A DNA stretch of 64,000 bases, taken from the NCBI RefSeq assembly GCF_029873635.1, contig NC_080423.1:94420191-94484190 (forward strand), in the 5' to 3' direction. The stretch's first letter is position 1; each line of letters begins with the position of its first letter. Made by a program: the position numbers and the translations under genes. The DNA is from Malania oleifera. Taxonomy: Eukaryota > Streptophyta > Magnoliopsida > Santalales > Ximeniaceae. This document shows, piece after piece, positions 1 through 64,000 of the stretch. The notes under the pieces were generated by a model. That model was not told the origin of the DNA, made no database searches, and saw only the letters and a program-made list of their open reading frames with translations.

Positions 1-171
1 AAGAATTCGATATCTCTAAAGTCTCACTCGCCGATCGATTTGCAATAATAATAATATTAATAATCAAGTTATATTGTTTCAATCTATTATTTCTATAGAT
101 TTATTAAATTTATTTTTATTTGTTTACATAATTTGTCAATTTATAGTTAGTGTTAATTTTGAAATTTAATT

Positions 172-2690
172 ATGTCATCGAGAAAATATGAATCCGGATA
201 TGAAAAACGAAGAAAGGAAAAAAAAAAATTAATGTCATCTCAAAAGGGAGCTCTTGATAAATTTATTTTTAGTTCTAAACAAAATATAAATAAGCAAGAT
301 GAAAATCCTCCAAAAAACGAGCAATCAATTCCGGATATGGAATTAGAATCTAATAATAATAATAATAATAATAATAGTGATAAAGATAACATTGATATAC
401 AAGAAATGCTAACTAATGATGTTTCTTTTGAAAGATATTTTAAAAATATAAAAGAAAAAAAATAAATAATGATGATAATATTTATGATCCAAAATATTGG
501 AAAAATATAGACACCAAATTATGAAATTTACTAGTTGAAAAAGATCCTATTAGGGATAATGATTTAATTTTTCCAAAAGATGAAAATTCAAGACATTTTT
601 CAAATATATATTATATTTGAAAATTATCAAATGAAGAGAAACATGATAGAAAATGACTTGTATATTCCAAATATTTAGATAGAGTTTTTTGTTTTTGTTG
701 TAAGTTATTTGGCCAAAAATTAAATAACCAACAACTAACTAATGAAGGGTGTAAAGATTGAAAAACTCTTAGTACTAAGCTTAAAAGTCACGAAATTAGT
801 GAAGAATATATTTTCAATATGAGTAAATGGGATGATTTAAAATTAAGATTGTTAAAAAATACAACAATTAATAAAAATATGGAAGAACAAATTAATAAAG
901 AAAAAGAACACTGGAAAAAAGTATTATTGAGAATTATTTCTGTTGTGAAACCTCCTGTTAAAAATAATTTGGCATATCGTGGGAAAAATGAATGAATTTA
1001 TCAAGAGAATAATGAGTTTTTTTAAGTTTAATTGAAATGATAGCAGAATTTGATCCAATAATGAAAGAACATATTCGACGTTTTTAACATGATGAAATTC
1101 ATAATCATTATCTTGGTCATAATATGCAAAATGAATTGATAAATTTGTTAACTTTTAATATTAAAAAAAAAAATTATGAAGCAAATCAATGAAGCAAAAT
1201 ATTATTCAATCATACTCGATTGCACTCTGAATGTAAGTCATCAAGAATAAATGTCTTTAATCATACGATATTTGAATTTTTCTACAAGTCCAATTAAAAT
1301 AAAAGAACATTTTATAGAATTTTTAAAAGCAGATGATACGTCAGGAGAAGGACTTTTTAATGAATTAATAAACGTCATATAAAAATTTGAACTTGGTATT
1401 GAAAATATAAGAGGGCAAGGATATGATAATGGATCTAATATGAAAGAAAAACAACAAGGTGTACAAAAGAGACTATTAAATATAAATTTTAAAGCATTTT
1501 ACACTCCGTGTGGTTGTCATAGTCTTAATCTAGTACTTTTTGATATGGCTAATTGTTGTTCTAAAGTTATAACTTTTTTTGTAGTACAACGAATATATAC
1601 ATTATTTTCTTCTTCTATGAAACGATGGAAAATTTTAACCGAGTATGTACCAAATTTGACTGTAAAATCATTATCACAAACACGTTGAGAAAGTCGAATA
1701 GAGAGTGTTAAGGTAATAAGGTTTCAAACTTCTCAAATTAGAGATGCTTTACTTCAATTAGAAAAAACTAGTAATGATCCAAAACAAAGAGTGAATCTTA
1801 TTGTATAACAACTTATGAAATGGAAAATTTTGAATTCTTACTAGGAATGATAATCATTTGGTATGACATATTATTTGCTGTTAATTGTGTTAGTAAAAAT
1901 TTACAATCAAAAGATATGCGTATTGATGTCGCCATTAATTAATTAAAAGGTCTTATTGTTTTTCTAAAAAATTATAAAGAGAATAAATTTATATCTTCTA
2001 TGATTTCAGTAAAAGAGATTGTACTTGAAATGAATATTGAACCTATATTTCATAAAAAAAATATGTAAGTAGTAGGAAAAAACAATTTGATGAAAATGCT
2101 AATGATGATACAACACACTGGACTGAAGAATCTTTTAGGATTAATTTTTTCTTATACATAATAGACCAAACTATTATTTCACTTGAGAGTAAATTTAAAT
2201 AATTTCAAACAATGAGAATATTTTTTATTTTTTATATGATTTAAAAATATTAAAATCATTAGATGAGAATAATTTGAAACAAAAATGTTTAACACTTAAA
2301 AATATTTTAAAATTTAGAACACATTCTGATATTAATAGTTTTGATTTATTTTCAAAATTAAGAATTTTAAAAGAAAATTTGAAAAAAAAACGAATATACC
2401 AATTGAAACATTGAACTTTATAAAAAAAATAGATTGTTTTTCAAATGCATTTATTGCTTATAAAATTTTATTAACAATACTTGTGATAGTAGCTTCTGCA
2501 AAAAAAAAAAATTTCAAAACTTAAACTTATAAAAAATTATTTGCAATCAACTATGTCACAAGAAAGATTAAATGAATTGACTATGTTATCAATAGAAAAA
2601 AAAAATACTTAAATCTTGAATATAAAACTTTAATTAATGATTTTGCATCTCAAAAAGTTAGAAAAAATAATTTTAAATAAAAATCAAAAT
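172..2690 (+). pseudogene. Decayed hAT transposase (zf-TTF / DUF4371 type)
   Basis: This is a broken transposase gene of the plant hAT group that resembles zinc finger MYM-type protein 1. The start reads MSSRKYESGYEKRRKEKKK and continues into SQKGALDKF, the usual beginning of these proteins, followed by an Asn-rich run. Downstream, pieces in shifting frames match a TTF-type zinc finger (DRVFCFCCKLFGQ, about 680-720), the DUF4371 core (RGQGYDNGSNM and TPCGCHSLNLVL, about 1410-1540) and the C-terminal hAT dimerisation region (LKLIKNYLQSTMSQERLNEL, about 2525-2580). Many in-frame stops and frameshifts, plus A/T slippage, show that it is long dead. An intact member would be about 750-800 codons; only the first 97 codons are open here. 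Terminal inverted repeats were not resolved. The family assignment rests on remembered family motifs. Confidence 0.85.
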
Positions 2691-3570
2691 CAAAAAAAAT
2701 ATTAAGGGTCATTGATTAAATCATTTGCCTAGAGCCCCATATTGTGAAAAGTCAGCTCTATCTGCTGCAACCTTGTTTTCCTAATTTCATCTGTGCTGAA
2801 TTTTAACAAACGGATTATTAGAAAAAGAATGGAAAGTTAAACTAATTTTTATTGATTTATTAATAATTCTTTGAAGAAAGTGCTCTGAACTATATAAATG
2901 AATTAATCACATTCAGTACATAACAGAGCATATGCGAGCTTATTACATTTATTAGGCCAGTATTTGAGAATATAGATTTAAGTTTTAAATTTAAATTTGT
3001 GTGAATTTTCTTTAAAAAAAAAAAGTTAATGCATTTTATTTAAATTCATGTAAATCTAAATTTAAAACTAAAATTTATATTCCAAACACAGTAAGAGCAT
3101 AGGACAAAGATAACTAAATAAGGGTAGTGGAAAAGTGCCAAAAACAAGAAGCCACCATGCCCCATGACATCATAACCAATCAAGCATGAACAAGTAAAAT
3201 CTCTTAAACATACTGCCTACACTGTTATTAGCAGTATATAAAAATACCAATCAGTCATTAACAAAAAAAATCTCTTAACATACTACAACCATAAGAGCCA
3301 GCATTTTTTCTAGGAAAAATTAAGAGTTAACAGCAACACGAAAGATAGCATGAAAGAAATTAATTTAATTCCACTCAAGAGAAATTTAAACATAGAAAAA
3401 CAACTCCCCACGATTCCAAAAACAACTTCATCATTGAAAAGCCAAGGAAAACCTGCAATATTCAACAAAATAAATAATGAATAAAAAATTATCTAAAAGT
3501 TCAGATTTTGCTCACCAAAAAACCCATTGGAAAATCAGACACTTCTCCACTGCACAAAAAGTAGAACAGA
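2691..3570. other. AT-rich spacer, no gene seen
   Basis: There is no ORF with recognisable similarity. The first ~60 bases may be the untranslated tail of the hAT element. The rest is A-rich non-coding sequence with no terminal repeats that I could define. Confidence 0.5.
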
Positions 3571-4125
3571 CACTGAAGAAAGAACAGACAGCAAAAAAAA
3601 TGACAGCAATTAGGGAAACATCATAATCTGAATGAATATCTTGCAGGACGATATTATCATTATTAGCATTACTATTTACTAAAAGTCAGCGCCATGAGAA
3701 TTTATGGATCACCAAATGCCACAATCTCAAAAAAGAAATGGGAGAAGAAATTTAAAGTTGGCAAAGGTTAAGATGTGCTCTCATGACCCAATCAAGGCAA
3801 ATAATCAAAAGAAAATCAATCATGCATTTCAATTTATTCCGGCAAACTACACTGAAGAAAGAAAGAGACAGCAAAAAAAATGACAACAATTAGGAAAACA
3901 TCATAATCTGAATGAATATCTTGCAGAATGATGTTATCATTATTAGCATTATTAAAAGTCAGTGCCATGAGAATTTATAGATCACCAAATACCACAATCT
4001 CAAAAAAGAAATGGGAGAAGAAATTTGAAGTGGCAAAGGTTAAGATGTGCTCTCATGACCCAATCAAGGCAAATAATCAAAAGAAGAAATCAATCATGCA
4101 TTTCAATTCATTCCGGCAAACTCAG
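3571..4125. repeat. Tandem duplication, two ~279-bp units
   Basis: Unit 1 (3571-3849) and unit 2 (3850-about 4125) both begin with CACTGAAGAA. They share the whole series of landmarks: the A8 run, ATCATAATCTGAATGAATAT, GATCACCAAAT and CCGGCAAACT. They differ by scattered substitutions and a few short indels, so the duplication is not brand new. No coding function is seen; the 72-codon ORF inside unit 2 is incidental. Confidence 0.85.
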
Positions 4126-4979
4126 CAAACAAAGACGGTAAAATAAGTGTTTTTTGTTAATTTTACTCTCTAAACTATGCAGATCATAACTAATGATTTA
4201 TGGGGCCAAAACAATAATGTTATCATATCTTCTGTTGTTGAAAGAGCTGCATATTACACTGAAATTGACGATAGAAATAATAATGTGTAATGATTTAGGC
4301 TGCCAAAATGGGAGAGGCAACATCAACAACACAGTTATCAGGTACTTTCAAGGTTGAAAAGAAGACCCACCACACAAAATACATATTAAGCCAAATTAAA
4401 AGTTTAATGAGAAGTAAGTCCATAAATCTTACAATTGTTCTGGGAAGATTGTAAATTGACAAGAGCATTTTGTCCAGAGAACAGCCATATTTTTCGATGT
4501 TTCATGAGCATCTACCAAGCCCGGCCTAGTGCATTGACGTCTTACCCCTTCAAGAGAATGAAAATAAAACTGGGCAAGAGTAATTTAGGCAGCACCAGAA
4601 CCACCACTATGGCACATATTTATTTAGGTGATAGAGGGGGTTGGCTGGGAGAAAGATAAGCTAACCCCTCCCTTCCTGTCTCTCACGTATAGGTTAGAAT
4701 TTTTACTTCATTCCAGCACCAGAACCACCATCATCATTCATCAACATGAATCATCCCATCATCAGCATGACCCTTTCATAGCCCTTAATCTGCCCACGCA
4801 TGAGCACCTACAGCTCCATCAAGACCCTGCATGCCCAAATCCCCCTTCAGAGACCCTCAAGCTTCCATCCTTCTTCTTCTTCTTCTTCTATGAGAGAGGA
4901 GAGTGAGCAGCCTGCAAAGCAACAGCGTTGATGAGCATGACTATTGCTGCAAATCCTGGCAAAGAAAATTTAGGAACGG
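4126..4979. other. Spacer with (TTC)n tract; left flank of copia A
   Basis: No recognisable gene is present. A (TTC)n microsatellite lies near 4869-4890. The stretch 4640-4790 contains GGGAGAAAGATAAGCT and TCATTCATCAACATGAATCA, which reappear slightly changed at about 10050-10135 on the far side of copia element A. Short ORFs here (4435-4659, 4628-4906) match no family I know. Confidence 0.45.
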
Positions 4980-5163
4980 TGAAAACAGAGTGTAATTTCT
5001 GTATTTCTTGAATTAAATTGTACAGACCAATTTACAGTATTTATAATACAATCGGAAGATCTAAATATGAAAATAATCTCCTAAACAAATCTCTCTTAAT
5101 AATATACAATATATACTTCCCTAAATTACTCCAAGATATAATAGAGTTTGATAGGAAATTTCA
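4980..5163 (-). repeat. 3' LTR of copia A
   Basis: A 184-bp direct repeat of 9251-9434. On + it begins TGAAAACAGA and ends TTTCA. It shares GAATTAAATTGTACAGACCA and CAATCGGAAGATCTAAATAT with its partner. Confidence 0.88.
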
Positions 5164-5431
5164 CCGGGATTTATAATTTTTCCAAGAGTTTCCGTAACCA
5201 CAGTCCTTCACATATCCCTTGTGCAACTGCCCTGAATTCAGCTTCAGCACTGCTTCGAGCCACTACATTCGGTTTTTTGCTCCTCCAAGTTACCAAATTT
5301 CCCCATACAAAGGTGTAATATCCGGCGGTAGACCTTCTATCTTTCATTAATCCTGCCCAATCCGCTTCTGTGAAAATTTATACTTACTTGCTTTCACATT
5401 TCTTGAAGAAGAGTCATTCGCCCGAAGAACC

Positions 5432-6668
5432 CTAGAGGTACCTGAGGATCTTATACACAACATCTAGGTGAGTCTTTTTCGGTGAATGCATGTGTTGACT
5501 TACCACACTTACCGCAAATGTAATGTCGGGTCTGGTATGTGATAGGTAAATTAGTTTACCAACCAATCTCTGATACCTCTCCTTTTCAACTGGTATTCCG
5601 CAATCTTCGACCCTCTTTACTGCTTTAATCGGGGTTTCACTATGTTTGCATCCAAGCATGCTAGTTTCGATTAGGAGATCAAGAATTTACTTTAGCTGAG
5701 AGACACAGATACCCTTTTTTTATCTAGCAACTTCCATTCCCAAGAAGTATCGCATTTGTCCTAGGTCTTTAACTTCAAACTCAGCAGATAGGACTTTCTT
5801 TAATCTTTCCATCTCTACTGTATCATCTCCAGTTAGGATTATATCATCAACATACACTATCAAAATTGTTTTCTTACCACTTTCAGACTGTTGGAAGAAC
5901 ATAGTGTGATTTGATCGCCCTTGTCGATATCCTTGATTCTTTCACTTTCACAAATCTGTTGAACCATGCTATGGGAGATTGCTGGGGTCCATACAAGGAC
6001 TTCTTGAGTTTACATACTCTGTTTTCTTCACCCTTCTTACTGAAACCTGGTGGTATCACCATATAGACTTCTTCTTCTAACTCGCCATTTAGAAATACAT
6101 TCTTAACGTCGAGTTGCTATAGTGGCTAATCTAAGTTAGCTACCAAGGACAGGAGGACCCAAACTGTATTCAATTTTTCCACTGATGCAAATGTCTCTGT
6201 GTAGTCAATGTCATAGGTCTATGTAAACCCTTTTGTAACGAGACTGGCTTTATATTGTTCAACTGTCCCATCAGCTCTATATTTCACTATGAAGAACCAT
6301 TTACAACCAACTGAGTTCTTCCCTCTCGGCAAATTCGTAACGTCCCAAGTTCTATTCTTTTCCAGAGCCCACATTTTTTCCATGACAGCTCCCCTCCATT
6401 TAAGAATCTCCAAGGCTTCTTGGATATTCTTTAGAATTTTTATCCTGTCAAGATTAGAAGTAAAAGCACAATATTCTATAGATAGGCTTTTATAAGACAT
6501 GTATTTTGACCAGGGATATTGATTACATGACCTGGTTTGTTTTCTGATTGTAATGGATAAATTGATGTCATCAGATACAGGCTTATCAAAAGGGAGCTCA
6601 TGACCATCTATTACCTGATCGGGATTGGGTGTGGACTCATGGTTGCTCGGAGCTATCACCGGTTCCAA
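5432..6668 (-). pseudogene. Copia A reverse transcriptase / RNase H region (fossil)
   Basis: The segment carries the copia reverse transcriptase signature: IVYVDDIILTGDD, the copia form of the YVDD catalytic box. Also present are KDLGQMRYFLGMEVAR, WALEKNRTWDVTNLPRGK and KLIYLSHTRPDITFAVSVVS. The order and orientation fit the end of a copia polyprotein. The reading frame is broken in several places. Confidence 0.88.
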
Positions 6669-6773
6669 CTCTCTTGGTCACTTAGGTATGAGATTATCCA
6701 TGTTCTTTGTGTTTGGCTTTCTTGAGTAAACAAGTATTTGTGTTGTTTTGTTTTTCTGCATCTTCCCCTAAAG

Positions 6774-7608
6774 TTAATTGATCTTTTGTACATGACAGGT
6801 CAAGAAATGATGCAATGGTAGACACGGTGTATGGCACGGATTCATCAACATAGAAATCAAAGAACCAATCTTCACTCCATTTCTCCCCCTAAAGAGAGGG
6901 CTTTGAGAAGTAAAGAGTGGTTTCAAAGAATGTGACATCAAGGCTAACAAACAATTTTTTTGTGACAGGATCATAACATTTGTAGCCTTTCTGAGTAGGA
7001 GGGTAACCAATAAAAACGCACTTAAAGGCACCGGGTTCCAATTTATCCCGATTGTGAGCATGAACATGAACAAATGCAATACATCCAAAGATTTTCAGAG
7101 AGAGATTGGAGTGGAGTTGAGTGTTGGGAAACCATTTCTAGAGTTTCTAGAAAGGAGTGGCAAAAGAAAGAACTCGACTAGGCATTCAATTAATGAGATG
7201 TGTAGCTGTTAAAATGACATCGCCCCAAAAATATTTTTTCATATTTGTAGTGAACATCAATGCCCAAGCTACTTCAAGAATATGCCTATTTTTACATTCA
7301 GCAACCCCATTTTGTTGAGGCGTATCCACACAAGAACTTTGATGAACAATTCCATTTTCTAGAAGATAATGTCTCAAGATATCATTGAAATATTCTGTAC
7401 CATTATCAGTACGTAAAATTTGAATGTGAGTTTGAAATTGTGTTTGAATCATGGAGTGGAAACTGGCAAACATATAACAAATTTCAGTTTTATCTCTCAG
7501 CAAGTAAACCCAACAAATACGAATATGATCATTAATAAAAGTAACAAACCATCTCATGTAAGTGTGATTAAGAGAGCGTGAGGGCACCCATAAATCACTG
7601 AAAATCAT
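6774..7608 (-). pseudogene. Copia A integrase region (fossil)
   Basis: The integrase core is recognisable by FSDLWVPS, ILRTDNGTEYFN and TPQQNGVAECKNRHILEVA. These are the D..D/N-G..E blocks of the DDE catalytic fold as seen in copia elements. The more C-terminal part lies at 6774-7088. It sits between the protease region and reverse transcriptase, the order that defines Ty1/copia. Broken. Confidence 0.88.
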
Positions 7609-7875
7609 AGTAAAGGGTCTGGATGTTTTGTATGTGGATTTTGAAAAGGAATTACGCTGGTATTTTGCAAGTTCACAAATTTCACACTGAAATTCAGAAA
7701 ACGTTTTATTTGAAAAAATGGAAGGAAATAAACGTCTTAGATATTAAAATTTTGGATGACCCATCCTAGAATGTCATAACAAAATTTTACTATCACTAGA
7801 AACAGATGCAAAATCACAAATAGTAGTTTTACATTGTTCACTTACATTAGCCTCCTCAAAGTAGTAGAGTCCCTC

Positions 7876-8270
7876 CTACTCCTTAGTACTGCCAATCGTC
7901 TTCCCTGATGATAGGTCCTGAAAAACACAATGAGAGGAAAGAAATTTAACAAAACAATTGAAGTTCTTAGTTAACTGACTAATGGATAGTAAGTTGCAGG
8001 ATAAATTAGGATCATGAAGAACAGACTCTAGTGTGATGGAGTCGGAGAGTCGAATATTCCCTTTGCCTGCGACAGACGAGAGTGATCCATCTACAATTTT
8101 AACTTTCAAATTTCTAGCACATGGTGAATATGATGAGAAAAGATGATAGGCAACAGTCATGTGGTCAAAAACACCAGAATCAATAATCCAAGGAGTTTTG
8201 GATTTAGAGGTCATATTCAAGGCTTGCAAAAAATTACCTCTTTGGGCTAAAGAACCCGAAGAAATATTTG
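7876..8270 (-). pseudogene. Copia A protease region (fossil)
   Basis: It contains TPWIIDSGVFDHMT, the aspartic-protease DSG box of copia elements, followed by LHDPNLSCNLLSISQLTKN, the usual pre-integrase stretch. It is directly preceded, in the same direction, by the end of the RPL6-like block. No gag zinc knuckle is seen between them. Confidence 0.85.
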
Positions 8271-8284
8271 TGGAAGATGAGATA

Positions 8285-8970
8285 ACCTTTTCATCTTGTG
8301 TGTAAAGGCAAGCTTTCAAGTTTGGAACTCCATCAATTGATGCTATCAATGGTGCATCAACAGTCTTCTAATCATCTTTCTTCTACTGCGGGAGTGCTGT
8401 CTTTTCCTCTTTTTTTGGTCTCAAAAAACTCATTTTCCCCTTTCTTTTTCTTCTTTTCTACTTCCATAGCAAAATACTTGTCATCAAACTTTTCTACATT
8501 AATTATAGAAATGTCAACCTTGGTAGAAGTTGCAATCACGTAAGACTGGTTCACGCACCTTAAAGGAACACCATCGACCTTAAATGGGCCAGTAACCAGA
8601 AGCAACCCAAATGGAAGTTGTCTCAAAAAAACAACTCTCTTCCCCTCAAATCTCCCAGCCAGGAGAATCAAAACTATCCCAGGCGTAATGCTCGCTCTGA
8701 GCTTGTTGAATTTGGGCTTGCACTTGTTAGCGAGCAGCTTTTTTACATCGTCGGCAGGGTAGATCTTGGGCGGTTTCTTCACTTGCTTCTGTGGTGCCGG
8801 CTTGGGGTCGTGGCAGGGGAAAACGCCGCCGTGTTTGACCTTGATGACCCAAATACCACACTTGTGATACATCTTGGATCTCAAGAATTTCTGATACCTC
8901 GTACCATTTTTGGGTTCCAGATAGTTTTGGGTTTCCTAGCCGCCGACACCATTGGTGAAACCTTCACGGC
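8285..8970 (-). pseudogene. RPL6: RPL6 (ribosomal protein eL6) copy inside copia A
   Basis: A near full-length copy of the plant 60S ribosomal protein eL6 coding sequence lies in the same orientation as the element, exactly where gag should be. Blocks recognised in order are [115 protein letters not shown] and IASIDGVPNLKACL. They follow eL6 from close to its start to near its C-terminus. No intron-sized gaps are seen, so a reverse-transcribed mRNA is the likely source. Upstream, 8971-9240 contains TTAGGGTTT, a telo-box common in leaders of plant ribosomal protein genes, so some 5' UTR may have come along (inference). It is now a fossil and not a working ribosomal protein gene. Confidence 0.87.
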
Positions 8971-9238
8971 TCTCTGAAGCAGGGCGAGGGTGTCACAAAC
9001 TCATGAGACTCCACCAGCAAGCGATGGGCGGTAGTCGGCGACAGTGACAAAAACTGAAGGTATGAAACCCTAACTCGAGAGGTCTTCTGTATGATGCAGA
9101 GACAGGGCGAATCGCAGGCTGAAACTCTGTTGGACGACCTAATGAAACTCTGTTGGAGGACCTTGTGAGATTCAGAGGTCATCAAACCTCTACTTTGGCC
9201 GGCGGTGTCCGCCATTGACAGTTAGGTTTAATCTCCTA

Positions 9239-9250
9239 GCTCTAATACCA
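9239..9250 (-). promoter_or_regulatory. Primer-binding site of copia A
   Basis: On the minus strand it reads TGGTATTAGAGC, one base off the TGGTATCAGAGC complement of initiator tRNA-Met. It lies immediately inside the 5' LTR. Confidence 0.88.
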
Positions 9251-9434
9251 TGAAAACAGAATATGATTTTTGTATTTCTTGAATTAAATTGTACAGACCA
9301 ATTTACAATATTTATAATACAATCGGAAGATCTAAATATGGAAATAATCACCTAAACAAATCTCTCTTAATAATATACAATATATACTTCCCTAAATAAC
9401 TCCAAGATATTCGAAGATACTCGAGATTTCTACA
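9251..9434 (-). repeat. 5' LTR of copia A
   Basis: Partner of 4980-5163. It starts TGAAAACAGA and ends TCTACA on the + strand. The distal ~28 bp match the other LTR poorly. Confidence 0.85.
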
Positions 9435-10147
9435 AACAGTGATGGATGGTGGCTGGAACTACTCAAGAGCCCTTCGCTACTGCTGGAGAAGAATAACAAG
9501 GAAGAAACGACAGAGCAGAGCATCTCAGTTTCACCTAATCGTTGTGGTGACTAGCAATTGACGGCAGTTTGTCCAATTGTGATCTCCAGCAAATGCAATG
9601 ATACGTCAGTTTCACCTTGCCAAGAGCTCTCTCCAATCAAGTCAGCCAATGTTCAATCATTCGAGAGCATTACGTGAGTCACCTGAACCACTTTGGTAGC
9701 AATGAGAGTAATATTCTAGGCAACCACAAGTTCATGTGGGCCAGAGTCATAAACATAAAAAATAAAAATATATATAGAAAAAAATAGAAAAAAAAAAAAC
9801 CCATCAAGCAACAGCACACATGATACACACATCATTTCATGCATGTATGAAAGGGTATTTCATACATGTATACAAGGGTATTTTCTTTTTATATTAACCA
9901 ATCAACAAGGCAACAGTAAATTCATTTACTCAATAGTTCAAATTACAACACAAATCCCTAGTATAACAAATCTTGGGGAGTAACATAAAAACCCTAGAGA
10001 GGTGGGAGAGAGCAGAACACACAGATTTGGAAAGAAAAAGAGAGGGTGGGTGGGAGAAAGATAAGCTCCCCGCCGACCACCCCTAGGCGCCTTATAATCA
10101 TTCATCAATATGAATCACCCCATCATCATCATAATAACCCTTATCAT
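9435..10147. other. Spacer between copia A and copia D
   Basis: No gene is recognised. The part up to about 9720 may be the continuation of the sequence left of 4980 that copia A split. An A-rich stretch lies near 9760-9800. At about 10050-10135 there is a diverged second copy of the motifs found at 4640-4790. Confidence 0.45.
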
Positions 10148-10391
10148 TGTCAAGGGAACAGCAAATAGCAAAAGATTTCTTTCCTTATTTTAGCCTACAA
10201 TTATTTTCTTATTCTTCCATTCATTATTCTTTACAATTAGCACATATTTTGACAGATTATAGTTTACATGTATAGGCCTAGAATCATGCTGGAACTTATT
10301 TACTTTCCATCCATAGCATTCTTGTAAAGTCTCTATATAATATAAAGATTTCAAGGCCAAACCATTTGGCCATTCACACAATACTTTGACA
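10148..10391 (+). repeat. 5' LTR of copia D
   Basis: It begins TGTCA and ends TGACA, a perfect 5-bp terminal inverted repeat with TG...CA ends, and abuts the primer-binding site. It contains TCTATATAATATAAAG near 10332, a plausible TATA region. The partner LTR is not in the window. Confidence 0.82.
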
Positions 10392-10403
10392 TGGTATCAG
10401 AGC
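10392..10403 (+). promoter_or_regulatory. Primer-binding site of copia D (iMet)
   Basis: TGGTATCAGAGC is an exact match to the complement of the 3' end of plant initiator tRNA-Met, and follows the CA end of the LTR with no gap. Confidence 0.92.
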
Positions 10404-10578
10404 TTGTCGACTGCTAATTTTTTTTCCCTCGAATTTTTTTTGTCTTCTCGGTTTCGAAGGTGTCTCTCATTTCTGTGGCTGTCGTGGGTCTATCCTCTTC
10501 TGGTAATTTTTGGTTCTCTTTTTTTCAGTATTTCTGTGACTGAGTGGCTGTCAGAACAGCTTTCTGTTTCTGTTCCAG

Positions 10579-10850
10579 TGCTTCTCTATCCTTGTAATTC
10601 TCGGCATAGCAGGTTTCTTGGTTTGCAATTTATTTTAGTGCAGGTAGGTCGATCGAAACAGCTTTCTGGTGCTTCTGTGTCCTTGTGATTCTCGGCACAG
10701 CAGGTTTCTTGGTTCGAGAGTTATTTTTTAGTGCAAGTAGGTTGTTCTTGGTTCTTTTTGTTGTTGTTTCTAGTGCTTCTCTGTCCTTGTGATTCTCGGC
10801 ACAGCAGGTTTCTTGGTTCAAGATTTATTTTTTAGTGCAGGCAAGTTGAT
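10579..10850 (+). repeat. Three tandem units in the copia D leader
   Basis: GTGCTTCT begins copies at 10579, 10669 and 10773. Each continues through CCTTGTRATTCTCGGCAYAG, CAGGTTTCTTGGTT and TTTTAGTGCA. The spacing is 90 and 104 bp. They lie between the primer-binding site and gag. Confidence 0.85.
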
Positions 10851-11391
10851 CTTGTTTTTTTTTTTTTTGTACCTGTGTTGATTTATTTTTGGGCTTTTCA
10901 ATTTTCTAATAGTATTTTTCTTTTGGCACAATCTGTTTTTTTTTTTTTTTTTTTTTTTTTGTTTCTCAATTTTCTCCTCTCTTTAGCATGGACTCCACAC
11001 CTGTGTTTGCCAAGTTTACGGCAACAATTATTCTATGTAGGCTTTTCAATTTGAACTTTTCCTGAAGGGAAAAGATCTTTGGGGTCATATTGATGGCACA
11101 GATTGTGCACCCAATCCTACTGAACCCAAGGATCAAGCGGCTTGTCTTTCATGGGCTATGCTTGATGCCAAGGACTCAGCAGCTTGTCCTTCATGGGCTG
11201 TGCTTGATGCTCGGATTATGTCTTGGCTTCTTGGCTCGGTTGAGCCACATATTTTAAGTTCAATGATTCAGTGGCCGTCACTTCAATGCCTCGTCTATCA
11301 TGTTATGATTGTAAAATTATCCCAAGTGAAAGATTGACTACAAAACATAGAGTCCAACTATTAGATATATACAAACATATATCTATATACA

Positions 11392-11974
11392 CAATGTTTT
11401 AAAACACAACAACGTAAGGCAAGGCGTTTTAATCCTTAAAAGGCGAGACATAAGCCTTTTAAGAATTTATTTTTAAGATTAAAAAATGTAAATAAATTTT
11501 ATATATTTTAAAAATAAAGAAAAATTAAAATATAATGTAAGAAAGAAAAATTATATATACTTTGCAAACTACTTTTCGGCCATTCAAAAAATGCAACTTG
11601 AATAAATGACATAAATCATGACAAGAAGTAACCATGCTATTACAAAGTTCAAACTATTTTCATGATTTAAGATTCAACTCTCTATTATTTTGGAAAGATT
11701 GAGATTAGAGATTTCTAGAAATCAACTCATATATATTCCTTTTTATACAAACATGTAGTTAAAATTGTTTAACCAATTTTTACTTGATAATCACACAACA
11801 CATATCCAAGATGCATAAGCCTTAACTAAAAAGGCATGTCTTTTGTTAAAATATGTTAGCTTCAACATATAATACGTTAGCCTTTTTGGAATTTGGTATT
11901 TTAGATTGAGCCTCAAGGCATTTTAGGCATGTTGTGCCTTGAGGCAAGCCTCGATTGAGCCTTTTAAAACACTG
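11392..11974. mobile_element. hAT-type MITE, copy 1 (583 bp)
   Basis: Terminal inverted repeats CAATGTTTTAAAA and (reversed) CAGTGTTTTAAAA are flanked by an 8-bp target duplication TATATACA / TATATATA (7 of 8). The interior has no transposase. A second copy in the opposite orientation lies at 59429-60020 and shares the ends as well as interior landmarks. The 8-bp duplication and CAnTG ends fit hAT. Confidence 0.82.
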
Positions 11975-12032
11975 TATATATATATATAGTTAAAAAAAAT
12001 GGAAGAAAAAAAGTAACATAAATAAATGCAAG

Positions 12033-12775
12033 AGGATTAGGTGGTGGAGCTTGAAAGGAGAAAATATAGTAAAATTCAAATATAAAATCATTGAAGAGAG
12101 TAATTGGACAATGGGAGATAAGGTAGATGCAAACACTATGTGGAATAGAATGGCTCACTCAAATTTGAAGATAGCAAAAGAGTTTTTTGGTGAATCCAAA
12201 GAAAGATACTCGGATAGTAAAGAAAGTTGGCAGTGGGATCAAGATGTCCAAAAATCTGTAAAGAAAAAATGAATTTGGAATAAAAATGGCAAAATTGTAG
12301 AAATATAGAAAATCTTGAAAAGTATAAAAAGGAAAAAAAAAAAATATGTAAAATAGGTTATTAGTGAAGCTAAACATAGAGCTTACGATACTTTATATAT
12401 TAGACTAGGAACAAACAAAGAAGAAAGAAATACTTATAAACTTGCAAGATTTAGAAAAAAAAAAAAATGCAAAGATTTAGGTAATATAAAATGTAAAAAA
12501 GATGAGAATGATAATGTCTTAATCAAAGAAGAAGACATAAAAGAGAGGTGGCGAAAATATTTTGATGAGTTGTTTATTGAAAACCAAACTAAAAGCTTCA
12601 GCTTGGAAGTGACAAATGAAGAAAAGACTAAAAACAAGGAGATTTATTTGTAAAATTAAAGTCCTTAAAGTTAAGATGGCTTTAAAAAGGAAAAGTGAGA
12701 AATCTATGGGTCCAAATAACATACAAATTCAAGTTTGGAAATGTTTATGGGGAAAAGGAAGCATATGGTTGACAA
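12033..12775 (+). pseudogene. RTE-type LINE fragment (linker to start of RT)
   Basis: Pieces of an RTE-clade LINE protein run from RWWSLKGENIVKFK and IIEESNWTMGDKVDANTMWN through DENDNVLIKEEDIKERW to KSMGPNNIQIQVWKC. They match the stretch between endonuclease and reverse transcriptase. The same RTE group occurs reversed at 52775-57890. This copy lacks the endonuclease, most of the reverse transcriptase and the 3' tail, and has several frameshifts. Confidence 0.85.
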
Positions 12776-13645
12776 TCCACAAAAGAAAAGGATAAAAAGG
12801 AGTTTACCCCAGGCAAGACAACAAGGGCACTCGCTAACCCTTTTTTTTTTTTTTCACTTTATTGTATTCCATCCTGATGAAATCCCAACCATTTCAACCG
12901 AGATATATAAGAGGAATAAAAATCAAAACAGGTAAAAAAATAAAATAAAATAAAATCGCTAAACAATTCAACATTCCATGAAAGACGCATCAACAGTCGA
13001 GCTGAGGACGAAAAATTAATTAAAGAATCAATGGGGAAACAAGCACAGCACATGTCCATTGAAAGAAATCGAAAACGCAACCCTAAAAATTTCAGGGCAA
13101 AAAAAACTGTAAATCGATCCAGAAACAAGCCAACAGATTAAACACAAAAATTCAAAAGCAACAAATAAAGAAAATGAAATTAGCTGCTTGTTTTAGCAGA
13201 CAAAGGACACAAATAAAGCGAAAGAAATCATCAATCGAACCTTGCCCTTTCGCTGAGATTCTAATGCAGAACTGCCCTCACAGAAGAACACAAAGCCGCA
13301 TCACCACTCATATATGCAAGGATTAGTCCCTGATTGCACATTTCAAGATTTGGCGAGGAGGAGGACAGTAAAAGCACAGGGAACATACCTCTGCAATGGA
13401 AAATCAAGCTGCGATATAGGTATGGAAGCAACAGCTTCTCTGCCTACTGCCCTCAGAAAACACGAGAAAGGTGGGGAAATAAGGTTGGTATAAAATTATA
13501 TTAAATTTTATGAAAAGAAAATTTATTGTTATAAAATAGTAGAAAAATAAATAAATAGAGATAGGACATATATATTTACTCTAATTATAATATAATATGA
13601 ATATGATCTTATACAAAATTATCTCTCCCACTTCTTTTATATCTT
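12776..13645. other. Spacer, no gene seen
   Basis: It contains a T-run at 12841-12855 and an A-rich 12900-13190. The part 13200-13480 is less AT-rich and could be debris of a host gene leader, but no ORF or family was recognised. The AT-rich 13490-13645 may be the split-off remainder of the 3' LTR of copia B (inference). Confidence 0.4.
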
Positions 13646-14075
13646 TTTTGACTTTTTTAATCCTATCTTGTTTTTTATAATGACAAATATAAGGTATTTA
13701 ATGTTTGTTGAGCTTGTGTGGAAGATCACACTGGCGAAATCATATGACAGCATACAGTGGCTTGAAGAAAAATGAAGACCCAAAGCTTTTTAATTGTTGT
13801 AATTTATATTTAATTCATTGGGCATGTAATAATTATTTATCGGTTTGTAATAAGTGATGCATATCATGCATGTAGAATCTATAAGCTCAAAACCATATAT
13901 GGAGCTTAGGGATCACCCTTCGGTCGATCGACGCCAAGTTTTTAGGCGTACTTTCAAATACCTTAGAATGATCTTAGGTCCTTATACTTACACGTAAGAT
14001 TGTCCCCAAAATCACATATAATATTTGAGAAATCAATTGAATTAAAACAAGACTTAAATGGCTAAAAGAATAGGG

Positions 14076-14439
14076 TTTCAGGCGACTGAACCTTGGTATT
14101 CAAAACATCTCGGTCGACCGAACCGTTGAATGGTTAAATAGCTGACCTGACTTCGGGCGACCGAACCAAAAAGGACTTCACTTTCCTTGGTCAATCGAAC
14201 GTATACCCTTACCTTTTCCACCAACTCGGGTGCCCGAACTTTACGTTCAAAGTGACCTTAGGCGACCGAATGTTCAAGTTCGGCAGACCGAACTTGAGAC
14301 CAGACGACTGAACCTCGAATAGAATGAAAAATCGCCTTGGTCAGCAAACCGATCCCTTATCCAAGCACCCAAAGTTCAAATTTAACTTTTTCTGTTGTGT
14401 CTGTTTAGGTGACCGAACCTTGGCTCAGTTGACCAAAAC
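14076..14439 (+). repeat. Array of degenerate CGGTCGACCGAAC palindromes
   Basis: About eleven copies of a motif with consensus TTCGGnCGACCGAACC sit 20-50 bp apart. One is a perfect palindrome at 14111-14120 (CGGTCGACCG). Variants include GGGCGACCGAAC, GGCAGACCGAAC and GGTGACCGAACC. The array ends ~125 bp upstream of the TATA box. Confidence 0.82.
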
Positions 14440-14564
14440 TCTCAAGGTGGCTTAAATTTTACCATAGTTAATTGGGGTAAAACAGGGTTAACTTTCTTAA
14501 ACCCATTTAAAACAATTTTAATAATTCTCTATGTGTCCCTAACGGTTATAATTTAGGTCTCCTC

Positions 14565-14573
14565 TATATATAA
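14565..14573 (+). promoter_or_regulatory. TATA box of the solo LTR
   Basis: TATATATAA followed by GGGTTC, downstream of the palindrome array. This is where an LTR core promoter would lie. Confidence 0.6.
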
Positions 14574-15710
14574 GGGTTCATTTGCTTAGATTAGAGAGGG
14601 ATTAGCATTTTGATTAAGTGAAAATCTTCTGAAAATTTTCAAAGCCTATTTTTCATACAAAGCCTATACTCTCTCATACATTATTATTTCGCTAAACCAA
14701 ACCTAGTGAGAGTTATTTGAGTGATTATACATTATCTTCAGTTGCTAGGAAACTCTCATTGTATTGTGTTTTTTATTTTCGGATTGAGAGTTGAGCATAA
14801 GATTTTTCCCTCGATTTTATTTGATAAATTAGTTTGTAGGAAAATCTAGTGGCTAGTGAATCTTTGCATTATCATTGCAAGACTCAATGAGCTTGTATTT
14901 TTGAGTGTGCAAAAATATTTTCACAAGCTTTGTTTTTGAATATCTATTTGTGCTTTGATTTTGAGAAAATATTTTTTTTAGATATTCTAATTACTCTTGG
15001 TACAAATCTTTGAAAATCTAAACTGTGATTGGGATTTTCATCTTTACATAGTTTCATAGATTAGCTTGTTGATACACTCTCATACTTAAATTGAGATGGT
15101 TATTACCTTGAGTGTTGTTTGCACATATGCACCATTGAGCTTATAGTTCTTACATTATTGGTGTGCGTTGATTGATATTGGTACAAATCTGTTTGGTTGA
15201 GAAGCATATATTTTGTACACATCTTGTATTGTAATTGATTGTATTCCAGACGTGAGCTTGAAGAGGAAGACTTGCCTTGGTAAAAGTCCCAGACTAGTTT
15301 CGACCCGGTTAGGAAAATTAAGTGCACCATCTTGGTAAGGCGTAGTTGTAGGTTGAGGTCAGCCTTGTTAATTGACCTAGTTGTAAACGGTCTGTCACTC
15401 CATCCGTTAAGTGAGCCGTAATGGAAACCCTCTTACTTGTGAGCTCGAGGCAGAGACGCAGGCAGTATTGGCTAAACCCCGATAACATATCGTGTGTGCA
15501 CTTTACATTTCCGCAATTTATTTACTGCACGTGTATTATGAATATTGCACATGATTTTATTTCCACATCTTACATTTATCTACGCATTTGTGTTTATGTG
15601 TATATAGACAGACCCTAGGTTAAGTATTACTGTTGCTGATTTGGATATACCTAGAAATAAATTTTAAATACCTAATTCACTCCCCTCTTGGGAATACACC
15701 AAAGCAAACA

Positions 15711-15950
15711 ATCTCTCATCTTTCTCTCCTTTATTTTCTTTCTTTGGTATCTTTCTTATTTATTTTCTTTTCTTCTTTCTTTTGCGCACACATTCTCGAT
15801 CATTTGCTCCTCCTTATATAGTCGTGGGAGGAGTAGCAGATAAGGGGTTTCTTATATTTAATAGGGCAAGTGGATGGACATCCAATTATGATGGGCATGG
15901 GGAACATGAAGAAACAGGTGAGAGGAACAAACACTAATTGTTTCATAACA
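15711..15950 (-). repeat. 3' LTR start of copia B (partial)
   Basis: On minus it begins TGTTATGAAACAATTAG right after the polypurine tract and contains CTATATAAGG (TATA) near 15813-15822. The remainder is probably left of 13646, displaced by the solo LTR. Confidence 0.6.
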
Positions 15951-16095
15951 CTCCCCTTGGCTGTCACTCATATATTTATTCATTTGGTTAAAATCTTTAA
16001 AAATGACTCATTCCGATAAGATGAACCAATTTCTTGAATGTTGTAATAGGTAAAGATTTAGTGAATAAATCAACTAGATTATCACTTGATCGGAT

Positions 16096-16290
16096 CTACT
16101 GAATATATATATCATCATTCTTTTGGAGTTCGTGTATATAGAAGAATTTTGGAGAGATATGTTTTGTTCTGTCACCATTTATGTATCCTTCTCTTAGTTG
16201 AGTTATACATGCAGCGTTGTCTTCATATAAAACTGTTGGAATATCCTTGATTGATTGAAGACCACAATTTTTTTGGATATGAGAAATCAT
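16096..16290 (-). pseudogene. Copia B RNase H remnant
   Basis: IPTVLYEDNAACITQLREGY and DRTKHISPKFFYIHELQ match the copia RNase H block (ENxACI ... KHIxxKFF). Confidence 0.85.
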
Positions 16291-16485
16291 TTATCTGAGT
16301 CACGCGCATTCTCTTCTAATTTCATGGATAGCTAGTATTTTAGAATGATTGGAGGATGTTGCTGTAATCGTATGCTTTACTGATTTCCAAGATGAAACAG
16401 TTTTTTCATATAAAAAAAAATACATATCTAGCTTGAGATTTAACATTGTTAGGATTAGATAGATGTTCAACATCTGCATATCCTA

Positions 16486-17319
16486 CTAGTTAAGATTTGA
16501 AATCAAATGAGTATAATAGACCCAAATCAGATGTATCCTCAAATAGCGTAAAATGTGCTTAATTCCATTCCAGTGTCGCCGAGTGGGAGTAGAGTTATAT
16601 CTTACTAGTAGATTTACAGCAAATGCAATGTTGGGTCTTGTACAATTGGTCGAATACATTAAAGAGCTGATATCACTTACATATGGTACTTCAAGACCAA
16701 GTAAGTCTTCCCCCTCATCATGAGGTCGAAATGGATCCTTCTTAACATCAAGTGATCGCCCCATCATTGGAGATCCCAAAGGATTAACTTTGTTTATATA
16801 GAATTGTCTTAATACCTTTTCGGTATATTTAGATTGATGAACAAGAATTCTGCCATTTACATGTTCAATTTGTAGGCCAAGACAATATTTTGTTTTTCCT
16901 AAATCTTTCATCTCAAATTTCATCATTAAATAATTAGCAATTTTAGTGAGCTCTTGAGGAGTCCCAAAATTCAAATCATCAATATAAACAGTAATTATAG
17001 CAAATACAGATTCTAATCTTTTAATAAAACCACAACGAAAAATTGGATCATTTATGAATCCCTCTTTCACAATGTACTCACTTAATCGATTGAACCACAT
17101 GCGTCCAGATTGTTTTAATCCATATAAAGAACGTTGGAGTTTAATTGAATATAAATTTGTGGGTTTTGTTTCAGGAAATTTAAATCCTTCAGTGAAATTC
17201 ATATAAATTTCATTATCCAATGATCTATATAGATATGTTGTTACTACGTCCATAGGACGCATGCTTAGTCGTTCAGCGACTGCTATCCTGATTAAGAATC
17301 TAAAAGTGATTCTATCCAT
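16486..17319 (-). pseudogene. Copia B reverse transcriptase region (fossil)
   Basis: A long open stretch of 277 codons contains RSLYGLKQSGRMWFNRLSEY, ITVYIDDLNFGTP (position of the YVDD box), KDLGKTKYCLGLQIEH and TRPNIAFAVNLLVRY. This is the copia reverse transcriptase in its usual order. Confidence 0.9.
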
Positions 17320-17561
17320 TATGAGAGAATATGTCTCCTTATAATAAATTTCAGGTTTCTACGAGAAACCTTGTGCCACAAGCCTTGCTTTATATCGAGT
17401 AACTTCATTAGTTTCATTTTGCTTGTGCACAAATACCCATTTGTATCCAACAGGTTAAACATCTTCTGGTGCCTAGACTACAGGCTCAAAAAATTCTCTT
17501 TTTGTAGAGAGTTTAATTCTGATGTGATAGCTTCTTTCCATTCGGGCCAATTGCTTCTATA

Positions 17562-17894
17562 TCAACATTCATTGACAGATTTAGGTTCATGATCCTCATT
17601 ACTTCTGGTAATGTCAATAGCTACTGTATATGCAAATGTATTGTTGACAATAACTTTATTTTTATCCCACATTTCTCCTGTGTAATGAATTGAGATCTTA
17701 TTATTTTTTCTAGGTACTCGTCCATTTTCAAAGGATGTCTCTTTAGGAGTTTTCTTTTCAGGAGATTCCTCTTCAGGAGGTTCCTTTTCAAGAGGTCTCA
17801 CAATAGGGATTTTATTTTCAGGAGAAACGGGTTTGTGAATGTCATATGGATTATCCACTTCTATAACCTCTTCTGGAGTATTTACAGATTTCAA
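17562..17894 (-). pseudogene. Copia B integrase-RT linker
   Basis: An acidic, Pro-rich stretch rich in PEE/PEK repeats, then a part containing IDITRSNEDHEPKSVNEC. This is typical of the variable region before reverse transcriptase in copia polyproteins. Confidence 0.7.
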
Positions 17895-18326
17895 TTTTCT
17901 CCTTCTAGGAATTTTATCGTTTGCACCAATAGACCTTCCACACTTAACTTGTGGTTTAGGTTCATTAGTCGATTTTTGTCCTTCAGGGACATCAATTTGT
18001 GCTGGAATATTTGCAGTAGATATTTGAGATTTTAATATGACCTTGGTATCTGCAAAAATTGATTTGCAACTCCTTGCAAATGTATAATCTTCTGAACTTC
18101 AAGTTCACTTTGATTTGTACGAGAATCTAAATGAGATAAACTCATGACATTCCATGTGATTTCATATTGTGCTTCAGGCACTGATTTTGCTCCCCCTAAT
18201 GTAGGGAATACCGTTTCATCAAAATGACAATCTTAAAACTATGCTTTAAACAAATCACATATTAAATGTTCAAAATATCTAATAATAGAAGGGGAATCAA
18301 AACCAACATAGATACCAAGCTTACGT

Positions 18327-19988
18327 TGTCACGTCTCGAACCCAGAAATGGGACCTGGGGGTGAAAATTGTAACCTAACCTGTCCCTATATTATACAAAT
18401 CATCACAGATACAGTACACTGGATGAGGGTCTGACCCCGTGGGGTTCCCAGGCACCCTAAACACATCTAATCATAATCATATACGCAGCGGAAAAAGTCA
18501 TTCTATATTAACATATGTTGTACCATACCAGAGTCTATACAAGAGTAGAACATGGTTCTAACAAAACATACAAAGTGGGTGCCCAAATACAACTCAAAAT
18601 GGCAACCCAACAAAACTACAGTCCTAGCACTCACCCAAGTGCTAACGCAGTACACCGACCACTACGCTCCCTACACCAAGACGCTAGTTCCGATTACTCG
18701 AAGGACCTGTAAAAATGTACGTACAGTAGGGGTGAGACACCTCTCAGTAAGGAAGAACATATGTTATATCAGTGTGTGACATTTGAGTGTTATCATGATA
18801 CAACATACACATAGTTAAATGCATTCCAGTACTAATTTACACAATGCATACACGCACACATACGGCGGCCATTTATACGCAGCCCCGTCACAATACATAC
18901 ACATGATCAGTAATCCTCAGTGTCGTCATACTCTTCGGCCCGAAGCTGGCCCGCGATATACGGCGTTGGCCTGTAGCCAACCCGCGAACACGGCGCCACC
19001 GGCACATGGCTAGTCCCCGACTCCCATGGCATCGTACCGGCGCTAAACTGGTGGATCCACACCCTTCGCCCTGATCTGCCAGAATAGGCTCACGCCCTCG
19101 GATATAGAGCCGGACACTCTTGCCTACATGGTAGGTGATAACGCACCCTTGGATATAGAGCCGGACACTCTCAGTACCTAGAACAATTTCGGAACTGCTT
19201 TCCTACTAGCATTTCAACATATCACACACACATGCATGCTCATATAACCAAACAAACCACACTCATTTGGTAATCTAAATCATGGTTTTCCAAACAAATA
19301 CAGTTTAAACAAGTCAAGACACGATCATCCCAATATCACAGTATAAATCACATATACTCGGTTTTCAACAAAACCTGGGATTCAGTCCGTCGCCCCCTTT
19401 TTCCCAAAATTGTAATAATGAAAAACCCATAGTTTTCCCCGTTAGATCCCCCCAAATGAGTAGTCAAAACACACACAGGACCATGGACCACAGTTCCACC
19501 GAGTCTGATTTCAAAAATAACTAATATAAACAAAGTTCCCCTTACCTTAACCCCGTAAGCAAATCCCGAACTCCAAGGTCCCTAAATAGAGAACTGAGTT
19601 TCAAAACCTACAAATCACAGTACAGAATATACTCACAAGACTGATACCTACAAAACTATCGGATCAGAATTAAAAATCGAGCCTTACCTCGATTTTACGC
19701 CGAAACCCGAAAATCTCCGAAACGAGATTCCGATCTGTAGAAGTTGTTAAGAATCCTTCCACGATCCTCATGGTATCTTCCTTTTTCAGATTCCGTCAAT
19801 GATCGGCGAAGAATTCTAGAGAGAAGGAGACAGTAGAGAGAGTTTAGAGAGAGAGAGAGAGAGATAGGATTGAGTTTACTTAATGAAGAAGTAATAAAAA
19901 TTTCCTTTTATAGTCCTTGACCCAAAAATTTCCAATTTTTCCCCTCTCTTAATATTTAAACCCATTTTTCATATTTTGGGTTCTTACA
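18327..19988 (-). mobile_element. Solo LTR (TGTARCGACCC group), inserted in copia B
   Basis: On + it runs TGTCACGTCTCGAACCC ... GGGTTCTTACA, flanked by TACGT (18322-18326) and TATGT (19989-19993), a 5-bp duplication with one mismatch. It lies reversed relative to the other solo LTRs. The shared block reads GGTGAGACACCTCTCAGTAAGG at 18731-18752, and a (GA)n tract lies near 19850. No internal coding sequence. Copia B sequence resumes on both sides. Confidence 0.83.
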
Positions 19989-20700
19989 TATGTTGGGGAC
20001 CCATTTTAGTTCTTTGAGGGGCAATAGGAACATATGTTGCACAACCAAAAATTTTTAAATAAGAAATATCAAGTTGTTGCCCAAAAACTAATTGCATGGG
20101 TGAAAAATTATTATAAGTAATTCGCCTTATACGAACTAAACATGCAGCATAAAGAATAACATGTCCCTAAACAGATAAAGGTAATTTGATTCTCATAATC
20201 ATAGGTCTAGCAATGAGTTGAAGTCTCTTACTAAAAGATTTAACTTTTGTGCGAGTATGAGCAACGAGATGTTCAACATCTATTCTAAGTGAGATGCAAT
20301 AGTTATCAAAAGTTTAGGATGTAAATTCACCATCATTATCCAATCAAATTGATTTATGTGGATAATTGGGAAAATAAGTTCATAATCTAATCAGTTAAGA
20401 AAGAAGTCTAACAAATCCAATATTACGAGTAGAAAGTAGAGAAACATGTGACCATCTAGTAAATGCATCAATTAAGACCATGAAATATCTAAATGGTCCA
20501 AACGGTGGATGTATTGGTCCACATATATCACTATGAATTCTCTGTGAGAAACTGGGAGCTTCAAGACTTACTTTTGAAACAGATGGTTTGACAATTAATT
20601 TCCCTTGAAAGCAAGCGGTACATATGAAATCATTTTGATAAAAGAATCTTATGATTCTTTAGTGGATGACCATGTGAATTCTCAATGATTCTTCGCATCA

Positions 20701-21099
20701 TTACATCACCAGGATGCAAACACAATCATGCCAAAGTGTAAACAACTTTGGGTCATTACACTTCTGATGCAAAACATTATATGATTCGATTGCTTTAATC
20801 TTTGTATAATACAATTCCGAAGATAAAGTTGACTTTTTTTCTAAAATTTGTTTTTTCCCAAAAATAATAAAAGTAATATGAAGGAATTCTTTATTGCCTT
20901 CATTTGTAGTTTCAATGTGATATCCATTGAGTTTTAAATCTTTAAAGTTTAATAGATTTCTTTTGGATCTGTTGGAATATAAAGTTTTATCAATTTGTAA
21001 AAAAGTATCATTGGGTAACTTTATATTAGCTCTTCCAGAGCTTTCAATCAAATTTGTAAAACCAGATATTGTATTAAAATTTATTGAAGATATATTCAA
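20701..21099 (-). pseudogene. Copia B protease / pre-integrase region (fossil)
   Basis: ISGFTNLIESSGRANIKLPN, KTLYSNRSKRNLLNFKDLKL and LFTLWHDCVCILVM correspond to the region after the protease and the start of the pre-integrase domain of copia elements. Confidence 0.75.
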
Positions 21100-22716
21100 G
21101 TAATGGAAATATTTTTTATCTCGAAGAATTTTCTATGTTTTAGTACTGTTAGCTAAACAAACTTCTTCCAAATACATCTTAGAATCGATTAGAGCTTTAA
21201 AACAATTCACACTACAACACATATTTTAAAAACTCATTATTATAATTGATCATAACAACTATAATTTGTTTATTAACATCAAAATACAATAAACATATCT
21301 ATATACAAACAAAACAGCAGCGTCTCACCGGCACTAACTTTAATTTCCCAAAAGCACTAATCCTACCTGAAGCTTTCTAAGCACGTCTCTCTGGATTCCC
21401 AGAAATGTTAAAATATTAAAGAGTGAGACACCTCAAAGTAAGTTGGAATAAATTATTATCATTGTATGACAACATGAGTTTAAATGAATCAAAACACGTT
21501 CATTTCACAAATAATTTAACTGAGTAATCATGAAATCTGCACTCATATCCATTTACATTTGTAACTATATATTTTTCTCAAATATATGTATGTACTCAAT
21601 ACGTTTTCCTGGGTTTGAAACCCAACATGTCTGTAAACGTAGTTTCATCATATTTGTAATGAGAAATCACTTGAGTGGACATTCATATATCACCGTCATG
21701 TAATCACTCCATATGACAAGGTTGTGCGACCCAAAGGCCGGACTTAGCATATGGTCGATTGACCAAAGCCAAGTCAAAACATAGCTCGTCTGTAGTACTA
21801 TTAGCCCACCGCAGCCTGGTCCGGACCCAGGGATAGTCAACATCCCTCCGCAAGCCCAATCGACTTCCCATACAAACACTCTCTCCGAGAAGTGTGGTTG
21901 CACTAACTTATTTCCTAACAATGGTACCGTGCTCTCAATTACATCACTGGTCCATCAAGGTTCTAATTTCCATAATTTCCATAGTATTATCTAGATCTAT
22001 ATTAAAATATTTTGTCTATATAAATTACATTTCTCCATATCAAAATATCATGTCTGTATTTTTCAATATTCCACATAACCAATATAAATAACATTCTTTC
22101 ATAAATTATTCCCACATGTTAAATATAAAATCATATTCTTTTATTCACAATATCTGCCAATATAAATCACATTTTATCATAAAATAATCCCACATGTAAA
22201 ATATATGGTAACAAAATCAATACTTATGCCACATAAGTTTTAAGTAGTATTTCATAAAATAATACTTGCCTAGATAAATACATAATAATTCAAAACCAGT
22301 ATTTTTCAAATGCCTGATATATCAGAAAATCACAAACAATATTTTCATATTCTCATACTTCCAATTAATTGAGTTAATTTCTAAAGAATCTGACATAATT
22401 TATTCCTCTTACCCGATTCCTGGAGATATGCCCACAGGGATCCAAGAACAGTGCTTGCGACGCTCACACAACACCTTGTATCCATATACCATAATTTAAT
22501 CAACTCAATCCTAAAATAATAATCATTTTAACATTCCTAGGCTCACACATTTCCAATGACTAATTAAACTTTAAAACATCTTACTAACCCTGGTTTTGAA
22601 GTGGTGCCTGGGAAGCCTGACTCACAAAACCGCTCCAGTTAAAATGATGAGGGACAAACCTAGGACCTCGTGGTTGCATGCGATCATCAATTCGGGTAAG
22701 ATTTGAGGGAGAAAAT

Positions 22717-22717
<1 letters not shown>

Positions 22718-22756
<39 letters not shown>
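22718..22756. repeat. (GA)n microsatellite
   Basis: An uninterrupted GA run inside the LTR-like block, in the place where the other LTRs carry a CT/GA tract just after the TATA region. Confidence 0.9.
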
Positions 22757-22759
<3 letters not shown>

Positions 22760-22983
22760 GGTAGATGGTCGCAACCTTAAGAGAGAGAGTTTTAATTTTT
22801 TAACCAAAAAAAAAATATTACTTGGATTCAATTTATAGGTTGCTGGCCAAAGCAAAACCGTCAACTGTTTGGTTTTAACCAAACCGTTTTTTCACCGTTT
22901 TATCCTTACTGCCCCTCAGTAACCCAAAGTCGTCAACTGTTTTCTCTGAGCTCACAAAACCGTCAACTTCCCCTTTTTCTTAC

Positions 22984-22985
<2 letters not shown>

Positions 22986-23054
<69 letters not shown>

Positions 23055-23055
23055 T
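22986..23055. repeat. (TTA)n microsatellite
   Basis: About 23 TTA units with one interruption, near the start of the reversed LTR-like block. Confidence 0.95.
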
Positions 23056-23069
23056 TTCGGGCCTCTACA

Positions 23070-24235
23070 CCATCTTTCAAAAATATCAAATTTATTCCTA
23101 TAACTATTAATGATTATTCCAAAATACTCATTTAACTATCCACAATTTTTTTCAAAATACCCCTATAATTATGTCAAATGTATACCTATAACTACTTATA
23201 ATTATTTCAATAGACCCCTATAACTATCTAACACTATATATCCCAAAATGTTCTTATATTAGTTAATTTTTTATTATTTTATTTATAATTTTTTTAAAAA
23301 TTTTAAAAAATAGAAAGTCATAGAGCATGCACATAGTGCGTGCCCATGGCTAGTATTTAATATTAGGGTTCCTTGCCGCTCATTTGATATTATTGTAAAA
23401 TTTATAAAAATGAATATCAGAAACAAACTTTAGGATAGAAATTTAAAAATCAAAATTAGAAACAGACAATTTATTTAGTTAATATGTATAAAATAATACA
23501 AATTAAAATTTTTTATTGAACTCCTTGTCTTAAGGTCTTAAATAATAACTAGAAAGTGTAATTTATTATAATAAAAAATTACTTTAATTAATTATTTAAT
23601 TACTATTAATTTTTTAATGCTATAAGAACAATCTTACTATACATAAAAACTAAAACAGAAAATTATTTTTAAACAAATTATTTTTTATTTTTAAAAATGT
23701 TATGCATATTTTTATTTTAATTACATATTAAACTCATAATTATTATGTTTTAATTTTAACCAAAAAATATGTAGAAAATAAATTATTCATTAATTCTACA
23801 TATTAAAGTGGTTCAAGTATTATCTTATATAAATTTTGAAAAATTTTAAAAACAAGTTATTTTTATATCATTATTTTGAAATCTAAAAGTAAAAATGACT
23901 AATTATTTTGCACATCCTAACAAACTCTTTAAATTCTTCATTTTTAATATGAATCTTGAAATTTTAGAAATTAAGTTAAAATTTTTATACTTCTTTGAAA
24001 AATAAAAAATTAGAAAAAAGAAAAGTACTTTTCCCAACTAAACGGGCCTTTAATATTCAATTTTGTCGAGAATAGCTAAAGATCGATAGTAAAATTTAAA
24101 AATATACATATTAATATAAACAAACGTGTTGTATTAATAATCTGCTTCTTCAAAATGATAAGAACAAAAATAAATTTAAAAAAAAAAAAAAACAAACCAA
24201 TAGAACCATTAGTATCGATATTAAAAATTAAACAC
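23070..24235. other. AT-rich spacer
   Basis: Very AT-rich sequence with phrases such as CCCCTATAACTA recurring near 23160-23230. No gene or clear element ends were seen. Confidence 0.5.
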
Positions 24236-24532
24236 AAAAAACCACTGACTTCCCCTAAGATTTCCAAAAAGACACTGACCTTTTGAAGTTTTAAAAATCC
24301 ATGAACCTCCTTTGAGATTTCAAAACTCCCACTAACCTCTCGATATTTGATTTTTGGTTACCTGCACCCTTCAAAACTCGTCTTTTTACGAAATGTAAGA
24401 GAATGTTGATATCTTTTTTATAAACTTCAAAAGAGGTTTGAGCAATCCTTAAAAACTTCAAAGGAGATTTCTGATTTTTTAAAACCTCAGTAAAGATTAG
24501 CGTCTTTTTATCGAACTTTAGAATACTATCGT
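24236..24532. mobile_element. Diverged MITE of the GGGCAAAAGA family
   Basis: It shares with 47248-47507 the phrases GATATTTGATTTTTG and TGCACCCTTCAAAACTCGTC, and the repeated theme of ...TTCAAAGGAGnTTT. Its ends are decayed, so the borders are approximate. Confidence 0.6.
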
Positions 24533-25588
24533 GTCTTTCACACTAAAATTAGGTAACATGGTTTTAACTTTTTTAAGTCAAAGGTTTTTGTACTTCTTTT
24601 TCTTTTTTTCCCCCAAAAGAAAACCACCCACAACCACTCGAGATGAAAAAAATAAAAATAAAAATAAAAATGGCAAGACAAATTGGCAAGTGTGAGACAA
24701 AATAGCATATTGCACTCACTCTCTTTATATAGGTTTTTATAGATAGATTAATTTGATCCACACTTACAATGCCTATCTACTACACTCCACTACACCATAT
24801 TGGGCGGTTGTAGTTCCTACTTCTTCCTTTCTTTCTTTCTTGCTTTCCTTATTTTTTTATTTTTTTCACCAATAAAAAATTAAGAGATCAAAATATCATT
24901 TAACACATAAAAAGAAATTTAGAGGGCTATTAATTATATTTTGTTAGAGTGTTTAATTATAGTGTCTCTCTTCCTATAATATTATTATGCATACAAATGC
25001 TGATTTGTAAAAATAATAGAATACATAGAAATACGTAAATATGTTATAATTAGGCATAAGTACTCTAAGCACAATTTCTTTTGTTTATTTTTAAATATTA
25101 AAAATATTTAAATAATTGAAGCATAGATCTAGTAAAAAGAGATTTTATTTTGTTTAAATATTTATAAATAATCCATGTTAGAAATATTAAAATAAAGTAA
25201 ATTAAAGTATTAAAAATGGAAAAAAATAAAAATAAATAAAAGCATATAAATAGATAGCTTGTGTCGCGTTGCTAATAAATGCGCTTATATTTTTTTAAGG
25301 TCAAAAGGAAATTAATTAAAGCAAGCATTAGGATTATAATGCGCATAGTGTTAACTTACCAACATATATAGTGGGTTGTTGTAATTGCATCAAGTGAGTT
25401 GCGGTACTACTCTACAATTTTATTAAAAACAAAAAAGAAAAAAACAATATTAGCTTATGTATCATGTCCAGGGGTATATGGGTAATTTCACATTCAGGGT
25501 TTAGGCCTACTTAAGCCCCTCGAATGCTATTCCATATCAATTAAGCAGAGATAGATATCACATCAAGAGAACATAAGTCAACAGCAAA
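24533..25588. other. AT-rich 5' flank of the PMEI gene
   Basis: No ORF of note. The last ~100 bases before the ATG (from about 25490) are less AT-rich and probably hold the 5' UTR and core promoter, but no convincing TATA box could be fixed. Confidence 0.45.
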
Positions 25589-26323
25589 ATGAAAATTCTA
25601 AGCTCTCTCCTATCCATCTCCCTCTTCTCCTCCTTAGCCTTCCTCCTCCTCCCCCACCCACGCCCCGCCACAGCCACCGCCACCGCCACCCCCGTCCACC
25701 AGAACACTTCCCACTCCCACACCGCCGCCGACGCGGCCGCCTTTGCCCGAGTCATGTGTCAGATCAAAGCAAAATCCTCCAACTCATCCACTGCCGCCGG
25801 CGCCAACGCTGATTATGTTGTCTCGAGCTGCAAAACCACCCAGAGCACCGCCAACCTCTGCACCTCCTTGCTCATCCCCTTCGCGGAAGACGTCAGTGGG
25901 AACCCCGCGACTCTGGCGTGCGTCGCCATGGCTCTCTCTGCCTCCACGGTCCGCGCCATCAAGGCCAATATCACCCAAATCCGGAAAAAGGCGGACGCAA
26001 AGACGGACGCCGCCTTAAACGACTGCTCCACCACCTTCAACTCCGCCGAAGGAGCGATAAAGAAGTCGGCGAAGATGACGATCCTGCTCCTCAGTCAGGC
26101 AACGAAGGGAAAAAAGCTTAACAGCACCATAAGTAACGTGAGGACGTTGATGAGCGCAGCCCTCACGGACGAGAACACGTGCATGGAAGGATTCGGAGAG
26201 GTGGCGCCGAAGACGGATAAGAGGAGGGCGACGTTGAAGAAGATTGTGGGCAATGCGGTGGGGCAGACGCAGATTGCGCTGGCCATCTTTGAGCTTTACG
26301 CTAGAAAACTACTTAGCACTTAA
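25589..26323 (+). CDS. Pectin methylesterase / invertase inhibitor (PMEI) domain protein
   Basis: A single uninterrupted 244-codon ORF. A secretion signal covers about residues 1-29 (MKILSSLLSISLFSSLAFLL, then Pro/Ala-Thr repeats), so the product is expected in the cell wall or vacuole. The PMEI domain (PF04043 type) runs from about residue 50 to 240. Cys81 and Cys91 form the first helical-hairpin pair and Cys146 (LNDCSTTFNSA) and Cys198 (ENTCMEGF) the second. C111 sits in the usual LACVAMAL position, and NAVGQTQIALAIF is the typical last helix. Family members bind and inhibit either pectin methylesterases or acid invertases; the sequence alone does not settle which. N-glycosylation sites are possible at N65, N127 and N178. 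Length and lack of introns are normal for the family. The coding part is strongly GC-rich at third positions, unlike its AT-rich surroundings. ORFs in other frames here are shadows. The start is the first ATG, directly ahead of the signal peptide. Confidence 0.93.
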   Translation: MKILSSLLSISLFSSLAFLLLPHPRPATATATATPVHQNTSHSHTAADAAAFARVMCQIKAKSSNSSTAAGANADYVVSSCKTTQSTANLCTSLLIPFAEDVSGNPATLACVAMALSASTVRAIKANITQIRKKADAKTDAALNDCSTTFNSAEGAIKKSAKMTILLLSQATKGKKLNSTISNVRTLMSAALTDENTCMEGFGEVAPKTDKRRATLKKIVGNAVGQTQIALAIFELYARKLLST

Positions 26324-27383
26324 TTATATAATTATATATATATATATATATAAGAATTAAACTACTTAGCGCTTCATTATATAGCATGGATGCATGCTAT
26401 ATATAATAATTAAGGAGATGAGTGGATGTCGGGTGAGGGTTGAAGTGAGGCTCTCCATGCATGCAGTCTAGTTACATATATCAATATTAATTATCTCTAT
26501 TATATATGTATGTATCTGTGTGTAACATGCATGGGCAAAACATGCGTATTGTGTAACTCAAAGTTCTCTCATTCGTTACTGTTGCATTTTAACTTCTCAA
26601 TAAGTATTTTCAGCTTTGCTTTGTTCAGGCCGCAGGAGTTTACATACATATATGAATGCATGGTGCCATTCAAGTCTTCTGACCCTAAATTCTTATCAAT
26701 TATTAGCTTGATCTTTCCGTTCCTTTTCTAATAAACAAAGCAATTTAATTTGTTCAATCTATATATTCTCAGTTGCAATTAATGTGCTAGCTGCAGATCG
26801 CTTGTAGCTAGGCAAATAAAAAAGTAAACATAGAGTTTTTAAAAAGAAATGAAGAATAATTAAGGATGCAATTATACCATTTGATTAAAAAAAAAAAAAA
26901 AAAAACGTATTTACATATGATCGACTTTTAAGTGGGTGATTAATTAATTCATATGGATATCCACTAAAATACACACATATAGGTAGGTTTGATCTTAATT
27001 AGTTTGGACCAAATGAATGTTGGATATGATGTCCAAGTTGACGATTTGAAAGTGATAACTATGTCCATGTACGCATCTTGCCTTTCTCTCTTTTTTTTTT
27101 TTTTTTTGAATGAGTGTTTATTTTTTCTTTATGATGTGGAAACTTCAGCTACTGACAAGCCCTTTGGACTCCCAATGCGGCACCAAACTCACGGTGTGGA
27201 AATATTACCGTCCGCCCATTGATGCATCCCTTGTAATTCACCATGTATACCACAAGTGAAGAATCGAACCCACCCACCCAATGAATGTTAATTTATAAGA
27301 AAAACAAGTTCAATGATTATCAAGCCAGATTAATTTGGAGAAGTCCAGTATATGATAGTCTTTAGTTGGGACTCCATCAAGGA
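26324..27383. other. 3' flank of the PMEI gene
   Basis: It begins with an (AT)n run (26326-26352), and an AATAAA sits at 26730-26735 as a possible poly(A) signal. A T18-class run at 27093-27109 is followed by about 170 bp that includes GAATCGAACCCA, possibly a decayed SINE or other retrocopy. No gene seen. Confidence 0.4.
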
Positions 27384-27525
27384 TAGGAGTGAGCAAACGG
27401 TCAGTTTGGCAAAAGTCGGTTAACACTAATCACTAACCGAATTTGTAACGACCCGGATAAAAGGTGGAATTTAGATAATAAAAAGGGAGGAAAAATGAAA
27501 ACAGAAACAGAAGAAAGCTACCAAG

Positions 27526-27714
27526 TTTCGTCGACGAACACAGGGTTTCGTCAACGAAGGCTTTAAGGATTTCATCGACGAACACAAGGCTTTGTCGACG
27601 AAGAAATACCGAGAGACGGTTTAGGCTACTCTAAATTTTGTCGATGAACACAGGGCTTCGTCGACGAATTTACTGAAGGATTCGTCGACGAAGTGACATG
27701 TCTCGTCGACGAAT
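27526..27714 (+). repeat. Palindrome array TTCGTCGACGAA, 8 copies
   Basis: Eight copies of a 12-bp palindrome, exact or one to two changes off. Some are joined by a CACAGGG spacer. All deviations are C-to-T or G-to-A at CpG sites. The array ends 7 bp before the TATA box. Confidence 0.9.
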
Positions 27715-27721
27715 CTAGCAG

Positions 27722-27730
27722 TATAAATAG
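27722..27730 (+). promoter_or_regulatory. TATA box of the solo LTR
   Basis: TATAAATAG, followed after ~40 bp by a CT-rich tract, a plausible start region. The same TATAAATAG stands in the same place at 35740-35748. Confidence 0.7.
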
Positions 27731-28483
27731 TGGAAAACGGGGATATTTTGTCATTTTCAGCGTCTCTCTCTCTCTCTCCTCTCTCTCTCCTACGTCTCTC
27801 TCTCACTTCTCTCTTTGATTTTGGCCCCGTCAGTCGCTGGATCGAAAATTTGAGGCTACCACAACGCTCCTGGCGAAGTTCTCTACGAGTTTGCCGAAAC
27901 AAATCGTTGGAGAAACGAAGTTGGAGATCATCCCTAATTTGAGGTAAGGTTTTTTAAGCCAAATTTGGTCTTGCAATAGTTATAAGAAATGATGTGCACA
28001 TGAAAATACTGAAGTTTAATACTGAAAATTTTAAGTTTCAGGGTATTGATCAGGAAATCCTACGGGGGTCAGGTTAGGATATTTTAGGGGCTTTCTCAGT
28101 AGTCAGGTAAGGGAATAAACTAAAATAGTTATTTTCCATGCAAATTATTATTAATTATGAGTAAATTTATTTTTAGAAAAGCATATGTTATATTTGTTTA
28201 TTACGAATGAAATGTACGATTGAAAAAATACTATTATGATGATAAAATGTATATGTATGTATGAGATGTTAGAAAATCACGAGTTTAGAATATAAAGTAC
28301 GACTTTAAACAGCACATGTGTGGCATGAACATTATTTTACGTGAAATATATTATGATAAGAAAGATTTTACGAGCAAAGTATGTTTTCAGGTATTATGAA
28401 AAGATGAGTTATGTTGTGATAATTTTGACGAATAGATGATAAATGATTTATTTTCAGAATGTATATACCTGAAACGATTCTGG

Positions 28484-28652
28484 CGCGAGACCGTATTTAT
28501 GTTATCAGCACGAGGCCATATTTATGTTATCGACACAAGACTGTATTTATGTTATCGGCACGAGGCCGTATTTATATTAATGGCATGAGGCCGTATTTAT
28601 GTTATCGGCGCGAGGCCGTATTTATTTATGATTTCAACATGAGGCCGTACTT
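28484..28652 (+). repeat. 26-bp minisatellite in the LTR, ~7 units
   Basis: Units close to GGCACGAGGCCGTATTTATG followed by TTATC. They vary by point changes, and one unit has a short insertion. The array is not a CRISPR: there are no unique spacers. Confidence 0.9.
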
Positions 28653-29183
28653 ATGAAATTATGAAAGATGCTATATTACCATGTACTATATGTTATCAGA
28701 ATCCGAATGTTAGTTTAGTTCAGTTCAGGAGCTCGATACCTTAGCTATATGTAGATCGGATATCTACGTTCAGATTAGTGCTAACCATCCCACAAGGGGA
28801 TGAGAGATAGATAGTCGATGTGGCTTTCAGTAGAGTGTGGACGTCCACCTGGCAGTCCGGACCAGGGTGTGACGGGTTCATCATACTTACAGACATATTT
28901 GACTCAGCAGTGGTCGGTCAGCCATTGTCGGGTCCCGCCTTCGGGCTACACAACCCATCATAAGGGGTAATACATGACACCAACTAGTTATTCATCCTGA
29001 GTATATTTTTAGTATTACAGTTATAGCAGATGTCTTATGTACGTTATGAGTTATTAGCAAATATGAAATGTATAGTTATTCAATATGATATGACGAATGT
29101 TTTCCAATTTATGTAATGTACTGTATATGTATAATTGCGGTAAATGTTCATGTTGTCATACAGCTGTATTTAGTTTATTTTCC

Positions 29184-29204
29184 CTTACTAAGAAATGTCT
29201 CACC
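29184..29204 (+). repeat. Shared LTR block CTTACTGAGA-TCTCACC
   Basis: One of seven occurrences of the block in this window. Here it reads CTTACTAAGAAATGTCTCAC. See the finding on the shared block. Confidence 0.75.
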
Positions 29205-30012
29205 TCCGAATATTAAATGATTTTCAGGAAACCCAGAGAGACCGGCGGGTCAAGGCCGCTGCTGAGTGGGTTTAGCTTCCCTACTAGAAGGGTAAGCATT
29301 GAACTAGGATCATGAGATTTTTGTTGTATGATCCTAGTGTTATTTTGACTTTTTGGAAGAGTGTAAATAAACACAATATTTTGGGAATGTAAATAACTCT
29401 GGTATTATGCTTTTTAGATAGATGATTGAGATTTTATTTTACTGCTACTTAGGTTTCCGCTGTGAATGACAGGTGTCCTCGTTACCCACGGGTACAGGTT
29501 GATTTTTCCATTCATTTGCATAAAATGTTAAAGGAAATTAGGGTCGCTACGGAATTGATCGAATTAGTTATTGTAACCGAACCATACCCGATCGAACCAA
29601 CTGTTCGGGTAATTGAGTTAACGGAATTTGACTGAATAAATTTAAAATTAATTGTAAAAAAAAATATAATTGCAAATTTTGTTTCTAGTTTACCAAGTCC
29701 AGCTTAATTAACTATTAATTTTATTTATTAAAGAGATATATTAAGAGTAAACATTTAAGATTTAACATAAATCACATATTAATATTACTAATTTATATTT
29801 AATTATTAATTAATTAGTAATTCAGGTAATTCAGTTAACCAAATTAAAGATTCCTCATACCCGAACTGAAAACCGAATACCTAAAATTATCCATCTAGAA
29901 CCGAACTGAACCGAACCTATATATTAACCGAACCGAACCGAACCAACTAAACTTGGTCAGTTAATTTGATTAATTTGGTTAAACCCGAATTATGCTCACC
30001 CCTAATCAAGGA

Positions 30013-30271
30013 TGCCTGCCTCAATCGAAATTGAGCTTCAATGCATGCATGTAAATAGTGGGACCAATCATGGATTGCATTTCAAGTGCAAACATGGGTT
30101 ATTTGGAGTGGTGAAGAAGGGTATTCTTTCCAATCCATGACCCCCATAATTTTGTGTGTTTGATCCCTTATTTTCTACCTTTTTTCAATTTTCTAAAAAG
30201 CTTTGGATATTTTTCCTAGTTAAACTCTATTTTTTATTTTCTTTATTTTGGTTAATTAATATTTTAAAAAA

Positions 30272-30337
<66 letters not shown>

Positions 30338-31010
30338 GATAACTAGCTGGTCGACCAGAGTCACCCAACCTAAAGGGCGGTCGCCAGTTTTTGTCTATGT
30401 GTGGGCACGTGAACATGCGCGAAGATTATTGTCTTCAAATTGTAATCTTGTAATCCAGTTGACCAAGCTCCCAACCCTAGCTGACTGGATTGGTTCAAAT
30501 CCCCAAAAAAAAAAAAAAAAACAAGAGAAAACACGTTTTGTGCATTTTCGACAATTCCACGTGTCTTCCAATGGTCAACATCTTCCCCATATTAACCTAA
30601 CCTCCAAACTGTCCATTCTTACACATTTATAAAGTTAATGTTGAAATTTTCATTCTCTCTCTTATTTTATTGTCTATAAAATGCACAAAAGGACCAAAAA
30701 GGGTATAATAAATCTCTTTTATATATAATTAAATATTTAAATAAAGACCCACGAAACCAATGAATAGCCCCTAATATAAAGGCTCATAAAATCTTAATAA
30801 ATCCTGATAAAGAGGGATTCAATGAGGAAAAGATCTAGACAACTATAAAAGGTCACTCCAAGAAGAGCTAAAGTCATCTCATATCATTTTATGTAATATT
30901 GTTGTCATCTATTTAAGCACCCTTCTATTTTCCTAATTAGGCATCAAAGTTGTAATCCGAGGATTTTAGAACCATTTTTTTTTTCATAAAATATTATTAC
31001 TCTGATAATA
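30013..31010. other. Spacer with microsatellites and a SINE-like segment
   Basis: (AAAT)n and (AAT)n runs lie at about 30270-30335. A GGTCGACC motif is at 30349-30356. At 30475-30525 the sequence GGTTCAAATCC (RNA polymerase III B-box-like) is followed by A17, as in a tRNA-derived SINE tail, but no A box could be fixed. No gene seen. Confidence 0.4.
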
Positions 31011-31430
31011 CTCTAATACCATAATCTATAGTCAAAGTCAACTTGAACCCATAGGTACCGGGGATTTACTTGTTTATATATACATATCACATAAGCAGTG
31101 GAATCAAAATACACTTTACATATACGCCACACCAGAGTCACACTATTACTACATATAAACATAAATACCCCAAAAATCCATCATATCCTCGACTCGACCA
31201 CTTACCCTGCTACTGGGTGAAACCAACGAACTCCTCAGTCACGGAGCTCGCTCCACTCTTCTGTCGGGATTTCCTGAAATATTTGTAATGCTAAGGTGAG
31301 ACACCTCTCAGTAAGAGAAATAGATTAATATCAGTGTATGGTAGCATGAGTTTGTCATATACTGCAAATAATTTAATCGTAATATAACTTAAGTTGTAGC
31401 TGGTAATACATGGAAAATCTGTACTTATAA

Positions 31431-33420
31431 TGTTAGCTTTGGTGTATATCCAAGAGGAGGGTGAATTGGAAATTTAAAGCTTTCCTAGGTTAAATTCAAA
31501 TCAGAGTCAGTATTTCTCAACCTAGGGTCCTTCTAAGCATTAACCAATTTAGTAGAAATAAAACTGAGTAAGAATGTAAAGTAATTGAAGCAATCTCAGT
31601 ATTTCTAAACCATTCACCATAATTAAAATGACAACATTCAAGTGCGTAAATTTAAGTGCAGAAATTAAATACGACACAAGAAATGTTATCAGGGTTCGGC
31701 TAATACTGCCTACATCCCCGCTTTGGCTCACAAGCACAAGGATTCCACTAAGATTCACTTAACGGGTGAAGTGGCACCTAATATGACACGCCTTACTAGG
31801 GTAGCGCACCTAACTTTCCTAACCGAATCTAAGCTAGTCCGGGACTATTCCACAGGGTCAGTCTCCCTCTTTAGGCTCACGCCTGGAATACAACAAATGT
31901 AAACTTTTTGTACAAACCAAACCTGGTACAGTGATTGTGCTTCTCAATCAAGTAGATATGTACCAATTACAATCAATCAATGCACATCAATGATATAGGA
32001 ATTATAAGCTCAGTGCTAATTGTGTGCAATCAACACTCAAGATTATATCTATACTCAATCAAGCATAGGAGTGTATGAACAAGCAATCTTTGAAAATATA
32101 TATGTAAGTGTACCTCAATCACAACCTAGGGTTCAAAGATTTGCACCAAGATAAATCAAAATATCTCAACAAATATTTACTCTATATTCAAGTACAAGAG
32201 ATATTCAAAACTTAGTTTGTAAAAAGATTTTTGTGCACACAAAAATTATAAGCTAAGGTATTTTGCAATCTAGATGCTAAGATCCACAAGCTTTCAAGTT
32301 TCCCACACAAAAGATTTATCAATTTAAATCAAGGAAAACTAATGCTAAAACTCTCAAATAAAAATCATTCAATCAATTAAACAAATGAGAGTTTAGGCGA
32401 CTAGAATCAATGTAGAATGAAGTAGAACACTCTCACACAAGATTATCTTTCAAAGGAATGCTAAGTAGAAGAGTATTATTGGCTTGAAAGAACAAAATGG
32501 TCTCTCAAAATTCATAGAGTTTTTCCACTAATCAAATTGCTAATCTCGCTTAATCCACACAAATGAACTCATATTTACAGACCAAAGCAAAAATATAACC
32601 GTTTAGGACCTATAGGGTATTATAAGAAAAGGTTAAAAAAATTTAGAAAAATTAACCTTGCTTTAAGTTTTTTAACCTCAGTAAAACTTAAGTAACCCAA
32701 TAAGATTTGGGTGGTTGAACTTAAGTTCGGTCACCCAAACAGAGTCAGCTAAAAAAATTATTTTAAACAGTTCGGGTGCCCGAGTTTGGATTCGATTGGC
32801 TGAACCAAAGTCAGAAACATTTGTGCGCGGTTTGGATGCCCGAAATAATGTTTGGTTAATTGAACTGACCAATTTGGTCGCCCAAGGCCTGATTTGAACT
32901 AAGAGGTTTGGCAGCCCGAGTTGGTGAGAAGGCCCTTTCTAAGGGTTCGGTCGCCGAGGGTGATGCATTCATTCTTGGTTCGGTCCCCCAACCTCACTCA
33001 TTTTATGCTTTTTATGTTCAATTCAATTCCTTTTTACACACCTGATTATGAATGATATTTGTGCATGAGTGTTGGGACCTAGGGTCTTTCTAAGGCCTTT
33101 TTAAGTACACCTAAAAACTTGGCGTCGATCGACTAGCCTTAAAGTCATTTGATTAACGTATGGTCTATCTACGACATTTTTGAGCTTATAGATCCTACAT
33201 GCATGATATGCAGTGATTATTATAGACCTTTGAAATGAAATTATTACAAACCCAAAATATATTAAAACAAATAATGAATATGTCGGGTATTCACTTCTTT
33301 TCAGATTGTCGCATGTCATTATATGAACTTGCTAATAAGAACTTATACACAAACTTGGCAACCATTAAATACCAGAGTATTTGTCATTATCAAAAATGGG
33401 AATGACCCATAGGGTCAACA
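31431..33420 (-). mobile_element. Solo LTR, CGGTCGACCG-array family, copy 2
   Basis: On minus it runs TGTTGACCC ... AGCTAACA with a perfect 5-bp duplication TATAA (31426-31430, 33421-33425). It is the reverse-oriented partner of 13646-15710, with the same opening, array and closing regions. No coding interior. It is inserted in the older reversed gypsy-type LTR. Confidence 0.88.
32707..32993 (-). repeat. Decayed CGGTCGACCG-type array
   Basis: About nine degenerate copies (GGTCACCCAAAC, GGGTGCCCGAGTT, GGTCGCCCAAGG, GGTCGCCGAGGG, GGTCCCCCAACC), in the same relative position as the array at 14076-14439. More decayed than that copy. Confidence 0.7.
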
Positions 33421-33923
33421 TATAAACATAATCATAATGAATTTACATAACATCGAAATCATCTGCTAAATTTGTATATTACTGAAATTATACCCTGGAT
33501 GTCCGTGTATCATGACTCCACCCCCCATGATCTGGGATGTGCGGCCCGAAAGCTAGACCTAACCTGGCTGGCCTACCAGGTTAAGTCAAACATAACCATA
33601 CTATGCACGATTGCCCACCCAACCTGACTTGCCCATCCTACTACACCGTCACGCACTTCTAACGGATCAGTAACACAATGGGTATCCTACTACACCGTCA
33701 CACTTATGGGCTAATCGGCCACCGACCCACACTTCCTTACTAGTATGGTTGCACTGTCGGCTATACCTAATCTGGTCAACCCAACCTACTCACCGTAAAA
33801 ACCATTGGGGTCGGCACTTAGTGGGTATACCTACTACATTGATTTGATTAGTTAGGTACGGTACTGTGCTCTTAATGTAAGTAACCATCTGGTTTCTGAT
33901 ACTATATAATACATTTCACAGAA

Positions 33924-33927
<4 letters not shown>

Positions 33928-33954
<27 letters not shown>
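33928..33954. repeat. (TA)n microsatellite
   Basis: A perfect TA run inside the reversed gypsy-type LTR. Confidence 0.95.
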
Positions 33955-33959
<5 letters not shown>

Positions 33960-34831
33960 CATAAATAACATTTCCATATTCCTAAAATAAAATCTGATTT
34001 TTACATATTTCTGAATAAAACTGTTATTTCATAATTTCTGAATCATAACATCATAATAATATTGATCATGGCATCTGCGCCGGCTATCATATCTCAGCAT
34101 CCGCGCCGACTATCATATCACGACATCTACGCCTACTACCATATCATAATATACTGGAAATATTCTTTAATTTCTGTACTGATTATTATCATTCTAAAAT
34201 CACTATAATAACATGCTTATTCCATGAAATCAAATCATATCCTGATATACTGTTAATACATTCAATTTATACTCATGCCACACGAGTGAGTAATTCTATA
34301 TAATATTACCTGGCCTGGAAAACATAATTTACTGATAAAATATTATTAAATATAAAATCATGATTTACATAATTCAACATCAGTATTTCCCCAAAACTAA
34401 TTATATCATACAAATAATTTCTGAAACATATACTCAATAATAATAAACATTAAATTTCTTGAAAAACCTAACTTAATCTATTCCTTACCTTGTTTCCTGA
34501 ACTACGCCTGCAGGAATCCTGAAATTATACCCGCAGCGCTCACCCGAATCCTGAATTTAATAACCCTAGTTCAATCAATTAATCACAAATGAAATACTAT
34601 TTTAAAATTTTCTAAGTCCATAAACTCCAAATAAATAATTAAACTCTCAAAAATAATCAATTTGCTTAATTCCCTAAATCCCACTCTCGCTTTGGAGTGG
34701 TGCCTAGGACCCCCAAATTGAAAATTTGCTGACGACGATCGAGATCAGAACCCCATGGTGGTGCCCAATCGTCGATTTACCTGAAGATCATAAGGAGACG
34801 ATCTGACCTTTGGGTTAAATATTATACGACA

Positions 34832-35383
34832 AAACTCCTATACTTGGGATAGCCTTTGTGCTGCTCATTTTTAAAGTGAGTCAATGTCAAATGTTGCTAT
34901 CGTCATTTTCTGTAGCAACTGAAATAGACATATAGGCATTAGAAGTCACATAAAGTGTTCCACTTCTCTTACCTCATGCAATCATCAGTGAACCCTTTGA
35001 AATTTTCCATTCATCGCCAATGAATGTTGTGGTGTATCCCCCATCTGCCAGTTGTCCAACCGAGATCAAGTTCTTTCTTAGGTTTGGAATATATCTGACA
35101 CCCTTCAACTTCCATGCGGACCCGTTCATCTTGATCTTCACAGTCTCCTTACCGGTTATGTCATAAGGTTAATCATTACCAAGGTATACCTTACCGAAAT
35201 CACCTGGTGTATACTCTAGGCAATCTTTAGTGCAAGTGGCATGAAATGAGGCTTTAGAGTCTAAGACCCAAGACTCCTTCTTGCTCTCCAAAGAGCTTAT
35301 CAACATATCACCTTCTTCTCAAGCAACAATGGCTTCTGTCTTCGCCTCATATTCTTTTCTTGAACCTTTACACTGGTTCTTGT
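34832..35383 (-). pseudogene. Copia fragment C, part 1 (end of zinc knuckle to pre-integrase)
   Basis: On minus it carries KNQCKGSRKEYEAKTEA, ESWVLDSKASFHATCTKDCL (the protease DSG box region), VYLGND and GSAWKLKGVRYIPNLRKNLI, a copia gag-protease region. Its other half, with the start of the zinc knuckle, is at 37737-37818. A solo LTR separates the two. Truncated on both sides by LTRs. Broken. Confidence 0.83.
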
Positions 35384-35453
35384 TGTAACGACCCAGAAAA
35401 TATTCATATTCAAGAGAGAGGAAAATATATACAGAAACAGAAGGAGGCCGTAG

Positions 35454-35729
35454 ACTTCGTTGACGAACGCTCCGCATTCATCGACGACATTGCATTTTGG
35501 AGATAATATTAAATTAAAATAATCTCAGAAAAATTGCCAAGCTTCGTCGACGAACATAGGGTCTCGTCGACGAAGGCCTTCAGAATTTCGTCGACGAACA
35601 CAGGGCTTCGTCAACGAGAAAATCCCGAGAGGGGTTCTGAAGCATCCTGAATTTCGTTGATGAATATAGGGTTTCGTCGACGAAATTTGTGAAGGACTCG
35701 TCGACGAACACAGGGTCTCGTCGATGAAA
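35454..35729 (+). repeat. Palindrome array TTCGTCGACGAA, ~10 copies
   Basis: Ten copies, mostly in pairs separated by CACAGGG or CATAGGG. Changes are again CpG transitions. The array ends ~10 bp before the TATA box. Confidence 0.9.
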
Positions 35730-35739
35730 TCCCTTGTTC

Positions 35740-35748
35740 TATAAATAG
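35740..35748 (+). promoter_or_regulatory. TATA box of the solo LTR
   Basis: TATAAATAG, identical to the one at 27722-27730 and in the same place relative to the array and the CT tract. Confidence 0.7.
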
Positions 35749-35782
35749 TTGGAATCCGGGATATTTTTCATTTTTCACCAAG

Positions 35783-35784
<2 letters not shown>

Positions 35785-35862
<78 letters not shown>
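35785..35862. repeat. (CT)n microsatellite
   Basis: A run of nearly 40 CT units just after the TATA region of the solo LTR. Short CT runs occupy the same place in copies 1 and 3. Confidence 0.95.
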
Positions 35863-35864
<2 letters not shown>

Positions 35865-36762
35865 ACGACTTTCTCTCCCTTCTCTCTCGTTTTCGGCCCT
35901 ACCAGTTGCCGGATTGACGATTCGAGGCTACCACGACGCGCCTGGTGAAATTCCCTACAAGTTTGCCGAAGCAGATCGTCGAGAAAACGAAATTGGATTT
36001 CATCCCAAATTCTGGGTAAGGTCTTTTATTGAGTTTTTGGCTTTATGGTAGTTATAAGAAATGACATAGGCGGAAAAATAATAATATTTTGTTCTGGGAT
36101 ATTGTGTTTTCAGGAGGTTGATCTAGGAATCCTGCGGCTATAGAGCCAAATTTTTATAAGGGCTTTTCAAAGTTGAGGTAAGGGAAATATGCTATGCTAG
36201 GAGTTTTAATAAAGTCAACAGAGATTTTATAAGCATGTTTTTATGTCAGTCTATTATACAGTTTTATGAAAAATAAGCATGAATGTTTGTGTGGCCTAAG
36301 TAGACTTTCATGTGAAAAATGAATTTATGCAGGCGTTATGAAATATCATACTATACTAAATATAAAGATATAGATAATATGTACATTTGATATAGTTTTC
36401 CAGCATATGAGATTATACAGATATTGATTTATATTTACAGAGAAATGTACATGCATATACAGATTTTATATGAATAGTTCATGAAACGGTTACATACATA
36501 TGTCCAAATACATGTATACAAATACTTAGATCAGTATTTCATATTACAGTTTATTACAAAACGGTTATATACATATATACAGTGTTATAACATGTCATGT
36601 TTTTCCTATTACCATAACATACAGAACACAGACAGAGTATATATATATAGAATACACAGATAGATATACAGAGGTAGAATCAAGATGCTACAGATATAAT
36701 GTTTACAGTACAGAAAGACAGAGTTATGGTAATTTTGGAAACACGATGAAAACAGTAAAAGA

Positions 36763-36769
<7 letters not shown>

Positions 36770-36808
<39 letters not shown>

Positions 36809-36840
36809 ATATATGTATATATGTATATATGTATATAGTA
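36770..36840. repeat. TA-rich minisatellite
   Basis: (TA)n followed by GTATATAT units; a further (TA)n lies at about 37188-37227. Both are within the solo LTR. Confidence 0.9.
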
Positions 36841-37187
36841 TCAGATCCCTGAGGAAAGTTACACAGACAGATACAGATCACAGAGCATGATACCGTTGTT
36901 AGATACAGATAGAGTGCAACCACATATCTCAGATAGTATATGGGTACCATCATGCCGTGCTCGGAGAGTATGCAGCTCCCCAGTACACTGGGCTGAGGGG
37001 GCCGGTATTGACGAGGTAGTAGCCAGTCCCGAGCTTAGGAGAGGATGCAATTTGGCCGAGCTGAGGTAGTGTAGAGTATGATGACCTATCTGGAGGGTCG
37101 ACCAGATAGAGTCCCGCCTACGGGCCGCACAACCTTGTCATGAGGGGTCAAATCATGACGTACAGAATCCTAGTGATAAAAGCACAG

Positions 37188-37230
<43 letters not shown>

Positions 37231-37431
37231 TTTACAGTATATGATGAGAATAGTATGATATTATCAGTATGAAAAGTAGAAAAATATAGATGATACAGTG
37301 TACTTTAAATTGAGAAGGAAAGATATGTTTGAAAGATATGATTTACAGATTGTTTATTGCATTACAAAACAGTTATTATTTTAAAAGCATACTTAACTTA
37401 GTTGTCACACACTAGTGATAGCATATTTCCA

Positions 37432-37452
37432 CTTACTGAGCGTCGACTCACC
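37432..37452 (+). repeat. Shared LTR block
   Basis: Reads CTTACTGAGCGTCGACTCAC, a variant of the block shared by seven LTRs here. Confidence 0.7.
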
Positions 37453-37736
37453 CCTTTATTCTAACATTTTTCAGGTGAGCCAGATAGGCGAGTAGATCAA
37501 GCTCGCGGATAGAGAGAGTGTTTGGTCACCCTGGTTATAGGGTGAGTTTTTGGAAAAGTTGTATATGTTTTTGGGATAGATGATACTAGAGTGGCATTTT
37601 TGTATGATCTATATATTCTAGAATCTGGTATTGTACAGTTTATGTATAAATAATTTTATGATTTATGTTTCCGCTGCGTAGGAATGTTTATTGTATAAAA
37701 AAAAAAATGATAGAATTTTGAGGTCGTTACACTTGT

Positions 37737-37818
37737 AATGACCGTTCTTTCCACAGTTCCAGCACTTAATATTCTTTATGCCTTAAGAACCTCTAAGATT
37801 TCTAGATTTGGACCGCCT
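37737..37818 (-). pseudogene. Copia fragment C, part 2 (zinc knuckle)
   Basis: On minus it carries RSKSRNLRG and IKNIKCWNCGKNGHY, the first part of a CX2CX4HX4C gag knuckle. It is split from 34832-35383 by the solo LTR and cut on the other side by the gypsy LTR at 37819. Confidence 0.85.
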
Positions 37819-40255
37819 TGTAGTGATCCTAAAAAAACAAAAAATAAATTAATTAATTAATTAAATTTAAATAATAATTATTAATTAAATAATATAATAT
37901 AATATAATAATATATTATAATATTATATATATAAAAGAGAAAAGAATTCTGAAGCTTCAGGAATTCAATTGAATTGAATCTGAACAACAGCAGCCCCCCC
38001 TTATCCTACGTGCTCATCTCTCTCTCGCCAACACTCTCACCTCACATAACTTCTCTCTCTCCCTCCTCGATTTTCTGGGCTTATTGTGCACCGATTGGAG
38101 AATGGAGAATACCGCTGGGTTCCATTCTCCGCCATCGTTAATCTAATCGGAGTGGATTTTTCATAAGAGCATTGTAGGCACCACTCCTGGGGTAACATAA
38201 ACTCACTCTCTCTCTCTTTAATTTCTCTCCAGTCTTCAGTTAAATCGACGATTAGACACCACCACGAGGTCCTAGTCTTGATCGTCGTCATTTTAGTCGA
38301 AGTGGATTTTCAATTTGGGGGTCCTAGGCACCACTCCAAAGCGAGGGTGAGATTTAGGGAATTAAGAAAATTGGTTATTTTTTGGAGTTTAATTGTTTAT
38401 TTGGAATTTATGTGCCTAAGAAATGTTAAAATAGTATTTTATTTAGGGTTGATTTGATTGAACTAGGGTTTATGAATTCAAGGTTCGGGTGAGTGCCACA
38501 GGTATAATTTCAGGATCTATGCTGGCGTAGTTTCTGAAACCGGGTAAGGGGAATAGATTAATCCAGTAATTTTTTGAATTTATCGTTTTAAATGGAAAAA
38601 ATAATATGTGTAAGTATATGTTTATTATGCGAATTTTAGAAAAACCAACTGTTTGAACTGTGATTTTGAGTCTAGGACTGTGTTATTAGTTATTATTTGC
38701 GAAAATGGAATGATGAAAGTGGGTTGGCATATTTTTAGTAAATGTATAAATATGTGTATTACTCTAAATCGTGTGGCATGAGTAAAAAGAATATATTGCG
38801 ATGAATTATGATACATATATTTATGAGATGTTGGAAATACTGAAATGCGTTGAGAATATTTATTGTGTGTGATTGTTAAATCAGAGTTGAATGTGAATGT
38901 TAAATTTCAAGTTATGGTTTTAGAACTTCGGTGGATTGTGGTTTCTTGTTATGCACAGTACTGTTGCGTGTGATTTCTGAAGAGCTAGTGCACTCACACG
39001 TCTTGTGGAGAGTGTGGAGATGGGATGATCGATTGTGCTGTGTAGGGTAGAGTTCCCCCTGGAGTCTAGACCAGTGTGGGAAAGCTAATCTGACTTATAT
39101 ACCAAAGAGGTTGTTTTTTTTTTATTTAACTCTGGTGAGTCGACCATGGTTAAGTCTAGTCTTCGAGCCGCACAACCCATCATGGGGGGAAACATGACAG
39201 TGTTTTATCCATCTGGTAAGGAGTTCTAAATGCATAATTGTTAATTTAACTAGTGAATAAAATGAGAACAAAATATATGAATGCAAACGGGAATACAGAG
39301 AAGGTGAAATGTGAATGTGAAATGTGGAAGTGAGATTTATGTGATGTGAAATACTAAGAAGTGTGAAAACTGAAAACTTGAAAAGATGAATAATACAGAG
39401 ATAACAGACACAGAGTGAAGTAATAATTGTATTATATATTGTAGTATTATATGTTATTGGGGCGAAGTATACTCTCCCCCCGAGGGCTTGCTAAGAAAGG
39501 CAAGTGCCCTAATTAATATCATATGTAACCATACTGGGTTGCATAACGTATTAGGGTATAGGGAAGCTACTTGTATGAGCTGATAATCTTCCCTATTCTT
39601 GGGAACTTATGCCTGTAAATAATTGTGTGAATGTGTGTGAATATGAGATAAACAATCCACCTGAGGGCTTACCAAGTAAGGTAAGTGCCCTAATATGCTT
39701 CAGTGGTAGCCGTAGGTTGGATAAGGTATCAAAGCAGAGGTGTGCTACTTGTATGGGTGAATAATCTCCCCAATTCTTGGGAACTCTCGTTAGTAAAATA
39801 TGTTGCATGTGTGTGAGTAGAGATAGAGAATGATTTCATAATTATGGATTAATTTGTAAATGATGATTATATTTTGTACTCTTAACCTCTTGATAGCCAC
39901 ACACTGGTACTAATCTATTCTATCTTACTGAGATGTGTCTCACCCGATATGAATTTCATCTTTTTCAGGACCTCCGCGTGATCGAGTTTAGTGAGCTTAG
40001 GGCTGGCTTAGCAGTTTAGAGAGAGAGAGAGGGTATAAACTTTGGTTATGGGTTGTATTATATTTATGTTTTCTAAGTTGTATATTTGTGAATATTGGAT
40101 ATTGGAGAATACCTTTCAAGATTATATATATGTAGAAACTCTGGTTTATTATTGAGTTGTTATTTTTTCTGTTGTGTGGTTGAGGTTATGGTATCAAATA
40201 CAGGTGAATGGAACACGTGGCACCCGAGCCCCACCTGGCAGGTTCGTGCGTCACA
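37819..40255 (+). repeat. 5' LTR of the gypsy element
   Basis: It starts TGTAGTGATCC and ends GTGCGTCACA. It holds the CACCACTCCAAAGCGAG stretch, CGGGTAAGGGGAAT at about 38542, GGCTTGCTAAGAAAGGCAAG-type phrases repeated at 39486 and 39665, and the shared block CTTACTGAGATGTGTCTCAC at 39924-39944. Confidence 0.75.
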
Positions 40256-40258
40256 AGG

Positions 40259-40270
40259 TGGTTTCAAAGC
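40259..40270 (+). promoter_or_regulatory. Primer-binding site of the gypsy element
   Basis: TGGTTTCAAAGC, 10 of 12 matches to the initiator tRNA-Met complement TGGTATCAGAGC, 3 bp after the LTR's CA. Confidence 0.65.
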
Positions 40271-40604
40271 ATTAGGTTTTAGGTTCTGCAAACTTAGAGA
40301 TGATTAATACCAAAGTATAGAAATAAATGATGGGGAGGATAGGAAATGGGTAGGTTAGGTGGTGAGAGTTATAGGATTTTGTCTTGTAGCCTGAAGGTGG
40401 AAGTAAGTCAAAAGCTTTCTATGATTTTTCTGACGCAATCAACGGTTTCAGAAAAACCATGACAAACCTTAAATGATTTCGTTTCTAAGCTGTGGGACTG
40501 GTCTTTAAGTTAGAGATTTGATGTATATTGGATTTTAGTTTAATGATTGTGTTGAGTAGGTTATGATAATGGAATTCTTAACTCCTTTCTGTCCTATTTT
40601 TAGG

Positions 40605-41220
40605 ATGGATCCTAGAGGGAAGAATGTAGAGGCTGAAGGAGGTTATGATTCAGAGGTTTCTAGTGAGGGGGACTTTGACACCTCCACGATGTTGCGGGGT
40701 ATAGCCCGTCAGGTTAGGGCAGAAATGAGGTGGGTCCCAAAAAGTAGAACTGTCCACCTACAGGTCAAGGCTACAGCATTAAGGACTTTATTCCTCTGAA
40801 CCCTCCGATTTTTGTAGGAGGACCTAACCCAATAGCTGCAGAGAACTGGGTGCAAGAAATTGAGGAGATAATGACAGTACTTGGCTGCACAAATGAGTAG
40901 AAAGTCCTATACGCCGCGTTAAAGATGACAAGAGGTGCGAAACGTTGGTGGCTTTCTGTGAAGTTGTTAAAAGAACAGAGACTGGTAAAGGTGGCACTGA
41001 CATGGGATCGATTTAAGGAATTGTTCTTTGATAGGTATTTTCCCTTGTCTATCAAAGAAGAAAAGATTAAAAAGCTCACTAACCTAACACAAGGGAGTAT
41101 GACTATCTAGGATTATGCGTCCAAGTTCATCGAACTATCACGTTTTGCTCCGTTTCTGATCCCGAACGGGGCAAGGAAGATCATAAAGTTTGAAAAAGTC
41201 CTGCGACGAAAGATCTATGA
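40605..41220 (+). pseudogene. Ty3/gypsy gag region (fossil)
   Basis: It begins MDPRGKNVEAEGG. NPPIFVGGPNPIAAENWVQE, MTRGAKRWWLSV, LTWDRFKELFFDRYFPLS and [13 protein letters not shown] are the hallmark phrases of the plant gypsy Retrotrans_gag domain (PF03732 type). Broken, with a few interruptions. No zinc knuckle follows. Confidence 0.88.
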
Positions 41221-41260
41221 AATAACATTAACCAAAAATTAAATTGAGTTTATATTAGAC

Positions 41261-43560
41261 CAAAAATACACATGACTTAGTAAAATGTTCTTTACTTTCG
41301 TTTATTTAAGAAGAGAATTGAAATTAAATGCTTTAAAGTGTGGATAGTAAGAACTATATAATTATCGACATCAGGTGTCATGGACTAGTTTGGGTTGCCA
41401 ACATTTGGTGACCATATTAAAATCAAGTGTAGCATACCAAATTAGTTGGTTCATCAAACTTGCCTTTTTTTTCTTTGAAAATCGTTACTTTATTTTAATT
41501 TTTGAAAAGACAAAATAAAGGAAAACCTTTTTAAAGACCTTAGGTTCAGGAATACAATTGTAAATAGAGAAGGTAACACTTTAAATTCATTCTAATTAGA
41601 GTTCAAAACATTAGCACCCTAAATCACTCATTCTTTTGAATGGTAACCATGTTTTCCTTGTGTGTGTATGTACATCTCATTTTGAAATAATTTTTTGAAA
41701 AAAAAAAATCATTTTAAGTTTTAGAAAAATGAAGTTAATTTTGAAAACCCGGCGGTCAATCATCTGCAAAGGTTGGTCGACCGTCTCGAGAGGTCGGCCA
41801 ACTCAACCCATACCCTTTTTGAAAAGGTTTTCATCGAACTTATGCAAAGGATTTAATCTCATGAAAGTCCTACTACTTTATTATTTAACAAAATCGAATC
41901 ATACAACACATATAAACACATACATAGTGAATAAAGAAGGACTTTAGGTTTTTGGTTTGGTATGGCTAGGTCTACAAAGTAAACCGCCTATATGTTCTCA
42001 AAAAGATGAATTAAGTTATCTATAATTCCAAAAAAAATATTTTATGTTTAAAACATTTTTTGAGTTATTTTATGAAAAATATTTGAATTTGCATGATTTG
42101 GTTTCTTTGTGAAAAATCATAAAATCTAACTTGAAATCTCGTGCAATCTTTCAAAAAAGAAATTTTTTAATTCAATCAACAATTATGTCATGAATGGTCA
42201 TTAAAAAATTAAATTTTCTAAATGAAATGTTTGGTTTATTTTAAAGGAAACCATTTAAAAGTGTGGATTTTGCCGTCAATCGCTTGTAATGCTTGTTCAA
42301 CCGCTTGAAAGAGAACTTCAATACAAACATGCAAATTTGACATCCTTGCATGTTTTTCCTTTGCAATCATAGTACAAACATATTCTACTACCCCTGACAT
42401 GCATTTTTGAACATAAAAAAGTAGAAAATTTGTGACGTGCAAATCATGGCATTTAAGGGTACATAAACATGTTTCAATATGCTAAAATCAACAAAATAAA
42501 TGGAAATAAATGAAGTAAGGGGTTAGGCACTGACCTCCAAACGAATAAATCTCTATAAATTAAGTGGAAGGTTCATCACTTTGAATCACACTCCCAAACT
42601 CCCTTTCAAAAGAAGAGGATTGTGAAATCTCTCCTTTTGAAAATCACTTTATAACCCGCGAATATATCTTGAAACTCTTATCTTGCTCCCACTTGAACGT
42701 GCCTTAGACACTCCCATAATAGGTCCTTTGATAGACCTCTCATGGCGATTGAGGGAACCCTCTTTTGAATTTGAATTTTGAAAATTCAACTTCAATAGTT
42801 AACTACGTTACCAACTATCAGCTATCATTGTCGAAAGTTTATAGGTGGCATAAAGAAAACACATGGCAAGCCCAAAATCTCCAACCAATTGCATGAAAAC
42901 AGATTAAAATTTTGAATACGGACTCGACTAGTTGACCGCCATTACAAGCTGGTCTGATCACCCGCATAAGGGTTGCACCAACAGCTAGTATTAGAGGGAA
43001 GGCTGGTCAACCACCCTAAGTGGTCAGCCAACCTCCCAGTGAAAGAATTTGGCTTTTTTTTTTCATTTTCCTCCGACTTTGATATCTTTTCATTTAAGTT
43101 AAAGTTGGTTTGGTCAAAATAATAGCTGTCAATGCTAACAATTTAAGAATTAATCTAAAACTTGATTATACAATCATGTGTGTTTATAACTTGCAACAGA
43201 CAACGATTATATTTTTGAAAGCCTAAAGATAATCAACTTTAGTTAAATTCTTTTCTCCTCAACTTCATATTTTGATATATTTGAAAGTTCTACTAATTTT
43301 ATTCAAGTATAAATAATTTAAGCATTTGAAACACAGAACAAGCAATGTTTTAATGAGAAAGAGTGAGCGAAATATTGTTAGTGGAAGTAAAAGAGACAGG
43401 AGTAAGAGTAAATCTAAAATAACAAGATAGTGAGGAAAGATTTAATAATTCTTAAGTCAGTTGAGGAAAACATCCTTTATCTCCTAAGTTACCGATGAGA
43501 ATGTCCTTGAACATACAAATTGGTGAAAAATAATTCATGTAATCAGCTACCTAATGAGGT
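41261..43560. other. Spacer with scattered GGTCGACC-type motifs
   Basis: No gene seen. GGTTGGTCGACCGTC lies at about 41770 and GAGGTCGGCCAACTC just after. Related phrases occur at 42270-42305 and 42930-43035 (TAGTTGACCGCC, GCTGGTCAACCACC, GTGGTCAGCCAACC). It may be a very old LTR of a GTCGAC-array family, but no ends were found. Confidence 0.4.
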
Positions 43561-43773
43561 TTAAAGCTTGCTGCTGTAGTACATGCAACCAACTCAGGTG
43601 TAGCACGCAATGACCAAAAATGACCAGCATACACAAGGCACCAGATGTTGAAAATAAATTTCATTTGGAAGGCACATACAAAAGGTTCAAACACAATGGT
43701 CCAAAAGACTCCCTCAAAGCACAAGTGCGGACAAAATAAAGCCCCACAGATGCAACAAAATTGGGGGCTGATG

Positions 43774-43814
<41 letters not shown>

Positions 43815-44266
43815 CGACTTGACATGGTGCATGTGACACAATGCAGCAGAGAAAACATTTGTAAAGAAATAGAATGCAAACCTCTGCAATAAAATGGAAA
43901 TCATAACGCTAATGAATTCAATCATTTTTAACATCAACAATATGCTCAGTAACTCTTTCGATTGAGCTTCAAGCGTCATAAAGCATCTATAGTCACAGTT
44001 ACAAATGCCCCGTATCTTAAGATATTAATCCTTTCACCAGGATATAATACGAGGGAAAAATCAATAAGATCAACAAAATTTCCAGCCGCAAAAAGGGAAC
44101 TTTTGATTTAAGAGATACAATTGCTGTTAATAAGCAAAGCTGTTCAGTGGCATAACTTACATTCCTTGAAATTTAGCTACAACTCTCTTTTTGGGATGCT
44201 ATTCTGAAGAAGCCATTGCCGAAAACGCCAACAGGTCCCTCTCTTTCCTATCAGTTTACTAATAAT
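43561..44266 (-). other. Probable 3' UTR and downstream region of PDR2
   Basis: Directly downstream of the PDR2 stop codon on the minus strand. The nearest few hundred bases probably form the 3' UTR, but the poly(A) site cannot be fixed. A (GA)n microsatellite is at about 43776-43811. Confidence 0.45.
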
Positions 44267-45385
44267 TCATATCTTCTTCTTCTCCAGGTTTGAATTGACC
44301 AGCTGTTGCCGCTTCTTCCAAGCCGGGATCCTACCAGGGAAAGCCCACCTCAATAACCTCTCCCAAGAATAGCAGCACAAGAACATGAGGAAAGCCCAAA
44401 CCAGTAGCTTGTTCCTCAATCCCACTGGCAAAGGCACCAACTTCAACCAATCATTCAAATCCCTAAATAGATCAGAGGTGATGACAGTGAAGAAGCCAAC
44501 AGCACCCAGAAGGGCATACAAAAATGGTTTGTTTTCAGAGATGCTCTGGTTGAAGGGATGACCCATATAATTCACAGCAAAGGTGGCAACTTGGAGCATC
44601 ATGCTAACCATGTAGGAGACCGTGTTCACCAAGTTGGGGTGGAAATCAGAATCCGGCTCAATGCATTCATCTGGCATATATTTCTCAGCCTCATTTACAG
44701 AAGATATCAAGAAAAACAAATGGAGAGCAAACTGTCCAAGGAGAGAGAGGAAGACATAGGAACAGAAAATATTAGGATGGGGGCGTTCAGCTGAAAGGAT
44801 GGGAAGGGGGCGAGCATGCGAGATAAATAGGAAGAAGGCAGCTGTAAAAAGGCCACTGATGGTAGCCTGGACGTCACCAAGTTTGACACCATCCAAGTAC
44901 ATAACACTAAGTACATAGGCCGTCGCAAGACAGTTTAGGCCAAGTATCTTGAACATCTGAAGAGTAGTCACAAGAGTACTACGGCCCTGGCGAATTATGT
45001 CCATGGTGGGAGCAACTGAAGCATGCTTTGCTGTAAAGGGTGACGCCATTGAGGCATCCCCAAGCTTTACGATTGGAGCAGAACGACCATCACCCTCATC
45101 ATTTAGCTCATCCATCATTTTCTTCAACTTTTGACGTTGCATCTCCACAGCCGTCAAGTGGCGATTACCAGCTGACTGGCCAGTGGACTCCAACCTTGCA
45201 GCAGCTCTGCCTTTTGAAGGGCCTTCTGCATTTAGTTTAAGGGCCTTACTTCCTGCTTCTGCAGTGGGCTTTGGTTTCTTTGACTTGACAGACTTTGTAC
45301 CCTCACTATTCGATGGCTCTGACGAAGAGTTTCCATGTTGAGGAGTTGGAGGCACTGCATTCAATAGAGCAACTCCTACATGGGC
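44267..45385 (-). CDS. PDR2: PDR2 last exon
   Basis: 1119 nt including the stop; 372 residues starting [14 protein letters not shown] Lys/Ser-rich linker, [20 protein letters not shown] and [19 protein letters not shown] precede the membrane part. Six hydrophobic helices are seen, including [55 protein letters not shown] and [18 protein letters not shown]. It ends NSNLEKKKI. Acceptor TTTTTCAG. Confidence 0.95.
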   Translation of the reverse strand, partial: AHVGVALLNAVPPTPQHGNSSSEPSNSEGTKSVKSKKPKPTAEAGSKALKLNAEGPSKGRAAARLESTGQSAGNRHLTAVEMQRQKLKKMMDELNDEGDGRSAPIVKLGDASMASPFTAKHASVAPTMDIIRQGRSTLVTTLQMFKILGLNCLATAYVLSVMYLDGVKLGDVQATISGLFTAAFFLFISHARPLPILSAERPHPNIFCSYVFLSLLGQFALHLFFLISSVNEAEKYMPDECIEPDSDFHPNLVNTVSYMVSMMLQVATFAVNYMGHPFNQSISENKPFLYALLGAVGFFTVITSDLFRDLNDWLKLVPLPVGLRNKLLVWAFLMFLCCYSWERLLRWAFPGRIPAWKKRQQLVNSNLEKKKI

Positions 45386-48300
45386 CTGAAAAATATAGTA
45401 GAAATATTATGCAAGCTTTTTATGAGAAAGCAGCAGCCACAAACTTAATAAGAAAATAAAGATATATTTAATCAACCTCTGCCTACAATAATGCAAGGTT
45501 AACAGAATCACTCGACAGGCAAAAAACAAAATACCAATTACATCAGTACCCCAAAAGAAAGATGTATAGGCCTAGCACAGGAGCTTTGGACAAGAGATCC
45601 ATTTAAGGGGCCACAAGTTGAGGCTGCCAAAATGAGGGAATGTTAACATAGAAAATTAAGTTTACAAGATTGAATGTACATGTTAATTTGGCCTTACAGA
45701 TAGCAGGAAAAGTGGGCTGGGGTAGCAAAACTTTCTAAAACCGTTGATTTTTGAATGCCAAAAAACAAGTCCAAGAAACTCAACCTTGAGAGAGGACCTT
45801 GAAGCTTCTAACAGAACTGATTATTTTTTAATAGAATTCATGAATTAAATAAAAGAAAAGAAAAAAGCATTCAGTTAATGGTTAAACTGAGAGAACATTT
45901 GACAGGGAAAGCTTCCAGGATTAATTGGCGCATTACTAATAATTCCCTTAGCACAGTCACTTTCATAAAACCAAGATTTACGACCTTTGTTTTTTGGTCC
46001 TCCCAGAAAACCAAAACACTTCTTTACCGGTCTACCAGAGGAGATTCTATGACCTTTTTTTTTTATTAGGACTGCCTCAAGAATTCCAGTCAAATGGGAA
46101 AAGTTAATTATCCTAGGGATAGTACACAAAGTACAAATGCAACATGAGCCCAAGAAAAACTTAGTGCACTAGCACCTTAAGCGACATCTTGGTAAGATGC
46201 CTGCAAGTAAGAGCTGACATGGACAAGGGAAATCTCTGCAATAATTATCAATCTATTTGCTAAATACAAGAAGAGTGAAGGCGAGGAAAACTAAATGCAT
46301 CTAAATCACTGGTTAAGTATACGCCAAGATAAAAACTCAAGAAGTTTGGCTCAAGAGAGGATCTTGAAGTTGTGGAAGAGAAAGCAATTTAAAAGGAGAT
46401 TGTTGAGGAACAAGTTATCAATTACTATAGATCACTCAACACTAACCTTAGCCAAAGATTCAGGTTGCCAAACAGCCTTCTCATATTCATAAAACCAAAG
46501 ATATTCTAATTACAAGGCTTTGAGGCCAGGTTTGGTTACTTGGGAATGAGTCAATTAAAATGGAAAAGGAGGAATAGATATGGATATCAAGGAATGAAAG
46601 TAAAGACTGAAATGGCAATAACTGTGTTTAGCATACAAAAGAGGAATTGAATGAAACGTTGGAATGAGAATAACCCTATTTGGTATACAGACTAGAAATG
46701 GGAATGACTTTATTAAGTTTTTAACAGATTTAATCAATTTTGTTAATTGTATGAAAATGTAGGTAGTTTATTTCCTATCAAAGGAACTCAAATTTTTTTA
46801 AAAATCAATAATATATTTTTCAATTCAATATGATTTTGCACTATACGCCAATTTAAAATTACAAACAAAAAAAGATCACCCACATTGGTTCCCATTTATG
46901 CCCAAGGAAAGGAAGATACCAACCTTTCCTCCAAACTCCCAACGAAGAATCCACAACCCAAACCCGAACTCACAAGCTAATTCTGCTGGATGTGGTAGAA
47001 ATGGCGTATGTGGACATGTCACAGAAGGAGAATCATATGACCTTTGATATGAAAGGCCACGCAAGGACCAGTTGGAAAGCCTACAGAGACAGAGCCCACT
47101 CCCCCGAGTTGGCTGCTTTTTGATAAACTTTTTCCAACTTCGTAAACAAAAAGAAAAGAAATAGAAAAAGAGAAAATAATGCCCTTATGCTTCCATCACC
47201 ATAAAACAACAGTTTATGCTACTTGTGCCCTTAGTTATTTAATTTTTGGGCAAAAGACACTCACCTCCGCTGAAGTTCAGCAAAACGAAATGGGCCTTCC
47301 CTGATATTTGATTTTTGTGACACTTGCACCCCTCAAAAGACTTGTCTTTTTACAAAATATAAAGAGAGATTTGTATCTTTTTGGCAAACTTTAAGGGAGG
47401 TCTTTGGAATTCTTGGAACCTTAGGGGAGGTCCCTAGAATTTTTGAAGCCTCAAGGGAGGTCGATGTCTTTTTGCCAAACCTCAGAGGAGGTCAGCATCT
47501 TTTGCCCTTTAACTTTTTTTTAGTTACTTGGGCATTCTGGGATCTGTCAAGTTCTCGTGAAACTGGATTGTCAGTTCCAGTTTGAGCCAATAAACAGAAG
47601 TTACAACCATCTGATTGTGACTCCAAATCTAAATAATCTATTTGGAATTCAGCTTCAATGAAATAAATTCTAGAGGAATCATCTTGTATGGGAATCATTT
47701 TGATTTTAGACAGAATGGTATTGCCTCGTTTCAATTTGGGATGTCAGTCCCCTGCTGTGTTGAAGCCACATAACCTATTCCTTTCTGATGCCCGTTTATA
47801 TCCACCCTTCCCATGGTAATGAAAACCCAGTGATTATTAATTTCTCTACTCTAGGTCATTCCCTATATTTATTCCCATTACAAATGCCCAAACATCCAAG
47901 TCCTTGTGAATAAATATTTCATTCCCATTCCAAATCTTTCATACTCAGTGTAACCAAACAAGGCCTGAATATCACATTGTCTGTCTCTTCTTAGTATAGC
48001 AACAAATCTTCTGGAACAGATAATTCGGGATACAACTTCTTTTAAAGGTGGCAAAGAGCATTTTTGAGAATTTTACTTATATGGATTTTATCTCAAATCG
48101 ACAGGAGGTTAGCAGCATAAAGATAACCATTCATGCCACCCTGGGGTTGGCTCAAGTGTACATGTGTAGGCTGCAAGGCTTCCTAGTAATAGGTCATTGG
48201 TCCGGTTCTGCACGAAGGCCAATCCCTGATTTATAGGGAGCTGTGGGGCCGCTCACATCCTCCCCACAGTTTGGTGCTGCGAAGGATATCAGGGGGGAAA

Positions 48301-51300
48301 AATCACCATTCATATATATAATGGAATTTGAAGGCATATTTTCCAATAAAGAGGGCAACATAACTTTCATAGCTTTATAGAAAGTACGCTACAAATCTTG
48401 CATAGATAATTTTACTATAACATGCCAAGCATCTCTATGCAGGAGATTCAAGAAACTACAAAAATTTGGAATTGACCAGATAGGTTAGGTTTCATTCACA
48501 TCAAAGTAGTGTTTGGTCATAAAATTATTTTTAAAGGGAAAAGCAGAACATAAATGTTGGATGGACCTTGAAATGATGTACAAGGCATTACCTGCTTCAG
48601 AGCTCCAACATCATTGGTTCCATCTCCGCACATCAATGTTATCCTTCCCACAGATTTAAAAATTGTCATGATAAGTTCTTTCTGATCAGGAGCAACCCTA
48701 GCAAAAACCTGATACAATTGTTGGAATACGCAACATCAAGAAGAAACCATCATTAAGAATTGGGTTTAAAGAGATGGTAAGAGATAAAAACCTTGACATA
48801 AGGAATGACTTGAAGAACAGCAGAAGTTTGCTGTAACATATCAAAGCAGTCACCTCCGATACAGAGATCATGAGTCTCAGATAAACCTCCAACCTCCTCC
48901 TCACTGTATCCACAATTATAGTGAAGTTAAGAGAACTGAAACTAAATAAATAAGAGTCCATAACAAGCTAAATTGCTGCAGTTTAATAATGTAAAGAGCT
49001 CTTTTAATTGAGTACAAAGACAAAGAACTCAACTATTTAGAAAAATAAGCATGTGATCTCAACATTAAAAAAAAAAAAAATCCACAATAAAATCATAAAT
49101 AAAAACCAAAAGGAAATTACCTGTAGCTAATCAATTCAGTCTCATCTGGTGAAATCCATGAATATCCTTCACCGTTCCTCGAAGGACAAAGAATTAATGT
49201 TGGTTTGGAAATAATATTAACTTGACTAGCAACATGGCAAGCTGTTAAAGCTTGATCCCCAGTGATCATAACCTACCATTAGAGAAACACGTTTTCAGAA
49301 GAACTGTCAATTTAAAGCACTACAAACTGAAAGAATAACACAACAGGAAAGTTTGGATATAAATACAATAGTCTTAGGAGAATAAGAAACCAAAAGAAAT
49401 CATTGTCCAACTCGCAATATCCTTGAGCAGCATTTTTAAGTTTACTACGACTATTATAGACATCTCAACAGTTATAAACATATCCTAAACTACAGCTAGC
49501 ATTTTATCCTTGGAGCTTGGTTTTATGTTTCTAGAAATCAATTTTATGTTGGACGTCTGAAGCTACCAATGATTTTTAATCAAGAAATAAGACAGCTCAA
49601 AGGAAAAGGCACATTAGAAGAACTAGCTGCTTACCAAGTCATGTGATGATCCTCTTAATTCCAACAACACAGTAGCTGAATCTGCCCTAATAGGGCAGTT
49701 AAAAACCTGAAAATTAAATGGCAAACATTTAGTAAATATGAAATGAGAAAATTAGAAAAAGAGATAAGCACTTAAATAGTCGTAATTGCTTACTGCAAAC
49801 CCAGCAAAAGTAAGGCCGTTCTCCACGATATCTCTATCCAAACTTCTAGCTTCACTAACCTTCATGCAGCAGAAAGACAAAAAAAGAAGTTTAGGCAAAA
49901 TATAAACATAAGTGGAACAAATATAAAAAATGAAACATGCATATGACACATGAACTTCTCCTGCTCTCTCTCTTGGAGCAGGAGACAAACATGACCCACC
50001 AACTCTAGGAATGGCTTGGAATGGAATCACTTCTTAGCAATCAAAATCAGACTTATCCCTGAGATATCATTTCACAAAAGCACCTTAATGGAGTTTAAAA
50101 CAAGAAATTTACGACGACAGCATGAAAGGAAGAGGATTAGAGGAATACCAAATCCTTTTGGCAAACAAAGTGGGTGAAAGAGAAAATATGACAATATTAG
50201 GTCAGCAACAAAAAAGAGTTTGCACGCAACAGCCAGCGCACCCTTCAAATAAGGATGATAATTGACAGATGAAAAGTAATGCACATGTTTACACTAGCTA
50301 CAGATAGTGGCAATGATGCGGGTGTGCACCATAGCTAGCAATGGTGGCATAAAAAGATGGTGCTGACATACAGGGAGGTAATACCAGGGATCGGCTAATG
50401 TTAGTGATAGACCAATACAAGTTGACCTATGAATGGCTTCAAATACAGTCATAGGGACCGTGACTTTGCAATGGAGACAATTGAAGCAGGATACATATTG
50501 AGAAATATGAGTTATTATCTTATGTTGATAAACACATGTCGGACGCTTCTTAGGCATGTCACCAATTTTGTTTACTTTTTAAAAAAATTTGGACTAGTGA
50601 CAGACAGAAAAATCAGGGGTCCAGAACTTGCATTAAATGGCAGGTACAAGGAAAAAAATAAAAATCCTGGGGACAATATTGTGATAATATCAAATTTTAA
50701 GAGATTTCTTGTTTATTCAAAAACAGATCTATGTCTAAATTTGAAAACTTATAACTTGCATCAATCATCAAACAAAAACTTACATGATCAATGAAAAAAC
50801 TAAGAATCAAACAGACCATGGTTATCATCATATATATATATATATAATGCTTTTTATCACCATGTCCTCGAGTGTCATGTCATGAATTTCTTTTTTAACT
50901 CCATGTCCTCACGTGTCATGTCATGAATTTTTAAGATTTGGTGCATCATGTGTTGTCAAGCATGTATATATATATATATATATATATAATGCTTTTTAAC
51001 ACCATGTCCTCGAGTGTCATGTCATGAATTTCTTTTTAACTCCATGTCCTCACGTGTCATGTCATGAATTTTTAAGATTTGGTGCATCATGTGTTGTCAA
51101 GCATGTAAAGTGTCAAAACACCCCATGTTCATGCTTTATAGATTTCAACAAATCTCTGATATATAATTAAAGTTTTGGAGCGACAAAATGCAATTATAGT
51201 GAAGTTTGCCAATGATGTCATAAAGTGCAAACAAAAACAGAGATAAAAATGAGTAAGTGATTTTTTTTAACCATCAACTAGTACCACAGACTGCCCACAT

Positions 51301-54300
51301 TTAACTATAAAGCCACTGCCATCCCATGGTCCAAGCATATTTGTTAAGGTGCAGGCACAGAAGGCATCTAGAGCAAGTGCAAGGTGTAAGTGCATCCCTA
51401 AGGAAGATGAGGTGCAAATTTATTTAAATGTATAAAATGTTGTATTATAAATATCTAGCCTGTAGATGAATCGTCACTAACTAGTAAAGACCCGTACAAT
51501 GCACAGGATAAAAATTATAATTTAAAATATACCAAAGTTTTCTTCCTTTTTTTTTCTTTTTTTTTTTTTGCTGTCTCTTATTTTATATCAAGAGCTAATT
51601 GTTCAAATTAATTTAACTAATTATTTTTTTTCAATAAATTATTAAGAATATGTTGTATCACAAAGTCAACTTATAGCGTGTATTTCAGGATGCATGGGAT
51701 TGTAAATGAGGAATAAAAATATTAAAGTTGGGACTTGCAAATCTTTCTCAAAATTATACTTTCCGAAATATATATATGCAATTAATTTATGTGCCAATCC
51801 ATGCACTTAATTTATGTGCCAGCCAATTATATATGTATGCTAAATTGTGTGGCCCACTATAATAAATATATTATTTATTTACTCAATTGTACAAAAAAAA
51901 TTTATTAGTTCATATAATTTTGTTTTATTTTTTAATCCAAAATTACAGAAATTAGCATTGAGGTTTTGGAGGCTAAATAGAGCCTCTTATTTTACTTTTA
52001 TATATATAATAATTATCTATATTAATGATATGTGTGAAGTCTAACTCTTTGCCCAAAAAAGGGCGGAATAAATCAAGTCAATGCGAATGATTACAATTAC
52101 CTTAGTGATTCAAAATCTACAACAACAACAATAACAAGCCTTAAGTCTCACTAGGTGGAGTCGGCTAAATGAACTCTTTTCCTCCAATTCACCCTTTTTA
52201 GATTGATTTTTCATTAGTAGCATCAAATTTTCGGTCCAAAGGGTACTTAAGGTAGTATTTTCCAGCTGATTCGTCGTCATTGCCCTTTAGCTTCAGCCAT
52301 TGGTGAGATCTTCTCCTCTCCTGTTTTTTTTCTTTTTATTAATATTTTTATTTTTTATTTTAATAGTTGGCTAGTAGAGTAGAGTTTGTGTTTATGATAT
52401 GTAAGCTTAGCATATGCATTTTTGTGTCTTACATTTGCAAATCTTGGAGTACACAAAATTTTTGAAAAAGTACAACACAAGTTTTTTGAATTTTAGTTTA
52501 GCTTGGATTCACAGGCCAAAATTGTATGTTTTGAATTTTTAAATGCATTATGTTGTTTGTGTGGTTTCCAAAGGTTGTAGGGTGTGATTTAGAAAAACTG
52601 TCTGTGAAATAAGTTTGCATTTAAACCAAAAAAAAAAAAATCAAACTTGCACTTCGCCTATGTAACACAAATTATCTTCATATATACAGTCAGTCTCAAA
52701 CTCAGATAAAGGAGCAAGGTTGTATTAGGTAGCTAACAGCCAACATAAAACTTTGTCAAATCTTTATATCATTATTGATTCAAAATCTACAACAACAACA
52801 AAACCAAGCCTTAAATCCCACTAGATGGGGTCGACTATATGAATCATTTTCCAACAATTTACATGATCATGGACCATTTCTATTGACAAATTCAGAGCTA
52901 TTGAATCCTTACTCACTATCTCATCCCAAGTTATTTTACGTCTACCCCTACCCCTTCTACTGCCCCTCACAATACCTAACTCACTCTTCTTCAATTGCGC
53001 ACTATGTGGCCTACGTTACAAGTATCTAAACCATCTGAGTCGTTTCTCCCTTATCTTATCTTCTATAGAAGCTACACCTAACTTATCACAAATACGTTCA
53101 TTTCTTAATTTATCTTTCAATATCATATCACTCGTCCATCTAAGCATTCTCATCTCGGCCACATTTACCTTTTGGATATTTTGTTTCTATGTCGCCCAAA
53201 ATTTTGATTCGTATAGCATAGCTGGTCTTATAGCCATCCTATAAAACTTCCCTTTTAATTTTAAGAGTATTCTACAATCACAAATCACACTTCTCCATTT
53301 TACCCAACCTGCTTTAACTCTATGCATTACATCCTCTTCAATTTCTCCTTCAGCTTGTATAATAGATGCAATGTATTGAAATCTACAAGTACTATTTATT
53401 TCTTCATCATCAAGTTTAACTTTGTCTTCAATATTCTTCCTACTATTACTGAAATTGCATTTCATATATTTTGTCTTATTTCTACTTATCCTAAAGCCTC
53501 TATATTCTAAAACTTCTATCCATAATTCTAACTTAACCCACCCCCCCCCCCCCAAGGTTTCATCAATCAATAAAATATCATATGCAAACAACTTACACCA
53601 TGGAACCTCATTTTCAATACTCTTAGTCAGTTAATCGATCACTAAAGCAAAAGATAAGGGCTCAAAGCAGATCCTTGATGTACACCTATGGTGATTGGAA
53701 ATTCTCTAGGCTCTCCATTTATAGTCCTTACACTAGTCATTACTCCATCGCACATATCCTTAATGACATTAGTATACCTACTACATACACTCTTTTTTTC
53801 TAAAACCCACTATAGGACTTCCTTAGGTACCCTATCATATACTTTCTCTAAGTCAATAAATAACATATGCAAGTCCCTTTTCTTTTCCCTAAAATTTTTC
53901 ATTAATTTTCTTAAACGATATATAACTTTTGTAGTAGATCTCTCAAGCATAAAACCAAATTGATTTTGAGACCTTCGTTTCTAACCTTAATTTTTGCTCA
54001 ACTACACTTTCCCACATTTTCATTGTATGACTCATAAGTTTAATTCCACGATAGTTATTACAATTTTGAATATCTCCTTTATTTTTGCATCTAAGTATTA
54101 AAGTATTTTTCCTCCATTCATCTGTCATTTTCTTAGTTTTTATAATTATGTTAAATAAATTAGTCAACCATACACTTTCATTATCACCTAAGCATGTCCA
54201 AACTTCAATTGTAATGTTATCTGGTCCTATAACTTTTTCCATTTTTCATATTTTTTTAGCGCAAACTTAGCTTCATTAGTCTAATTTTATGAATAAATTG

Positions 54301-57300
54301 CATATTTTTAGTCTCTTCCTCCTTTTTCAATTCTAAGTTTAAGCCTTCTATTTGATTTTCATTAAATGGCTTACTAAAGTAACTTCCTCGTCTTTCTTTT
54401 ATGTCTTCTTATTTAACCAAGACAATATCATCCTTACTTTTGTACATTTTACATTACCTAAGTCTATACTCTTTCTTTCTCTAACTCTTACAAGTTTAAA
54501 TATATCTCTTTCCCCTTCTTTTGTAATCTAGCATACAAATTATTATATGATCTATGTTTAACTTCACTAACGGCCTTTTGTGCATCTTTACTCACCACTT
54601 TATACTTTTCAAAGTTATCTACGTTTCTACATTTTTCTCATGTTTTATACCAAATTCTTTTTGTCTTTTGCTACCATTTTAATATAGCTAGCTATCCTAG
54701 CCCAAATAGTATTTGTATCTATCCCATCTTTTAGAGTCCAATCACCATCTTTGACCATTTTATCTTCATATTTAATTAATTTTATCTTTATATTTTATTA
54801 TATTTTCTCCCTTTAGGTTCCACCACCTAGTTTACCCTTTCTTTCCCATTTTTTAAGACATATATCTAACAATAGGACTCTAAGTTGTGTGGTTAAACTT
54901 TCACCTAAAATAACTTTATAATCCTTGTACGATAAACAATCTAACCTCCTAGTTAAGAAAAAATATATTTGACTTTTATTTTTTCCACTTTTAAAGGTAA
55001 TTAAGGGTTCTTCTCTCTTCTTAAAGGAAGTATTCATTGTAATAAAATCATATGACATAGGGAAGTCTAAGATCATCTACTCAGGCTCATTTTATTCTCC
55101 ATATCCATATCCTCCAAGTATCCTCTCATAACCTTTATTATCCCTTCCAACGTGTCCATTCAAGTCTCCTCCTATGAATATTTTCTGTAGTAACCCGAAC
55201 CCGGAAAATAAAATAAAAATGAATAAAGGGAAAAGGAAGAATAAAAGAAAGGGGAAGGAAAAATTTAAAAAGGGCATTAAGCAGGGATTCGTCAACGAGG
55301 TAGTAATACTCATCGACAAACGACCCACAGTCTCGTCGACTGGAATGCATGTCTCGTCGACGAAGAGATGCTAAGAGAGGTTTCAGATATTCTGAATTTC
55401 GTCGATGAACTCTCAACCTCGTTGATGAATGGTCTTCTTGGGCTCGTTGACAAATCCACATGTCTTGTCAATGAGGCCACGTGGCAAGTCACTTATATAT
55501 AGGCAGAAATTGGGATTTCAGCGAAGAATTCCGTCCCTTTCCTGTTTCTCTCTCTAGAAAACGGCCCTCCCACCTTCACTCTAAGATTTTGGCTACGTTT
55601 TTCCCCGGTTCGACGATCAGAAGCTACTACGTTGATCCTAGGAAGATTCTCTATAACTTGAATGAAACAGAATTTCAGTTTGAGGAGTTTGGGAACCATC
55701 CCAAAACCAAGGTAAGTAGGATATTTTAAGTTATATTGTTAATATGGAATGTATAAGGCCTAGGGAGTGATAAAATAGCATTTTGTTGAAGTTTGGGTTG
55801 ATAAATTCGGGTTTTTGAATTAGGGTCCGAGTGAGTACCGTCGGCGTCATTTCGGGGTTTTCGCAGGCATTATTTAGAAGAACAGGTAAGGGGAATTAAT
55901 TATAGTAGGATTTTTATTAAAGTTTAAACTGGTTAATTTGGGAACATAAAATATATATATATATATATATATATATGATTTATTAAACAGTGGAACATTT
56001 GGTAAACATCGACTTTTAATATATATATATATGGGAAAGAAATTGTGTGGCAGGAATACAACTTTTACAATTTAATTGATTGTTGTGAGTACAGGATGAT
56101 GATTTATATTGTTGAATTGTGAACAACGGTTAGTTGTGGATTCTGGCATGTTGTGAATACTGACTGGTAATGAATATTGATTGATTTTGAATACTGCTAC
56201 TTGAGGTTGCTACGTGATAAAAATGTGATGTGTATGGATTTTGTGTGGTTATTCGTGTGTATGACAATATAACGTTGATAGACTTGAGGAGTTCGTTATA
56301 TTGCCTAGATGTAATCACGATATACGTTGGCAGGCCTGAAGAGTTCGTATATTATCATTATATATTGGGATAGAGCATTGGCAAGCCTGAGGAGGTTGTT
56401 CTACTGATATACTACGAGTAGGTCATGGGAATTTGTACTGGTGGTTAGTGTTTGTCCTGTGTGGACCATGTGCTGATGTTTGTCCTGTGTGGACCATGTG
56501 CTGAACTTTGTCTTGTGTGGACCAATCCTGTGTAGACCATGCGCTGATATTTGTCCTATGTGGACCAGTCCAGTGTGGACCATGTGCTGATGTTTGTCCT
56601 GTGTGGACCAGTCCTGTGTGAACAGTATTATTTATGTGGAATGTGATCTGATAAGATGAGTGATATAATAATTTAATCATATGCATATTTATGTGGCAAG
56701 GTAAAACTTTCTACCAAGAGCTTGCTGAGAAAGGCGAGTGCCCTAGTATTTTTAGTTTGATACCAGAGCAGAGAGAAGCTACTTGTATGGGCAGGTAACC
56801 TTCCCTATTCTTGGAGACTTGCCTATATACATAGCCCGAGAGCTTACCGAGTAAGGTGAGTACCCTGATACTGGTATTAGAGCAGAGGGAAGCTACTTGT
56901 ATGGGTGAGTAATCTTCCCTATTCTTGGGTATTATTACTAAAAATAATTATGAATGTGAGTATGAAATCAGAAACCAGTATTTATGCAAATTAGATGTGA
57001 GTATGAAATCAGAGATCAATGTGGATATCAATGATGTGTTTCTTAGCTGTGATTGAATATATATTTTGTAATATTTAAACACTCTGCCACACACACTGCT
57101 ATGATTTATTGTTCCTTACTGAGATATGTCTCACCCTAGTAGATGATCATATTTTTAGGTCCATCAGGAGATTGAGCTTAGGGCTCCAGGGCAGGGTAGT
57201 ATTTTGTGGTAAACTTCGGAGTGCTTGTAATGGTAGTTAGTATAAAGTTATGTTTTTAAATATTGGGATGTAATATAAACAGCTGTTGTAAATGTTTCGG

Positions 57301-60300
57301 CGTTTATAGATAGACTCTGGTATTTATATTGAGGTTACTTTACTTCCGCTACATGATTGTGGTATATGGTGTCAGAAACAGGTGAATGTAACACATGACC
57401 TCCAGGCCCCACTTGATGGGTTCGGGGTGTTACATTTTCTCAGTCCCTAATATGCCTTGTATAATACCATCCATATATTTCCAAAATTGTCTCTTAAAAT
57501 TTTATCGTAAGCCTACTTAAGGAGCATAAGGACTAATGATATTTATTATCTCTTATCCTAAGACCATCTTGATTTTTATAATTCTATCCCCTACTCTATT
57601 ACATCTAAAACACTATCTTTTAAGTTTTTGTTTACAATAATTCCAACTCCATTCTTATGTTTTTCTTTTCCAGTGTACCAAAGTTTAAATCCTAATTTAT
57701 CAATTTCTCTAGCTTTCTCCCCACCCACTTAATTTCTTGAAAGCAGATTATATTAATATTTCTTCTAATCATTGTGTCCACAATTACCAATATTCCAAAT
57801 TGCTAATCTAAACCGAGTCCCCTGAACTAACTTCTTTACCTGCCCACTACAAAATGATACAGGTACCCTAGCATGTTTGACACGATACCTTCAAATTTAT
57901 TGGGAGAGCCAATTTCAAATAAATTTTAATTTTGTTATTGAAAGTGAGAGTTGATTTATTCTTTGTCTTTTTTATTTCCAGTATTCTTATTGAATTCAAA
58001 TGAGTGCATCTTCTTATTTACATGTAAGTAAATGGATACTTGAATTATTTTGCATTTATATAAGCTGCTGATTGTGCTAGAACAAGAACATAAACTGTTT
58101 CTGCTGAAAAGAGGAAAATCTGTATCAGAAATGCTTTCTTTGTGCCTGGCACCTAACCAAAGGTATGTTACTTGGGTGTCCAGACATGAGCCTAGAGTAG
58201 GTCACCTCATGAGCCAATCTTAGGTGCAAGCTTTTGGCATCTGAGTGTGCCTTCCACCTCAGCTCACCTCATGCACATTTCTAACTAAGCCTCAGGGAGG
58301 GACCAAAAAAATAATAAACTAAAAACAATACTTTCATTTCCTTTTGTTTTTATTGATACAATGATTCAATGTTTCAGCCATGTAAATATGTTTCATTCAT
58401 TACAAATGCAGTGCACGTAACCCCGATAAGTATATAAAAAGATACAAAATTATAAAGATAAATACATGAAACAAATGGAGCTTCTAAAGATAAGATTGTT
58501 AAGGCTTTCCCTTCTGAAAAACCCATCCACTTTCAATCAATAGCTAATATCACCATATCACACAATGAAGAACAAAATAAAAAAAAATGAGAGAGAGAAT
58601 CCAATCCCCTGTGCATAAAATCAATTATAGGAATATGACTTAAGGTCTTCAAAAGTTGAAGGCATACAATTGCAAAACAAAGAACTGCCATTTAAAAGAG
58701 AGAGCACCGTGGAAGAAAGGGAAGGGAGGATCGGAGGAAGGAGACCACAAGCAAGTATAGCAGAAAGAAATACAACACAATAAAATTCTTACCATCATGT
58801 CAGGAAGGGCCTTGAATGCAAGAGCCAAAACACGAGAACCTTGACGTGTATATTTCTTATAGGTTTCAATATATGATGATGGCAAATCAGTGAGTCTGTC
58901 CTGAATGACTTCAGGTGCACCCTGTCACAGACAAAATTTCTCTCAATAAATATCTAATGATGACAAATCAGTGTCTGTCCCACTTGCATATAAACAACAA
59001 AGCCCACAAAAAGACTAGGAAGCAAATGAGTAAGTTATTTCTTGACGCACCTATCAAAAATAAATAAATTAATAAATAAGTTGACCTCGCCCATACACGT
59101 GGCAAGTCATTAATCAATAAAAGTAAAACAAAAAAAAAAAAGAGAAAAAAGAATACTTCCTACAAAAAAGATTCAAAAGTGACACATAGAGCAATACACC
59201 CAATACATTCTTCCTCACAAAAAATACTTCATTATTTCATATGCATTATGAATAACAAAATGCCCAGTTTTCCTTGCCCTAGTGGTCTTTAACACATTTA
59301 TTTATTTCATTCCCCTCACATTCAAAATCACAACAAAATAACAATAATAATAATAATAAAACAACAAATGCTATTTAAAGCAAGTGATGATAGGTGCTCA
59401 ATGAAGGAAAAATCTATATTAATTAAATCAATGCTATTAAAGGCTTAATCGAGGCCCGCCTTGAGGCTCACCTCAAGGAAAGGCATGCCTAAAACGCCTT
59501 GAGGCTTAATTTGAAATACCAAATCCCAAAAAGGCTAATGCATTACACACCAAGGCTTACGCATTTGCACGAAAGGCATGCCTTTTGCGTCTTTTTACTT
59601 TAGGCTTGTGCATTTTAGGTGTGTGATTCTCAAGTAAGATTTGGCTAGAAAATATTAACTCCATGTTTATATAAAAGGAATGTCATAATATGAGTTCATT
59701 TCTAAAATTCTTGAACCTCAACCATTCCAAAACAATATAGTTGTATCTTAGATCTTGAAAAATAATTTGAACTTTGTAATGTTATAGCTATCTCTTGTCA
59801 TGATTTACGAGATGAATTTAAGTAAGCAATTTTTTTGAATGGCCAACAAGTAGTTTGCAAATTATATTTGTTTTTTTACATTATATTTGTGATTTCTCAA
59901 TTTTTTTCTTAAATATGTAATTTATTTACATTTATCTAAAAATAAAATTTCAAAAGGCTTATGCCACGCCTCTGAAAGGTTAGAGTGCCTCACCTTACGC
60001 CTTCACCTTTGAAAACACTGACTTAAATAGTAATTAGAATATCAAAATTAACCCACACACCGTTCCAGATTACACATTTTAACTCCTTATCCATGGATTT
60101 CAAATTATAAAAGGAACAAGTGAATATATAGGACTAACTCAATCCCTAAATGCACATGATTTTTTACTCAATAGCATGCATTCAAAACACTACTTTTCAA
60201 AATTAAAAATAAAAATAAAAAAGCAAAACGGCACCAAATGAACCTTCACAAAAGCAAAGAATTCCTCTTGGACACGAACAACAACTGCCATTCGTTTCAG

Positions 60301-60521
60301 GTGAGATGCAAAGTGATGTCTCTGAACAATCTGCACAGCATTACCACCTCCCCTGCAATCAAAATAAATAAGAAATGGCTACATGTATACTTAACAACCA
60401 AGACCAAAAATATATTAAATTATGTAGATATAGCAGCTTACCTTTTTGGCATGGCCTTCTCATCAGATTTATATGTCCAATCTATTCCCTTAAGTGCAGC
60501 TTTCTCAAGAGGATCACCAAC
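44267..60521 (-). CDS. PDR2: P5A-type ATPase PDR2/MIA (ER), C-terminal half, 9 exons
   Basis: This is the plant ortholog of Arabidopsis PDR2/MIA (yeast Spf1, human ATP13A1), a P5A ATPase of the endoplasmic reticulum. Plant mutants affect pollen and the root response to phosphate starvation. Related P5A pumps act as transmembrane-helix dislocases. Exons, 5' to 3': 60521-60442, 60352-60244, 58921-58793, 49859-49794, 49706-49635, 49272-49121, 48903-48792, 48708-48592, 45385-44267. All have GT donors and AG acceptors with matching phases, giving about 650 codons, the C-terminal 55% of a ~1180-residue protein. Seen in order: the nucleotide-binding domain ([15 protein letters not shown]), the P-domain [14 protein letters not shown] and [14 protein letters not shown], a low-complexity linker, and six membrane helices. 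No damage is visible in the exons. The N-terminal exons lie beyond the window. Confidence 0.95.
45386..46523. other. PDR2 intron sequence, no element recognised
   Basis: Start of the 3.2-kb last intron (45386-48591, read on minus). Short ORFs at 45878-46153 and 46295-46492 match nothing known. Confidence 0.5.
46524..47965. mobile_element. Harbinger-like TIR element in the last PDR2 intron
   Basis: It begins GGCCAGGTTTGGTTAC and ends GTAACCAAACAAGGCC, which are imperfect inverted repeats. It is flanked by a perfect 3-bp duplication TGA (46521-46523, 47966-47968). A 3-bp duplication and GGCC(T)-GTTTGGTTA ends fit the PIF/Harbinger (Tourist) group. No transposase is seen. A smaller MITE (47248-47507) is nested inside. 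Confidence 0.75.
47248..47507. mobile_element. MITE of the GGGCAAAAGA family (260 bp), nested
   Basis: Ends GGGCAAAAGACACTCACCTC and (reversed) GGGCAAAAGATGCTGACCTC form ~21-bp inverted repeats. TTT on both sides could be a 3-bp duplication. The interior repeats GGGAGGTC several times. A decayed relative lies at 24236-24532. Confidence 0.8.
48098..48290. other. Possible tRNA-derived SINE remnant
   Basis: TGGCTCAAGTGT (A-box-like) is followed ~50 bp on by GGTCCGGTTCTGCAC (poor B box). No clean poly(A) tail or target duplication. Tentative. Confidence 0.25.
48592..48708 (-). CDS. PDR2: PDR2 exon h
   Basis: 117 nt, 39 codons: [20 protein letters not shown], then [19 protein letters not shown]. 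This includes the GDGTND hinge motif that all P-type ATPases carry. Acceptor TATCAG, donor GTAATG. Confidence 0.95.
48792..48903 (-). CDS. PDR2: PDR2 exon g
   Basis: 112 nt: one base completing Ser, then [20 protein letters not shown] and [17 protein letters not shown]. Acceptor ATACAG, donor GTTTTT. The phase fits exon f exactly. Confidence 0.92.
49121..49272 (-). CDS. PDR2: PDR2 exon f
   Basis: 152 nt starting [18 protein letters not shown], the conserved TGD motif of the P-domain, and ending at ELISY plus 2 nt of a Ser codon. Acceptor GGTAG, donor GTAATT. Confidence 0.93.
49635..49706 (-). CDS. PDR2: PDR2 exon e
   Basis: 72 nt, 24 codons: [20 protein letters not shown] then SHDL. Acceptor TTTCAG, donor GTAAGC. 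Confidence 0.93.
49794..49859 (-). CDS. PDR2: PDR2 exon d
   Basis: 66 nt, 22 codons: [20 protein letters not shown] then FA. Acceptor ATGAAG, donor GTAAGC. It continues directly from DMM of exon c, as in known PDR2 proteins (LPDMMVSEAR), so the 8.9-kb intron must be spliced for a normal protein. Confidence 0.93.
50831..51107. repeat. Near-identical ~143-bp tandem duplication in a PDR2 intron
   Basis: Two copies, each (TA)n, AATGCTTTTTA, CACCATGTCCTCGAGTGTCA, then a second half-repeat CCATGTCCTCACGTGTCATG, then GGTGCATCATGTGTTGTCAA GCATGTA. The copies differ by only a few bases, so the duplication is recent. Confidence 0.92.
51108..52114. other. Intronic AT-rich sequence
   Basis: T-rich and A-rich runs (for example 51545-51569). 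No element ends, gene or ORF of note. Confidence 0.45.
52115..52200 (-). mobile_element. RTE LINE 3'-end fragment 1
   Basis: ATTCAAAATCTACAACAACA then AACAAGCCTTAAGTCTCACT on + is the reversed 3' terminus, with its TTG-type tail, of the same RTE family as 52775-57890. It is 5'-truncated to less than 100 bp. Confidence 0.75.
52201..52774. other. Intronic spacer between RTE copies
   Basis: No gene or element recognised. T-rich, with an A13 run at 52628-52640. Confidence 0.4.
53538..53553. repeat. Poly(C) tract
   Basis: A run of C interrupted once, inside the RTE reverse transcriptase region (Gly-rich on minus). Confidence 0.9.
55287..55475 (+). repeat. Palindrome array TTCGTCGACGAA, 8 decayed copies
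   Basis: ATTCGTCAACGAG, CTCATCGACAAA, TCTCGTCGACTGG, TCTCGTCGACGAAG, TTTCGTCGATGAA, CCTCGTTGATGAA, GCTCGTTGACAAA and TCTTGTCAATGAG. More CpG decay than in the other two arrays. Confidence 0.88.
55494..55502 (+). promoter_or_regulatory. TATA box of the solo LTR
   Basis: TATATATAG, 18 bp after the array, in the same layout as the other two copies. Confidence 0.6.
56446..56626 (+). repeat. 28-bp minisatellite in the LTR
   Basis: Units near TTTGTCCTGTGTGGACCATG plus TGCTGATG, about 6-7 copies with partial units. Each unit contains a short inverted repeat (GTCC...GGAC). Confidence 0.9.
57115..57135 (+). repeat. Shared LTR block
   Basis: Reads CTTACTGAGATATGTCTCAC, the block common to seven LTRs here. 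Confidence 0.78.
57891..58792. other. Intronic sequence upstream of the RTE element
   Basis: No gene recognised. It ends in the PDR2 donor site after exon c. Confidence 0.5.
58793..58921 (-). CDS. PDR2: PDR2 exon c
   Basis: 129 nt, 43 whole codons: [19 protein letters not shown], then [20 protein letters not shown] and DMM. Acceptor GTGACAG, donor GTAAGA. Followed by the 8.9-kb intron loaded with elements. Confidence 0.94.
58922..59428. other. PDR2 intron, A-rich
   Basis: Intron between exons b and c. (AAT)n and other A-rich runs near 59338-59362; nothing else seen. Confidence 0.5.
59429..60020. mobile_element. hAT-type MITE, copy 2 (592 bp), in a PDR2 intron
   Basis: Inverted partner of 11392-11974. 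Ends CAATGCTATTAAAGGC and (reversed) CAGTGTTTTCAAAGG; 8-bp duplication AATTAAAT / ACTTAAAT (7 of 8). No transposase. Confidence 0.82.
60244..60352 (-). CDS. PDR2: PDR2 exon b
   Basis: 109 nt encoding [20 protein letters not shown] followed by [16 protein letters not shown]. Acceptor TTGCAG, donor GTTCAT. The first base completes the Arg codon from exon a. Confidence 0.93.
60442..60521 (-). CDS. PDR2: PDR2 exon a
   Basis: 80 nt encoding [20 protein letters not shown] and EKAMPK, then 2 nt of a split Arg codon. Acceptor TTGTAG, donor GTAAGC. It is the first PDR2 exon inside the window; the next one upstream is more than 3.4 kb away, outside the window. It belongs to the nucleotide-binding domain. 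Confidence 0.93.
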
Positions 60522-61177
60522 CTACAACCAATGATAGAAGAATTTCAGCAACAACCACATTAGGAAGCTAAGTTTAATTAGATATTTCAATTGGAAGATA
60601 AAATGTATAGCATTACAGGCGCTTAGGTGCCGTCTGATCCATGGGATGAGGATGCCTCCCAGAATGACATTCCAGGGAAAATGAACTGTTTCATGGGGAA
60701 TTTCTGTTTGGTTCATGTCATAGGATTCCCAGGAGCATACATGAGATACCCATGTCTGTCTTTAGTTTCACACAGCATTTCAATAAGATACCAAAATACC
60801 CTTGAGCTGTGTGCTTATAGCATATGAAGAACAGTCCTATTTTCTTAATCTGTGATAATTATTTTTTTAGATGATAAAAGAATATGTGTTAAGAATTAAA
60901 GAAGAGATTGCAACCTAAAAAAGGACAACAAATCCCAAAAAAAAAAAAAAACTAGACTAGAAAACCTCCCTTCAAATCCTTTCCATGACAATTCACCAAG
61001 CACTGCAAATTTGCTAGTTCCTACAGACCCTTCTACATCTTTCATTCACCCCCATCCAAACGAACTCTATTTCCTTGAGGAAACAACAATTACCAATCTA
61101 TCTTATCCATCAATTGTTAAGCTTCGAAATCTTTACCATTAACCTCCTACACAAGAGTGGGCCACATTGGCTCTTTA
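60522..61177. other. PDR2 intron, no element recognised
   Basis: Start of the long upstream intron that runs past 64000. An A13 run near 60938. No exon-like segment matching the expected PDR2 sequence was found. Confidence 0.5.
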
Positions 61178-61560
61178 CCCATCACATACAACAACAAACC
61201 ATGTCTTAAGTCCCACTAGGTGGGGTAAGCTATATGAATCCATTTCTGCCAATTTATGCGATCATGGACAATTTCCTTCGACAAATTTAGTGCTATTAAA
61301 TCCTTACCATCTCATTCCAAATTATTTTAGGTTTACCCTTACCTCTTATACTACCCCTCACAACAACAAACTCACTCTTCCTCACAGGCACACTACCTAC
61401 GTTGCAAGTTCCCAAATCATCTTAGGCGTCCCTCCCTTATCATCTACAGGAGCTATGTCTAACTTTGTTCATTCCTTAATTTATCTTTTAACATCTTTAC
61501 CCATTACATCACCTTCAAAAATAGAAACACCTCCAATCCATTACATCTAAGATGGAGGCA
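61178..61560 (-). mobile_element. RTE LINE 3'-end fragment 2
   Basis: On + ACAACAACAAACCATGTCTT and AAGTCCCACTAGGTGGGGT, then GATCATGGACAATTTCCTTC, match the reversed 3' UTR and the end of the RTE copy at 52775-53170. It is 5'-truncated. Confidence 0.82.
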
Positions 61561-61913
61561 CCAAGGACTAAATTTTGAGTTCGATGAAAATTTGGGGTTC
61601 TCAATTTACCAAAATTTTGATAGAAATTTTAATTCAAATGAAATAAACAAAGGGAACTTACACAACAAACTATGGAAATTGAATGGATATTTCAATTTTA
61701 ACTATATTTTAAATTCATATGACCATTTCATTTTAATTTTTAAATAAAAATTATGCACTAAATGAATGATTTAATCCACAAAATTTAATTATGGATATTA
61801 AAGTATTCAGGCAACATGTTGCTAAACCAACTAAAAACAATAGAATCTGGTCTTCAATTTTTTTCAAACACAATTAAAAACTGATAAGAGGAGAAAAAAA
61901 TAACTAGAAACAT
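61561..61913. other. PDR2 intron, AT-rich
   Basis: Nothing recognisable. Confidence 0.4.
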
Positions 61914-62626
61914 AAGGGTCTGGTTGGTATCATTGTCAAAAATTATGAAAACAAAACATAAAATGAGAACCAAAAACAAAAAATCAAAAACTAGCAACTT
62001 GTCTGGTTATTATTTCAAAAAATAAAACAAGTTTAAAACTTGATTTTACAAATGATCACTTTTGTCTTTGAATTAAATAAAAATTTAAAATATATATATG
62101 ATTAAGAGTACAAAATAGTGCAAATAAAAAATATTATAATAAAAATAAAAAATCATTGTAAAAATTTCAATTCGCAACAATAATTTTATTGTACATGTTA
62201 AAAAATAGTAAAAATATTTTTAAAATAAAATTTTATATTATTTTTATTTTTTTTGAATTTTTGTGGATATTTTATTTAAATTCATAAACTATTTTATTAT
62301 AATTGAATTAAAAATTATGTATAAAATTAATGATTTAATCTAAAAAAGTTAATTATGGATATTAAAGTGTTGGCAAGTGGCAACCATAAAATTGCGTTTT
62401 CAGGTTTTTTGAAAACAACTAAAAATTGACAACAGAAACAGAAAATCAGCAATGTAAAAATGAATCCATTTTCCTAATCTATTTTATTACGGTAGAGAAA
62501 CAAAAAACAGATAACATAAAGGATACCAAAGAGACTGTAAACAAACACGTTTTCATAATATGTTTCTTCACTATATGAAAATGAAAATAAAGAATAGAAA
62601 ACATAAACAAAACCAAACAAACCCTT
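61914..62626. mobile_element. Probable TIR/MITE element (~710 bp)
   Basis: It begins AAGGGTCTGGTTGGTATC and ends CAAAACCAAACAAACCCTT, imperfect inverted repeats. The interior is AT-rich without coding potential. The target duplication is unclear, so the superfamily is uncertain. Confidence 0.55.
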
Positions 62627-64000
62627 ATTGAGATCATTGTGCTATTATTATAATAAAAATACAATAAGTAAACATACACGTCAAACATATATACAACCTC
62701 ATGTTGTTGTAGCCAGATCGACTACTCGTTTGACCCACCAGTCCAATCGACCTAGTGGCTTCACTATCACTTATGACACATCATCCATTTTTCCGCCTCC
62801 TTACCCTTGCTAATCCTCTCATCTATACCCCATTCTAAATACTTGGGGATTCAACAATACACAAACTTTCCTCAGCATTTCTACTTAAAAAATCATGTCA
62901 CTATCTCTTCAAAATTACCTCATTTTTCTTCCAAAATTTTTTTTTTCAATTCAACATTCACCATCACCACCATTCGACAAGCATAAGCCTTTATACCACT
63001 ATCCTCATCATAATTCCTTCACTTACTCATAAACTTTTCCCCCAAATTGTCAACTTTACCCTGAATATCATCTGCATGCCCTTCCAGAACTGACCTACCC
63101 TATTGTTAACCCTCGTCTGCGACCAGTATGTAGTCAGCTTCTCCTTCTGTGACTGTTAAACAACTCTAATGGGGCAATATGAGTGTTTGCTTCCATTGTG
63201 AATCCCCAAGCCAAAATATGTACCCTCATTTACCCATTCTACCAATTCTTGGATCCAAAAATATCTCGAATAATTTAGAGTTTTGGGCTTGATTCATAAA
63301 CCCATATGACTCTAAACTCTGAAGTAGTTCGGGTTTGGTCATTCAGAGCATCAAATTTGGCAATACTTTTTAGCTTCAGTATTGGCTTTCTCTTTGAAAA
63401 CTGGACAGTGTGATGCACGACTCCAAATGTCCTGAACTTTTGGACAGTTCAGGATCGACAACCAGGCCTGAACTGGAATCAACCAGTTGACTCGGTAACT
63501 GGCCCAAATCTAACACAATAGTGAAAGACCCAGGCTCAGAACAACCAAGTGTTGACCATTGACTTACCTCTTGCGAAACTCTAGCGACCTCTGCCCTATG
63601 CTAATTTCTTTCCCCAGCAAATCTTCTTCATTTCTCACCCTCTTCCGCTGTTGTACACATCAGCACTTCACTGCACTTCACCCATTCTACTTCTGCTATA
63701 AAGGAGAGAACTTTATCTGAATGTCATTAACTTATTTTAATATTTTCTAGTTTCTAAAAAAAACCAAAAATGAATTTTCTGAGCAAAATAAAATCATTTT
63801 TCAAAATTTTAAAAAATTATTTATATTAGCCCTAGTGCTTCTTCTGTACAGCCTTTTCCAAAAAAGTACTGCATTTTTTTTTGTAGAAACTATAAAGATG
63901 AAGGAAATTTCAAAAATCAAAATTTTTAGGATAAAGAAGGATCAGGCATGATGAGAAGGAAGTGGGATCATGAATAGTAGTTGAGCTGAATTTCTTTCAC
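62627..64000. other. PDR2 intron or upstream sequence, no gene seen
   Basis: Moderately complex sequence with no recognisable coding exon. Expected PDR2 exons upstream of VGDPLEK were looked for on minus and not found. Confidence 0.45.

Follow-up and report, generated by a model that had tools for sequence, protein, structure and literature searches.

Host gene pieces, among them RPL6, in the gag position of a copia family of Malania oleifera

That LTR elements take up host genes is well documented (PMC13317346; PMC3726574; PMC2774510; PMC7264820; PMC11963269; PMC5664825). It is described as mostly scattered, with the captured genes present in one or few copies (PMC7264820). Maize Bs1 is an LTR element that carries pieces of three host genes (ATPase, xylan endohydrolase and beta-1,3-glucanase) together with a chimeric gene (PMC13317346; PMC7264820). 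A survey of maize LTR elements counted 425 intact elements with gene fragments, representing a minimum of 189 captures in 81 families, and identified no element that combines fragments of two or more genes (Baucom 2009; PMC2774510). The retroduplicated NLR genes of pepper are spliced mRNA within LTR elements, in some cases with two or three genes in a single element; many of them (about 67% in the case of CNL-G2) are in elements lacking gag or pol (PMC5664825). Barley BARE2 is a copia subfamily that is unable to make Gag and whose packaging takes place in BARE1 particles. It was suggested that a later AUG lets the remainder be translated, and no host gene is described in the place of gag (PMC3735527).

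The copia family described here shares features with each of these systems. As in Bs1, spliced host cDNA lies in sense inside the element and the chimera moved after capture. Unlike Bs1 as published, the Malania copies keep pol, are numerous and hold 16 different host genes across their gag slots. In contrast to the scattered maize captures of the 2009 survey, many captures are found in one family and at one position, and several elements hold pieces of two or more genes. The pepper elements often lack gag or pol, whereas the Malania copies retain pol and have cargo in place of gag. With regard to BARE2, gag-bearing copies with 92-93% LTR identity exist that may act as partners, and here host coding pieces may supply the start. 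Capture is already known from Bs1; the reuse of the gag slot as a cargo bay is new, and we found no description in the open-licence literature of a single family whose gag slot holds varying host genes.

On the minus strand of the window, that is the whole stretch of 64,000 nucleotides that was analyzed, positions 4980-9434 form a 4,455-bp copia element with the following features:

4975..4979, no strand: target-site duplication, left copy AACGG, 5 bp, read at the element edge
4980..5139, minus strand: 3' LTR, 160 bp, without its first 24 bp, from LTR comparison
5140..8280, minus strand: pol with protease region, integrase and RT, frameshifted, from ORFs and Pfam
8173-8181: DSG of the protease region, read in the sequence
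8281..8303, minus strand: remnant of an earlier captured gene, 3' neighbour of eL6, with the same piece in L022, L020 and L028
8304..8980, minus strand: captured RPL6/eL6 cDNA, from Pfam, PDB and BLAST against the host gene
8981..9238, minus strand: leader with gag-like start, ATG at 9213-9215, from sequence comparison; searched genome-wide
9239..9250, minus strand: primer binding site TGGTATTAGAGC, immediately after the 5' LTR, read in the sequence
9251..9434, minus strand: 5' LTR, 184 bp, TG...CA ends, from LTR comparison
9435..9439, no strand: target-site duplication, right copy AACAG, 5 bp, read at the element edge

Direct LTRs with TG...CA ends and a 5-bp target duplication (AACGG/AACAG, four of five positions matching) are as expected for Ty1/copia, and the primer site is presumably of copia type. 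The LTR pair is 95% identical over 160 bp. Pol follows the order protease-integrase-RT, in which a Pol_BBD match lies within 7876-8367 (E 2.6e-17), and the integrase (rve, within 7186-7743, E 1.2e-7) and RT (RVT_2, within 6219-6677, E 6.9e-6) matches are both below the Pfam cut-offs. Neither gag nor a CCHC zinc knuckle was recognized in the window element by Pfam or by reading, as the earlier note had stated; the leader retains only about 18 codons resembling the gag N-terminus of relatives. A deletion of about 265 bp has removed the polypurine tract together with 24 bp at the start of the 3' LTR; at a duplicated locus on the same contig (see below) the 3' LTR starts with TGTAGAAATC directly after a purine-rich tract, a stretch that the window copy lacks. 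With this deletion and frameshifts in eL6 and pol, the window copy is dead.

The earlier note had placed a near full-length RPL6/eL6 gene, in the sense of the element, where gag should be. Both the position between leader and protease and the identity hold: a 187-aa ORF of the window matches Ribosomal_L6e in Pfam (E 6.2e-18) and, in PDB, eL6 chains which we take to be of plants (best E 1.6e-72). The limits given there, 8285..8970, needed correction, as the eL6 block of 677 bp occupies 8304-8980 and 8281-8303 belongs to the older captured piece. All four exons of the host RPL6 gene on C11 (L014; handles C and L denote contigs and loci) fit one unbroken stretch of the block with 89%, 92%, 94% and 94% identity, and its three introns are absent, which answers the question raised earlier whether intron positions are crossed without gaps. 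The block includes 27 nt of 5'UTR and the start codon and ends about 20 codons short of the stop, which is absent. That capture started exactly at the mRNA 5' end is unsupported; motifs upstream in the parent gene, which we take to be TATA-like and telo-box-like, suggest by their position an earlier transcript start. At the 3' joint, parent sequence GCTTACCTTT and the older element piece GATTGCCTTT are alike in 8 of 10 positions. This older piece, presumably WDR43/UTP5-like, is more complete in L022, L020, L028 and others. Because the piece at its 3' joint is itself a captured gene, the eL6 capture replaced most of an earlier cargo.

Window sequences were searched against the genome (1.49 Gb). 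With the eL6 block, four chimeric places were found: the window, C8 (92% over the entire block), C6 and a second place on C7 about 30 kb upstream of the window place. The second C7 chimera (C7:94369859-94395548; L010, L011, L039) is interrupted within eL6 by some 21 kb of other DNA, and the C6 chimera (C6:45361251-45375831; L012, L013) is split by about 9.4 kb. The two C7 places have common flanks beyond the LTRs and a common target duplication AACAG (5/5 between the edges of the duplicated copy), and for this reason they are one insertion that was later segmentally duplicated; independent transpositions are ruled out by the same evidence. The C8 chimera has different flanks and the target duplication AATTC/AACTC, and the C6 chimera has different flanks and no clear target duplication. 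Leader, eL6 and pol thus stand in the same order at three independent loci, so that the chimera transposed after capture. The possibilities that the junctions occur only once, or that the eL6 block has its own poly(A) tail or target duplication, named earlier as grounds for rejection, did not materialize. Distances between the LTRs (K2P) are 0.052 for the window, 0.046 for C8, 0.101 for C6 and 0.087 for the C7 duplicate; the window and its duplicate should agree, and their discrepancy stems from the short LTRs. At 1.3e-8 per site and year, the rate quoted in the accessible part of PMC5664825, the divergence would amount to a few million years. In the C6 element, about 500 bp lie between LTR and leader.

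For the family survey, the best 40 of 2,077 first-look candidates were scored with a pol query (6900-8320). As matches were ranked by likeness to the window, the 40 represent the window clade only. The slot upstream of pol was read in all 40, over about 0.8-1.5 kb each, and the LTR was not always reached. Cargo was mostly assigned by tblastn with probes or by eye, with Pfam and PDB run on representatives only.

Among these best 40 pol relatives, 36 carry an assignable host gene in the slot, and none of the 40 shows a full gag or a CCHC zinc knuckle in the stretch read; gag remnants are present in three (L023, L069, L073). Ribosomal proteins comprise uS9 (8), eS17 (5), eL6 (3) and uL2 (1), and the other slots hold ArfGAP (5, two with a CCDC124-like insert), SKP1 (3), AAA-like (3), NKAP-like (3), BORCS6-like (2), AP2-like (2) and WDR43-like (1) sequence. 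No host gene was identified in L036, L069, L073 and L075; the L075 slot has ORFs of obscure origin, one of which was checked against Pfam and had no match. The names rest on Pfam or PDB matches of representatives for 29 of the 36 slots, including four copies (BORCS6 and AP2) below the Pfam cut-off, and on recall for seven. Slots reached through LTR or leader matches add eL21 (L045), an RRM piece (L084) and a PTH2-like piece (L087), and a WHEP piece was found in L024; the RRM match is presumably SF3B6-like and the WHEP match presumably GlyRS. Altogether 16 different genes were observed as cargo, of which five encode ribosomal proteins (eL6, eL21, uL2, uS9, eS17), with nine names given by Pfam at cut-off or PDB, three by weak Pfam matches and four by recall. 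The PTH2-like, AP2 and BORCS6-like matches lie below the Pfam cut-offs. AAA-ATPase, WDR43/UTP5, NKAP and CCDC124 are names that we assume, with no Pfam or PDB support for these four cargos. The cargo region of L036 and L020 contains, or is immediately preceded by, other repeats, which in L036 include copia-like integrase reading frames.

Several captures are nested: eL21 lies in NKAP-like, CCDC124-like in ArfGAP, and AAA-like as well as PTH2-like in WDR43-like sequence. The eS17, GlyRS, AAA-like and PTH2-like cargos are internal pieces without a start of their own. Like eL6, uL2, eL21, uS9 and eS17 occur in chimeras at several loci. The eL21 cargo is flanked on both sides by NKAP-like sequence in L045, L092 (C12) and L095 (C1), and in all three it crosses unbroken the one intron of its closest split match on C11 (41918541-41918819 and 41921556-41921741, 92-94%); two more unbroken matches lie on C11 and C10. 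uL2 was read in three element loci: in L094 the frame stays open from a gag remnant across uL2 and on into pol, in L093 it changes once, and in L023 it has a single stop; a fourth match is on C1 (92%). SKP1 has five unbroken matches (89-100%), two of them read (L066, L072) and the other three adjoining leader matches, and a second, more distant group (L029, L058), so that two capture groups stand about 21% apart. An SKP1 relative on C1 has a 12-kb intron at a position where the cargo has none; we dropped this as evidence of intron loss, as another relative (C7, 78%) matches without a break.

The uS9 cargo is permuted, with residues 85-147 preceding 47-86 (L053, L061, L081; typed composite query). 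This order is found near full length at 15 of 48 matches, seven of which were read and lie in elements, and the native order at three places, two on C5 and one on C4. eS17 is near full length at 18 of 31 matches, and the five read are all in elements. Most matches of both (48 and 31) were thus counted from the search alone, with context read for seven and five. In the uS9 cargo (L053:2459-2735 and the 15 near-full matches), it is the stop-less C-terminal half that precedes the N-terminal half. Read from the leader start codon in a second frame, uS9 is long open in several copies, with low N/S.

Host pieces lie between leader and pol and are spliced wherever an intron-bearing host gene is comparable. 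All captures are in sense wherever tested: antisense cargo matches were absent for 29 probes, which had been taken from sense ORFs, and none of 10 long antisense ORFs matched Pfam; one antisense match of a leader probe was seen in L027. These data fit a mechanism we consider very probable, in which gag-less copia elements, mobilized in trans, repeatedly capture host mRNA by template switching. A large non-autonomous family would have lost gag and kept LTRs, primer site, short leader and pol. Its RNA would be packaged by Gag from related gag-bearing copies. During minus-strand synthesis, reverse transcriptase would depart from the element RNA where a short match occurs close to the former gag/pol boundary, copy a co-packaged spliced host mRNA, often back past the start codon, and return to the element leader. 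Chimeras then spread to several loci, as the copies show, and some captures lie inside earlier ones. An mRNA capture giving a non-autonomous chimera had been proposed for eL6 in the earlier note, and the spliced block at several loci bears this out, with the template switch itself a step that we infer.

Less surely, captures open into pol may be favored, because in a gag-less element the host piece would supply start and frame for Pol. We tentatively consider that the gag position serves as a reusable cargo bay, the partner's Gag being exploited and host genes acting as interchangeable translational leaders of pol. Possibly, with the same reserve, the element's own 5' coding part was swapped for stop-less, often start-bearing pieces of abundant mRNAs that were kept if in frame. 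The competing account, also quite possible and equally short of probable, is neutral: gag is dispensable, host cDNA is carried passively, and frame and codon patterns reflect history, not need.

Reading frames speak to both. The median open run upstream of pol spans 39.5 codons when read in the frame of pol, and 4 and 15 codons in the other two frames (56 of 60 slots, four having no pol anchor), and the pol-frame run is the longest in 33 of the 56, which include two spurious anchors, those of L026 and L048, located in the leader; this excess argues against passive carriage. With first probes, partly composite and tallied by hand, 13 of 16 cargo types mostly share, at the 3' joint, the frame of the part that comes next, be it pol or an earlier cargo (45 of 62 copies; binomial P 1e-4 against one third; the uS9 count excludes eS17-bearing slots). 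With single-copy probes measured to pol, 10 of 16 types are in frame by majority with two ties (P 0.016; 33 of 50 copies), a modest excess only, which the neutral account accommodates. The copies are related and decayed, so that these counts and the permutations below are interdependent. At the 5' joints, frames are kept for gag-uL2 (3/3), NKAP-eL21 (3/3), ArfGAP-CCDC124 (2/2), WDR43-PTH2 (1/1), WDR43-AAA (2/2), the uS9 halves (9/11) and leader-NKAP (5/7). Other joints are out of frame, as passive carriage would allow: from the leader, uS9 (0/10 in frame), WDR43 (0/5), eL6 (0/3) and, in part, SKP1 (1/2); further uS9-eS17 (0/5), uS9-GlyRS (0/2), AP2 (0/1) and SF3B6-like on both sides (0/1, with uS9-SF3B6 0/1). 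A leader-to-eL6 count of 2/3 was discarded, as the front part of the probe was out of frame. A preference for captures in frame with pol is likely, and its size depends on the scoring. The eL6-to-pol frame is common to all four copies, in keeping with the eL6-protease fusion that had been suggested, and the copies are now broken.

Codon constraint was assessed as N/S change between copies against a permutation that keeps base and CG/CHG/CHH context, and is expressed as the ratio to neutral. A gag piece gave 0.51 and pol pieces 0.76, 0.89 and 0.74. Values for cargo were 0.65 and 0.57 (uS9), 0.66 (eS17), 0.60 (ArfGAP), 0.60 (AAA-like), 0.60 (CCDC124-like, one pair), 0.53 in the middle and 0.93 in the front of NKAP-like, 0.81 (uL2), 1.11 and 0.79 (eL21 pieces), 0.90 (eL6), 1.01 (BORCS6) and 1.09 (WDR43-like). 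SKP1 gave 0.41 and 0.33 within its groups, one pair each, a low ratio for which host genes may be responsible. For most cargos, shifted frames give a ratio of about 1 or more, except for uS9 +1, the frame of the leader start (0.82 and 0.66), and BORCS6 +2 (0.63). Constraint is thus strongest in the native frame of five cargo types, uS9, eS17, ArfGAP, AAA-like and part of NKAP-like (0.53-0.67 of neutral), which speaks against purely passive carriage. Because native-frame ratios are low and shifted frames are at about 1 or more, several cargos were apparently translated in the course of the family's history, and repeated recapture from host genes could mimic such constraint. eL6 itself is under little constraint (0.89 in its +1 frame, like its own frame), a point on the neutral side, and the front of NKAP-like, BORCS6, WDR43-like and one eL21 piece likewise show little if any.

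Homologous recombination may have moved old 5' modules onto a common pol, so that true captures would be fewer than elements; this is possible, and we lean somewhat against it as the main account. Three loci (L047, L049, L054) carry copia gag, L049 by Pfam (Retrotran_gag_2, E 1.4e-7) and the other two by probe, and relative to the window their LTRs are 92-93% alike and their pol only 75-81%. With a 901-base gag query, 29 of the best 40 of 765 first-look candidates cover nearly all of it at 80-100%. Among cargo elements, a single pol type (about 90%) is combined with two LTR types (88-93% and 76-80%), and a tree of pol from 20 copies has the shape of a star, its inner branches being short. For these two reasons the 5' and 3' parts of family elements have probably recombined, and slot divergence within a cargo type slightly above pol divergence is in line with this. 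At least one capture remains necessary for every distinct cargo and every nested insert, so that recombination adds to repeated capture by template switching and does not take its place. LTR type and pol type are also discordant across L021-L035 with L047, L049 and L054, where one LTR type occurs on two pol types; such LTR/pol discordance points to recombination between element RNAs.

Ribosomal proteins are RNA-binding and basic, and the cargo proteins might serve the element, for instance by standing in for nucleocapsid. Five ribosomal proteins among 16 cargos, the RRM and WHEP pieces and the native-frame constraint of several cargos agree with such a role, which we nevertheless regard as unlikely: SKP1, ArfGAP, BORCS6-like and AAA-like cargos have no such common role, the permuted uS9 does not share the frame of the leader start, and abundance of the mRNAs accounts more simply for the ribosomal proteins. 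That a LINE-type processed RPL6 pseudogene landed in one already integrated copia copy is hardly credible even though the block is spliced and ribosomal-protein retrocopies are common in genomes, since neither a poly(A) tail nor a separate target duplication is present at either edge of the window block, the chimera stands at three loci with different flanks, and 15 other cargo types occupy the same slot; a single processed pseudogene is thereby ruled out.

With capture by template switching as the preferred reading, one family in one genome offers many captures at one position in which intron removal, nesting and later spread can be read. Three questions thereby become testable: which host mRNAs get into the virus-like particles of plants, at which points reverse transcriptase changes template, and whether Pol of a gag-less element depends on a borrowed frame. 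For annotation, matches to ribosomal proteins, SKP1 or ArfGAP may be retroelement cargo.

Two further stretches of the window, both on the plus strand and both without a Pfam match, were noted. At 10392-11340, a copia-like primer site (TGGTATCAGAGC) is followed by repeats and a short ORF, by eye gag-like, with an internal near-duplicate, and an ORF remnant at 12357-12653 resembles, by eye, a LINE reverse transcriptase.
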